NCBI RefSeq assembly: GCF_019175385.1 | Contig: NC_083346.1 | Span: 88,426,543-88,490,542 of the forward strand | Source of the DNA: Lycium barbarum | Lineage: Eukaryota > Streptophyta > Magnoliopsida > Solanales > Solanaceae | Direction of reading: 5' to 3' | DNA: 64,000 nt | Translations under genes and position numbers: made by a program | Part shown: in pieces, positions 1-64,000 of the stretch | Layout: the number at the start of each line of letters is the position of its first letter | Position numbering within the stretch: position 1 is the stretch's first letter | Notes under the pieces: generated by a model | The model's input: the letters and a program-made list of their open reading frames with translations, nothing else | What the model was told of the DNA's origin: nothing | Database searches by the model: none

Positions 1-2016
1 AATAATGCATGCTAACTTACTTCATAATCATCATCATATCATGAATGCATATCTGTATAAGTTTCCTGTCCATATAGGTACGGTGTGATAATCATTAGCC
101 CGCGTCCAGGCCTCCCGCGTCCGGGGTACCATCTCATGCCGCCCACTAGTGGTGTCTGCCCATGCCATCTAAACATGGTGTATACGCTGCCCGCTCTAGC
201 AGTGTCTGCCCGGCCATGTAGGCGCCGTGTGATATCATTATGTACATCTCATAGACTTATCATATTCTCATCATACTATTATCATAATGCATGACTGAGA
301 ACTTAAGACAATTATACTCTATCGGGGTGACATAAGGTCGTGAACCCCCGATTCCGTTATGGAGCATTCATAAGCATTCTGCCTCACCTTGAAGGAATTA
401 GCATATAAGGTGAGTGTATACAATGAACAACATCAGTGGATCATAATAAGAATCATTAGCTTTGTAGAAACATAGTATCATGGCCTTAGACTCTTTAGAC
501 TTAGACCCATCATCATCACTATCATACTTGTAACATATCTCTTATCTTATCTCTTGTGAAGCTCTTTACTAGGATTGACTCATAATTTTCGGGACGTAGG
601 AAAGTCATGAAGAAGGCGGAAATATCATATCATAAGATTCATGCCTTAGAAAGAAGGGACTAGCCTTACATACCTTTTCGTTTAGCTACTCTATCGCTTG
701 AACGTTCCTCTTCAATATTCACATTTCTACCTTCAAGAGAGTTTATACTCATATTAGATAATCGATAACATAAGCGTGTTTGAACTAAAGTTATAGAAAA
801 TTAAGCAGCGTCTCGTTTATTTATACTACTTTCTCCATATCATATATCAACTCACAAACATCAATAACAACATTCATAATATCATCATCAATAACTTTTA
901 TCAAATTCATCATTATCCAATCTCCACAATTTCCTCTCAAGGTCATCCATAATCATGATCACAATACAACTTTACCTTCGTTCTCATACAATGTTTCTAT
1001 CATGCTTTTAAAATCATTCATAATGTAATTACACTCACAACATATCAATCTTCATGATTCATTCCAAACTACTACTCAAAATTTACACTATTCTCACTTT
1101 CATGACCCATTTCCTATACCCTTCCACAATCCAAGTGTTTCACCTTTTCAACACCTTAAATAACATGTAAATACCATGAAACTTACCTTTGATAGTGTGG
1201 GAATCAACTTTAAGTGGAAATACTTCACTTGAGCAAAACCCTAGTTCCACTTCCCATGGAATTTCTTGACTTGGATGAACTTTAATGTGTTTCTCACACT
1301 TAGTTTTGTTGATTTGATGAAGTTGATCATCAATTTCTTATGAGTTCTTGTATATGAAGTGTGTGGAAGTTTCAAGAGAAGTTTTAAGTTGTGGAGAATG
1401 AAAATGAAATGAAATAAATGAACTTGGGTCTCTTATTTAACAACTTAAAATCTGTCCCGACGTAATTATACAGACACTTATACGGTCCGTATAAATTTAT
1501 ACGGTCCATATAAGTGACCGTGAAATTGCTTCAATAAGCATCCCTTTCTGTGTCAATTTGACGGCACATTATACGGTCCGTATAAGTGACCGTATAATCC
1601 CATCAGTGAGGGACCTTCACTGTGATGATTATGCGGACTGTATAACATTTTACGGACTGTATAATTGGTCGTATAATCTGTTCCTTCTCCAATTTTGTTC
1701 TCGTCACTTCGTTTGATCTGAAATCCTTATGGAACCTTCTTGATACTTGTTTAACAACTCGTTAACAATCTAAGGGATATTATAACTCTTCTCCAAAACA
1801 TTACTAAGTCATCATTAATTCGATACTCATAAATTTTGTCCGGTACGCAACATATATCTTGCTTTCCTTGACTACTTTCGTCTCCCACCTTAAATGTCTT
1901 TGAAATATTATTTAAAATCATCAAATGGCATTTCTTTCCTATCGAAACATCGTATACATCATGTACTTCGTTAGTCTACTCACTATACGTTAACGAAAAA
2001 TTTTCGGGGTGTAACA
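1..2016 (-). mobile_element. LTR fragment of family A (Tekay/Del-type), left end outside window
   Basis: Reverse-oriented LTR sequence ending GGGTGTAACA at 2016. It matches the LTRs of element A (41,533-44,081) and the antisense solo LTR at 48,288-51,002: the same subrepeats near 90-220, the same block after 320, the same GTATGT donor-like site (reverse complement at 668-673) and the same palindromic TACGGTCCGTA units at 1481-1491 and 1572-1582. Roughly the first 650-700 bp are missing beyond base 1. It is inserted in the 3' LTR of element C; ACAAT at 2017-2021 is the probable right TSD copy. No coding sequence is visible. Confidence 0.85.
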
Positions 2017-2132
2017 ACAATATACTTAATAATGCTTCGTTCCTCACAATCCAAAGTTATTTTACCTAGCCATAGCTCGACAAACTTACATTCAAATTTA
2101 ACCAGTGCTTCTCCGAGGTACGGGGTGTAACA
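2017..2132 (-). repeat. Element C 3' LTR, surviving outer end
   Basis: About 116 bp nearly identical to the last bases of the element C 5' LTR, ending ACGGGGTGTAACA at 2132. The rest of this LTR lies left of the family A LTR inserted at 2016. Confidence 0.8.
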
Positions 2133-2143
2133 TCCTTCCCTCC
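2133..2143 (-). other. Polypurine tract of element C
   Basis: A pyrimidine run on the plus strand, read on the minus strand as a purine tract (GGAGGGAAGGA) directly abutting the 3' LTR. Its position and composition fit the plus-strand DNA primer site. Confidence 0.7.
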
Positions 2144-2178
2144 TTTATAAATATTTGTCATCGAATGTTGAGCTCTTA

Positions 2179-2376
2179 GGGCTCGTTTGGTATGATGGAT
2201 AAACAAAAATAGTCTTGGGATAAAATTTAGTGCCGCCTTATCCCATGTTTGGTTGAAACAAAACTCGGGATAACTAATCCTGGGATTATAGTGTTTTTTT
2301 ATCCCACCTTGAGGGTGGAATAACTAATACCGGGATAACTTATCCCGGGATAAGTTGTTTCCAACCATACGAGCCC
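2179..2376. mobile_element. Tourist-type (PIF/Harbinger) MITE
   Basis: A 198-bp element with inverted ends GGGCTCGT (2179 on) and ACGAGCCC (2369-2376), flanked on both sides by the 3-bp target duplication TTA (2176-2178 and 2377-2379). The inside is largely palindromic around repeated GGGATAA/TTATCCC units near 2270-2355. It has no coding capacity. TIR sequence, TSD and size fit Tourist-like MITEs. It lies just inside the PPT of element C, so it inserted after C. Confidence 0.87.
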
Positions 2377-5300
2377 TTAGGGATTTCTACCAAAATTTTG
2401 CCAGAGTTTCCTCTGTAATTGTACCACTACCTTCCTACCACAACAACTCAAAATATGCAATACCTCACAGGGCTACAACTTCAATACCCATATTGGCCAC
2501 ACACGACCAAGAAATCATTCAAAGAAGCATCACATACCTGAGGATAATGGTGTCTCTGGCTGGAGATCTTTTGTTCGCATGTACATAATCAGAAATCAAC
2601 AAGTATCCCTGTCTCGTTCTATCCCCGTTACAGTAATCTTGCCTTATTATGTCACGGCTACTCGCCATCCTGCGAATACTCTCTTTTTCTCGTTCTTTAT
2701 TTCCCTATTAGTAGGCAACTCCCTTGTTTACTCCTTCGATACGTAACACTTCCTCACCATCTTTATTATTCCTCGTAGCAGGGTTATGCTTATCATAAGC
2801 TAATAATTATAGTTCAACTAATTCATAACCCAGAACATCTTCGAGCTCCTATCAAAACTCTTCCTTTAATTTCTTTTCCTCAAATCCTACAGTACAAATT
2901 TATAATTATAGAGCTAAGGCAAATTCTCACTTTACCACAACTTCCTCCCAACATCAGTATACTTATCTTTGACTCCCTTATACTGGTGATTACTTAGCTA
3001 GTTGTTATTCTTCGTTGGCTTTCCATTGTTGTCTCTATACCATTTTGTTGGACATAACCTCACGTTGATGGTTCATATAGTTCCATAATATACACTCTCA
3101 TGTTCGGTATGGTTAGCGAATCGTTAGATACTTTCCAATCTCCGGCAATACTGCTATCTTTCTATTATAAAACATCACTCCCCCTCTCTTGGAGATCTCC
3201 AAGCCACATATCATTATTCCTTTTGTTGGATTTTTACTCCTTCCGACACTAAGATTCCTTTTTATTGTAACCTAAAATGTCCTTTGTATTCATCATCCTT
3301 TTCACCATCCTCTCGGTAATTAACTTGGAGACCGTTCTTACTCTCCTTGTCGCTCTTTAGGACATGTCACCGTGTATCTGGGTGCGGTACAATTTCCCCG
3401 ATATGAGGGACTCGAACTACGGCTAGAAACATCATATCTCACATCATTTTCTTTAACTCGTTAATTCCCCTTATTTTTCTACCATACTTTCTTTCTCATA
3501 CCTGCCCCATAATATACTTATTTTCAATCCTTTTTTTTTATCCTGATACATTCTCGAACTTTGGCTTTTTTCAAACTAACACATTTCTTTCTTTGGAATT
3601 TTTGGGAAGGTCATAATTCATTTCAGGACTAAATCTGCTCTTCCCCCCTTTTTAAGGATGTTCTTATACACCAGTAACCTTTGAATATTAATCATTTTTT
3701 ATAATCACCTGGCCGACCTTAACAATCCTTCTACCCCTCGGTTCCTTATAATGTCAGAGTTCCTTTCATCACATGGTTTGACTTATTTCCCTTTCTACTA
3801 GTTGAAGCCTTGTATCAGATTAAAATGCTCATACATATCAGATCCAACGTCGGTGCCTCCTTTATCGTCTTTTCACTTCTACCTTTCATGACTAGTAATT
3901 CCCTGGGCTAATGAATTATGGGGACATCGAAATTCATCAGGCCCCTTATGAAGTGTCCGGCTATACCCCGCTTCTTTAGCCCTAGTCTTTTCCCCATGAC
4001 TATCTTCTTAACACCCTTGAAATTCTTCTTACTCTAGGTTCCCAGTTCCGATTTACGTCTATATTATACCATTAAAAGTTAATATTCCATAGCATCCATT
4101 CCCACGTGTCACCCTTTCATTCGCTTAGCTCATTTGTCCCGTAATTCTCCTTAACTACTTGTTTGCATTACATCTATGCATCATAATTCTTCCAGTATTC
4201 TGCCGCTTCTTGTTCTTATCATGAAATCCTTACAAAGTACACCCTTTTCTTTTTTTCTTTCGTCGAGTCTTCATCTTCCTTTTTGACACTACAGTTGGTT
4301 CATATTTATGCATATCCCCAGTGTATCGTTCTATTTCCTTTATAATCAAATCTTTGTATTACTTATCAAGGTTCTTATCCCATTTTACTGATGTTTTGCC
4401 ACTTAGCCAGACTTGTTTATTTATTATCCTTTCTCCTGTCCTTGGTGATTGTTCGATTTTCTTTAATCAATCCATTAGTGTACTTTTCTTACTTTCATCC
4501 TCAGGACCTTCCTTGAGTCCCTTTCCTCGGAAGCACTCTTCTCCACTTGCTATTTTTATGGTGTTGTCCCTGAAATTCATAAAATATCCTTTCCGAATGC
4601 AAATCTGTTCTATTGCTAAATCGTCTTTTTGGAAGACCTTCCCGTTTCCGAGGTAATCGTGTCAGTATGGTTGCACATTTATCTCTTCAACTGCCCCCCA
4701 AGAGCCGGAAATCCCTTGGCATTTTTTTTTGCAAAACCTGCTTATTTTCTCCCAATTCACATCCTTATTCATTGTTACTGCCCTTCAGCCCCACTTATCA
4801 GAATCTGATTTCGAACCCTTTACATTCGTCTTTCGTTCCATACTACATACTCCATTCTTTCCGTATACTTACTTTCGAGATTCATCCAAATGGTTCTTTG
4901 CCGCTGTACTTACCTTCAATATTCCCATCTTGAGGCTTGAGTTAACCCTTCTTAACAACAAACCTCCGTTGCTTACACCTCTCCTTTCCTCAAGGCATCC
5001 TAATCTTCTTACTCTTGTATAGTCACTTCCTTCCTTTTCCCTGATGTGATTGTAGCAGGATTATCCAACTTTAATTTTAGAGAGACTAATGTCGCCTCGC
5101 CCTGTAACACTTACCACTTGAACTTCAATACATTGTTCAATTAGCACCTTTAACACATCGCAACGTCGATTATCGGGGCACGCAAATTGATTGACCGCAC
5201 ATAGAATATCGTATATACCTCTCCTAACACCTTACTTACAAAATATTCCCAATACTATTTTAAACTCGTCCTAGTTCTGTAGCTGTAATACGTCTTCTCT

Positions 5301-5427
5301 CTCCTTGCCACGTCGGTACGCCTTATCTCTCACAATTATCTAGGGTTTCCAACCGTGAGTCTCACACGCTTCTAATTTCCCTCAAGCTATTCTAGTCCCT
5401 CATCCTTCTCTTATGTCCAAATTTGTA
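2377..5427 (-). other. Non-coding interior of element C
   Basis: About 3 kb, pyrimidine-rich on the plus strand (A/G-rich in element orientation). The open frames here are short, and none shows gag, protease, RT or integrase motifs on either strand. It may be a filler region as in LARD elements, or coding sequence decayed past recognition. Confidence 0.55.
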
Positions 5428-5543
5428 GGAATCTTAGTACACTTCCCGGGGGGTCACCCATCCTAGTATAACTCTCACCCCGGCACGCTTAACTTTGGAC
5501 TCCTAATGGGATCCGGTACGTTAGTGCTGGTATGATCGCATCC
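5428..5543 (-). repeat. 5S rRNA-derived sequence inside element C
   Basis: On the minus strand, about 116 bp closely follow plant 5S rRNA: it starts GGATGCGATCATACC, has a box A-like AGTTAAGCGTGC, and a box C-like GGATGGGTGACC. The upstream half is nearly identical to the canonical sequence; the part after GGGAAGT is diverged. The internal pol III promoter elements look mostly intact. It is a single copy inside a retroelement, not a 5S gene array, so it is best read as a captured 5S sequence, comparable to Cassandra TRIMs or 5S-derived SINEs. Whether it is transcribed is unknown. Confidence 0.85.
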
Positions 5544-6079
5544 ACTCTGCTACGTGACCTTTATCGCAGGACCTAGAATAAGTTGAAGTTCTAACGGATC
5601 CCAATAAAATTCCTGTAATGCATCTCCCTCCAGATTGGAAAGATCCCTTACTTTCCTAACCGAGCAAATGCTGGTTTAGCCTTCGGAACTCTCAATAATA
5701 ACCATCGATCAACACACGACTGTCTTTCATTCCTAAATTTAAGATTCCTAGTGGTGGCCAAAACATCTTAGTCGCAGTTATCCATAAGTACTTTGGTTAT
5801 TGGTTTCTTTAAAACTCCCATTTGTCACCTATTAACGATATCCTGCAATAATTGTACACACCTAAGAAATTTCAATAAAGAACTCATATACCTGTAGTCC
5901 ACCTGTCCTAAGCTTGGTCTGGAGGGCTATAAAGTGAAGTATCCTCTTCGTTGTCCTCCCGCTATCTGCTAATCTGGCCCTCCTCATCTCTCTCATCTGA
6001 GTCCGAGGGATACGGATACTCAGGTAGCTCCTGGTTTACTGACGGCCAAGATAATGGGCTAGAATAATCAATAACACTC

Positions 6080-6385
6080 TCAGGCGTAGCTGGCCTGACA
6101 TAGGAGCAGCTGGGGAGTCAACTCTAGTATAGTCTCAAAAATCTCCTTCTTTGGCGTCCCATATGAACCCTCAGACGGGTCCGTGTCATAGTTGTCCTCC
6201 AATGGATCCTCCTCTCTAGAAGTCAAAAATTCTGGGGGAATCGTCGCAGGGTCCTTAGAGGGATCAATCTCGATGGAATAGCTAAGGCTCCTCCTAGTCG
6301 GTCCCGGAGCCCGTGGTCCTGAATCTACTCTAGGGGTCTTCGTAGCACCCCTACAGTCTGAGGCTGATCTCTTCATCTTTATCAA
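6080..6385 (-). pseudogene. Gag-like N-terminal ORF of element C
   Basis: A 101-residue frame starting MIKMKRSASD, first basic and then strongly acidic and proline-rich. It lies about 115 bp downstream of the leader hairpin, where gag starts in element A. Downstream the frame is soon closed, though similar acidic residues continue in another frame to about 5940. No capsid core or zinc knuckle is visible. Position supports a gag remnant; homology is not demonstrable by eye. Confidence 0.4.
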
Positions 6386-6499
6386 TTTGTGCTTACCTAC
6401 TAGAAAAGAGGGTCAGAAATAATCTTTCCTAGACTCTGGCTCTATCGCACGATCTAAGATAGAAGGAAAGGTCAATGATTCCTAAATGTCCTGCAGCCT

Positions 6500-6539
6500 C
6501 CTGTTTATAAGTGTGGCCGGCTTCACACCCATAAACAGG
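6500..6539 (-). promoter_or_regulatory. Leader hairpin with palindromic loop (element C), dimerisation-signal-like
   Basis: In element orientation: CCTGTTTAT then GGGTGTG, an 8-nt loop AAGCCGGC, then CACACTT and ATAAACAGG. This gives a 16-bp stem (two G-T wobbles) closing a loop that contains the 6-nt palindrome GCCGGC (plus strand 6516-6521). It lies about 40 nt downstream of the PBS. The same structure with different palindromes occurs in elements A and H. Confidence 0.75.
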
Positions 6540-6580
6540 ACTCTACCAGACACAGTCTATAGACAGTCCCTAGGATGAAC

Positions 6581-6593
6581 TGCTCTGATACCG
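6581..6593 (-). other. Primer-binding site of element C
   Basis: The reverse complement reads CGGTATCAGAGCA, a near match to the initiator tRNA-Met PBS (TGGTATCAGAGC), 4 nt inside the 5' LTR boundary at 6598. Confidence 0.85.
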
Positions 6594-6597
6594 CTTT

Positions 6598-7473
6598 TGT
6601 CACAAGCCAAACCCATGGATCGTCACGAGTGCCCGATCACTGCTGACCAAGCACCCTTAAACTCGTACTTTCCATATGCTGAATAACCTAGTGGCCCATT
6701 TCTAACTCATATCTGAGCGATAGCATCTGCTGCAAAATTTATGTAACAAACTCGGTCTCGAAAAACTCATAATTTATACATATGGATATGTATATATAGG
6801 CATACGTGCAACGGATGACAACACTGTCCGACATGGCCACTACATGCGTTGTACGGAAAATAGAAGACCACAAAACTACATGACATTCTCACTATATACA
6901 ACTGTCTACAGACCTCTATGGAGTCTAGCTGTAGAAAGACAGGACAAGGCCTCGTCATACCCACATCTGTACACATCATAAATAGCATACCAAAAGCTGC
7001 AGCTCCGGATCAAATGGAGCGCACTGACTGCGGCTGAGGAGATCCTACTGGTCTGGCTCATCCGAATGACTACCTAAACTTGCAGGCATGAACACAGCAT
7101 CCACAAGAAGGGACATCAGTACGAACAGTGTACTGAGTATGTAAGGCATGAATAGTAACATAGTAAGAGATACCGAACATGGAAAATAAAATAATAAAAG
7201 TATGAAGATAAAGTAATATAAAAGATATCAACATGTGTCTCTGAATGCCTTTTTAAGGCGGATGTCATGCATGCTTAGCTTTTTTTAAAAAAAAAAGACT
7301 TTTTCATATATACATATATAATATCTTGTTCGGCCGTTAAGCCACGGTAATATATATAGCATCTTGTCCGGCCATTAAGGCGCGGTCTTGTCCAGCCATG
7401 TAGGTGTGGTGTTATATATAGCATCTTTTCCGGCCATTAAGGCGCGGTCTTGTCCGGCGATTTAGGCTCGGTG

Positions 7474-7515
<42 letters not shown>

Positions 7516-9095
7516 TCTTGTCCGGCCATTAAGGTTCGGTAAGTATCTAAATTACACATATATAAATACATATAACATGCACGAGAGCCTAATTAAATGT
7601 TACTTCTCTATCGAAGTGACGTAAGGTCGGTAACCTCCGATTATATTATGGAATAATCATCATCGCTCTATCTCACCTTGAAGGAACAATTATTATAAGG
7701 TGAGATCAACAACAATGAATAAAATCGAGAAAATCATGAAATAACTCAACATTCTCGTAATAACATTGAAATCATAAACTTGGAACCTTTGAACATAAAA
7801 TCATCATTATCGTTGTAATCAACATAGAATCATTCTCATCTTTAACATCATGAGAAGCTTTAAGAATCATGCAATTCTAGCTTTTGAAAACAAGGGGGTT
7901 ATGGAAACAATTATGGAATCATACCATAGGAATCATGCCTTTGAAAGAAAGGGACGAGTCTTAACATACCTTTTTGGTCGCCTTAACTTTAACTACTCAA
8001 CACTTTTCCTCCCATGCTCATAAATCTATATTCAAGAAAATTTATACTATTGTTAGACTCACCTTTATACGCTTGTCTTAATCCTTCAAATAAATCTTTC
8101 TAGAATCTGCCGAAATTTCGGCATCATCTCCCCTGTTTATATGCTTAGCCCGAAATCTCAATTCAACAACTAACAACAACAACAATACCAACATCAATCA
8201 TAATATTCTCAATACCAAAATACTCCATAAACATCCCATATGGGGTTTATCCCATATTTTCACCAACAAAACTATTATACAGCTATTTGACAGTTCTATC
8301 TCCGTAAATAAACCAAGATTAACATTAATAATAAGAGATTCATACCTTTATCCCGATAATATTGCTATATCTTCACTTCTCCACCTTGAATTTAAGCCAA
8401 ACTCTACCGCAAAATGATGCTATAGTCACAACTATGCACCACCCGAGCCTTGATTAGCTAGAATCACTCAATTCTCTCAACTTTTTATGACCAAACTGAA
8501 CCTATATGTACTGAGCTCTAAAAACTTATTTTTTGTGAAAAAATGGGGTTTTTCCCCTTTTATAAACTTCTAAATTCAGGGGGTCACTGTAGCAGTACTG
8601 TAGCACGCGTTTCTGCTCTGTCAGCCTAACTTGTAACATCCATAATTCTCTACACCGATGTCTTATCGACAAGCGGTTTGTTGTATTAGAAACTAGACCT
8701 GACGACCTTCATTTTAGGATTTTGAAACACCTGAAAACTCCTAATATACTAGGAGATATACCCCTCCAAAGTTGACTAAAAATTTGCCCAAAATCCTGCC
8801 AAGTTTTTCAAAATTTTCGTCAAACTTATATTCTTCGATTTGCTTGATCCCGGAATCTTCTGAAACTCTCCATATATGATATTTATCATTAATCATACTT
8901 GATAATGTTCATGTCCTTTGGTTCCAAGGTTGTCCTTCCCGGTTACGACTTACAAGATCATAATTCATCCTTTACTTAAATAATATACTTAATAATGCTC
9001 CGTTCCTCACAATCCAAAGTTTTTTTACCTAACCATAGCTGGACATAGTTATATTCAAATTTAACCAGTGCTTCTTCGATGTACGGGGTGTAACA
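6598..9095 (-). mobile_element. Element C 5' LTR (2,498 bp)
   Basis: Starts TGTCACAAGCC at 6598 next to the PBS and ends GGGGTGTAACA at 9095. It contains several copies of a 'CCGGCCATTAAGGCGCGGT'-like subrepeat at 7320-7540, an (AT)n tract, and the donor/acceptor-like pair of the putative LTR intron (7969 and 7079 on the minus strand). Unlike the A, H, I1 and I2 LTRs, no CGGNCCG palindrome array was found in it. Confidence 0.85.
7475..7512. repeat. (AT)n microsatellite
   Basis: Uninterrupted TA dinucleotides within the element C LTR. Confidence 0.95.
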
Positions 9096-9102
9096 CATAT
9101 GT

Positions 9103-9735
9103 TGATATGATACAAAAAGGCACAACTCATTCAAGGTCTTTAACTCAAAGCCAAGCCAAGGAGCGCTAAGCCTTGCAAGTTATGTTCATGTAAAAAATAG
9201 CATTTCAGGCACTTGAAGATTATCACACGAGGGTGTATAATATGTGGATGATAGCTTGGAGTAAAGATGAAGGTGCAAGAGTGGAGGCCACAAAAGATGG
9301 CAAGTAGCGGATGGAGATGAAGGAACCCATTTGTGGGCTATATTTGCAAAGGTCACATTTGGGCCTTAGTTGTAAAAAAGACAAACTATAAACAGGAGCC
9401 TTAATCATTGCATTAACTAGCTTGAACCTTGATGAGAATATCTCTTAGTTTGTAGTGTTTAGCCTAAGATAGTGTGATAGTATTATTTCATTGTTACTAT
9501 CGAGCCTTTCCTTGAAGTTCATATTGAGATGCTCACTTGTGGAATCAATTGGGATTACTCTTTGTTGAATTTCAAATAGTATTAGTGTTTTTAGTTGGAT
9601 TAGACTGAGAGGATTTGGTAACCAATCCAAGTTTGCTCATAAATCCATTACTAATTGTGTCTTGCTTCTATCTTACTTTCCTTGCATTTACTTTATTGTT
9701 GTTTTCCTTAGAGTTTCTACTTAGGAATTCTATCA
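9103..9735 (+). repeat. Element D 5' LTR
   Basis: TGATATGATAC...TCTATCA, repeated with scattered differences at 16,109-16,747. Confidence 0.85.
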
Positions 9736-9737
9736 TT

Positions 9738-9749
9738 TGGTATCCGAGC
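9738..9749 (+). other. Primer-binding site of element D
   Basis: TGGTATCCGAGC, two bases after the 5' LTR. One mismatch to the usual tRNA-Met PBS. Confidence 0.8.
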
Positions 9750-10380
9750 TTAGGTGAAAAAGTTGTTCCAACAAATCTTAATCCTTAGCTTGTTTCAATT
9801 TGAAGAAAAAAAAAATAGAAAATTCAAAAATTCTCAAAAACAAAAACTGTTTAATCTTATCTTGTTTGTTGTTTTTTACATTAGATTCTTGTTTCCTAGT
9901 GTTGTTATAGCCTAGATCTAAAGTTTTAAGTCATTTGGAGGTGTATTGTATAGTTCACCATTGTTGGCCTTCAAAGCTTGATGAACAAGTTGATGGGCCT
10001 TGAAGATTGAGTAAAAATTGAAGGCTCAAACCTATTGGGCATTGTTTATCTCGTGCTAGAGGCTTAAGATTCAAAGTTTGGGAGCATTTATACTTGATTT
10101 GAAGAATCTAAAAATTTGAATGTTCAAGGTGTTCTTGAAGATCTTCATATCTTGCTGAGGAAGAAGGTTCCAAAAAGTAAGGTTTAATCCAAGATCCCAA
10201 GTATAAATTTTGGAAAGGTGTTTTTCAAGCCCAAAAGGAGTAAATACTAGGTTGAGTGGACCCAAAGAGGTCACAAATTTAGAATTTTTGGCCCCAAGTT
10301 CGAGGAAGAAAGTACAAATACGTAATCACTGAAGACTTTTAAGTGGCCAATTATGAACCGTGAAATTATTTTACGGAGCG

Positions 10381-10538
10381 TGAATTTGGAACTTAAAAAT
10401 CAAACTCTTTGAATATTTTCACAGTCCATCAGAACGGATCGTAAAAAAATTCACAGACTATAAAAGTGAAGCATGAATTTGGCACTCAGAAATCGAACTT
10501 CTGAATCTTTTCATGGTCCATCAGAACGGATCGTAAAA
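10381..10538 (+). repeat. Two-copy direct repeat in the element D leader
   Basis: Copies at 10,381-10,448 and 10,474-10,538 (offset 93 bp) share TGAATTTGG at the start and CAGAACGGATCGTAAAA at the end. The GGTCC and CGGATCG elements resemble the palindromic motif arrays in the LTRs of A, E, H, I1 and I2. The rest of 9750-11,215 is a leader with no recognisable gene. Confidence 0.7.
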
Positions 10539-11215
10539 GTGAGGCGTAGAATTGTATACAGTCCGTAAAATTGAGTGCGAAAATCATCTATGGTCCAAAA
10601 ATTTGCACGCCATCACTGTATTTCCGATATTGTCTCAAGCCTCAAAATCTCATTTCATCTCACCTCAATTTCAAATTTTCCTTAATCCTTAATTGTTAGT
10701 TGGTTTTGTGTCCTTCTTTCTTAGGTAAGGAGCAAAAAAAAAGAGTAGAAATTTTAAAATTGTCATTGTTTCAAATTGATACATTTGACCAATTGGGGCT
10801 TGAAGGCCCATGTTTTCAACTTATCACACAATCGACCCCGGATTTTTATTTCATTCCCTATTCTAGCATTTTGTTTTCTTGTTCCTCTCAACTAGTATAC
10901 ACTGATTAGTTGTTCCTACGTGTATTTACTAGGTCTTGTGTCTATATTTCATTTCGTGCTAATTTCTTTCTAGCTTTTCTCTGTTGAATTCATCGTTAGT
11001 TTCTTGGTTCAAGTCCATTAGCTTTATCGAGTCGTCCGTTGTTAAATTTAACAAGAATCTATTCCTCCACATAGGCTTAGTAACCTTGTGAATTTATTGG
11101 ACAAGCGGTTCTTTACTAACTTTGGAAGAGCACTAGATGGTAAGGATTGAGTGAAAATACGAGTGACGTGAGGAACTTTTGCTACTAACGTTGTTTGCTA
11201 TGTTTTGCTGGTACA

Positions 11216-12760
11216 ATGTCTAATCTCGAAGAACATTCCCAATACGGGGAGGGGCCGATGTCTGTTGTAAGGTCAATGGCTCTCATCCTTAAAGAAATTA
11301 GGGGGTTGGGGAGGGGGGGTGGGGGTGAAGGTGGATGTAGGAGGAGTTAAGGAGAAAATAGGAAGTTTGGAGTCTAGGGTGGTGCAAGTTGAGAACACCA
11401 GTCGAGTGGGCACTCCCTATTCCCATGTTGAAGAGGAAACAAGTAAGAACCCGAGTACATCACCTACTCTTACTCTGGAACAATTACGTCCGATATGTTT
11501 TCCTCAACCCACACCTCCCCAACGCACACAACAACCTACTTTCCCAAATACCAATGCTCCAACCTTTGTAAGGAGAACCACTCCTTTTACCAATCCCCAA
11601 GCATATCTACCACCCCAAGATGAACCTCCACCTCAAAGAACCCCACAAAATGTTCCCCAAGCACCACAACAGCCCTCACAAGACCCTTATCAAAATCACT
11701 TCCAAAACCCTCTTTGTGATGAAGAAGTTGAGGAGGTTGCTCAAGAACGATGGTGGGATGAACCACTATATGGAGGAAGACATGGATTTGTTGCTAATCG
11801 GGGTCGAGGGAGACACAGGGGACCTAGTAGACCCCAAGTTCATAAAGTTCGAGGTCGATGGTAAGGTTATGAGGATCGAGGTAATCAAGATCGTAATTTG
11901 AACACCATCAAGGTGAATCTCCCCAAGTTCAAGTGTAGTAGTGACCGGGAAGAGTACTTAGGGTGGAATTTCCAAAGCAAAAGTCCTTATCAACAATATC
12001 TCGGATGCTTTGAAAGCAAAGTATGCCCTCACTCAATTTAAGGGGTATGCATCCACGTGGTGGGAATCCAAGAAGAGGGCTAGAGCTCAAAAACACATCT
12101 ATGACATCCCTACTTGGCACGAGTTGGTAGAGCTTATGGAAGCAAGGTATGTGACCCCCGACTACTACCAAATCATGCTTAAGAAGGGGTACATGCTAAG
12201 GAAAGGCAATAAGAATGTTGAGGAATACTTCGATGAGCTTGAAAACTTGAGGATGACATCCAAGATTAAAGAGCATTTGAAATACACTGTGATAAGATTT
12301 GTGGCCAACTTGAATCATGTCCAAACCCTTGAGGCTACAAAGTTATAGGAGTTTAGAGGGAGCTTTTCATCATGCTTCCAAGGTTGAAGCTGATTTGAAG
12401 GAAGAATAGTCATACAAGACCAAGAGTACTTCATCAACTACATAGAGTAAGAGTAAATATAAATGGAAACCCTCAAGCACATGGGAGAAGTCCAAGACCA
12501 CCACTCACACTCCTTAACCCAAAGTTGATTAGAAGGCTAGGGAAGACGACAAGGCAAAGGAAGGTAATAATGCGAAACTTAACTTCTCTCGTCCTTCTAC
12601 AATTCAATGTTTCAAGTGTCAAGGTAGAGGAGATATTGCAAGTGAATGTCTTAATAGGATATCGATTGTGGCCTTACATAATAGCTACCGGACCAATAAT
12701 AAGCAAGAATGTGGTGTTGAAAGTGATGATGAAGATCTAAGAGGTGAAAATGAGGGAGAA
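11216..12760 (+). pseudogene. Element D gag (broken)
   Basis: Starts at ATG 11,216 (MSNLEEHSQY). The frame shifts at a long G run near 11,311-11,330 and continues as a proline/glutamine-rich, arginine-ending stretch to 11,864. The capsid-like part follows in other frames at 12,010-12,348 (YASTWWESKKRARA, then a segment like other Ty3 gags), and a CCHC zinc knuckle (CFKCQGRGDIASEC) near 12,610-12,650. Several frameshifts separate these pieces, so no full Gag can be made. Confidence 0.8.
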
Positions 12761-12779
12761 TAGCTGGAAGGGGATGATG

Positions 12780-13237
12780 AGCCACAATTAGAAGAGAGGG
12801 GGAATTTGGCTTGTATGCTACAGAGAATCATTGGTGCAATGACAAGAGAAGATCTTGATCAAAGGGAGAACTTATTTTATGCTCGATGCAAAACCATGGA
12901 TAAGGTGTGGTCCTTGATCATTGATGGCGGGAGTTGCACAAATGTGGTGAGCAATACTTTGGTTGGACATATGAATTTTTCCACAAGGAAACATTCTAGT
13001 CCATACAAACTCAAATGGTTTAATGATTGTGGCGAAGTAAAGGTGACCAAGTGGGTGAGCTCAAGTTTAGCATTGGAAAGTATCAAGATGATATCTTATA
13101 CGTTGTCGTACCAATGCAAGCATGCCATATGTTGCTTAGAAGGCCTTGGATATTTAATAGGGATACATAACGTAGTGGAAGGTCCAAAAAGTACTCCTTC
13201 GTGTTTGAAGGTCAAAAACATACCCTTACCCCATTAA
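12780..13237 (+). pseudogene. Element D protease region
   Basis: Contains IIDGGSCTNVVS, where DGG replaces the usual D-S/T-G of retropepsins; DGGSC is common in CRM-type chromoviruses. It is followed by YKLKWFNDCGEVKV, a well-conserved chromovirus protease segment. The frame closes at 13,237 before the linker to RT. 13,238-13,510 is the decayed protease-RT linker. Confidence 0.75.
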
Positions 13238-13510
13238 CACCTTATTAAGTGAGTGAGGACTATAGAATCATGAAGGAGCTCCGAGAGAGGGTTCAAAGGG
13301 AGGAAGTTGAGAAATAAGAGAAAGAAGCATTGCTTGCCAAGAAAAACAAAGGGCGGAGCAAGTGAAACCCAAAATGGGACGACTTGCCAAATTGAGTAAT
13401 TGCTTGGAAGGGGTTGATGAGGGGAACTACATCATGTGCCTTGTCAACAAGGATCTTCTATTGCATATTAACTAAGATACTAGCACTTTGCTAGTATTGT
13501 TTCTTCTCTT

Positions 13511-13982
13511 TTGCAGGAATACGATGAGCTATTTCCTGAGAAGATGCCCAAGGGATTTCCTCCATTGAGGGGAATTGAACATCAAATTGATTTTGTGCCT
13601 GAATCTCAAATTCCAAACAAACCGGACTATAGGAGAAATCCGGAAGAGACTAAGAGTTGGAAAGACAAGTTGAAGAACTCCTTGAGAAAAGTCTAGTCAA
13701 AGAAAGTCTTAGTCCATGTGCCGTTCCTGGATTCCAGTCCCAAAGAAAGATATCACTTGGAGGATGTGCATCGATTGTAGAATCGTCATCAAAATAACGG
13801 TGAAGTATCGACATCCCATTTCTAGACTTGATGACATGTTGGATAAGTTATGTGGCTCAAGTGTGTTCTCTAAGGTTGACCTTAGAAGTGGCTATCACCA
13901 AATTCGTATGAACCCCGGTGATGAGTGAAAAATAGCCTTTAGGACCATGTTTGGTCTCTATGAGTGGCTCTTTATTCCATTC
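13511..13982 (+). pseudogene. Element D reverse transcriptase, N-terminal half
   Basis: Contains PPLRGIEHQIDFVP and NPEET (RT entry), then after a frameshift at about 13,700 [21 protein letters not shown] and [15 protein letters not shown] (motifs with the first catalytic Asp). A TGA follows at 13,926. The domain is cut after LFIPF by the solo LTR at 13,983 and resumes at [10 protein letters not shown] (14,835 on). Confidence 0.85.
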
Positions 13983-14831
13983 TAATAGCATCCACGAAGG
14001 CTTAACTCCATTGCAGACCAGAGAATTGCGAGACGTTTTAATTGGCTTCAATTACTAATGAAAAAGTGTCTTCTAATGGAAGAAGAGCTTCATCTCAATC
14101 AAGATATTTTGCTCAATTCATACATATATTTGGAGGCCCAAATTAAAGTCCAAGATGAGATGGAATGAGGCCCAAATTAGCCCCAAAAAAGAGAAAATCT
14201 AGCAGCCCAAAACTAGTGTTCTAGAAGATTACTTAATGCTATGTTGATGCTCTAGAAGATTATTTAATGCTATGTTGACGCTCTAGAAGATTATTTAATG
14301 CTATGTTGACCGCATTTAATTCTATATTGAACAAAACGTTGGTGGTCATCTATGCACATTGGAACAAGTGTTGGTGGTCTTCAATGCACCTTGGAACAAA
14401 ACAATTGGTAGTCTTCTATGTACCTAGGAAATTTCTTCTTATTTAATTTAGTTTGCTCCATTGTTAATTTCAAGGGGATGACCACCCTTTCTAGACTCCT
14501 ATATAAAGGGGTGTTTTCTTTTTCATTGAACTAAGTTTGATTAATATTAATATATTAGCTTTGTGTCTTGTGGAGACCTTTGAAGTTCTCTTTAGGGTTC
14601 GCCCTTTTTGTACTACTTTGAACCGTAACTTGGATCCTTCAATGGTAAGATTCCTCGTTTGAGTTCTCTCCCTCCAATTCTTCTTCTTCTTAATTGATTC
14701 ACTGCTTCTTTGCTATTAAAACAAGGCTTAAGTATCAAATACTTGAACTTCTGTTCTTCTCTCTCAAGAATCAATTCTTCCCCCTTTCTAATTTCTAATT
14801 TTAATGTCTTCCGCTATCCGTGTTGTTATCA
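13983..14831 (+). mobile_element. Solo LTR (849 bp) inside element D RT
   Basis: Flanked by the 5-bp duplication CATTC (13,978-13,982 and 14,832-14,836); removing it restores the RT motif order. It ends TTATCA and starts TAATAGCA, so the opening TG seems to have become TA. It has a TATA box (TATATAAAGG at 14,500-14,509), three 31-bp tandem units (14,221-14,312) and three about 34-bp units (14,338-14,435). It may be copia-type, but with no internal region the superfamily is uncertain. Orientation is inferred from the TATA box. Confidence 0.75.
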
Positions 14832-14836
14832 CATTC

Positions 14837-15797
14837 GGCCTAGCCAATGCACCTAGCACATTCATGAGGTTGATGAACCATGTTTTAAAGCCCTTTATCA
14901 ATAAGTTTGTTGTTGTTTACTTTGATGACACTCTTGTGTATAGCAAGACCATTGAGGAACATGTGAGCCATTTTAGGCAAGTGTTTGATATTTTGTTGCG
15001 TGAACGGTTGTTTTCTAATCTCAAGAAGTGTTCCTTTTGTGTTGATAGAGTGGTATTCTTGTGCTTTGTTTTGAGTGTGAATAGTGTGGAGGTTGATGAA
15101 GAAAAAGTTGAGCCCATTAGAACATGGCCAACTCCTCAAAATGCAACCAATGTAAAGAGTTTCCATGGGTTGGAAAGTTTCTATAGATGATTTGTGAAGG
15201 GGTTTAGCACCATTGACTCTCTATTAATCGAGCTAATCAAAAAGAAGGTTCCTTTTGTTTGGGGTTTTGAGCACAAGAAAGCATTTCAAGAGTTGAAGCC
15301 TATGTTGAGTTCTTCCCCATTGTTGCAATTGAAAATTTTTGAAAAGACGTTTGAAATCGAGTGTGATGCTTCGAGAGTTGGTATAGGTAGAGTATGATGC
15401 AAGAGTGCAAGCCATTGGCTTACTTTAGTGAAAATATCAAGGGAGCGTCTTTGAATTACTCTACTTATGACAAAGAATTGTATGATCTTGTGAGGGTGTT
15501 GTCTCATTGGCAACACTATTTATGGCATAATGAGTTTGTGATTAGATCATACCATGAATCCTTTCAGCACTTGAAGATTCAATCAAAGTTAAACATGGGG
15601 CATGCAAAATGGGTGGTATTCATTAAGACATTTACTTATGTGAACAATTATAAATGGGAAAAGGAGAATGTCATGGTGGATGCTTTGTCTAGAATGTATG
15701 TGTTGCTCAATACTATGACTTCTAGGATGATGGGTTTTGAGAGCCTAAAGATTTCTATTCTAAGGACTCCGACTTCAAATAAATTTGTGAGGAGTTA
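14837..15797 (+). pseudogene. Element D RT C-terminal half and RNase H
   Basis: [13 protein letters not shown], the catalytic box [11 protein letters not shown] (near 14,915), LKKCSFC and the FHGLESFYR junction, then a TGA at 15,188. RNase H follows in shifted frames: FEIECDASRVGIG (catalytic Asp) to 15,397, then [17 protein letters not shown] and the final [13 protein letters not shown]. One frameshift lies at about 15,390. Shape and order match chromovirus Pol. Confidence 0.85.
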
Positions 15798-16072
15798 ACT
15801 CAAGGGCGGAGAGTTGACCGGTTCCAACTAGTTGATGAGTCCTTGTTTAAAGATGGTAAAGTGTGTGTTCCTATGAGCTCATGGAGAGAGTTGCTTGTGA
15901 AGGAAGCCCATAGTAGAGAAATGATGGGGCACTTTGGTGTTACCAAAACACTTCACATCCTCAATGAACAATCCTATTGGCCCAAAATGAAGCATGATGT
16001 GGAGAAGCTTTGCGGACAATGCTTGGAATGCAAGCAAGCAAAATCAAAGACACGCCCCTAAGGTGAGCCTTT
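15798..16072 (+). pseudogene. Element D integrase remnant (zinc finger only)
   Basis: EAHSREMMGHFGVTKTL then CGQCLECKQAKS is the HHCC zinc-binding domain. A stop follows at 16,059, and the sequence passes directly to LDLGTNPFQEEGDDM, which is normally the far C-terminus. The whole D,D35E core and most of the C-terminal domain are therefore deleted (roughly 1 kb). The C-terminal frame stays open for about 37 codons into the 3' LTR. Confidence 0.8.
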
Positions 16073-16095
16073 AGATTTGGGGACGAATCCTTTTC

Positions 16096-16108
16096 AAGAA
16101 GAGGGGGA
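16096..16108 (+). other. Polypurine tract of element D
   Basis: Purine run AAGAAGAGGGGGA directly before the 3' LTR. Confidence 0.8.
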
Positions 16109-16747
16109 TGATATGATACCAAAGGGCACAACTCATTCAAAGCCTTTCACTCATAGCCTAGCCAAGGAGCTCCAATCCTTACAAGCTATGTTCATGCAAA
16201 GAGGAGCATTGGAGGCACTTGAATAGCATCACACGAGGATGTATAATGTGTGGTAGCTTGGAGCGAAGATGAAGGTGAAAGAGTGGAGGACACAAAATGT
16301 GGCTAGTAGCGAATGGAGATGAAAGAGCCCATTTGTGGGCTATATTTGCAAAGGTCACTTTTGGGCCTTAGTTGTAACAAAGGCAAACTATAAATAGGAG
16401 CCTTAGTCATTTCATTAGTTAGCTTGAACCTTGATGAGAATATTTCTTTGTTAGTATTATCTCTTAGTTGTAGTGTTTAGCCTAAGATAGTGTGATTTCA
16501 TTGTTGCTATTGAACCTTGTCCTTGAAGTTCATGTTGAGTTTCTCACTTGTGTAATCAATTTGGGAATACGCTTTGTTGAATTTCAATTAGTATTGGTTC
16601 TTTTAGTTGGATTAGATTGAGAGGATTTGGTAACCAATCCAAGTTTGTTCATAAATCCATTACTAATTGTGTCTTGCTTCTATCTTACTTTCCTTGCATT
16701 TACTTTATTGGTGTTTTCCTTAGAGTTTCTACTTAGGAATTCTATCA
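16109..16747 (+). repeat. Element D 3' LTR
   Basis: Starts TGATATGATACC, ends TCTATCA, and is followed by the right TSD copy CATAT (16,748-16,752). Confidence 0.85.
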
Positions 16748-16752
16748 CATAT

Positions 16753-17386
16753 TTACGGATGATATGGAGTGGCCACCATATGCTTGACACGATACTTCTC
16801 TAGAAACCCCGTAAAGGCTTTGTTGCAAAAATGAGAATCACCATCACTAATAAGCTCCCCTGGGGTGCCAAACCGAGTAAAGATGTTCTTCTTCAAGAAA
16901 GCCATAACACTTCTTGCCTTGTTGTTGGGCAAAGCCACCACTTTTACCAATTGAGAAACATAATCAACAGCCACCAATATATACTTCATGCCATAAGAAC
17001 TCACAAAGGGACCCATGAAATCAATCCCCCATGTATCAAAGAGTTTCACCTCCATCACAAAGTTTAAAGGCATTTCATGCCTTTTTGCAATCGACCCATG
17101 CCAAAGCATTTTTCATAAAAAATGTCCATCAACATTGCATCATGATAAATGGTTGGCCAATAAAAGCCACACTCAAGCACCTTAACGTTGTTCGGTTGCC
17201 ACCATCATGACCCCCAATAGGAGAATGATGACAAGCCTTCAAGATGTATCACTCATCTTCGGTAATACAACGCCTAATGATGTTGTCGGTGCATATCCGG
17301 AGCAAGTAAGGATCATCCCAATAGTAGCATCTACAATCCAGAAAAAAATTCTTCTTTTGTTAAGACTTTTCCTCATTGGGAACGAG
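16753..17386 (-). pseudogene. Element E integrase (HHCC and catalytic core, part)
   Basis: On the minus strand: DDPYLLRICTDNIIRRC, a degraded HHCC finger (GGHDGGNRTT, then FIGQPFIM), KRHEMPLNF, then the core with DTWGIDFMGPF (first Asp) and LISDGDSHFCNK (second Asp), ending HMVATPYHP. The next codons look like QT with C-to-T changes (TAA ATA), and there the sequence is cut by elements C/D. The catalytic Glu lies on the missing side. The motifs match Athila/Tat integrases. Confidence 0.85.
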
Positions 17387-17391
17387 ACAAG

Positions 17392-18068
17392 TGTCACGAC
17401 CCAACCAGATGGCCATGACGAGCACCCAGAGCTAGCCTATCGAGTACCTCAAAACGTACCTCCCATAGTCATACCTGAGTGGGCCATAAAGATAACTCAT
17501 AAATTTCACATCTGGAAGGGCACATGCCCAATATATATATTGTGTGTGTGCGTGTGTGTGTGAACGTACATCATTAGACTGTTCCCACATATACGAGTCG
17601 ACATGGCTGACAAAGCATATATCAAAAACATAGACCGAGGAGGTCATAAAACATCTAGCTGTACACGTCTGTCTACGAGCCTCTACACAGAATACATAAC
17701 GTAGTAAGGACGAGATAGGACCCCGCCATGCCCATATATACACAAAAGAATCATACCACTATGAACTACAACACCGGAACAATCGAGTGCTCTTGGACCA
17801 ACGCTGAAGGGGCAGCCTAAGGATCTGTGTCGTCTCCCTATCTACCTGCGCGCATGAACGCAGCCTCCACAAACAAAAGGATGTTAGTACGGAAAAAATA
17901 CTGAGTATATAAGTCATAAGAGAGACATAAGAAAACCATAATGCAAGTGAATGCAACCTATATGTCTAAACTGTCCCTGAGAGTAAATCACGTATATAAT
18001 TTTTATACATCTGAACTGCTTCTGAGGCCTAATAATATGCATAAATATTGTGCATGTATGCATGAGGT

Positions 18069-18160
<92 letters not shown>

Positions 18161-19558
18161 AATATAACACCTGTCAAGCCTCTGTGGGTATCCCATCATA
18201 TCGTATTGACCGGCATCATCATCATCGTATCATTATATGACCAGCTGATCGGGTGGTAGTGTGCATATAACACCGTCACCTTCCCCATACCCCATACTAT
18301 ATATACATAATACATAATATACGCTCATATAGTGCCTGAGGGGTCTCGGGTCTGTATATGCGTATGCGTATATATAAGTGCAATGCAATGCATAAGACAT
18401 GATAGCAATACAAGTGACTCTAAAGACCAAACTGGATCTAAGTAATATTTTCTGAAGATAACACTATGGATCATGAATCAAATGGATCATTCCTAACTCT
18501 AAGAGTAGAGTCATTATGGATTAGCGTTACATGTACGTTCGATTCACAAAGATCATACCAAAAAGAAAGAAGGGGATAGCCTTACATACCTCGTCATCTC
18601 CTTACTAATCAACACTTATCTTCCCGAGTTTGCAAATCTACATTCAAGAGGATTCATACTAAGTTCAAGCCATTGAGACTCTCATAAGGTCAACTAAAGT
18701 AATACTTGAGCTAATGAAAATCGGACAACATTTCCTTTATATCTTTTACTTCCACCAATCCTCCAAACAACACCCAATATCAACAACAATTCCGTAAATA
18801 AGAGATTATATACAATTTATACTTAAATCAATCCGAAACTTCCTTTCAAATTCCATTCATAATCAACAACTACAACACAATACTTATAACTTTTCCTACC
18901 ATTATTTCCTTCACTTTTATGACTGGTTAACCTCCAAATCAACTTAATATAAGTAATAAAAGGAAGAGAGTACCTTATACTTGGAGAACTTCACTCACAT
19001 AATCTTGTTTTTAAACCAAATCCACCACAACTCCAACTAAAAGAAAGAACCATCATATTTCATAAACTAGCTTAGGGTTTTTAAAGCTTGATTTCCACTT
19101 GAATTAGCTTAGGAGGTGTATGGACATGTAGAGATGGTAGAGAGAACTTGAAGAATCTAGAAAATTATAATTTTTGGGTGTAAATAATGACCCAAGGTCG
19201 TGCCCCTTTTAATTTATAGGAGAGAGGAATTTTCCACCGCCTGTAATTTGACGGCAAGGTCAACGGTCCGTTGATCATTCGAAAGTCCTTCAACTTGCAA
19301 CCATCGAATGGCGATAGTCTCTGATTCTCAGAGGGTTGTTCGACTGTGCCAGTCTATCGAGTTGCCCAGCTATCATACGCATTTCTTTTGATTCGTTCAG
19401 CCTCCAATTTTCCTGATACTTGTTGAACATAACTTAAATTCCCATATACATAGAATAATCATGTAGAATCTCTTATGACCTTGAAAAAAACTTCACTTTC
19501 TAACTCCACGTCAGCTATCTTACAGCGAAACTCAATGTATAAAATACGGAGTGTAACA
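17392..19558 (-). mobile_element. Solo LTR I1 (Tekay-type, 2,167 bp)
   Basis: TGTCACGACCC...GAGTGTAACA with TSD ACAAG at 17,387-17,391 and 19,559-19,563. It has a TATA-like CCTATAAATTAAAA (minus strand, 19,207-19,220) with AACGGTCCGTT (19,262-19,272) about 40 bp upstream. The putative intron donor is at 18,589, the branch point TACTAAC at 17,883-17,889 and the acceptor at 17,846. There is no internal region, so it is a recombination-derived solo LTR. Confidence 0.92.
18072..18153. repeat. (AT)n microsatellite
   Basis: About 82 bp of pure AT within solo LTR I1. The tyrosine/isoleucine reading frames here are artefacts of the repeat. Confidence 0.97.
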
Positions 19559-19563
19559 ACAAG

Positions 19564-20176
19564 TTACCAAAGTTGGAAATATCGGCATACCACGAGACTA
19601 CCTTGGAAGATAAGGGTAGGATTCGTTCATTCGGGAAAGCATCATCAATTTCAAGCTCTCCCGTCAGTCTCCCGGCTTCCTCAAGCCTAGAAAGATGATC
19701 TACCACTTGATTCTTTAAACCCTTTAAATCTTTGACTTCAAAGTCAAATTCTTGCATCAAGAGAACTCATCTAATCAATCTCGACTTGGCATCCTTCTTA
19801 GCAATCAAATATCGCAGTGCGGCATGATCGGTGTATACCACCACTTTAGGCCCCAACAAATGTGCCCCGAATTTCTTGAAGGCATAAACAATAGCAAGTG
19901 ACTTTTTCTCGATCACCGTATAATTCATTTGGGCACTATTGAGCGTCTTGCTAGCACAATAGATGGGTTTCATAAACTTATTGTGCCTTTGACCAAGCAT
20001 CGCCCCAATAGCAAACCCGCTAGCATCACACATGAGCTCAAAAGGTAGTGACCAATCGAGAGTAGTAATGATAGGAGCCGAGGTGAGCCTTTCCTTCAAT
20101 TCTTCAAACGCCTTAAGGCACATCTCATCAAACACAAGTTTAGCCTCTTTTTCAAGAAGCTTGTACATGGGATTAG
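19564..20176 (-). pseudogene. Element E RNase H
   Basis: Minus-strand frame KAFEELKERLTSAPI, FELMCDASGFAIGAMLGQ (catalytic Asp), NYTVIEKKSLAIVYA (catalytic Glu), VYTDHAALRYL (catalytic Asp), then after a stop EFDFEVKDLKG, VVDHLSRLE. The order matches the RNase H of Athila-type elements. Downstream (left) it continues toward integrase across solo LTR I1; upstream (right) it is cut by I2. Confidence 0.9.
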
Positions 20177-20896
20177 CAATCTGTCACGACCCAACCCATT
20201 GCCGTGACGGGAGTCTGACCTCTAGCGACCAAACACCGCTATACTCATATCTGAATCAATCTGAACATTAAGGGCCCATAAAATGGCCTAAACTGATCTA
20301 ATAATTAGACGACATCATAAACGCTGAACAATCTGTATATACATAAATATGTTGAAGGAACAGTGCAAGACAACTAGGCTGCTACATATGTTGTATACAA
20401 AAGAATAGAAGCCGACAAGGCTACATCATCTGACTGATACATACAACTGTCTACAGACCTCTACTGGAATGAAAGCTATAGAAAGGACGGGACAGGGCCC
20501 CGTCATACCCATATGCATACACATCAAAAAGGGCATACCAAAACTGACTATAGCTCCGGATCGAATGGAGCGTACTGACCACTGCTAAATCTAGAGGTTC
20601 TATTGAGATGGACCACCTGTCTGTCTCCCTGTACCTACGGGCATGAACACAGCCCCCCGAGCAACGGGAAGTCAGTACGGATAATGTACTGAGCATGTAA
20701 AGCATACGAGCAACATCATATCTATATATATACACATGAGAACCATGGATAAGATTTGAACTCATAAGCTGAAATAACTGAACGCTTGTACTTGTATGAA
20801 CTAGTATCTGCCTGAATCTGCATAAACCTGTATAACTGACAATGCCTCTGTTGGCGCATAATATGCATGCTCATGCCTATCAATGAAGGTCATACA

Positions 20897-20900
<4 letters not shown>

Positions 20901-20947
<47 letters not shown>
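20901..20947. repeat. (AT)n microsatellite
   Basis: Pure TA tract inside solo LTR I2. Confidence 0.95.
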
Positions 20948-20950
<3 letters not shown>

Positions 20951-21181
20951 TATATAACGCCTGGTATATGCGCGTATATAACGCCTGTCTCTTTTCCCAT
21001 ATCATATCGGCCTCTCTGCGGCCATCATCATATACATTGCTGCGATACTTGCAGGCCGATGCTCATATCATCATCATAGTGCACCAACTGATTTGATGGT
21101 AATGCGTATATAACGCCTACTCCTTTCCATACCCCATATACATATAATACTTGCGCATATAACGCCTTCTGGTCACGTGTC

Positions 21182-21191
<10 letters not shown>

Positions 21192-21251
<60 letters not shown>
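21192..21251. repeat. (AT)n microsatellite
   Basis: Second pure AT tract inside solo LTR I2. Confidence 0.95.
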
Positions 21252-21256
<5 letters not shown>

Positions 21257-22465
21257 GAATGTAATGCATGAATAACTGTATACATAAAACTGGACCCATA
21301 AATAGAAGGAATGATCATAACGGGGTGCATGAATGTCAAAAACTGAAAAACTTCTAATGCTTCTAAGAGTAGGGTAATATGGACTCACTTACTCGCTTAT
21401 TAGATCATGTCATAGGATCATGCCAAAAGAAGGAAGGGATAGCCTTAACATACCTTGACGTATCTCAAATCGTCCGACTCTTACTTCTCGACTTGTAAAT
21501 CTACAATTAAGATAACATAGACCTTCATTAGACTATGCACTTCACTTACTAACCTCCTTTAGATGCATAGAGAGCTTAACGAATCATGGACAACATTTCT
21601 CACATAAGATTAACAACCTATCAACTCCTCATTCACTTTAATACCAACCATAACAACAATAACAACACTTATATATCAAAATATATTCAAATCCATTCCC
21701 AATCATCTCTTAAAATAACCCTAAGCTACTATTTTGTCTTTCATCAACTTACCACTTTCACCACCACCCCCTCTTTACTTAGAATCACTAAAACTCTTGA
21801 TACTCAACTTAAATACAAAGGTGGAAATCATTTACATACCTTGAGGGGTCAAGAATCCCAAGAATCACTTCAACTTCAACTCCCTAAACTCCACGACTTG
21901 AAGAAATCCTAGAAGCAACCTTTCTTCTTCACCATATCGGGTTTACGGGGTCCGGGTCTTGTCAAATCTTCACTAATATGATGAAAAATATTGGAAGAGA
22001 ATATTTTAGGGTTTTCTGATTTTTGGAAGGAGGAAAATATGAAATGAAGTCGCGACCCACATATTTATACTTGGAAGCCAAAAAGGCTACAACGGTCTGG
22101 TTCGACGAGCAGGTCGACGGCCCGTCGACGTGTCGACGGTCCGACGACTTGCCCGTCGACCTGCGCCTGCAGATACATGGCTGCGGAATCCCATCGACGC
22201 CGCACATCGACGGTCCGTCGAACCTGTCGACGACCCATCGATGATGACAGGTGTCCTGCAGGTTTTCTGGTTCAGTTTCGATCGCATCGACTTGATTCGC
22301 TCAGCTTCTAACTCTGTAAATTATCCGGAACGCATACTGGTACTCTTGTACACGGGGTAAGACACTTCCTATCTCCAACTCGGGCTCGGGTCTCTATTCC
22401 AAGGGCATAGCCGGCTAGAAAACTATAGGTTCTACTACTACAAAGATGAGGGGTGTAACACAATC

Positions 22466-23424
22466 TTTGAGAATTCCTTAATAAATCACCGATAGAACCC
22501 GGCATGCCCCAAGAATCTCTGAACTCCTTTGACGAAAATAGGTGGCGGAAGCTTGGCAAGAATTTCCACTTTCACTTTATCAAGTTCAATCCCCTCTGTG
22601 GAAATCTTATGTCCAAGGATGATACCTTCCTTCACCATGAAATGGCATTTCTCCCGGTTAAGTACAAGATTGGTGTCATCACACCACTTGAGCACTTGCT
22701 GAATTATCCTTTTCAAGTTGGATTTTATGCTAACAAATACATACCCCGAATATCCGCTACGATCCACCTAATAGCTCTCCAATATTTTCTCAGAATCTTA
22801 AGTAATCGCTTCACTTGATCATCACTCAAAAGGCAGAAGCAATAACGGGAAAAGTGTTGTTTGGGCCTAGAAACTCATACTTCAAGTGTGATGGAAGTTA
22901 CTTGAATTCAAGTTTCGGTGGCTCAATAATTGCCGGCTTGGCCGGAGGAGTAACCTGATTCTCTAGATCAAGAGAACGTGTCTTCGGCTGGTAAGTGTTG
23001 TAACTCAACCCTTCAAGTGAGTTTACGGTATCCACATACCCTTCCATGTCATCACCATCAAAATTCACAAAGATAACCGCTAGTACTTCCCCAAGACATT
23101 CTTCTTCCATTTTGAACTCTACGGCCCCTTCAACCACATCTACCACATCAATCACCGATATGCTTTTATAAGCACTTGTCAATTTCATATCCTTAATTGC
23201 TTGGAATGTACCCTCTTCATCATTCACCCAAAATTTGATTTCAATCTTTTCCTAGTCCATGAGTGCCCTTCAGGTAGCAAGGAAAGACCTTCCCAACATG
23301 ATGGGAATTTCTTTGTTAACCACACAATCAAGAATCACAAATCCACTGAAAGAAAAAAGATACCCACTTTCACTAGAACATCATCAGTAATACCAACTAG
23401 TCTCTTCACCGTCTGATCAGCCAT
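22466..23424 (-). pseudogene. Element E protease end, PR-RT linker and RT 3' end
   Basis: From right to left: ADQTVKRLVG and VLVKVGIFF (protease tail), GRSFLAT, the acidic linker frame 23,227-22,898 (NDEEGTFQAIKDMK ... PPKLEFK), SHLKYEFLGPNN and WRAIRWIVADIRG-like residues. The sequence then jumps to QQVLKWCDDTNLVLN, KCHFMVKEGIILGHK and RFLGHAGFYR, the end of RT. The middle of RT, including the YxDD box, is deleted. Stops are frequent. Confidence 0.82.
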
Positions 23425-23429
23425 TTGAA

Positions 23430-26400
23430 TGTCACACCCTAGTTCCACTAGGGTGTGATGGGCACCCGACCCCATATTCGGAGCCGAGCGAACCCACGGA
23501 CTCTTATGACAAACGTCGTCCCCTGTACTTTTAATTGAACAAAATGACAAATATAACAAATATAATAAAATAAATACTTTCAGAAATACTTTCTTTCGTA
23601 GTACTAAAACCAAACAAAATCTATAAACATATGGAATTTATCATATAATACAGAAGGACACATCGGCTGATGGAGCCGCTTACACACTGGCAACCAATAC
23701 CCACGACGCTGTCTGCAAAGTCTCTAACATTAATCCGGAAATCAGAACATACTTATACTCTGACTCGGCAATGCTCCAGAAGCAAATGGAGCTCGCCAAT
23801 CCTGCTGAAACATCTTCTGACGAATCTTCTATTCCTCTGTAGGTACCTGCGTGGCATGAAACGCAGCCCCCGAAGAAAAGGGGTCAGTACGGAATATGTA
23901 CAGAGTATGTAAGGCATAAGATACAGAAAACGGAATCATAATCAAAACAAACAGTACAGAAGGTACGTACATTACCCAGAATACCAAATACTTACTTTCC
24001 AGACGCGAATCATGTATCAGAAGAAGTACAGACCCAGAATACCGAAACACCAGAATATCAAGATGCTTGTTTTTCCAGACACGAATCATGGATGCCAATG
24101 TCATACGTAGTACAATAATGCCGCGGAACGTACGACCCGATCCACACATATATATACACTATATCGCTGCGGAACGTGCAGCCCGATCCATATAACATAT
24201 CACATGTGCAAATAACGTGTCCCGACCCTCGAGTGAGGGACTCGGTGAATAGAATCATGTATGTTAACATCGTATCTCACGTATGCATAACGTGTCCCGG
24301 CCCTCGAGCGAGGGACTCGGTAGATAAAATCATGTATATCACATCAAATATCATGCATGCATGTAACGTGTCCCGGCCCGCCAGTGAGGGACTCGGTGGA
24401 TAACGTGTCCCGGCCCTTCAATAAGGGACTCGGTAGAGGGGATACGGTCCGGATCTAGCGCCATCATCATATAACGTGTCCCGGCCCTCTACTGGTGGGT
24501 CTCAGTGAACAATGCAATGGAATACGCAGGAGAACATGTCCTGGCCCGGGACTCAGTGAACAGACATACAGAGACTTGCACGAACAAAGTAGCGTGAAAC
24601 CATATGCACACAAATCAAGACTCAATAGGTACGTACATTTCTGACATCTGAAGGCTCAGAAACAAGTTTCAGGTCAATCCGACGTCGTATGAGAAAGTTA
24701 CAAACGTTTGAAGTACAGAACATTCTATAAGCATTTTAGAGCAAATCTGAGATCTTTTCCGAAGGTTAGGGACATTATGACTTGCAAAATTCTTTCAGAA
24801 ACAAAACTCTTTATACTTATCCCTTTACTCAATCGTACAACAAACTGGATCATATCATACATAATTATATCGGAAGTGAATCAGGATCATAGGCAGACTC
24901 GGAAACATATTTAACAGAACTTCAGAAACAAATCTCTTCCGGATATCATATGGATCAGATCAAATATAACTTTTAGAATCATATGTACATATCAAAATAC
25001 ATTAAAGACTCAATGGAATAGTTAAACGTACTATCATTTGGAAATCAAACTATTAATCATACCAATTGTCTTTCGAATGTCATTCGGAAACATATCAAAC
25101 AAAACTTTGGACATTTACGCATAACGAACTCTTTAGGAACAAAACTCAGAATTCAAGAGTAGAATTTCCCCAAAACGCATATTATATCATACCTTATGTG
25201 GCTCTAGGACATGCCAAAGAAAGAAAGGGTAAGCCTTACATACCTGTGCCACGACCAACTAGTTATGCTTATTTGTCCAAACTTGCAAATCTACATACAA
25301 AAGAATTCACATAATCATTAAATCCATTGTTATTCACTTGTCTCAACTTCTCAAATCAATTCACTTATATTCTGCCGAAATTTCGGCAGCATCTCCCCTG
25401 TAAATATACCATCCCCGAGAATACGACTCGGCCCAAACCAACAACAACAAACCCGAGATTTCAACTCGGCCAAACCAACAACAATACTAGCAATTATTCT
25501 AGCAACACTTCAATATTCAATTCTATTCAACTCAATTCAATTCAATTCAATTCACATAACTTTCAAAACGATCCAATCAACATACTACTCCATCCAACAC
25601 GTTCCAAATTTAACAAAACCAATGACAACCCATTTCCTTCTTCCAAATTTAATCACAACAACCCAACTTACAATCTTCCAAACAAATGTCTCACTTCCAA
25701 TTTCATGAATTACATTTGCAACCTACACATTAGCAACATTATTCCTACAAATACAAGAATCATACTAGTGTCACACTAACTCCTTCCATGATCCACAAAC
25801 AATCACAACTTCATTTCTAACTATTAAATCCCCATTTAACATCATGGAATTCATAACACAACAATTAAAATACTTAGTAAAATTAATTCATCATTTCTCC
25901 ACCAATGCAACTATATTCGGCCAACACAACTACATGCATATTTTCATGAATTCTTCATCCATGTCTTTTACATTACAACAACAATCAAGATACTAGATAA
26001 AATTAGTTCATCATCCTTACATACAACAACACATACACGGCCACACACACACCATGCACACGGCCACTATACAACATCCATAATTCCATGATTTTCACCC
26101 ATTTCCACATACTACAATACTCACAACCATCCATAACACATGAAGTAAGATTGAATACATACCTTTTTCCTTTAACTTCTCACTTGGCTAGGGTTGTGAT
26201 TTTGCAACAAGGAATGATTTTCTTGCTCCAACAATTGTACCACGTTGAAGAGGACCCTTGAATTAGTAGGAATACATGAAGAAACTAATTTGTGGAACAA
26301 GATTTCAAGGGGGCAAAATTGCTCCCTCTTGGCCGAATGGCCTTCTTCTTTCTCCTCCTTCTTTCTTTTGTTTTTTGTTCTTTCTTTCTCTTGAATAAAA

Positions 26401-26856
26401 TGATGACCTCTCTCACATATATATACATATATAATTCTTACAAGCATGTGAGGGGCACATGCCCTTTTTCTCCATTTTTCTAGAAATTTGCTCTTTTTTT
26501 TTTTTAATTTTCTAACATGGTCAAAGAAGACCAAGTGTCTTCTTTTGTACACTTTAGTCCCCAAAATAGTGTGGGCATATACATATGCCACACGGCCAAC
26601 ATGGAAATTTCAAGAATTTTCTTGAAAATTTGTGAAATTACCATTTTGCCCCAAGGCTTCCACAATATTACCATAAACCATTTTGCGAATTTTTCCTTTT
26701 TGCCCTTAACCTTTCTCAATATTTCCATACTAGTAATGTTCATACATAATATTCATAACCACTTGTACATTAAAATAATTTTGGAAGATGGTCTTTCGCT
26801 TAACTTTGCCAAGACTACCTTGAAATATCCGAACGTACAAAATGCGGGATATAACA
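23430..26856 (-). mobile_element. Solo LTR B1 (giant Tekay-type family B, 3,427 bp)
   Basis: TGTCACACCC...GGGATATAACA with TSD TTGAA at 23,425-23,429 and 26,857-26,861. It shares with B2 (51,536-55,177) the ATATAACA end and a CCGAAATTTCGGCAGCA palindromic block (near 25,377). Two copies of a GCGGAACGT..GCCCGATCC unit (24,120-24,200) and five or six copies of an about 35-bp unit follow. Putative intron from 25,243 to 23,847 (minus strand). No coding region. Confidence 0.9.
24195..24560. repeat. GC-rich subrepeat array in LTR B1
   Basis: Units 'AACGTGTCCCGGCCC ... GGGACTCGGT' recur at about 24,206, 24,287, 24,365, 24,402, 24,472 and, degraded, 24,533, with variable AT-rich spacers. It lies inside the putative LTR intron. 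Confidence 0.85.
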
Positions 26857-26861
26857 TTGAA

Positions 26862-27466
26862 ACTGCATACTAGTAGTTCTAGGCATCCCCAATCCCGATT
26901 GCTTATAGATTGAAAGCGGCGTTAGATTGATCCTAGCACTATTATCACAAAAAGCTCTTGCAAAGTCATGTTTCCCAACCGTGCATAGAATAGTGAAAAC
27001 ACCCTGATCTTCTTTTGGATGGGTATGGTAGAAATAATAGAACTAATGCGGTGAGTGACACTCACCATATCATGCTTGATTGGCTTCTTCTTTGTTATCA
27101 AATCTTTCAACTACTTGACCAAACCCTACATCTCTTGAGAAGCATCTAGGAATGGAATGTTCATAGACAATTGCTTCATTTGATCATAGAATCTTTAACA
27201 CTTGGCATCGTTACTTTTTTCTACCAACCTTTAAGGAAATGGAGGTGAAGGTTAATGCATTGTGTTGGAGGTTTGAGTGCCCCCGTCACCTTACATTTAC
27301 CTTTATCATTTCTTACCTCTTGAGCCCTTGAATTATCCAAAACATTATCAACTTCGACAACAATTGGCACTTCAACTAGTGCCTCAACTTCGTTCTCAAC
27401 ATCTTCCACTTCAACCACCTTCTCTCTCTCACTTTGAAGTAGTTTCCCACTTCGAGTTGTAATAGC
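26862..27466 (-). pseudogene. Element E protease start and gag-protease linker
   Basis: Right to left: AITTRSGKLLQ (27,471-27,440, a typical Athila gag-PR joint), an acidic VEVEDVENEVEALVE linker, KVTGALKPPTQ, remnants of KFMKDL then LITKKKPIKHD, TIPIQKKI, and the protease site where a conserved D-x-GAS-NL reads CDNSARINL (near 26,925). The damaged active site would not be functional. It continues into ADQTVKRL across solo LTR B1. Confidence 0.8.
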
Positions 27467-28316
27467 CATGTTGTCACGCCCCAACCTCGAACGGGACTAA
27501 CTATGCTCTATATGCAACTACTATGAACCGGCACAGATTGTATGAAATAACTTAAGAGACAAATGAACAATACAAATGACTTATGTATGTAAATGTGGAC
27601 ACTGCCTATGGTATGCAACTTATGTACAATTGAATACAAACAAACCCACTATTACTGTCTATGAAGCCTCTACAAATACCTATAGTTGAACAGTCGATAC
27701 AAGCGTCGGGACAGGGCCCCGACCGACCCATAATCTCTATACATGAGAATACAAGACCTGACTCAGCTCCAGGTAGAAATGGAGCTTACAACCATTTCGC
27801 TAAACATCTGCACTATCTAGTGGGAAAGTCTGCCAACCTATTAATCTGAACCTGCAATGTGGACAACAACAAATGTAGCATCCCCAGCAAAAGGGACGTC
27901 AGTGCAGAAAGATTGCCCTGAGTACGTAAGGCAGACAGAAAAGCATATATAATAACTGAAGCTCATATAAGAGATCAATGGAATGAAATCACTCAAATAC
28001 ATCAGGAAGCTCTGAAACATCCTACAAGAACTCATGTTAAGTCTTAATGTACTTTAGTTGTTCTGAACATCCTTCTTAATCTTTCTGATGATATATTTTG
28101 GTCGCTATGTGGAGCGACATTCTGGGATCGTTCACTGTAACACTTGGGATCACATATTTTGATTATGTTTTGGGAACACTTTACATTTACTTATTAATCG
28201 AGTAGGCCACATAGGGCGCATAATATGCATACATATATAACGTACCAGCCACTATGGTCGTAATAATCATCATCATATGGTACCTAACTTATCAGTGATA
28301 ACAATACATGTATATG

Positions 28317-28366
28317 CACGATAGGTGCCTGCCCGACCGATTATAGCTCGGTGGTAAATAGAGATA

Positions 28367-28425
<59 letters not shown>

Positions 28426-28557
28426 ATAGGTGCCTACCCAACCAATTATAGCTCGGTGGTAAATAGAGATACCATATACATACACAATATATATATACAT
28501 AATAGGTGTCTGCCCAACCGATCATAGCTCGGTGGTAAATAAAGATACCATATACAT
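28317..28557. repeat. Three-copy direct repeat around an (AT)n tract
   Basis: Units containing ATAGGTGCCTGCCC, TATAGCTCGGTGGTAAATA and GATACCATATA at about 28,317, 28,421 and 28,498; a pure AT run (28,369-28,420) lies between copies 1 and 2. Confidence 0.92.
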
Positions 28558-29387
28558 ATAAGTAACACTTATCGCATCAGATTCTGAAATGTTCAGAATT
28601 ATAAATGACTGTTAACCTTCTGTAAGTTGTTATGGATGTTATTTATGGCATATACTTTCCAATGAACAACTTCAACTCCAAAACAGCAACAAGAGACTAC
28701 AAATATAACATGAAGCTCGACTCAACAGAGTAATATCGAATGACAAACATATGGGACTGTCAAGTACTCAAGTAGAAGGCTTATGATAGATACAAAAGAA
28801 CCCTATAAGGCCACGCTGAAACTCAATACAACATGAATAACTTTCCAAGTAAGGAACAAAATGAACATCAAGTATGCGAAATAGAAGAGTGTCACGACTT
28901 TACGTTCTGAGTTCACATTTGAAAAAGGAAGACATATGAAGGAAGCTTATGTCCAAGGAGGTGAATACAATACAAGTACTACATACTTACATCCCTTATA
29001 ACCCTTAACTAAACACCTTCAAAATCTGAGCACACATATGAAATTTTGAAACCGTAAACTTGGGGACACACTTGCTTTAACGTATAAAGTATAAGCTTCT
29101 TATGAAGAGGAATCTAACGTCATCAACAAATACAAGGAGCTCTATATTGCACTATGAGAGTTTGATACTTATAAAGAGACTCGACTTTCAATACATAATG
29201 CATAAGGGACCTCAAAGACGATAAGGGTAGAGAAAGCTTTTATACGAATGGGCAATCTATGACACCTCATAATATAGCTCGAATGATCTTATTCTCTAGG
29301 AAAGCTTGGAATATCTATTCTGATGTGGCTCGTCTTAAGTAAAATACTATATGCCAATGATGATACTTCTAGAAGCCAACGACATAA

Positions 29388-30194
29388 TTCATCTTAGATA
29401 GGAACTATAACCCATTCACGTTCACATAAGGATAATGACGCAATTCATCTTAAGTACAACACTATAACCCAATAACGATCTTTCTGGAATTGCCAATACC
29501 ATTCACCTTAGGTAGAGATTTATAACCCATCAACGATCACTTGAAAGCTATCAATATGATTCATCTTAGGTAAAGGTACTAACGGTAATCCATAATCTAT
29601 CAACATGATTCATCTATAACCCAATTATGATCACTTAAAGGCTATCGACATGATTCATCTTAAATAAAATTTATAACCCCTTTATGATTTTCCAGGAGCT
29701 ATTAACACAATTTAGCTTACGTAAATCTACACCCCAATGTCAATAATTCGAAACTATCCATCTAATTTAACCCAACACTCTATCTTCTATTAGCGGTACT
29801 TTGGAAACCATCATTATAATTCATCTTAATTAGGCTACTCTAATCCCATAACGGTAAACCATAAGCTATGTATATGATTCAGCTTAATTAGGAACTATAA
29901 TACATTAATAATAATTTTGACCCCATCCATATAATTCATCCTCACTAGGACCTATAACCCGTTGACAAACATCTAAGCTATCTATATGATTCTTCTTAAT
30001 TTAATCTATAGCCGGCCAAGAACCTTCTGAAAGTTAACAATGCAATTCATCTTAAGTAGCAATCCATCATCCCATCATACACTGACGATCTTAAAGGCAC
30101 GGGGTGTTACTCTACTTACATGATTGACCTTACTTTATAATTTATAACCAAATAACAACGAGGTGATCTAGCCACACAGTTCATCCTAGGTATC
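29388..30194. repeat. Diverged about 57-bp minisatellite in LTR G
   Basis: The anchor TTCATCTTA-like string recurs near 29,388, 29,443, 29,503, 29,561, 29,608, 29,653, 29,710, 29,819, 29,879, 29,934, 29,991, 30,046 and 30,180, each followed by a TATAACCCA-like string and TGATCACTTGAAAGCTATC-like text. Spacing is about 45-67 bp, roughly 14 units. Units are strongly diverged, so the array is old. Confidence 0.85.
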
Positions 30195-32600
30195 CTTCTA
30201 CAGTCCTTAATGCTCGGATTGGGGCGCATATTGAAGCAAAAGTTGAGACAACATTCTGTTTTGAAATGCTCCATGATCTGCAACAGTATATTGTGGTTTG
30301 CATCACAGTTCAGGACGCATATTAGTGGTGGTGCTGAGTTTGTAAATTGAGTTAAAGGGATGGCAGTTTCATTTGTTTCATTTCCCACACTTTGTTTCAT
30401 TTCCCACACCAAAACAGACTCTTAGACTTCCAAAATATTCTCAAGAAAGTCCCTCATCATCCTAAGCAAGTTCTATTAGATTTTGATTCAATTCTTCCTT
30501 CCGAATAGTTAATGATGGTAGTAGGAGCTCGTATTACTCATAGTTGTTGAAGTCTAGATTGCCTTAGGTTGAAGTAAACTTGGATCCAGGGTTGTGCTAA
30601 GTTGTTTGAGGTAATATCCATCTTCTTCTACTTGTATTGAAGATTTTTCAGTTGAGAACTTGCACGATAAAGGTCAGAAAAACCGGGTTCAAGATGTTCT
30701 AGTGTGTTGAACTATTTTAAGGTTGTTTTTCATTATTACATGGCTAGATTTATAAAGAAAATCATGTATATAGGTTTTTGTTGTTGTTGTTATGGATTCA
30801 TAGAAGTAAGGGAAACGGGAGAGATGTTGTCCGATTCATTAAAAGCTAAGCTTGTCGTATCGGTTATAGCCTGTTCTTGATATTAAAAGTAGTCGTATGG
30901 TTGTTCCTTGTAGATTAAATTATTGACAAGGCTCTCGGGGCAAGTGTAGAGAACAGCTTCGACCAAGGTATGTAAGGCTTTCCTTTCCTTCTTTCGACAT
31001 GATTCTGTAAGTTATGTCCCCCTTATAAGAAGTTCAAGGGGATGAGTTAATGTATACATTCCGGTCGACGGTTGAGTTCTGTCTATGAGTTTATTATGAG
31101 AATCTGTATATAAGGCTATAGCTATCCTTAGGTGTAATCCTTGAGTGCTTCCCAGAATTGAGTAAAGCTTTTCGAGAACTTGCATGTCGAGTACAACCAA
31201 GAGTTTTAGTATTCCACCGATGACTACTTAAGAATAGTCGACAAGCTAGAAGTGTTATTAGTTATAGAATGATAAAATGCATAATCACTAGAATAGATTG
31301 TAAAGCTTTAACGGAGAGAGTTGCATCATTCCAAAGACAATTATGAGACTCCTTAGTACCTAAAGAGAGTAGAATGTAAGGTAAGGAATATAGTAAGTCA
31401 CTTAAGTAGTTAATAGTACAAGTCCCCGGCAGAATAGTTGAGAAACTTCTTCCACGTGTTTGATAGCGTCACGAATTCCTTGGTTGATATTGCTTTAGTG
31501 ACCCCGGCTTCATATAGATATTAGCAACCCCATGCCTTTGTCGGTAAGTCTGTTCGAGCCACAGCGACTCCCACGCAAGAACTTATATAGCAACAGTTTG
31601 TAGCAAGAGTAACTGTTATTCATGTACAAGTCCCTTAGTAAGATTATGAGTTGATTTATTGTATGATGTTTGTATGATTATCGGGGTTGCGTATGCATAA
31701 GATACAATCCCTATGGACGGACTATGAAACGCATAGGAGCACAGAGTTTGGATATTGTGAGCGCTATGGACGGTCACTGGTGAACACATAGGTGCACAGT
31801 AAGGGTTGCCTATGGACGGCCAGAGGCACACATAGTCCAACCCGAGTAAGTGAGCCTTACCGACGGTCTACTTTGTAATGCGTAAGTGCCACTCTATGAA
31901 CCGTACGAACAGTCTGCCTTGCTATCACGTGCCACTAGATAATCTTGTTTGTAAGTGAGCCTTACAGACGGTTTAACTTGCAATGCATAAGTGTCACTCT
32001 TATGTTTTAGTTTAGCTTTATAGCATATGATCTAGCGGAGATAAGTGAACAGATATAGTTTAAAATAGCCAGAACATTACCACAGGTAAGAGTTCTACAA
32101 TATGACGGTTTTACGGTATAGACATAGTGATCAGGAGATCTCAGATGACTCATAGTATGCTAAGATGATCTATATTAAATCATATTATTTTAGCGGAATT
32201 ACATATGTATATCTTTTACATTCATGAGTTTCAGAGTTATATTGATGTTGTTATCAACCTTACATATTCAGTACATTTCTTTGTATTGACGTCCCGTTGC
32301 TAGGGTGCTGCATTTCATGCCTGCAGGTCCAAATAGTCAGTTTGACGAGCACTAATGGCAGACAAAGTGGTTATTTAGCTGAGGATTGGTAACACTCCAT
32401 TTCATCCAGAGTGCAGCCAAGTCTAGAGGTCATATTGCCAGCTTATGTACACAGGTTTCATCAATAGGCCAGGGTCCCGACCATGTTATGATGTCAGACA
32501 CTCCTAGAGGCTTTGTAGACACATGTTCAGTAGGTACGGTATGCTTTGTGGCCTTGTCAGCCTTACAGTTGTCAGTAGATCATATGGTGGCCCTATCGGC

Positions 32601-32652
<52 letters not shown>

Positions 32653-32879
32653 ATGCATATATATGTATGCCCTTTTGGGATTTATTCCCAGTTGAAATTC
32701 GACAATTGCCCACTTACGGGTTTGTTATGAGTTATGGTCTCATCAGCCTATGATAGCATATGTATGACAGCCTTTGGCCTCGTTGGCCTAAGGTGTCCTG
32801 GTATACGTCCAGAGGACATGAGTTACAGAGTGGTTCGCACCGAGTGTCGGCCATGCCTCCCTGGGCTTAAGGCGTGACA
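30195..32879 (+). mobile_element. Forward-oriented Tekay-type LTR nested in LTR G
   Basis: Plus-strand LTR landmarks: AAGGTATGTAAGGCTTTCC (intron-donor-like, 30,968), CCATATATAT run, TATTGACGTCCC, ATGCCTGCAGGTCC (acceptor-like, 32,326) and a GGCGTGACA end at 32,879. GTATC at 30,190-30,194 and 32,880-32,884 is a possible TSD, but the left edge does not start with TG, so the 5' end may be truncated or misplaced by a few tens of bases. Confidence 0.65.
32603..32648. repeat. (AT)n microsatellite
   Basis: Pure AT run inside the forward LTR. Confidence 0.95.
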
Positions 32880-33505
32880 GTATCCCTTGTTCAACTCACG
32901 GAACTTATAACATGAGGCTAATATGTTTTCATCAACTCTAGACTTTATAACCCCTTCAAGGAACAAACAAACACACGTCGTGCTGAAGTGGCGAATGAAC
33001 GAAATAGCCTTATGTACCTTAGCTCAATCCCTGAATGAATTATGACAAGTCAATCCCGCCGATAAATGTCTAACCTATTAAGATGGACTAATATCACATC
33101 ACCAACAATCCAACAACACATAACAACTATACCAACATTCCCACGACATGCTATAGCTATACCAACAATATTATCAAGAAATTGAAGACCGACGAGCTCC
33201 CGAGGCTATAATTCTATGGTGTACTCCACACGCGACCTCTTTTTAACAACAAACAAGCTCATCATGAGCTACCATCCCCTCCCAATCTCCATACCATTAA
33301 GAACAACCAAAAAATAACCCCAAAACAGTAAATAAAACTAGACTTACGGCTTTTGATCACCGTCCAATGAGTCCTACACAGTAAACATAACAATACCATC
33401 CTTACGACTTCCTTTACGAGGTTACGAAGAGATTACAAACCTAATTAAGAAGGGAACCAGCACATTCTGTCCCAATGTTACATAACCGAACAAATATGAC
33501 TATCT

Positions 33506-33506
<1 letters not shown>

Positions 33507-33538
<32 letters not shown>
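33507..33538. repeat. (GA)n microsatellite
   Basis: About 16 GA units inside LTR G; a shorter one lies near 33,870-33,887. Confidence 0.95.
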
Positions 33539-33542
<4 letters not shown>

Positions 33543-34512
33543 TTAGAGTTCGTGAATTAAAAGGATAATTGAAGAGGGAATTTAGTTACAACTCACCATA
33601 GACTTGAGAGAAAAAGGAAGAAACTTGGCTGCTAACCCTACTGCTTTTTCCACTTACTTATCTTGTAGAAATCTCCCAATTACTTGAAGTCCTAGAGCAA
33701 AAGAGATGATTTTATGGGCTGTTTGCAAGAAAATTAAAGCACAACGCCAGAACCCTAAATGGAATAAAGGAACAACCTTCTTTTTTGTGTAAGAGAGATA
33801 TAGTTACCTTGAGATATGGAGGAAGAAGGAAAGTTCATGCTTCCATGGAGCTTGAAGAATACATGAAGAAGAGAGAGAGAGAGAGAGTTTGCAACGTCCA
33901 TAGTTGCTGGTTGGAGAGGGTTCAGATTTTAGAGAGAGAAGAGAGAGGTTTGTGGAATATTTTTTAAGTGAGAATGAGATATACTACATGGATATATGGC
34001 CCATTAAATGGGCTTTGGCAGATCTGGATCTTGGGCTGCCCCATCTCACCTTTTTCTTTCCCTTTTAATTGGGCCACTCATTTTAAGTAGGTGATGCACC
34101 TACTTGTCACTTACTTAATTAAGAAGGTTGTTGATTTTCTCTAAACATGTGTTTCGTCCTTATTTAACAAGTAGGATGGGAAGTAAGTAGGCCAAGCAAG
34201 TCGGACGTGTAAGCAAGTAGCTTGAGTAAATAGGATGGGTAAGCAAGTAGCTCAAGCATATAGGACGTCTAAGAAAGTAAGTGAAACACATAAGTGAAGA
34301 AAATAGGTGAAACACGTAGGTGAAGCTAGTAAGTTTTCTACCTTTCTCTGATGTTTCATTCGTTTATTAATCTCATACCACAACTACACTTAACATTTGC
34401 ATACACTTGTACTCGTAAGAGAAACTATAACCTTATTCTTCCATATTCACGTAACTTCGTCAACTTCAATTTATTTGTACACGCATCAAGAAGTACGGGG
34501 TGTTACACATGC

Positions 34513-35938
34513 TATGAGATGTATAGCCGCTCCTAGTACCTTTTGGGTTAGGTATCGTGTCGCTTGGGAGTTGCCCTTTTTCCTTTGGGTTTTTCTCCCG
34601 AGGAAGGTCCCTTATTTGTGATTCTAGCTTTTGAAATGATGTGGAGTGAACCCACTAATTGGGTCAAGTTCTTCATCGAAGTGTCGGACTTCTCTTGATT
34701 TTCCAATACTGGCTCCAGCATACTCTCCAATTTAGAATTCCCTTGATCATTTGGCGGACCTTCTCGCCAATTTTGTGAGTTGGATGATTGGCCCTTTGGT
34801 GGAAGATAAGGATTGTACCTCTTATCTCCGAAGTTATTATTGTTGTTTTAATTCCCTTGATTCAAATTACCTCGATCATTTATTCCATATTGATTATCTT
34901 GAACTTGCGGTTGAGGTTTCCATTGATTTTGATAGCCGGCCCCTTGAAAGTTGTCTTTGATAACCCCCTTGAGAATTGTTGACATAGTTGGCCTCCTCAT
35001 ATTGCATAGGGGGTCCCTCTTGAAATGGACATTGTTGGGTTTGGTACATGCCATTTGGTAAAGGTTGCATTTCCTCTACTTCATTCACTTTCTTTGTATC
35101 ATCCTCCGCGAACCTCTTGGTTAACAAGCTAATGTTAGTAGAAAGTTGAGAAATCGTTTGGTGTCTCTCTTGATTCTCCTTCACTGTATTGTTCAATAAA
35201 GGAGCCCCATATGCTACACCATCTGTGCGACCCGAGTGTCGTGCTAGATTTTGTGTAGTAAGTTTGTCAAGAAATTGGGTGGTTCGTGCAAATGACTTGT
35301 CCATAAAACACCCATTGGCCGCATTATTTGCCACAGATTGGGTCATAGGATCCAGCCTCGTACAGAAGTTCTTCATAAATATATTCTCCGAAAAACCATG
35401 ATTCGAAGACCTCATCAAATATTCCTTGAACCTCTCCCAAGCTTCATAAAGTTCTTTCCCCAGAAGTTGCTTGAATTCAAATATCGCGTCTCTGAGTTTT
35501 GCTTTCTTGCTCAGAGGAAACCATTTCTTGAAAACATTCACTAGCTCGCCCCAAGTATGAATGGAATTTTGGGGCAACTTCTCAAGCTAAGTTCTTGCTT
35601 TCCCGGCTAAAGAGTATTTGAAGACCCTCAACTGTACTGCATCTGGCAACACATTGTTCTGCTAGTGTGTCTGACAGACAAATTCTTCAAATATTGATGC
35701 GGCTCATCATCCGTGGAATTGCGAAAGTAACACTCACGCTTTAGCGTTGCATAGATGCTACTATCAATCTTGAAATTAGTTGCATCAACCCTTGGAGGAA
35801 TAGTAGCATTTGCATAATCAATTTCTTGGATAATATCCGCAAACACATTTTCCTCTTAAGGTTCGGCTGGCGACGGTGGGACTACTTTGGCTGCCCGAGT
35901 CGATGGTGCTCCACGTTCTTCTCCTCATCCTCCCATGT
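34513..35938 (-). pseudogene. Element E gag (Athila-like)
   Basis: Right to left: MGG-like start near 35,938, a stop, then FADIIQEIDYANATIPPRV, NFKIDSSIYATLKRECYF, DDEPHQYLKN; after a frameshift the long frame 35,577-34,894 with NSIHTWGELVNVFKKWFPLSKKAKLRD, KELYEAWERFKEYL, and GGYQRQ. The C-terminal part has ENQEKSDTSMKNLTQLVGSLH and the conserved LPSDTIPNPKG near 34,555. No zinc knuckle is seen, which is usual for Athila Gag. Frameshifts and stops make it non-functional. Confidence 0.85.
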
Positions 35939-36030
35939 TCACCTGGCTCACAAGACAAAGCAAACAAGGTGTGATGGAATAGAAAACGATTCGAAGTAAA
36001 GCACAAACTAGTTAGTAATTTCAAACCGTA

Positions 36031-36049
36031 TTCCCCGGCAACGGTGCCA
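36031..36049 (-). other. Primer-binding site of element E
   Basis: The reverse complement begins TGGCACCGTTGCCGGGGAA, the typical Athila/OTA PBS (canonical TGGCGCCGTTGCCGGGG), a few bases from the LTR edge at 36,055. Confidence 0.88.
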
Positions 36050-36054
36050 AAATT

Positions 36055-37089
36055 TGATACGCTTAAATACACCTAACAAATGGTGTAAAGTGGTCGTTGT
36101 GAAATATAATAACCCAACTAGATTGGGATCGAATCCCACAAGGAATATGGTGTGAAAAGGTTGCTTTTTGTAGTGTGTTACTTGACTCTAGTCGTAATCC
36201 TATTTCCATAAGTTGCAAAAGAATTCTATTAGCTATTTTGATTTTAGATTACTTGAATTGGAGAAATAACTAAGGTATTGTCCCATTGATGAAATGTAAT
36301 CTATAGGTGTTAATATGATATATTCGTAATGGGTCGTTGTATGGTATGCACTTGATCTCTAAATGACTCTCTAATGTTTCCTCTGTGTGATTTTCGCAAA
36401 TGTAAAAGAGTTGAAATGAAGAACGATCAATTTATGCCAAGTAAACTCCTCTAATTCCTAAGTGAGCCTATTAAACGAGGGTTAACGCCCCGAGTTCTTG
36501 TTATTCATTCCTACCAAACCTTAACTCACTTTTCCAAGTAAACAAAAGGTCAATGGCGTAGGTTAATGTTTGGAACCACCAACCAACATTAAAGAATAAG
36601 AAATAAATAGAAACCAACAACCCATTATGCATATATTCACTGTTAAACACCCATTAACATAACACTCATGCTTAGTATTAAAACTTAGCTACTTATGGCT
36701 AAAAATACAAAGCAAGACATTAAAGAAAGCATTAAAAGCTTACAATGAGGTAAGAGAAAAAGATGGAATATTCTCCTCAAAAGCTTAAAAACTTAGAGTA
36801 TTCAATGCTATGGAATATTGGGACAAGATTCTAAACAAAGATGGCCCACAAAACCCCTACACAAACGATATATAATGGTCAAAAATGCGAAAATAATTGT
36901 GACTAAAATGCCCCCGGCGTACATAGTTACGGATCGTAAAACAGATATATGGTCCGTCGATTTGTTGTTGGACGCCGCAAATTGGAATCCTTTAGTTCTA
37001 GGTCTTCTTCTACGCTCACTTTTATGGACCGTAAAACAGAAATACGGTCCGTAACTACTTGTCGTGATTGGATCTTTAGCTGAATCATG
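36055..37089 (-). repeat. Element E 5' LTR, PBS-proximal part
   Basis: Starts TGATACGC next to the PBS. It holds a TATA-like CATTATATATC (minus strand, 36,868-36,879) with TTACGGATCGTAA (36,927-36,939), GGTCCGTCGA and TACGGTCCGTA (37,043-37,053) just upstream. Interrupted by element H at TSD TCATG (37,085-37,089). Confidence 0.82.
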
Positions 37090-37540
37090 TGTGTCACGCC
37101 CTAAATCTAGGAAGGTGAGACTGGCACCCGGCACCTTACTTGACCTAGCGTACCAACCTTCAACACATACAATCTGAACATACGGAGACATCTAGGCCGA
37201 CAAGGCCATAATTTGTGATAATCTAAAGATAACAAGCATACTAACGTTGAACTAAAATCAGCCCAAAAGATATATACATATACAGGCCGACAAGGCCACC
37301 ATGAGTATCATTACATCAACTTACCCAAAAAGGTGCATATAAATGGGCCGACAAGGCCACCATGAGTATCATTACATCAATTGACAAGCAACCCAAAAAG
37401 GTGCATATACACGGGCCGACAAAGAAACCATATAATCTAACATAACAACGTCAAGGCCGACAAGACCATCATATATTGTACATACAGTACATGTCTACAA
37501 GCCTAAGAAACATCATTGTACTGTGATCGGACCCTGTAAA
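37090..37540 (-). repeat. Element H 3' LTR, outer fragment
   Basis: Parallels 38,149 onward of the 5' LTR: GACTGGCACCCGG, GCGTACCAACC, GGCCGACAAGGCCACCATGAG units. The right limit is approximate. Confidence 0.75.
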
Positions 37541-37659
37541 CGTTGGAGGGCTCAAACCAATAAACTCTCGTACCCAAGAACTTCCTGGCCCTACAGAGGG
37601 TTCAGCACTCGCTAGTGTTCTCGTCTAACGCTGGGTCTGTGTAGCCGCTAACTACGTCA

Positions 37660-37923
37660 ATAAATGTATTGCACTCCTAATATCCTAATCAGATGGAACA
37701 AGTGGCAGAACTGGCGGTGTTGGGGCTCTATGAAGCTCTTCAGGTAGTGGCGGTGTTGGGGCTCTATGAAGCTCTTTAGGTAGTGGCAGAGTTGGAGATG
37801 GCTAAGAGGGCTACTCACCCTGAGCCTCGGACTGGGACGCATTAACAGGATGTGTCCTGCTAGTACCCTCTCTAGTAGCTGCATTAGCCCTCTGGCTAGC
37901 CGTAGTCTTTCTAGTCACATGCA
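37660..37923 (-). pseudogene. Element H gag N-terminus
   Basis: Minus-strand residues MHVTRKTTASQRANAATREG then a proline-rich run with a 36-bp tandem duplication (encoding ELHRAPTPPLPE-like units, plus strand about 37,725-37,800). An internal TAG interrupts it. Position (downstream of PBS and leader) and composition fit the N-terminus of a Tekay Gag. Confidence 0.6.
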
Positions 37924-38049
37924 TCTCTATAAAACATATATCGAAATACGAGTTAAATACGAGCTAAACTCAAGCTCTTGTGACTCAGCTCTATAGCACG
38001 ATCTGGAGTATGAACAAAAAGTAACCATTCCTAAATGCTCTGTAGCTTC

Positions 38050-38092
38050 CTGTTTATAAATGTGGTGCACAACACATTCATAAGAACGACTC
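38050..38092 (-). promoter_or_regulatory. Leader hairpin with palindromic loop (element H)
   Basis: In element orientation the 8-nt loop is TTGTGCAC, containing GTGCAC (plus strand 38,065-38,070), closed by an AATGTG/CACATT stem (plus-strand letters) and a weaker TTAT/ATAA extension. It lies about 45 nt downstream of the PBS, just after the shared block TGTCTAGTAGAGTC. Confidence 0.7.
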
Positions 38093-38132
38093 TACTAGAC
38101 ATGGCTTGTGAAACTCCCTAGGACACAGACCT

Positions 38133-38144
38133 GCTATGATACCG
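38133..38144 (-). other. Primer-binding site of element H
   Basis: The reverse complement reads CGGTATCATAGC, two mismatches from the tRNA-Met PBS, 4 nt inside the LTR. Confidence 0.8.
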
Positions 38145-38148
38145 AGTT

Positions 38149-40482
38149 TGTCACTCCCCAAACCTGGGGAAGCGAGACTGGCACCCGGAGCCTTGCTTGA
38201 CCGAGCGTACCAACCTGCAACACATACGGTCTGAACATATACAGAGACATCTAGGCTGACAAGGCCGAATCATATAATCACCTATGATATCATAGGCCGA
38301 CAAAGCTGTAACTTGTGATAATCTTGAGATAACAAGCATACTAATGCTAAACTAAAATTAGCCCAAAATATATATACATATATGGGCCGGCAAGGCCACC
38401 ATGAGTATCATTATATCAACTGACAAGCAACCCAAAAGGTGCATATACATGGGCCGACAAGGCCACCATGAGTATCATTATATCAACTGACAAGCAACCC
38501 AAAAGGTGCATATACATGGGCCGACAAGGCCACCATGAGTATCATTACTCAACTGACAAGCAACCCAAAAAGGTTCATATACATGGGCCGACAAGGCCAC
38601 CATGTAATCTAACATAACAACTTCAAGGCTAACAAGGCCATCATACATACTGTACATAGAGGACATGTCTACAAGCCTGTAAGAAATATCTTTGTACTGT
38701 GGTCGGGATTGGCTCCCGTCCTACCCATCATGTCTATATATCAACATGACTAAAATATCTAGACCTAGTAACTCCAAAAGACATGGAGTATGCCAATCAA
38801 GCCGAACACGAGCAATTCCTACTGAGGAAGCATGTTTGTCTGTCTATCATGACCTACAGCATGAAATACAACACCCCCAGCAAAAGAGACGCCAGTACGA
38901 AATAATGTACAGAGTATGTAAGGCAAACTGAATAACTATAAGATGAAACTGAACTGATATACATCAACATCAAAATGTAACTGAGTACAAAAGATAACCT
39001 GAGGGTATGTTTGTCTTCTTCTGATTCATTACATAATTTCAGCATAGCCATTGGCCATTATAGGCACACAATAACAACGTTCTAAGCCATATAGGGGTCT
39101 CGTGTGTCAAAGGGCCACTGCGGGCAAATCATATATAACATGCCGAACCATAAAGGGCCTCGTGCGTATATAATCATAAGCCATAAAGAGGCCTAGTAAG
39201 TATGACGATGTACCGAGCGATAAAGAGGTCACATGTGCATAATAATGTACCGAGCCTTATCAAGGACTCGTGTCCAAAATAAACAACAAACATACAATAG
39301 GACATTATTCATGTTCTTAATGCCATTCTTTCTAACAGGGAACAAGGACTAAGTATGATGCGAACTCCCAACCATGGTGATATTGTAATACATGAGAGAA
39401 AGGGACACCATGAAAATAGTGTTTTGTAAAGAAGTCTTCTTTTAACATTTCGTTTGGAAATCGCATTTGATGTGGATTCATGCCAATAAAAGATAGAGGG
39501 AATAGCCATTACATATATTTACCGTCGATTCATAATAACGACGCTAAACTCAACCTCCTAGACACCTCAATCTACAAGGAATAATAGTAACACTAGTGTC
39601 AAACTATGGGAAATCATAATAACAACATATCGAGCGGCAAGCTCGCTTTACGATTAACTAGGCGGCGTTTCTTCCCGCCCTTTCCCCTTCTAAAAATCAT
39701 GAAAACAAGAATCATACATATGTATAACTATACTACATCTTCAGCACCTCATAGTAGGAGCGGCCCAAATTACATACAACAACACCTAAAGTTCATTTAT
39801 AACTTTCGACCGTCGTCCCGTAAGTTCCTAGCAACCAAACCCCATCTGGAGCTTATACAAACTGATACACACGAAGAAGAAGGTAAATCTTAACTTTGAT
39901 TCCAAGAACAAATATTTCTTCAACTTAAAGCAACCTCTACTTTACAACAACAAGGAAGCCAACAATCTAACTAGCGTCACGGGCTTTCTGAAAGGGGGAT
40001 TTACGTTATAATCTTGTAGATCTTTGCTAGAATGATGTAAGAACTCTTAGAGAGCCTTTAGGAGTGTATATGATCTGTTGTTAGATGGAAATGACTAAAA
40101 GAAGGGGTTCCACCGCTTAAATAAAAAGATAGAATTTTCCACGGCCTCCGACTTGCGGTGTGAAATGTGGCCACCTGTCACCATATGTGGACCGTATGTC
40201 CACCATAACTTGGACAGTAAGTCACAACAACTCTTTGAGTCTTGTACCTTAATCAAAAGGTGGACTTGCAGCCCGTACCTCCAAAGTACGGTCCGTAAGT
40301 TACTCCACAAGTTGGGAAACTCCGTCGAAACTCACTCTTTTCGATTTTTTTAACCTCTAAGGCTTCCGTAACTTCCTTGACACTGATTTAACACATAATT
40401 AACCTTATGTATGGCCTCAATCCCACCGAGTCCATATCGGTTAGTTACGTCGCATTCTACCGTGAAAGTATGGGGTGTGACA
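38149..40482 (-). repeat. Element H 5' LTR (2,334 bp)
   Basis: TGTCACTCCCC...GGGTGTGACA. TATA-like TTTTTATTTAAG on the minus strand (40,116-40,129), with GGACCGTA (40,189) and TACGGTCCGTA (40,287-40,297) upstream. Intron acceptor-like site at 38,854; the donor-like site near 39,512 is degenerate. Confidence 0.85.
38391..38600. repeat. About 65-bp tandem repeat in the element H LTR
   Basis: Four units beginning GGGCCGRCAAGGCCACCATG (near 38,394, 38,451, 38,518, 38,586). The same units are in the 3' LTR fragment at about 37,284-37,440. Confidence 0.92.
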
Positions 40483-40487
40483 TCATG

Positions 40488-40750
40488 GTTCTGCTATGAT
40501 TTATGGTGGGATTTACGGTCCCTAGACATGTTATACGGTTCGTAATTCTTGCCGTGAATCCTCTTTTCAATAGCCGAATCACTAAAACTTCAGAACTGGG
40601 CTTTTTATGCAACTTTCCTTGTTTTTGCCATTTTATCTCTGAATACCTACAACACAGCAAATAAAATAAGAAAAGACACGAAACACACTTAAAATCAATC
40701 AAAACTCTATTTAAAAGACATCAAATGTGTCGTAATTCCACAACACATCA
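40488..40750 (-). repeat. Element E 5' LTR, outer part
   Basis: Continuation of the Athila-like LTR after element H; ends CACATCA at 40,750. TG...CA termini pair with TGATACGC at 36,055. Confidence 0.7.
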
Positions 40751-41527
40751 AACCAAAACACACTAGACACAAAAGAGGCATTCAATGGCCATGGAACGAC
40801 TTCTGGAGCAAGGATGTACCATTCAAGATCAATTTCAACCTATAGAGAGCTCTCAAAAAGAAACTTATTTTGATGATGCACTCCATAGATTCAAAACTAA
40901 CACTGCTATTAAATACAACTGTTGCACACCCCTCCTGTGGAGGAAAATAGTAAGCATGTACTCATTGAAAGTCGCCCAACTACTAAATTTGGTAATCTTT
41001 TGCAGGTCGTGGGAGTTCGACAATGCAATGACTCTCTGATTTGTTAATGATCCAGTATTCATGGAGCTTCAAAAGTAACAAATGCATGTGTAGATGGCTA
41101 TGTCAAGCTATTCCTGCCTTTGTCTGCAAGATGCAGTACAAGATATGGCAATAAGAAATGCACCATAGCAAGAATCTGCCATGAAGTGGTCTTCCACCTC
41201 AACGTTCATATGAAAAGATCAAAGGCATCAATGTGGATTTCACTAAGAGAAGGCATACTTTGTATAGATTGTGAAGATCTTAGACCTAATATAATCAGCG
41301 CCTCCATAACTTGGGCCAAACTAACTAAAAGTTAGCTGAAGCTCAATACAGATGGGAGCAACAACTCTCTTCAGAACAAAGCTGGCATTGGAGGAATTGT
41401 AAGACACAGAAATAGAGTCCTAGTCATGGAATTTGCAGGAGGACTTCATTTCTGCACTAACAATTCACCAGAAACGCAGGTTGTTTTAGAAGGATTATTA
41501 TGTTACTACTAGAGAGACATCAAGAAT
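40751..41527 (+). pseudogene. LINE-like RNase H sequence, upstream part
   Basis: Near the end, plus-strand frames give LKLNTDGSNNS (first catalytic Asp), AGIGGIVRHRNRVLVMEFAGG and PETQVVLEGLL (Glu), which is the RNase H (RVT_3) domain found at the C-terminus of many plant non-LTR retroelement proteins. Stops precede and follow these motifs. The earlier frame at 40,785-41,039 is not recognised. The domain is cut at 41,532 by element A and resumes at 58,125. Confidence 0.75.
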
Positions 41528-42040
41528 GTTATTGTTACACCTCGAAAATTTCTCGTTAACGTACAGTGAGTAGACTAACGAAGGGCACGACGTATACGAT
41601 GTTTTGATAAGTAAGAAATAGCATTTGATGATCCTAATCGATATTTCAAAGACATTTGAGGTGAGGGAAGAAAGTTGTCAAGGAAACCAAGGGATATGTT
41701 GTGTGTCGGGAAAGATTTACGAGTACCGAATTAATGATGGCTTAATGATGTTTTGGAGAAGATTTATAATGTCCCTTAGATTGATATTGAGGTGTTAAAC
41801 AAGTGTCAAGAAGGTTCCATAAGGATTGAAGGTCAAATGAGTCGACGAGAAAGAACTTCGGAAAGCTGGGCATTATACGGCCCAACATATTGGCCGTATA
41901 AAACATAATGGTCGTATGTTAGGCCGTATGTTGTGCCCAGAATGGAGCCTTCACTGGACCAAATCTACGGCCATATATACGGCCAGTATAATTTATACAG
42001 ACCGTATGTTGGTCCGTAGAATCTGCTCGAGACATTTCTA

Positions 42041-42053
42041 AATTAAATATAAG
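42041..42053 (+). promoter_or_regulatory. LTR core promoter (TATA-like) of element A
   Basis: AATTAAATATAAGG, followed within 60 bp by the C/T-rich sequence CATTTCCTCACTTCAC. Palindromic ACGG/CCGT elements end about 25 bp upstream. The 3' LTR has the same at about 56,124-56,136. Confidence 0.6.
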
Positions 42054-42804
42054 GGACCAACCTCATTTCATTTATTTCATTTCCTCACTTCACACTTCAA
42101 GAATTCTCTAGAACCCTCTCCACTCTTCATCCACAAGAACCCAAGAGAAATCTATGATCAACTTCATCAAACCAACAAAATCAAGTGTAAGAAACTCATT
42201 GAAGTTCATCTAAGCTAAGAAATTCCAATGGAAGTGAACTAGGGTTTTGGTGCAAGAAGAGTATTTCCACTCAAGGCTTATTCTTCCATTATCTAAGGTA
42301 AGTTTTATGATCATTCCATGTTGTTTAAGGTAATGATAGGTTGAAAGACTTGGATTGTAGAAGGAAATAGAAAATGGGTCACGAATGTAAGAATAATGAC
42401 ATTTTGAGTAGTAGTTTGGAATGAGTCATGAATATTGATATGTTGTGATTATAAGTATGCTATAAGTGACATTCAGAACATGGGATACGTATTATATGTG
42501 AGAAAATGCAATAGTGAACTATGACCACGATTATGGAGGAATTGAAGTGAAATTGTGAAATGTGGATAATGTAGATGAATGATGATTGTTGTTTATAATA
42601 TTGTGAATGTTGTTATGGATGTTTGGGAGTTGATATGTAAAATGAGGAAAGTTTTATAAATAAAGGAAATGATGTCCAATTTTCTCTAGCATTAGTAACA
42701 CGTTCATATAATCGATTAGCTAATGTTGATGTGAATTCTCTTAAAGGTAGAAACGTGAGCGTTGAAAAAGAACAATCAAGCGATAGAATTGTTAAACGAA
42801 AGAG

Positions 42805-43677
42805 GTATGTAAGGCTAATCCTATCCTTCTAAGGCATGACTCCTATGGCATGAATCTTTCTATTTTTCCATGATCTTCCTAAATAACGAAAATTATGAGT
42901 CCATGACTATAAAGAGCTACATACGCATATGATAATGGAAGGAGATACGAGACGAGCATGATAAAGATGATGATGAGTTAAGTATAAAGAATCTTAAAGT
43001 GAGGTACGATGTCCATGAGGTTAATGATCCTAAGTATGGTTCCATTGATGCTTTTCCTTGTGTACACTCACCTTAAAATGTTAGTCCCCTCAAGGTGAGA
43101 TATGATTATTATGATCACTCCATAATGTAATCGAGGGTTCACGACCTTATGTCACCCCGACATAGCCATAGTTGCCTTCAAGTTCTAATGTATGTTTTGA
43201 TGATAAAGATGTAATGATGCTAAGTTATGATAAGTCTATGATGTGATCACGATGATACAATTCCATCGTGCCTAAATGGCCGGACAAGTCATCGCAAAGA
43301 CGGGCTGCTTGTGATTCCACCGTGCCCAAATGGCCGTACATGTCACCGCTAAGGCGGGCTGCTTATGATTCCACCGCGCCACGAAGGCCGGACATGATCA
43401 CCACTAGTGGGCAGCATATGATGGTTACCCGGACGCGGGTTAACGATGATGATATATATTTATATGACACGATGATGCATGCGCTATGATGATACCTGTA
43501 CTACGATTATATATGATATATGTGTGAAATGTATCCACCCTTAAAAGTCACGGAGGTTATACCTTCATCTTATGTCTTATGATTTCTCTATTATGTTCAT
43601 TCCATTCATGCCTTACACACCAGTACAATGTTCATACTGACGTTCGTTTTCTTTGGACGCTGTGTTCATGCCCACAG
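42805..43677 (+). other. Putative intron within the 5' LTR of element A
   Basis: Donor AG|GTATGTAAGG at 42,805, branch-point-like TACTGAC at 43,635-43,641, acceptor CCCACAG|GTA at 43,677. The same trio is found in the other Tekay-type LTRs of the window at corresponding places, while the sequence between is variable. It is a prediction from conserved signals; no transcript evidence is available here. Confidence 0.5.
43266..43425. repeat. Three about 54-bp tandem subrepeats in LTR A
   Basis: ATTCCACCGTGCCCAAATGG..GGCGGGCTGCTTGTG-type units; the same in the 3' LTR (57,305-57,470) and reversed in the solo LTR (48,985-49,125). Confidence 0.92.
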
Positions 43678-44085
43678 GTAGACAGGGAGGTGATCCAGAC
43701 TTGTAGGAGCTTTTAGCTGCTTGAGAGCATTCCATTGTTCCGGAGGTGCCATTGATTTATTCTTTTGTGTATATACATGTATTTTGGGCACGGCGGGGTC
43801 CTGTCCCGTCCCTATGTCTAGCACTCTAGTAGAGGCTCGTAGATACGTATGTGTGGGTAGTATGGTCTCACGATGTCCTTATTGTATGTACATTATTTTG
43901 ATAGCCGAAGGGCTTATATATATATAAAGGTAATTATGTTTCGAAGTGAAAAGTGGTTTTTCCTATGATTTGGGTATAAGATTAATGAATGAACGCTTGA
44001 TTAGTACGATGGGTAATGGTATGAGCGGTGCTTGGTGGTTAGCCCCGGGCACCCGTCATGGCCCCTAGTCGAGTCGTGACAAAAG

Positions 44086-44097
44086 TGGTATCAGAGC
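44086..44097 (+). other. Primer-binding site of element A
   Basis: TGGTATCAGAGC, exact tRNA-Met-type PBS, 4 nt after the 5' LTR. Confidence 0.93.
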
Positions 44098-44140
44098 AGT
44101 TCAGTCCTAGGAAGTGTCTACGAGCCGTGTCTAGTAGAGT

Positions 44141-44179
44141 CTTGTTTATGGTGTGTTGCGCGCCACACTAATAAACAGG
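44141..44179 (+). promoter_or_regulatory. Leader hairpin with palindromic loop (element A)
   Basis: CTTGTTTAT-GGTGTG, loop TTGCGCGC, CACAC-TA-ATAAACAGG: a stem of about 15 bp with one bulge, with palindrome GCGCGC in the loop (44,158-44,163). It is 43 nt downstream of the PBS and upstream of the gag ATG (44,288). Confidence 0.78.
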
Positions 44180-44287
44180 AGGCTGCACGGCATTTAGGAA
44201 AAATGACCATTCTTCTTCTTATGAGATCGTGCGATAGAGCCGTGTATAAGATTTTCTCCTCCCTAATAGTGTATTATGATTTCAGAA

Positions 44288-45475
44288 ATGCCGCCAAAGG
44301 GAAAAGTTACAGCCGCCCAGAAGGGCAAGACTACGATGAAAAGGCGGGTAGAAAGGGAGCCGCCAATGAATGCAGAAGAGGGGGAATAACATAATGAGGC
44401 TCCATCTAATACTTCTCCTACTCAGCCTATTATAGAAGAACAAGAGGGAGCTTCAGCTCCAGCTCCTATGCCTCCAGTTCCTCCACCGGCTACTTCAGGT
44501 AAACAAGTGACCGAGGTTATTCATCTATTGACGCAGTTAGTTGCCGCCCAGGCACAGCGGCAGGGTTCGGGTTCAAGTGACAGGTCCGTTAGTACTAGAG
44601 CCCGTGATTTCATGAGTTTGAATCCTCCGGAGTTTTTTGAGTCAAAGCCAGATGAAGACCCGCAAAGTTTTATTGATGAAATGTTGAGAACATTAAAGAT
44701 TATTCATGCCTCCGAAACTGAATTTGTGGAGTTAGCATCTTATAGACTCCGAGATGTGGTGATATTATGGTACAATAATTGGATATCATCAAGAAAAGAG
44801 AATACGCCTCCTCCCGTTTGGCAAGAATTTGTAGAGGCCTTCATCCGCCACTATTTGCCACCCAAGGTCCGCCAAGCTAGAGCGGATAGATTTTTAAATT
44901 TGAAACAAGGAAATATGAGTGCTCGGGAGTATAGCCTTCAGTTCAATTCATTGGCTAGATATGCTCCGACTATGGTGGCCGACATGGGAGATAGGGTGCA
45001 CAGGTTTGTGAGTGGCTTAGGGCCACATTTATTTAAGGATTGTTTGACGGCTTCGTTGCAAGATGGGAAGGATATTTCCTACATTCAAGCCCATGCCCAG
45101 AATTTAGAAGGACAACAACATCCGCAAAGAGGTGATCATGATATTGATAGAGGGCAAAACAAGAGGGCCAGATCTATGGGGCCAGGTAGTGATTATAAAG
45201 GGGGATCAAGGCAGACATATTCTAGACACTCAGGCCAGTCGGCGACTAGTGCACCTCCACGATTTGCAGGTAGGAGATTTGACCGCTCCATTCCTTTAGG
45301 ATAGGGTCAGAGTTCGAAAGCTTCAGGTTCCCAATTTAGGGGTGATTATAGCCAGAGGAGACCACCAGTCCCACGATGTAGCCAGTGCAGAAAATTACAC
45401 TCGGGGCCATGTCGCCAGGGCACAGATGCTTGCTATGTTTGTGGACAGACTAGGCACTTGATGCGTGATTGTCCC
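44288..45475 (+). pseudogene. Element A gag
   Basis: The structural polyprotein, forming the particle and binding RNA. The natural start is ATG 44,288 (MPPKGKVTAA); a TAA at 44,387-44,389 closes it, and the frame reopens from 44,468. The capsid-like domain has LNPPEFFESKPDEDPQSF, VILWYNNWISSR, FIRHYLPPKVRQARADRF and LKQGNMSAREYSLQF. A second stop, TAG at 45,302, precedes a CCHC zinc knuckle ([14 protein letters not shown], 45,431-45,472). Gag is in the same frame as pol, so the ancestral product was one Gag-Pol protein. Both stops are explained by CAA/CAG to TAA/TAG changes. Confidence 0.92.
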
Positions 45476-47383
45476 TCGATGTATGGTAGAAGTGGGGTTC
45501 AGCCCACAGGATCAGCAGCTGGTTCCTCTTCAGTGCGCCCGGTAGGGCAGACTCCCCAGATCCAAGCAGGTCGAGGCAGAGGGGGAGCATCTACTTCAAG
45601 TGCCACTCAGCCCCGTATGTATGCTTTAGCCAGACGACAGGATCTTGAATCCTCCCCGGATATGGTTATAGGTATATTATCCGTATTTTCCCATGATGTG
45701 TATGCATTGATAGATCCGGGTTCTACCCTATCTTATATTACTCTGTATGTTGCTGGTCGTATTGGGGTGAAACCTGAGCCAATTAAACCTTTTAAGGTAT
45801 CTACTCTGGTTGGTGATCCCGTGATAGCTAGACAAGTGTATAAAAATTGTGTAATTCTGATATGCGACCGCCAGACTAAAGCTGATTTAGTTGAGCTGGA
45901 AATGCTAGATTTCGATGTGATTATGGGTATGGATTGGTTGGCCTCATGTTATGCTAATGTTGATTGCCGAATGAAAGTAGTTCGATTTCAATTTTCGGGA
46001 GAGCCCGTGCTTGAATGGAAGGGTAACACAGCATCTCCAAGGGGTAGGTTTATTTCCTACCTTAAGGCAAGAAAGATGATAGTAAAGGGCTATATTTATC
46101 ACTTAGTCCGATTTCATGACACCGAAGCAGAGTCGCCAACTTTCCAATCCGTTCCGGTAGTGAATGAATTTCCTGATGTATTTCCAGATGAACTTCCAGG
46201 CCTTCCTCCGGAGAGAGATATTAATTTCGCTATTGATGTGTTGCCGGACACCAAGCCTATTTCTATTCCTCCTTACCGAATGGCTCCAGCAGAATTGAAA
46301 GAGCTAAAGGCACAGTTGAAAGATTTGCTTGAGAAGGGGTTTATTTTACCCAGTGCATCACCATGGGGAGCACCAATCCTATTTGTGAGGAAGAAAGATG
46401 GTTCCTTACGGATATGTATTGATTATAGGCAGTTGAATAAGGTGACGATAAAGAACAAATATCCTCTTCCGAGAATTGATGATTTATTTGATCAACTACA
46501 GGGTGCCAAGTGGTTTTTCAAAATAGACTTGAGGTTAGGTTATCACCAAGTGAGAGTTAAAGAAGAAGATATTCCCAAAACAGCTTTCAGAACGACATAT
46601 GGCCATTATGAATTCCGGGTGATGTCATTTGGGTTAACTAATGCTCCGGCAGTGTTCATCGATTTGATGAATAATGTATTCAGGCCTCTCTTGGATTTAT
46701 TTGAAATAGTATTCGTTGACGATATTCTGGTGTACTCTCGCACAGAATCAGAACATGCAGACCATTTACGTATTGTCCTTGGAATTCTTCGAACTCGAGA
46801 ATTGTATGCAAAATTTTTAAAGTGCGAGTTTTGGCTGAATTCTGTGACATTTTTGGGCCATGTTATTTCAGATGATGGCATTCGAGTTGATACTCAGAAA
46901 ATTGAAGCTGTGAAGACTTGGCCAAGGCCTACGACGCCCACAGAAGTCCGTAGTTTTTTGGGATTGGCAGGTTACTATAGAAGGTTCGTAGAAGGATTTT
47001 CCTTTATTTCAGCCCCATTGACGAAGCTAACCCAAAAGTTAGCTAAGTTTCAGTGGAATGATTCTTGTGAACGCAGCTTCCAAGAGTTGAAGGACAGATT
47101 AACCTCAGCCCCAATCTTGACACTCCCAGAAGGGCCAGATGGTTATGTTGTATATCGTGATGCTTTCGGTGTTGGGTTAGGATGTGTGTTAATGCAGCAC
47201 GGTAAAGTCATCTCTTATGCCTCGAGGCAACTGCGGAAACATGAAAAGAACTACCCAACTCATGATCTCGAATTGGCTGCAGTTATTCATGCATTAAAGA
47301 TGTGGAGACATTATTTGTATGGTGTGCATGTTGATATCTATACAGATCACAAGAGTCTTTAATACATTTTTCAACAGAAGGAG
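45476..47383 (+). pseudogene. Element A protease, reverse transcriptase and RNase H
   Basis: Continuous frame with gag. Protease: [13 protein letters not shown] (Asp codon 45,713), then [71 protein letters not shown] and the catalytic [10 protein letters not shown] (about 46,709-46,738). Connection: [15 protein letters not shown]. RNase [19 protein letters not shown] (Asp; CDAS altered to RDAF), [14 protein letters not shown] (Glu), IYTDHKSL (Asp). A TAA at 47,360-47,362 stands where QYIFQQKELN begins, so it is a CAA to TAA nonsense change. Confidence 0.93.
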
Positions 47384-48287
47384 TTGAATCTGCGGCAGAG
47401 GCGGTGGTTAGAATTATTGAAAGATTATGATGTGAGTATTTTATACCACCCCGGGAAGGCAAATGTAGTAGCTGATGCGCTTAGCCGCCGATTGATGGGC
47501 AGCCTATGTGAAGCTCCTCCGGAAAAGAAAGAATTAATTCATGAGCTCCACCAACTAGCTAATCTTGGAGTACGTTTAATTGATTCAGGTAGTGCAGGAA
47601 TTGGTATTAATAATCCCACAGTTTCGTCCCTGAATATGGAAGTAAAAAAGCGTCAATATGAAGATCCTCAGTTAAGCCATTATAGAGACACATTTCATGA
47701 AAAAGAGGAGTCCCCATTTGAAACTTCTATGGATGGAATTCTTAGATACCGAGGCAGGCTATGTGTTCTGAATGTTACAGAATTACGTCGCCGAATTCTA
47801 GAAGAAGCTCATTATTCTCGGTATTCTATTCATCCAGGAGCGACAAAGATGTATTATGATCTCAAGTTAATTTATTGGTGGGATGGAATGAAAAGAGACA
47901 TAGCAGAATTTGTAGCTCAATGTCCAAATTGCCAGCAAGTGAAAATCGAACATCAAAAGCCAGGAGGATTATTGCAAGCAATGGAAATCCCTACTTGGAA
48001 ATGGGAAGTGATCAACATGGATTTTATTGTGGGATTACCCCGTTCCCGAGGCAAGTATGATTCCATATGGGTGATCGTGAACAGAATCACGAAAGCAGCT
48101 CATTTTCTTCCAGTCAGAACCACATACTCAGCAAAAGATTATGCAAGGTTGTATCTCAAGGAGATTATGCGACTCTATGGTATTCCGATATCCATTATCA
48201 CAGATAGAGGAGCGCAATTTACAGCCAAGTTCTGGAAATCTTTCCAAGAAGGCCTAGGTACTCAAGTAAAGCTTAGCACGGCATTTC
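47384..48287 (+). pseudogene. Element A integrase, N-terminal part
   Basis: Begins with the RNase H end (NVVADALSRR). The HHCC finger is HYSRYSIHPGATKM...CPNCQQVK; the catalytic core has NMDFIVGLPRS (Asp codon 48,020) and IITDRGAQFTAKFW (Asp codon 48,203). The frame is broken after TAF by an antisense solo LTR at 48,288. The third acidic residue is at 51,031. After removing the insert and one TSD copy the two acidic residues are exactly 36 codons apart, i.e. D,D35E. Confidence 0.93.
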
Positions 48288-51002
48288 TGTCACGACCCGA
48301 CTAAGGGCCGTGACGGGTACCCGGGGCTAACAACCGAGCACCACTCATTTCCGTACTCGTCATAGTCATTGTACAATTCTTTACCATTCATATATTCATA
48401 ATCATAAGACAACCATTTTTCATTCGAAAAACATAATAAATTTTATATACATAATCCCTTCGGCTATCAAAATAATAATATATACACAATCGTAGCATCG
48501 TGACACTATACTACCCACACATGCGTATCTACGAGCCTCTACTAGAGTACTAGACATATGGACGGGACAAGACCCCGTCGTGACCAAAATACATATACAT
48601 ATATATATACACACACAAAAGAATAAACCAAGTAGCACCTCCGGAATAATGGAGTGCTCTCAAATCAGCTGACAGCTCCTACGAGTCTGGATCAAGCTCA
48701 CTTCCCTGTCTACCTGTGGGCATGAACACAGCGTCCAAAGAAAACGGACGTCAGTACGAACATTGTACTGAGTATGTAAGACAAGAACGAAGTAAACATA
48801 CTAGAAGAATCATGAGCCTTAAGAGGAAGGTATAACCTGCATGAGTTTCATAGGTGAATACATCTCATACATATATCGTATATTTGTATAAACATAGTAC
48901 ATATGTCATCACAACGCATATATCATCACATCATAATGCTCATCGTTAACCCGCGTCCGGGTAACCATCATATGCCGCCCACTAGTGGTGATCATGTCCG
49001 GCCTTCTAGGCACGGTGTATACATAGCAGCCGGTCTTAACGGTGACATGCCCGGCCATTTAGGCACGGTGTATTCATAGCAGCCCGCATTAGCGGTGACA
49101 TGTCCGGCCATCTAGGCACGGTGTAATCATATCATCATATACCCATCGTAACTCAACCCTTTCATACATAGCATAGGTAGGTTATCAACTTACATTATTG
49201 ATCATCTCATAGACGTATCCTGACTTAGCATCATTATACATTTATCATTAAAAACATACACTAGAATTTGGAGGCAATTATGGCAATGTCGGGGTGACAT
49301 AAGGTCGTGAGCCCCCGATTATATTATGGAGTAATCATCAACATCATATCTCACCTTGAAGGAACAAACAATTTAAGGTGAGTGTACGCAAAGAGAAGCA
49401 TCAACGAAACCAGACTTAGAATTATTAGTTTCATGGACATCGTATCTTACACAAGGATTACTCATACTTATATTCATCATCATCACTACCATGCTCGTAT
49501 CGTATTTCCTTTCTTAATCATGTGCGTATGTAACTTTGTATATTCATGGACTCATAGTCTCTATCGTGTAGAATGATCACAGAGAATTAAGAAGATTCAT
49601 GCCTTAGAAGGAAAGGATTAGCCTTACATACCTTTTTCGTTTAACTAATCTATCGCTTGCTTGCTCTCCTTCAATGCCCACGTTTCTACCTTCAAGGGAA
49701 GTCGCATGAGCATTAGCTAATCGATTACTTAAACGTACTTACTAAAGCTAAAGAGAATCGGGTAGCATTTCCTTTGTTTATACAACTTTTCCCCATATCA
49801 TATATCAACTTCCAACATCCATGACAACATTCACAATATCGCAAACAACAATCACCATTCGTCTACATTACCCATATTTCACCTTTTCACTCCAATTTCT
49901 CCATAATCATGGTCATAGTTCATTATTGCATTTTCTCACATATAATACTTATTCCATGTTCTATATGCCGTTCATAACATACTTACAATCACAACATACC
50001 AATATTCATAATTCACCCCATTTACTACTCAACAATGACACTATTCACTCATTCATGACCCATTTCCTATATCTTCTACAATCCATGTGTTTCAACTTTT
50101 CAAGTACCTTAAATAACATGTAAATACCATAAAACATACTTTAGATAGTGTAGGAATAAGCTTTGGGTGGAACTACTTCACTTGAGCAAAACCCTAGTTT
50201 CACTTTCTATGGAATTTCTTGACTTGGATGGACTTTGATGTGTTTCTCACACTTAGTTTTGTTGGTTTGATGAAGTTGATCATCAATTTCTCATAATTTC
50301 GTGTATATTGAGTGTGTGGAAGATTCTAGAGAATTCTTGAGTTGTGTAGAAGAAGAATGAAATGAAATTAATGTGGTGAAGTCCTTATATCAACTTTTAA
50401 AAACTGTCCCGACGAGATTCTACAGACACTTATACGGTCCGTATAAATTTATACGGTCCGTATAAGTGACCGTGAAACTGCTCCAGTAGTCATCCCATTC
50501 TGCGTCGATTTCACGGCACATTATACCGTCCGTATAAATTTATACGGTCCGTATAAGTGACCGTGAAATCACCCCCCTCCACAACTTCATTCTGTGACAA
50601 TCCTATGGTCCATTATACTGACCGTATAACATTATACGGACCGTATAATCGACCGTATAACTCATCCTTTCACTGATCTTTTTCTTGTCACTTCATTTGA
50701 TCTTCAATCCTTAGGGAACCTTCTTAGCACTTGTTTATCACTTCATTAACAATCGGAGGGACGTTATAACTCTCTCTCCAAAGCACCTTTTAATTATCAT
50801 TAACTCGCTACTCGTAATTTCTTTCCGTTACACATCGTATGTCTTGCCTTTTCTAGGCCAACCTTCTTCCCTTACGTTAAATGTCTTTGAATCTTGATTA
50901 GGATCCTCAAATGCTATTTCTTACTTATCGAAACAACGTATACTCATGCCTTTTGCTAGTCTATTCACTGTACGTTTATGGGGAATTTTCCGAGGTGTAA
51001 CA
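48288..51002 (-). mobile_element. Antisense solo LTR of family A inside integrase (2,715 bp)
   Basis: TGTCACGACCC...GAGGTGTAACA with TSD ATTTC at 48,283-48,287 and 51,003-51,007. Clearly the same LTR family as its host element, but diverged. TATA-like box near 50,381-50,392 (minus strand) and TACGGTCCGTA at 50,433-50,443, 50,452-50,462 and 50,543-50,553. Putative intron 49,631 to 48,714 (minus strand). Confidence 0.95.
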
Positions 51003-51007
51003 ATTTC

Positions 51008-51530
51008 ATTCGCAGACTGATGGGCAAGCCGAACGTACCATTCAGACCTTGGAAGATATGCTACGAGCATGTGTTCTAGATTTCGGTGGTAGTTGGGATG
51101 ACCACTTACCTCTAATTGAGTTTGCATACAACAATAGCTACCATTCTAGTATCCAAATGGCTCCGTATGAAGCTTTAAATGGAAGTGTAGATCCCCAATT
51201 GGATAGTTTGAAATTGGAGAAGTACAGCTAATAGGCCCTGAGTTGATTCAACAAGCAGTAGAAAAAGTCAAGGTGATCCTAGATCGATTATTGACAGCCC
51301 AAAGTCGCCAAAAATCTTATGCGGACAACCGCCGGCGGGACTTAGAATTTCAAGTTGATAATTGGGTATTCTTAAAGGTGTCACCAATGAAAGGAGGGAT
51401 GAGATTTGGTAAGAAAGGAAATTTAAGTCCCCGATACATTGGACCCTATAAGATTATCCGCAAGGTAGGTCAAGTAGCTTATGAATTGGACTTGCCTCCA
51501 GATCTTGAATCGATCCATCCAGTTTTCCAT
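51008..51530 (+). pseudogene. Element A integrase, middle part
   Basis: [19 protein letters not shown] (catalytic Glu codon 51,031), [26 protein letters not shown] single-base deletion near 51,182-51,186 shifts the frame, and TGG has become TAG at 51,204. The frame then continues IGPELIQQAVEKV, QKSYADNRRRDLEF, GNLSPRYIGPYKI, and HPVFHVS, the GPY/F module. It is cut here by solo LTR B2. Confidence 0.92.
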
Positions 51531-52106
51531 GTCTCTGTCACGACCCGTCTAGGGGCCGTGACGAGTACCCGATACTTGTACCGAGCACCCCTTGTCTATC
51601 GTTTTACCTTTACCTCTTAGCAAGCCATGTAAACAGAGCCATTTTTTTTTTTTGAACATTAACATTAGCGGCGTCATTCTGAACATAGACTAATAAACTT
51701 CGTTATCACTTATACATCAACATTAGCATGCCAAAACACCATATATCTAACTGTACTTAACTGACTGTACATAACTGTCTACGAGCCTCTAGACGTAGTA
51801 CACTTATACATAGAAAGGGTCGGGTGCTGCCGTGCCCGAATATCCATACACAAAATAGTACCGCAGAAGTGAGGCTCCGGAACAACTGGAGCGCTGTCAA
51901 CACTGCTGGTAAGGCTCCTAAGGATCAAATCCGCCTATCTGCTGATCTGCGCGGCATGAAACACAGCGTCCACAAGAAGGGACGTCAGTACGAATAGTGT
52001 ACCGAGTATGTAAGGCATGAAAGATAACACTAGCAGTAACATAATGTATAATTAATAATGTCATGGAGTCATAGAATATAGAAGATAGAACATATCTCAT
52101 GTCATA

Positions 52107-52440
52107 TATTATCATCTCGTATCATATCGTATTATATCTTATCTTGTCTTATCGTAGTATATCACGTCATAGTATATCGTGTCATAGAGTGTCAGGCTAT
52201 AGTATATCATAACATAGTACCTCATATCGTAGCATGGCATGTTATAGCATGTCGTGTCATAGCATAGCGTGTCATAGCATGTCTTACCATAGCATAGCAT
52301 ATCATAGCGTATCATAGCATAGCATAGCTTGTCATATCATGTCCTGTCGTAGCAGATCATAGCATATCATGTCATAGTATAGCTTACCATAGCATATCTT
52401 ATCATAGCATGTCTGGTCATGACATGGTAGGTCATATCAT
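52107..52440. repeat. Degenerate TCATAGCAT-type simple repeat
   Basis: More than 300 bp built from permuted 9-13 bp words such as ATCATAGCATGTC and TCATAGCATA, inside LTR B2. Confidence 0.85.
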
Positions 52441-52711
52441 AGCGCCGAACAATGCCGGCTCACCCACATAGCGCCGATATACACCGGCTCACCCATATAT
52501 CCCGCGTCCGGGCACCCCGCGTCCGGGATGATAAGCCAGCTGATCAGGTAGCAATGAAACATGTTTCCCTTCCCATTCCCCCATGTATCCCTTCCCCCCA
52601 ACCCAGGTTCATATACATAGCTTGCTTACATATACATGTCTTATATACATTTACTTATCTTATATACATATATATTTTTTATATACTTATACATATCTTA
52701 TATACATATAC

Positions 52712-52718
<7 letters not shown>

Positions 52719-52801
<83 letters not shown>
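52719..52801. repeat. (AT)n microsatellite
   Basis: About 83 bp of pure AT in LTR B2, preceded by TATACATATA-like repeats from about 52,610. Confidence 0.97.
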
Positions 52802-52804
<3 letters not shown>

Positions 52805-55182
52805 GTCTTATATACATAGACATGTTTTCTATATGTATATATCCTATAAGCACACAAGGGAGCCCAAGGAAAAATCATATAGCCATCGGAGCGGCGTAAG
52901 GCCGGTGACCTCCGATTACATTATGGAATACTCGTGATCGCTCTTGTCTCACCTCGAAGGGACGAATATTTTGAGGTGAGATGGTCAATGGAGAATAGTA
53001 TTAAAGTAAACGTAGAATGAAATTGTGGGCATCATAGATGACAGTTCATAGACTTTGAAATCTTTAGAAAATAAAGGCATAGCTAGGGAATATAAATAAG
53101 ATTCAAAAATTAATTTATCATTTTCATATTTACATAAGATACTTAGCTTAGTTATCTTGGTCATAGAGTCGTTCCGGTAGTGCGTATCATAGGCATATCC
53201 TCTTATGTAATGTCATTGTTATCATTCTCGTCATGGAAGGGTCCTCGTTGGAGGAGTCATAGTACTTATCATTTGGTAACAAACTCGGGATCAAAAGTTC
53301 CCTTTGGATTCACTTCTAATAAGTCAAGCAACACTGTAAGGAAATATCCGAGAGTAGCGGGCCCACGTCGGGCCGGATGGGGTGGCGTATGTTATTTACA
53401 TATATTACGTGTCATGTCATTACTTGTGAGGGTTCTAGGGTAATCGGGTCCCACTCATGCAAGTTCTAAGGGTTTAAGAGGTCTTTCCATCATTTGCACA
53501 CTTTCTAGTTCAATTCTATTGAACAAAAAGTGGAAAACTTTAGGTGCGGATTCCGGGGGCTAGGGTTGTCCCCGAGGCTCGTACCCGACTTATTACATCT
53601 AAGACATGCCATAGAAAGAAAAGTGAAGTCTTACATACCTCTTTCCGCTCCTTTTGCTATTCCAAATTCACGTCGCAATCTCGTCAAAATCTGCAAATTG
53701 GTCATGTTTACCAAAACTCTTATTAGGGTACTTAGAGTTAGAATCTTAAGGAAACATTTGGCTACCGAAATTTCGGCAGCACTTCCCCTATAAATACTCC
53801 ATCCCACCAAGTTCAACTTGGATAATTTCAATCAACAACAATCCCGGGAATTCAAACCCGGCCAAAATATCAACCACAATTCCAACAACAACAATACTAA
53901 CAACTTCCATATTCAATCAACTTACTACTTCTTCCAAAAACTTTCTAACTTTAATGAAAACAATAACAACCTCATAATCTATATTCCAACAACATCATAC
54001 TAACCACATTACCTTCCATGCATGCAAGAACATTACATTCAATTTACACAACTTCTAAAACAAACCTCCACCTACTTCAACTTCACTAAGGTTCCTAGAC
54101 ATTCATTAGCAACATAGAGTCCACAACATAACAACAAACAAAATACTAAACAAAATGGACTCATTCTCTTCCATTTTTTTCACCATAACCACACGGCCAA
54201 CACCAACATACACACTACAACTTCTCAAAATTCATTCAACTTCCATTTTCCACATATCATTCACAACAATAACAACCAAACACTAATTAAAATAATTGAA
54301 GCATGACTCCTACACATATATACATACACACGGCCATGTACTATTTTTCTCTCCTTCATGAATTTCATCCATTTTAGCATACTACAACACATATAAACCA
54401 TATATAACACATAAAACAAGATCAAAACTCACCTTTCTTCTTCAACTTCTCACTTGACTACAACTTGACAACTTGTATGATTTTGAATTTTTCTTGCTCC
54501 AACAACAACTCCACCTTGTTAATCACCCTTTACTTGGTAGAAAATGATTTTTGAAGAATTTTTATCAATTTTCTTGTTGGTTTTTTATCTTGGCCGAAAT
54601 GGCCTTCAAGTTTTTCTCCTTCTTTTCTTGTTCTTACTTTCTTGAAAATTCTAGAGAGTTTGATGAAAAAGATGACTTGGTCATCTCTTTATTTACTCAT
54701 TAACCTTGATGTGGGCTTAAGCCCACACCAAATGGACGGCCAAACAAGGCCCAAACCTTAGCCCACTTATTGTTTTTGATTTTTTTGGGCCAACTCGGTT
54801 TGGTCCCGAGTTGGGCCTAGCCCACTGACCTTTCGACCTGAAAACGTCCATATCTCCTTGTACCGACGTCACCTGGGGACCCACGACCTATGGTTGGAAA
54901 GCTAATTCAATTATCTACAACTTCTATTTCTTGGTACTTTTCCAAATTCCAAACTTATAATACCGTTTTTGCCCCTTGAAGTCAGATCACCCGAAAACGT
55001 TTTCTTAAAATATTCGTTTGGAGGACTTCCACTTTGATTTGGCCCAAGGGTCCTTCTTAAGTTGTGTTTAACTTCTCATATGTGATTCATATGAATTTTC
55101 AGATGTCCCAAAAAAATCTCGATGTGTGGGTCCCACTTCAGCAATTAATCTGACGTTCAAAAATACGGGATATAACAGTCTC

Positions 55183-55456
55183 AATGCTCCGCAAGTGTGT
55201 TGGAGATCCTACGAGGATTGTTCCAATAGATGATGTTCAAGTGACAGAAAAGCTAGTCTATGAAGAAGTGTCCATTGCCATATTAGACAGGCAAGTACAG
55301 AGACTTCGAAATAAGGAAGTAGCCTCGGTTAAAGTCTTATGGCGAAATAACAACCGAGAAGAAATGACTTGGGAAGCAGAAGAGAGTATGAAATCCAAAT
55401 ACCAGCACTTATTACAGCCCCCGAAAGAGAGCCAAGATGCAACACCAAGATTATGA
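55183..55456 (+). pseudogene. Element A integrase C-terminus with chromodomain-like module
   Basis: Continues HVS across LTR B2 as MLRKCVGDPTRIVP. YEEVSIAILDRQVQRLR-NKEVASVKVLWR and EEMTWEAEESMKSKYQHLL form the chromodomain-like C-terminal module typical of Tekay/Del chromoviruses, thought to guide integration to heterochromatin. The stop codon is TGA at 55,454-55,456. 55,457-55,611 is 3' untranslated. Confidence 0.9.
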
Positions 55457-55611
55457 GGTATGTATGTTTTCATTTTATGCATATGGGTCGTGTGTGGCCA
55501 ACTTATATTGCTATTGTGTTGTGACAAGATGGAAGTGTCATATTACAGGGGAAACTCTGGCGAAAGTTTTGTAGAATTCTCGAGTGCTTAACATTCGAGG
55601 ACGAATGTTCC

Positions 55612-55626
55612 AAAAGGGGGGAAGAA
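55612..55626 (+). other. Polypurine tract of element A
   Basis: AAAAGGGGGGAAGAA directly before the 3' LTR; the preceding CGAGGACGAATGTTCC is common in this clade. Confidence 0.9.
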
Positions 55627-58124
55627 TGTTACACCTCGAAAATTTTCCATTAATGTACAGTGAATAGACTAACGAAGGGCACGACGTATACAATGTTTTG
55701 ATAAGTAAGAAATAGCATTTGAGGATCCTAATCGAGATTTCAAAGACATTTGAGGTGAGGGAAGAAAGTTGTCAAGGAAAGCGAGGGATATGTTGTGTGT
55801 CCGGAAAGATTTACGAGTACCGAATTAATGATGGCTTAATGATGTTTTGGAGAAGATTTATAATGTCCCTTAGATTGGTAATGAGGTGTTAAACAAGTGT
55901 CAAGAAGGTTCCATAAGGATTGGAGGTCAAACGAGTCGACAAGAACGAACTTCGGAAAGCTGGGCATTATACGGCCCAACATACTGGCCGTATAAAACAT
56001 ACTGGCCTTATGTTAGGCCGTATGTTGTGCCCAGAATGGAGCCTTCACTGGACCAAATCTACGGCCAGTATAATTTATACGGACCGTATGTTGGTCCGTA
56101 GAATCTGGTCGGGACAGTTCTAAATTAAATATAAGGGACTAACCTCATTTCATTTATTTCATTTCCTCACTTCACCCTTCAAGAATTCTCTAGAACCCTC
56201 TCCACTCTTCATCCACAAGAACCCAAGAGAAATCTATGATCAACTTCATCAAACCAACAAAATCAAGTATAAGAAACTCATTGAAGTTCATCTAAGCCAA
56301 GAAATTCGAATGGAAGTGAACTAGGGTTTTGGTGCAAGAAGAGTATTTCCACTCAAGGCTTATTCTTCCATTATCTAAGGTGAGTTTTATGATCATTCCA
56401 TGTTGTTTAAGGTTATGAGAGGTTGAAAGACTTGGATTGTAGAAGGAAATAGAAAATGGGTCATGAATGTAAGAATAATGACATTTTGAGTAGTAGTTTG
56501 AATGAGTCATGAATATTGATATGTTGTGATTATAAGTATGCTATAAGTGACATTCAGAACATGGGATACGTATTATATGTGAGAAAATGCAATAGTGAAC
56601 TATGACTACGATTATGGAGGAATTGAAGTGAAATTGTGAAATGTGGATAATGTAGATGAATGATGATTGTTGTTTATAATATTGTGAATGTTGTTATGGA
56701 TGTTTGGGAGTTGATATGTAAAATGAGGAAAGTTGTATAAATAAAGGAAATGCTGCCCAGGTTTCTCTAGCATTAGTAACACGTTCATATAATCGATTAG
56801 CTAATGTTGATGCGAATTCTCTTGAAGGTAGAAACGTGAGCGTTGAAGAAGAACAATCAAGCGATAGAATTGTTAAACGAAAGAGGTATGTAAGGCTATT
56901 CCTTTCCTTCTAAGGCATGACTCCTATGGCATGAATCTTCCTATTTTTTCATGATCTTCCTAAATAACGAAAATTATGAGTCCATGACTATAAAGAGCTA
57001 CATACACATATGATAAAGGAAGGAGATACGATACGAGCATGATAAAGATGATGATGAGTTAAGTATAAAGAATCTTAAAGTGAGGTACGATGTCCATGAG
57101 GTTAATGATCCTAAGTATAGTTCCATTGATGATTTTCCTTGTGTACACTCACCTTAAAATGTTAGTCCCCTCAAGGTGAGATATGATGATTATGATCACT
57201 CCATAATGTAATCGGGGGTTCATGACCTTATGTCACCCCGACATAGCCATAGTTGCCTTCAAGTTCTAATGTATGATAAGTCTATGATGTGCTCACGATG
57301 ATACAATTCCACCGTGCCTAAATGGCCGGACATGTCACCGCAAAGGCGGGCTGCTTGTGATTCCACCGTGCCTAAATGGCCGGACATGTCAACGCTAAGG
57401 CGGGATACTTATGATTCCACCGCGCCTAGAAGGCCGGACATGATCACCACTAGTGGGCGGCATATGATGGTTACCCGGACGCGGGTTAACGATGATGATA
57501 TATATATATGATACGATGATGTATGCGCTATGATGATACATGTACTACAATTATATATGATATATGTGTGAAATGTATCCACCCTTAAAAGTCACGCAGG
57601 TTATATCTTCATCTTATATCTTATGATTTCTCTATTATGTTCATTCCATTCATGCCTTACATACTCAGTACAATGTTCATACTGACGTCCGTTTTCTTTG
57701 GACGCTGTGTTCATGCCCACAAGTAGACAGGGAGGTGATCCAAACTCGTAGGAGCTATTATCTGACTTGAGAGCACTCCTTGTTCCAGAGGTGCCATTGA
57801 TTTATTCTTTTGTGTATATACATGTATTTTGGGCACGGCGGGATCATGTCCCGTCCCTATGTCTGGCACTCTAGTAGAAGCTCGTAGATACGTATGTGTG
57901 GGTAGTATGGTCTCACGATGTCCTTATTGTATGTACATTATTTTGATAGCCGAAGGGCTTATGTATATAAAAGTAATTATGTTTCAAAGTGAAAAGTGAT
58001 TTTTCCTATGATTTGAGTATAAGATTAATGAATGAACGCTTGATGAGTACGATGGTTAATGGTATGAGCGGTGCTTGGTGGTTAGCCCCGGATACCCGTC
58101 ATGGCCCCTAGTCGGGTCGTGACA
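55627..58124 (+). repeat. Element A 3' LTR (2,498 bp)
   Basis: TGTTACACC...GGGTCGTGACA, matching the 5' LTR, and followed by TSD GTTAT. The intron acceptor reads CACAAG instead of CCACAG (57,723); the donor is intact at 56,886. Confidence 0.93.
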
Positions 58125-59029
58125 GTTATCCTAGAGATAAACTACCAATTAGTGACACATGATGAAAGGGATAAACACAGTTCTTGGAATCTTGATACTA
58201 TGGTCCAAAAGTGCGAGAAGATTAGCGAAGATCAACACACTACAGTGACTCATGGTTTTAGGGAAGGAAATATTGTTGTTGACTCCCTGTCCAAGATGGG
58301 AAGCAGCTTGGCTCCTTTTTGAATCCCTAATATACATCACACTCCCAGGAACAGGTAAGGGGAAATTACATAATCTTGCTCGACTTCCTAATTTCAGGTT
58401 TAGGCAAGCTCCAGAAAAGAGCTCTACCAAGAGAAGCAATACTCAACAAACAGGCAGAGAAGAGCTCAAGTCAACATAACTTCAAGTTCAACCCAGAATG
58501 CCCCTATCAGACAAATATCTACAATGACAAAATGCCAAGCCACAACAGTGAACCCTGGCAAGATTGCAGAAGGGGCTGCTCAAGCCATCCCAACAACGAC
58601 TTATGATGTACATTGAGATCATCCCTAACTCTAGTTACTTAGTACATATTAGAATGGCAAGGTTATCTTCCCAACTTTTGAATGTCTTACCTACTAGAAA
58701 TAGAATCTTAATGATAAGGAAGAATACTCCTTTAGAAGTTTCTATCCTATCTTGGATAACCTTCTCAGGTTAGTTGTGATAGCTCTTATAATTTGTAGGT
58801 GTGACATGTTTAGTTACACGAACCAATTCCAAATCTTTTGGGAGCTTCAGAGATACAAAGTACTGAGTAGACTCAGTAAACATATGTATTTTGAGGTGGT
58901 AAGGTCCTATGTCCCCTTCCATGTTTTCACCATTTGGATTCTAATATATGAGATAGGGGTCAAGCCAAACCCCCCAACACCATAGGTGCATGTAACCTAT
59001 GGTGACGACTTATAATAAGAAAAAAAAAA
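58125..59029 (+). pseudogene. LINE-like RNase H sequence, downstream part and poly(A) end
   Basis: The frame continues from 41,527: VILEINYQLVTHDERD, GFREGNIVVDSLSKMGS (last catalytic Asp), a stop at 58,320, then after a frameshift GKLHNLARLPNFRFRQ, a usual C-terminal ending of such RNase H domains. About 550 bp of non-coding sequence follow, ending in ten A residues (59,020-59,029), as expected for a LINE 3' end. Alternative: a host RVT_3-type gene relic. Confidence 0.7.
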
Positions 59030-60639
59030 TGTCAGGATAGTACTACGCAGACATAATTATGAAATTCAATCCAAACAAAATGATAAGATTTAACTACACA
59101 ACACTATGAAAACATGTAATGAAAAATTCACAAACTAGATATGACATACAAGATACACCAACACAGCAACGAAACAGTGTTCTGGTGCCACCACCACATC
59201 CCATCAGAACTTTGCAACCCATTAAACAACCTCCGTCCCAACCTAAAATACATGGCAGATCTACAACGGTGGCCTCACACATTTACAAGCAGATGATATA
59301 ACTCACATTCATGTAACAAATCGTGATACCATGTAATTCAGCTTATATAAACCAACATTGCATGTAGAAGACCACATGACCAAACAATCAAATACGCTGC
59401 CCCTGATAAAACCATTAATCGATAGCAAAACGATTCTTTTTCACACCCTAGTATTCTAGGTATTCCCCATCAAAATTACAATCGAATTTGTTTAAAAGGG
59501 ATCCACCAATTGGAAGCCCGTAACGAAGCATAGTGTTAGCGCTTCCCCAATAAATCCAAAAAGAAAGCAACAATACTTGAAAGTGACAGCTACTCAACCC
59601 ATTTCCTAGAATGCCCCAGCACACTAGTTTAATCCTACTAGAAGAGCAATGAATGTCACATTGAAAAGAATAAGGCAATATCCCCTCTTACTTCGAACTG
59701 AGGCATTTGGGCTCGACAAAAATTAAAGTGAAGATGACCTTCAGAATAACAAGCGTTAGTAACTAGATTGACAAAAATTAAACTTAAGATGACCATTTTC
59801 ATTGATACAAATAATAAAACTTTAATGCACATACGAAAGCCCCAGAAGCTGAACAAAAATTGAGTAGGCCTATATAGCAAGGAGATTAACTAAATACAAC
59901 CACAGTTGGATAATCCTGCATATTCATAATCCAAAAAGTGCTTCTTCCCTTAGAGCCTTTGTCGATTCATTTCAAAATCCTTCTTCGAACTACTGAGACT
60001 CGTCCTGTCATTCTTTTTAATCCTGGCAAATCCCATTTTGATCTTCTCCTGAATTTTCTCTATCTTTATGGACTGTATTCTTTTGTGATTTTTTGTTCTC
60101 ACTCTTGCCAGACGAACTCCTATGAATCAAGGTACAAAATTAGTCTTTTCACAATATAAGGCACCATGAAATCTACAGAAAAATACGACGATGACACAGG
60201 GAAAACACAGAAATCAAAAAGTAACCAAGTAGTTGGAACTAATTATAGTTTGGAAGCAAAGACTATTTTGGATACTGTAGCAATAACCAAAACTCCACTT
60301 CGATTCCCAAGAAACTAGAAGATAAAGCTCTTCCGGCGAGAAGGTAAAGGCATGTAATGAAGAGATTTTTTTTATATTACTAAGAGCATAACTTAGATTT
60401 AACTTGGAAATCAGAATGTGGTTGACAGCGCATTCTGATTTCATGATATGAACTCACTCGAGAAACTATTCAGCCCATCCTCACACAAAATTCACCACCA
60501 AGAAACAAATGTTTACAAGTAGATTGCTTACTCTAGATTCATATATGAGGTATGGAACCACAAAATAAGGGAGAAGTTCACAGGAACAGGGTTATTAGAG
60601 GTGAATAGAGACAAAGCAAGAAGCTAGAGTTAATGAAAC
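59030..60639. other. No recognisable gene; 3' flank of JMJ25-like gene
   Basis: AT-rich with only short uninterpretable frames on both strands. The part next to 60,640 should contain the 3' UTR of the minus-strand gene. No repeat was recognised. Confidence 0.5.
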
Positions 60640-60705
60640 CTACTTTGGAAGTGCTTCCAATTCAACTAGAGCTTCTCTCACTGCATGAATACTCATTTTC
60701 TTCAC
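60640..60705 (-). CDS. JMJ25/IBM1-like JmjC histone demethylase, last coding exon
   Basis: On the minus strand, after the acceptor TTGTGACAG, the exon reads VKKMSIHAVREALVELEALPK and ends in TAG (60,640-60,642). It joins in phase 0 to the exon at 61,119-61,238, giving DKLE-VKKM, the usual ending of plant JMJ25-type proteins (H3K9 demethylases acting in the nucleus). The JmjC domain itself lies further upstream, outside the window. There is no stop or frameshift, and both splice sites are canonical. Confidence 0.8.
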   Translation of the reverse strand: MKKMSIHAVREALVELEALPK

Positions 60706-61118
60706 CTGTCACAATTAAGGAACCACCAAGAAAACATAAACACGCAAGAAAATACATAATTTTCCAAAAACATTTCCTCATGAACAAATAAATAGAAACA
60801 GATCATAAAAACTTCTTCATAATTAAAATGTGACCATATGCCGACGAACAATTATCATAAGATTACTTCTATATTCATCTGGTTCACACTTTTCCCTCAA
60901 ATGCAGGATTCAACTCAATGTCACTTTATAACAGTAAAAAATCCAGATTCTGGAAAGCTAAAGAAGAAAGCAACAGACCATAGAAACGAGGTTAAAGTAT
61001 AAAACACCAATTGACCATAAAAGCAAACTACCATAATCATCCCTTCAATAAAATACGGTATTGCACTCCTGAACAAAAAGAAGGAAAGAACCCAAACTCC
61101 TTCTCCAGTTACATATAC
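60706..61118 (-). other. Intron of the JMJ25-like gene
   Basis: GT donor at 61,118-61,117 (GAG|GTATATG) and AG acceptor at 60,707-60,706. AT-rich, 413 bp, no features. Confidence 0.75.
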
Positions 61119-61238
61119 CTCCAACTTGTCCTCCTTGGCTCTGTGATTTTGGGGAAGAGTGCGGAACTCTTCACTCAGACGGATGCACTCATGAAGATTT
61201 TCCGGAGACACAAAGTCAAGAGCAACCTTTATACAGGA
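61119..61238 (-). CDS. JMJ25/IBM1-like JmjC histone demethylase, penultimate coding exon
   Basis: Exactly 40 codons, [18 protein letters not shown] then [19 protein letters not shown] and KLE, bounded by AG (TGTAACAG|TCC) and GT (GAG|GTATAT). This segment follows the JmjC core in plant JMJ25-like demethylases (usually preceded by GCPHQVRNLK). The reading frame is clean and in phase 0 at both ends. The preceding exon was not found within the next 2.7 kb, so the upstream intron is long and full of transposons, or the gene is broken. The intact frame suggests a living or recently living gene. Confidence 0.85.
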
Positions 61239-62376
61239 CTGTTACACAAAAAGTGAAAGTATTTTTAAAGTCAACATCAAGTTTTAAAATTTGTTACACA
61301 GTGAAAGTCCAAGTACACAAAAGCATTGTGAAGTAAATACTAGCAACCAGATGAACACAGTAAATATATTAATGAATTTCACTCAGATAAAAGATAAAAA
61401 CAACCTCTAATATTTGCAGTTTGAGATTAGCGGAAACTACTACACAGAACATGCCCGTCATTTGCCAATGCATTAGATGAGCATACCCAGAATTTTGAAA
61501 AGAACACAACTGCAGCTAGAAAGTGTGTTTATAAATGTTACTACTAATACAGAGCACCACATTGTTGAAGGTGAAAGGCATAGAAATGTGTCAAAACCTG
61601 CAAACTTTAAATGCAAAGCGCAATATTATAAGGCAAAATTTTATGAATAAAGACCAATGAAGAAAAACATTATACACATATACCAATAAATGTAATGCCA
61701 GAAAATATAACTTAACAACCAACTACTACATAGACATGAAAACAATTAAAACATCTGGAATTAGGTGACATGAAATAAAAACACCGATCAATTTCAAAAA
61801 ACTAATTTATATTATTTATTCAAATATGGATTTCAAATTTCCTCAGTAGTTTTCTCAAGCTATGTTTTGATAATGTGTTACTGATTTTTTTATCCATAAC
61901 ATTTGCGTTTCATCAATACTACTTTTGTCGATGAACACGAAGTTTAGAAACAAAAATAGACATTTAACACAAACTGAATATACAAAAGTACCAAAATCAC
62001 TTCTACTACCAACAATTAAATGAAAGATAATAATAGTTTCATGTTCCTTTATCTAACTCATCTATAAAATAATCAACTTTTATATCAAATGTCAAAGGTG
62101 TCAAAGTCTTTTTAGAATATCACATAAAATCGGATAAAAGGAGTAACTTATGTCAACTATAATTATTGCTTACTATCGGTCCAAGAAAGAGACCACAGGC
62201 CCCTCTTGAAACTTACCACCAAAGCACCTCCTAGGAGTGGCAAAGCATCCAACTAATACTATAGCTACTAACAAGGCTTAAGTGAAACTCAAATAAACAA
62301 CAAAACTAAAGAATTAGAACACAAAACTGAACATTTAGCTACCAACCTAAAATGGCAGTAATAAAGATTTAAAAAA
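61239..62376. other. Upstream intron or flank of the JMJ25-like gene, left part
   Basis: AT-rich, no exon recognised on the minus strand. At 62,117-62,146, TATCACATAAAATCGG..AGGAGTAAC resembles an end of a common Solanaceae MITE family (CACATAAATTGGGACGGAGGGAGTA-type), and 62,377-62,406 resembles the opposite end of a second copy. No TSDs were confirmed. Confidence 0.4.
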
Positions 62377-62415
62377 GGTACCCTCTGTTGCAGTTTATGT
62401 GACATTATGTACTAA

Positions 62416-62784
62416 CTAGTGAATTTGTCCGCGCTTCGCGCGGTTGTAAAAGAGGTTAGAGAATTTACGAAATGGTCATGCTAATAATTAATTTAAACAT
62501 TATTTCTTTTTTCTGAGAGAAATAAAAAGCTAACAAAAGCTCGCTCATTAAAAAAAATTGAAAATTTACAAAACGACCAGGTTAATATTTAATTTAGATG
62601 TATTCCATTTTCCCGAGAGAGAGAAAATGCTAACAAACAACATACATTTAGGGTTAATATACACTTTAATAATTTGGATTGTAATGACGTATATTTTAGT
62701 TTTATCTAATTAATACTTTTCAAAATATTAAAAATAAGGTTAGAAAACCTAGTAACATAAATTAAATCTTATAACTAAAAATTG
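62416..62784 (-). mobile_element. Helitron 3' terminus (non-autonomous), minus strand
   Basis: On the minus strand, hairpin CCGCGC-GAA-GCGCGG (62,429-62,443), nine bases, then CTAG followed by T, the standard Helitron 3' end inserted at an A/T site. Inside, a two-copy direct repeat follows. The 5' TC end was not identified, and the element is interrupted by the RTE LINE to the right. Confidence 0.7.
62459..62660. repeat. About 101-bp direct repeat, two copies
   Basis: GARAATTTACRAAAYGRYCA ... GAGAGAAA.. GCTAACAAA units start at 62,459 and 62,560; diverged. Confidence 0.8.
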
Positions 62785-62801
62785 CCATACAAAATATAAA
62801 C

Positions 62802-63954
62802 AACAAAACAAACAACAACAACATACCCAGTGAATCCCACAACGTGGGGTCTGGGGAGGGTAGAGCGTACGCAGACCTTTCCCCCACCTTAGGTAGGGAG
62901 GCTGTTTCCGGAAGACCCTCGGCTCAAGAAAAAGCATAAGAAAGGTCAGATACGGGCAAACAAATCAAAGCAATTATGAAAATGAAAACAATGAAAGTAA
63001 AAGTAAATAAGCCATTATAAACCAACAGATACTCGCAGAAATCAAGAGACAAGAAACTATAGAGCAACATAACTACTCGTAAGAAAGGATAAACGCGACT
63101 ACCTACTAGCCTTCTACCCTAATATGAGTCATCCATACCCTCTTATCTAAGGTCATGTCCTCGGTAAGCAGGAAATGCGCCATGTCCTGTCTAATCACTT
63201 CCCCCCAATACTTCTTCGGCCTACCTCTACCTCTTCTGAAACCGTCACTGGCCAACCTCTCGCACCTCCGCACGAGGGCATTTGCATCTCTCCGCATCAC
63301 ATGCCCAAACCATCTCAGCCTCGCTTCCCGCATCTTGTCTTCCACTGAGATTATTCCAACCTTGTCTCGGATGACTTCATTCCTAATCCTTTCACTCCTA
63401 GTGTGCCCACACATCCATCGCAGCATTCTCATTTCCGCCACTTTCATCTTCTGAACATGAGATTTCTTGACTGGCCAACACTCTGCCCCATACAACATAG
63501 TTGGTCTAACCACCACTTTGTAGAACTTGCCTTTAAGTTTCGGTGGCACCTTCTTGTCACACAACACTCCGGAGGCAAGCCTCCATTTCATCCATCCTGC
63601 ACCAATACAGTGTGTGACGTCATCATCAATCTCCCCATTTCCTTGTATAATAGACCCAAGATACTTGAAACTATCTTTCTTCTGTATGACCTAGGTGTCA
63701 AGCTTCACTTCCACATCAGTCTCATGCACTATATCACTGAACTTGCACTCCAAATATTCTGTCTTGGTCCTACTCAACTTGAACCCTTTAGACTTCAGAT
63801 TTTGTCTCCAAACCTCCAGCTTAGCGTTAACCCCGCTGCGAGACTCGTCAATCAGGACTATGTCATCCGCAACTAACATACACCATGGCACCTCACCTTG
63901 AATTTGCCGCGTCAATCCATGGATCACCAAGGAGAATAGTTTGTCTCCAAACCT
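62802..63954 (-). mobile_element. RTE-type LINE, 5'-truncated (1,153 bp), minus strand
   Basis: Bounded by a 17-bp TSD (CCATACAAAAT..AAC at 62,785-62,801 and 63,955-63,971, one mismatch). The 3' end has a GTTGTTGTTG-type tail (plus strand 62,802-62,822) and the GGGATTCACTGGGTATGTTG 3' region typical of Solanaceae RTE elements and TS-like SINEs. The 5' end is truncated within RT. TSD and termini show a single complete target-primed insertion inside Helitron/intron sequence. Confidence 0.9.
63106..63938 (-). pseudogene. RTE LINE reverse transcriptase C-terminus
   Basis: From right to left: [24 protein letters not shown] (the catalytic YADD/FADD box reads VADD), [18 protein letters not shown], a TAG at about 63,690, then SFKYLGS-like residues, and a clean frame [70 protein letters not shown], ending RVEG and TAG at about 63,106. 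This is the usual C-terminus of plant RTE elements. Truncated and therefore inactive. Confidence 0.9.
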
Positions 63955-64000
63955 CCATACAAAATAAAAACATTTAAGTTATTCTTCGTTTTGAGCTCAA

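What the first reader, a model, noticed from the sequence alone, without database searches (positions are those of the whole stretch)
44141..44179. Kissing-loop (dimerisation-signal-like) hairpins in the leaders of three Tekay-type families
Elements A, C (6500-6539, minus) and H (38,050-38,092, minus) each have, 40-50 nt downstream of the PBS, a stem closing an 8-nt loop made of two A/T bases and a 6-nt palindrome: TTGCGCGC, AAGCCGGC, TTGTGCAC. The palindrome differs each time yet stays a palindrome, and the stems stay paired (16 bp with two wobbles in C). A shared TGTCTRGTAGAGTC-like block precedes it. HIV-1 dimerisation loops use GCGCGC or GUGCAC in the same position relative to the PBS. I know of no description of this in plant Ty3/gypsy elements. 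The sequence shows the structure; the packaging or dimerisation role is inference.
Basis: partly seen in the sequence, partly recalled or inferred. Interest (0 to 1): 0.9.

Follow-up and report, generated by a model that had tools for sequence, protein, structure and literature searches.

The report
Self-pairing RNA hairpin in plant retrotransposons
An abundant group of plant jumping genes carries, just after its primer site, a long RNA hairpin whose loop changes sequence between families but stays able to pair with a second copy of itself, as in the HIV signal that joins two genome copies, so these elements probably pair their genomes in a similar way.

Summary
All three hairpins are in the window; the "shared block" before them is the 5' arm of the same ~67-nt hairpin. 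The host genome (held here, 1.67 Gb) has 23,685 matches to a leader pattern that leaves upper stem and loop free, against 4 for the reversed pattern. Of 98 readable loops among the 100 printed, 83 are perfect 6-nt palindromes. In 108 distinct hairpins, loop positions 2 and 5 are complementary in 105, with all four Watson-Crick pairs, and adjacent positions 3 and 4 in 100. Such bases cannot pair within one hairpin, so the loop evolves as if it pairs with itself in another molecule. Stems covary too. Nine palindromes recur: GTGCAC, GCGCGC, GAGCTC, GACGTC, GCCGGC, GGGCCC, GGCGCC, TGATCA, TGGCCA; one family with a fixed stem uses three. PBS sites without the hairpin profile are at chance level. 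Best reading: a kissing-loop dimerisation signal, working like HIV-1 SL1, in a plant Ty3/gypsy lineage. Dimerisation and packaging are inferred. One species only. The paper lists I saw held no report of it in plant Ty3/gypsy elements.

The parts
44127..44193 (+). Element A: whole leader hairpin (outer stem GTGTC/GGCAT, GTAG/CTGC, 2x2 purine internal loop, 16-bp upper stem with one bulge, 8-nt loop)
   Evidence: sequence, RNA fold, pair statistics on relatives
44156..44163 (+). Element A: apical loop TTGCGCGC; palindrome GCGCGC 44158-44163
44086..44097 (+). Element A: primer binding site TGGTATCAGAGC, 29 nt upstream of the hairpin
   Evidence: complementarity to the initiator-Met tRNA 3' end is recalled
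6486..6553 (-). Element C: whole leader hairpin; upper stem 17 bp with two G.U
6516..6523 (-). Element C: apical loop AAGCCGGC; palindrome GCCGGC 6516-6521
   Evidence: recurrent subfamily in the genome
6582..6593 (-). Element C: primer binding site (one mismatch to TGGTATCAGAGC)
38035..38102 (-). Element H: whole leader hairpin (upper stem 11 bp, its lower part decayed)
38065..38072 (-). Element H: apical loop TTGTGCAC; palindrome GTGCAC 38065-38070
38133..38144 (-). Element H: primer binding site (two mismatches)
44390..45304 (+). Element A: gag piece (Retrotrans_gag, Ty3_capsid), downstream of the leader
45305..47362 (+). Element A: piece with weak zinc knuckle, protease, RT and RNase H; best solved relative is yeast Ty3 RT
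47363..48304 (+). Element A: integrase piece (H2C2; rve below its cut-off)

Best explanation
The hairpin is an RNA kissing-loop dimerisation signal of a Ty3/gypsy lineage that is abundant in this plant genome. SHOWN by sequence and computation: between PBS and gag a ~67-nt hairpin is kept by structure; its 7-9-nt apical loop carries a 6-nt palindrome; stems covary with many G.U pairs; the palindrome has switched repeatedly among at least nine sequences while staying self-complementary. INFERRED: the palindrome of one genomic RNA pairs with the same palindrome of a second RNA (kissing complex), perhaps converting to an extended duplex through the long stem, with the recurrent 2x2 purine internal loop as a candidate Gag/nucleocapsid contact. 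Two co-packaged RNAs would then allow template switching, and pairing might mark the RNA for the particle rather than for translation.
For: Stem: 2044 of 2155 cells pair (94.8%; slid partners 33-56%; 3' letters shuffled within columns 88.3%, maximum 89.1%), 135 cells changed on both sides. The 5' letters of 6 of the 20 pairs were fixed by the search pattern in the set; the 14 other pairs alone give 1424 of 1509 (94.4%; slid 35-58%; shuffled 85.3%, maximum 86.6%), 129 cells changed on both sides, 229 G.U cells. Loop: p2-p5 complementary in 105 of 108 (TA 41, CG 36, AT 24, GC 4), p3-p4 in 100 of 108 (GC 92, CG 7, TA 1), p1-p6 in 95 of 107; together 92.9% against shuffle mean 66.4%, maximum 71.8%, and 5-65% slid. 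p3 and p4 are neighbours, so cannot pair in cis. Fixed stem, free loop: the 7-nt-loop family is palindromic at 42 of 59 places (column shuffle mean 30%, maximum 47%); the family of C at 64 of 100 (shuffle mean 35, maximum 50), and 32 of its 36 exceptions are one or two C>T/G>A steps from a palindrome. Two more families have 9-nt loops with TGATCA and TGGCCA. Of 88 PBS sites, 27 have the hairpin profile; 19 of these pass a strict palindrome-in-loop test against 1.8 in shuffles (maximum 6), 7 of the 61 others against 5.0 (maximum 12). Flank tree: 15 palindrome changes. Ten palindromes (nine recurrent and GATATC) have mean stability rank 18.7 of 64, P 0.004. HIV-1 loops GCGCGC, GUGCAC and GUGCGC, the need for central G-C pairs, and an SL1 internal loop bound by Gag: PMC5874298 (passages).
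Against: No biochemical test. One genome only. Copies are related, so cells are not independent events and shuffles ignore relatedness; leaders may recombine, so the 15 tree changes may include swaps. Stem columns are so conserved that column shuffles already reach 85-88%. 17 of 59, 36 of 100 and 15 of 98 loops are not palindromic. GATATC and GCATGC may be mutational decay. TGATCA is A/U-rich, against the HIV-1 preference. The non-palindromes GGAGCC (L330, L331) and GTACAC (two copies) recur. Flanking purines, important in HIV-1, are absent in A and H. Whole-leader folding z-scores of A and H are modest.
Confidence: 0.85

Rival explanations
1. A Gag-binding packaging hairpin recognised as a single RNA; the palindromic loop is incidental.
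For: A 2x2 purine internal loop shows in the folds of A and C and of most of the other copies folded; in the set its 5' side was fixed by the search pattern, so its uniformity there says nothing. Internal loops bind Gag in HIV-1 (PMC5874298 passages). It could coexist with dimerisation.
Against: It does not predict nine different self-complementary loop words, nor covariation of adjacent bases 3-4.
Confidence: 0.08
2. The palindrome acts in DNA: a binding site for a dimeric protein (transcription, integration or silencing).
For: Palindromic repeated motifs in plant Sireviruses (Ty1/copia) were likened to transcriptional cis elements (PMC2829016 passages).
Against: A DNA-binding dimer would be expected to want one sequence, not nine; the site tips a stem that keeps pairing with many G.U cells (229 of 1509), which would be mismatches in DNA.
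Confidence: 0.03
3. The loop pairs with another site (elsewhere in the same RNA, a tRNA or a host RNA) and palindromy is a by-product.
For: Yeast Ty1 uses complementary, non-identical hairpin loops (PMC5454406 passages); GGAGCC and GGCTCC in the 7-nt-loop family are complementary to each other.
Against: Pairing to a different partner does not need self-complementarity. Such a partner was not searched for.
Confidence: 0.03
4. No function: palindromes reflect common descent and chance.
For: Many copies are near-identical; most loops are GTGCAC or GCGCGC (67 of 98).
Against: Different palindromes on near-identical leaders (L318 and L319); 71% against 30% expected in one family with a fixed stem; PBS sites without the profile at chance level.
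Confidence: 0.01

Closest known systems
HIV-1 SL1 dimerisation initiation site
   Same: Hairpin in the 5' leader downstream of the PBS; 6-nt self-complementary loop; GCGCGC and GUGCAC, the commonest loops, and GUGCGC (5 of 100) are the three that prevail in HIV-1; internal loop below the upper stem (PMC5874298 passages).
   Different: Loop mostly 8 nt, with 7- and 9-nt families; flanks TT/TA/AA/AT instead of purines; more palindromes, all within one host genome; no dimer shown. HIV-1's loop and stem lengths are recalled, not looked up.
Yeast Ty3 DS/PAL6 (CUGCAG)
   Same: Ty3/gypsy element; palindrome in the apical part of a short hairpin near the 5' end, proposed to start kissing dimers (PMC11381356 passages).
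   Different: Ty3's PAL6 lies at nt 391-396 and was found by probing and deletion in one element; here the hairpin lies next to the PBS and the evidence is covariation over many families. Homology of the two hairpins was not tested.
Yeast Ty1 SL1a/SL3a kissing complex
   Same: Loop-loop contact proposed to start dimerisation and packaging (PMC5454406 passages).
   Different: Two different complementary loops, Ty1/copia.
Barley BARE1/BARE2 dimerisation and packaging signals
   Same: Plant LTR retrotransposon; [quoted passage not shown]
   Different: Ty1/copia; the passage gives no hairpin or covariation; sequences were not compared here.

Membership tests
Retroelement dimerisation initiation site (HIV-1 SL1 type) | Hairpin in the 5' leader, 3' of the PBS and 5' of gag | tested here: met
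   PBS and hairpin in A, C and H; gag piece downstream shown for A only (44390)
Retroelement dimerisation initiation site (HIV-1 SL1 type) | Self-complementary 6-nt apical loop kept across relatives | tested here: met
   83 of 98; 89 of 108 distinct; 42 of 59; 64 of 100
Retroelement dimerisation initiation site (HIV-1 SL1 type) | Stem covariation | tested here: met
   R-scape itself was not available
Retroelement dimerisation initiation site (HIV-1 SL1 type) | Central G-C pairs, at most one A-U pair type | tested here: inconclusive
   8 of 9 recurrent palindromes fit; TGATCA does not; rule from PMC5874298
Retroelement dimerisation initiation site (HIV-1 SL1 type) | Unpaired purines flanking the palindrome | tested here: not met
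   TT in A and H, AA only in C
Retroelement dimerisation initiation site (HIV-1 SL1 type) | Palindrome-dependent RNA dimers and effect on packaging | not testable with these tools
   needs gels and particles
Ty3/gypsy (Metaviridae) element | gag-PR-RT-RH-INT order and Ty3-like RT | tested here: met
   element A pieces; for C no minus-strand frame of 120 aa was found, for H only two, one gag-like at 34897-35586, not shown to belong to H
Tekay chromovirus lineage | Chromodomain at the integrase C-terminus | tested here: inconclusive
   Tf2-1-type SH3 domain at 51207-51617; no chromodomain was reported in that piece and the frame ends at 51620
Tekay chromovirus lineage | RT/INT phylogeny inside Tekay | not tested
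   no named reference elements on hand

The most novel reading that the evidence does not exclude
The palindrome is a swappable self-recognition code: one retroelement lineage in one plant genome has split into co-packaging and recombination groups by repeatedly changing a 6-nt loop among nine or more self-complementary words, so that each family dimerises mainly with itself.
Probability: 0.35. Interest if true: 0.9.

Novelty: new member of a known kind. Interest (0 to 1): 0.8.

Why it matters
LTR retrotransposons make up much of many plant genomes, yet a 2025 review of their life cycle in plant cells has no word beginning with 'dimer' in its main text (PMC12786077, term count and passages). 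The finding gives a natural mutational scan of a likely dimerisation loop (thousands of copies, nine recurrent palindromes) and makes genome pairing, packaging choice and recombination between families directly testable with ~120-nt leader RNAs. It would extend the retrovirus-style kissing loop to a plant Ty3/gypsy lineage.

Tried and rejected
Other species: pattern scans of viral contigs (75 stretches, 26) and genome contigs (107) gave no plant leaders that I could recognise; none of the 133 stretches had a PBS-like word nearby. The 75 stretches were only checked for the second pattern. Rfam: one match, E 3.8, in the 501 bases around element A. The first stability ranking failed and was redone. 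A first tree script stopped on one locus and was redone; six loci are in that tree twice (L217-L222 = L248, L249, L273, L275, L280, L283). A free-loop count for the 9-nt-loop family did not complete.

Rows dropped before counts: 2 of 100 without an assignable loop, L258 dropped as misaligned and L251, L317, L322 skipped by the cutting rule (all four carry palindromes), L003 not entered (hairpin cut by other DNA). The extra leaders were named by me from those seen. The 20 loci were picked by me for diversity out of the 100 printed, so they show kinds, not frequencies. Of the first 100 PBS sites (53,725 in all) 88 were used: of the 12 left out, 2 overlap L306, 8 were already held as hairpin leaders (L224-L231) and 2 were not fetched, so 27 of 88 understates the share of hairpin leaders. 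In one search the sense strand of places that match on both strands was taken, by hand, as the one with the odd loop base 5' of the palindrome-like word; for some places one search confirms it.

Full report
WHAT IS THERE. In each element a PBS (exact in A, one mismatch in C, two in H) is followed about 30-40 nt later by one long imperfect hairpin. From outside inwards (folds): GTGTC/TGTCT pairs with GGCAT/GGACA, one or two mismatches, GTAG pairs with CTRC, a 2x2 internal loop (AG opposite RG), then an upper stem (A 16 bp with a bulge, C 17 bp, H 11 bp plus a decayed part) and an 8-nt loop.

HOW COMMON. The window's genome is held (1.67 Gb). A pattern that fixes only GTAGAGTC on the 5' side and CATTTAGGA on the 3' side has 11,831 + 11,854 matches; the same pattern read backwards has 2 + 2. 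A second pattern for diverged leaders has 645 + 643 against 1 + 0. Only the first 100 places of each search are printed; the statistics below rest on those.

THE LOOP. Of the 100 hairpins printed, 98 have a readable 8-nt loop and 83 of these are perfect 6-nt palindromes: GTGCAC 39, GCGCGC 28, GAGCTC 13, GACGTC 2, GATATC 1; 15 are not. Shuffling columns gives a mean of 27% and a maximum of 43%. I aligned 109 distinct hairpins by sequence alone and counted pairs in 108. The p2-p5 pair is Watson-Crick in 105 of 108 with all four kinds; p3-p4 in 100 of 108 with three kinds; p1-p6 in 95 of 107, always G-C. The bases p3 and p4 are neighbours, and p2 and p5 have only two bases between them, so a hairpin loop cannot pair them in cis. 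This is the central argument: the loop evolves as if it pairs with itself in another molecule.

THE STEM. Over 20 pairs 2044 of 2155 cells pair, against 33-56% with slid partners and 88.3% (maximum 89.1%) when letters are shuffled within columns. Six of these pairs have 5' letters fixed by the search pattern. The other 14 give 1424 of 1509 (94.4%; slid 35-58%; shuffled 85.3%, maximum 86.6%), with 129 cells changed on both sides and 229 G.U cells.

FIXED STEM, FREE LOOP. In the 7-nt-loop family (1,168 + 1,194 matches, many of them one place on both strands) the 100 printed lines are 59 places: GGGCCC 25, GGCGCC 10, GCGCGC 5, GAGCTC 1 and one loop GCGCGCG read as CGCGCG, so 42 of 59 palindromic, 17 not (column shuffle mean 30%, maximum 47%). 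In the family of element C (2,983 matches) 64 of the first 100 are palindromic: GCGCGC 39, GCCGGC 14, GTGCAC 8, GCATGC 3. Of the 36 others, 32 are one or two C>T or G>A steps from GCGCGC, GTGCAC or GCCGGC, as methyl-cytosine decay after insertion would leave (inference). GCATGC can arise in the same way, so I do not count it among the nine. Some GCCGGC copies lie in a tandem array; leaving four of them out gives 60 of 96.

MORE FAMILIES. Single leaders show GGCGCC in a different stem (L256), GACGTC (L268), GTGCAC with a re-paired GATATG/CATATC stem (L251). Two further families have a 9-nt loop: CCTGATCAC (L258, L333-L335) and ACTGGCCAC (L336, L338-L340); the isolated folds of L334, L338 and L340 do not show that loop. 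L318 and L319 have almost the same leader but GGGCCC and GCGCGC. Nine palindromes thus recur at two or more loci.

CONTROLS. Of 88 leaders from the first 100 exact PBS sites, 27 match the hairpin profile; 19 of these pass a strict palindrome-in-loop test, against 1.8 in dinucleotide shuffles (maximum 6). Of the 61 others 7 pass, against 5.0 (maximum 12); one of the seven, L258, is a distant relative. The eight profile matches that fail are L248, L250, L268 and L313, which keep the palindrome but have a broken or short apical stem, L270, L312 and L324, one change from a palindrome, and L003, cut by other DNA (sequences). So the signal belongs to this lineage and not to PBS sites in general. A tree built on the 3' flank alone (60 rows, six loci twice) needs 15 changes of palindrome, least possible 7, shuffled mean 23.8; support is uneven and recombination between leaders is not excluded.

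WHAT IT MOST LIKELY DOES. Nine words that share little but self-complementarity, at the tip of a kept stem next to the PBS, fit a kissing-loop dimerisation site. The many G.U cells fit RNA. A review reports that HIV-1 uses GCGCGC, GUGCAC and GUGCGC, that selected loops keep the central G-C pairs, that more than one A-U pair replicates poorly, and that the SL1 internal loop is a major Gag site (PMC5874298; passages). Eight of the nine palindromes here fit that rule; TGATCA does not. The palindromes lean to the stable end (mean rank 18.7 of 64, P 0.004, ten palindromes incl. GATATC). The HIV-1 flanking purines are not kept here.

PLACE AMONG KNOWN SYSTEMS. It works like HIV-1 SL1 and, more distantly, like yeast Ty3 DS/PAL6 (PMC11381356 passages). 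Element A is Ty3/gypsy by domain order and its RT is closest to Ty3 RT in the PDB (E 7e-79). Literature searches (open-licence PMC papers, lists partly capped) showed no plant Ty3/gypsy dimerisation hairpin among the titles and abstracts listed; BARE2 (Ty1/copia) is said to have conserved dimerisation and packaging signals (PMC3735527, passage). Hence: a new member of a known kind, with unusually rich natural covariation.

LIMITS. One genome, no biochemistry, no R-scape; counts are of related copies; the printed lists are the first places on chromosome C1 (one also reaches C2), not random draws.

Noticed in passing
window 44225-44240 (+) and loci: A second recurrent leader block, GATCGTGCGATAGAGC, 3' of the hairpin: ATCGTGC in 42 of 54 distinct loci, the full 16-mer in 25 of 54; in the GAGCTC and GACGTC rows only 1 of 6 has ATCGTGC. 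A further cis signal?
   Followed up: partly
G000:C1:25236270-25264351: Six C-family hairpins on one strand, 5.2-5.7 kb apart: probably a tandem array of one element family.
   Followed up: no
L330, L331 and G000:C1:72048544-72048574: In the 7-nt-loop family the non-palindromic loops GGAGCC (two copies) and GGCTCC (one copy) are complementary to each other: possible hetero-kissing pair, or chance.
   Followed up: no
G000:C1:17644637 and G000:C1:21641968 (hairpins): Two copies with loop TTGTACAC: the 6-mer in register is no palindrome but the word one base upstream, TGTACA, is.
   Followed up: no
7-nt-loop family: The unpaired 5' loop base goes with the palindrome: A with GGGCCC, T with GCGCGC and GGCGCC.
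   Followed up: no
window 48304-51207: Between A's integrase piece and its SH3 piece (from 51207) lies DNA with minus-strand stretches similar to A's LTR region (48698-50402 against 42035-43198 and 57553-57738): probably a nested insertion.
   Followed up: no
L002, L008, L254, L261, L267, L291, L292, L316: A recurrent different leader (PBS then AACAGGTTGTGTTGTGATTT), without this hairpin.
   Followed up: no
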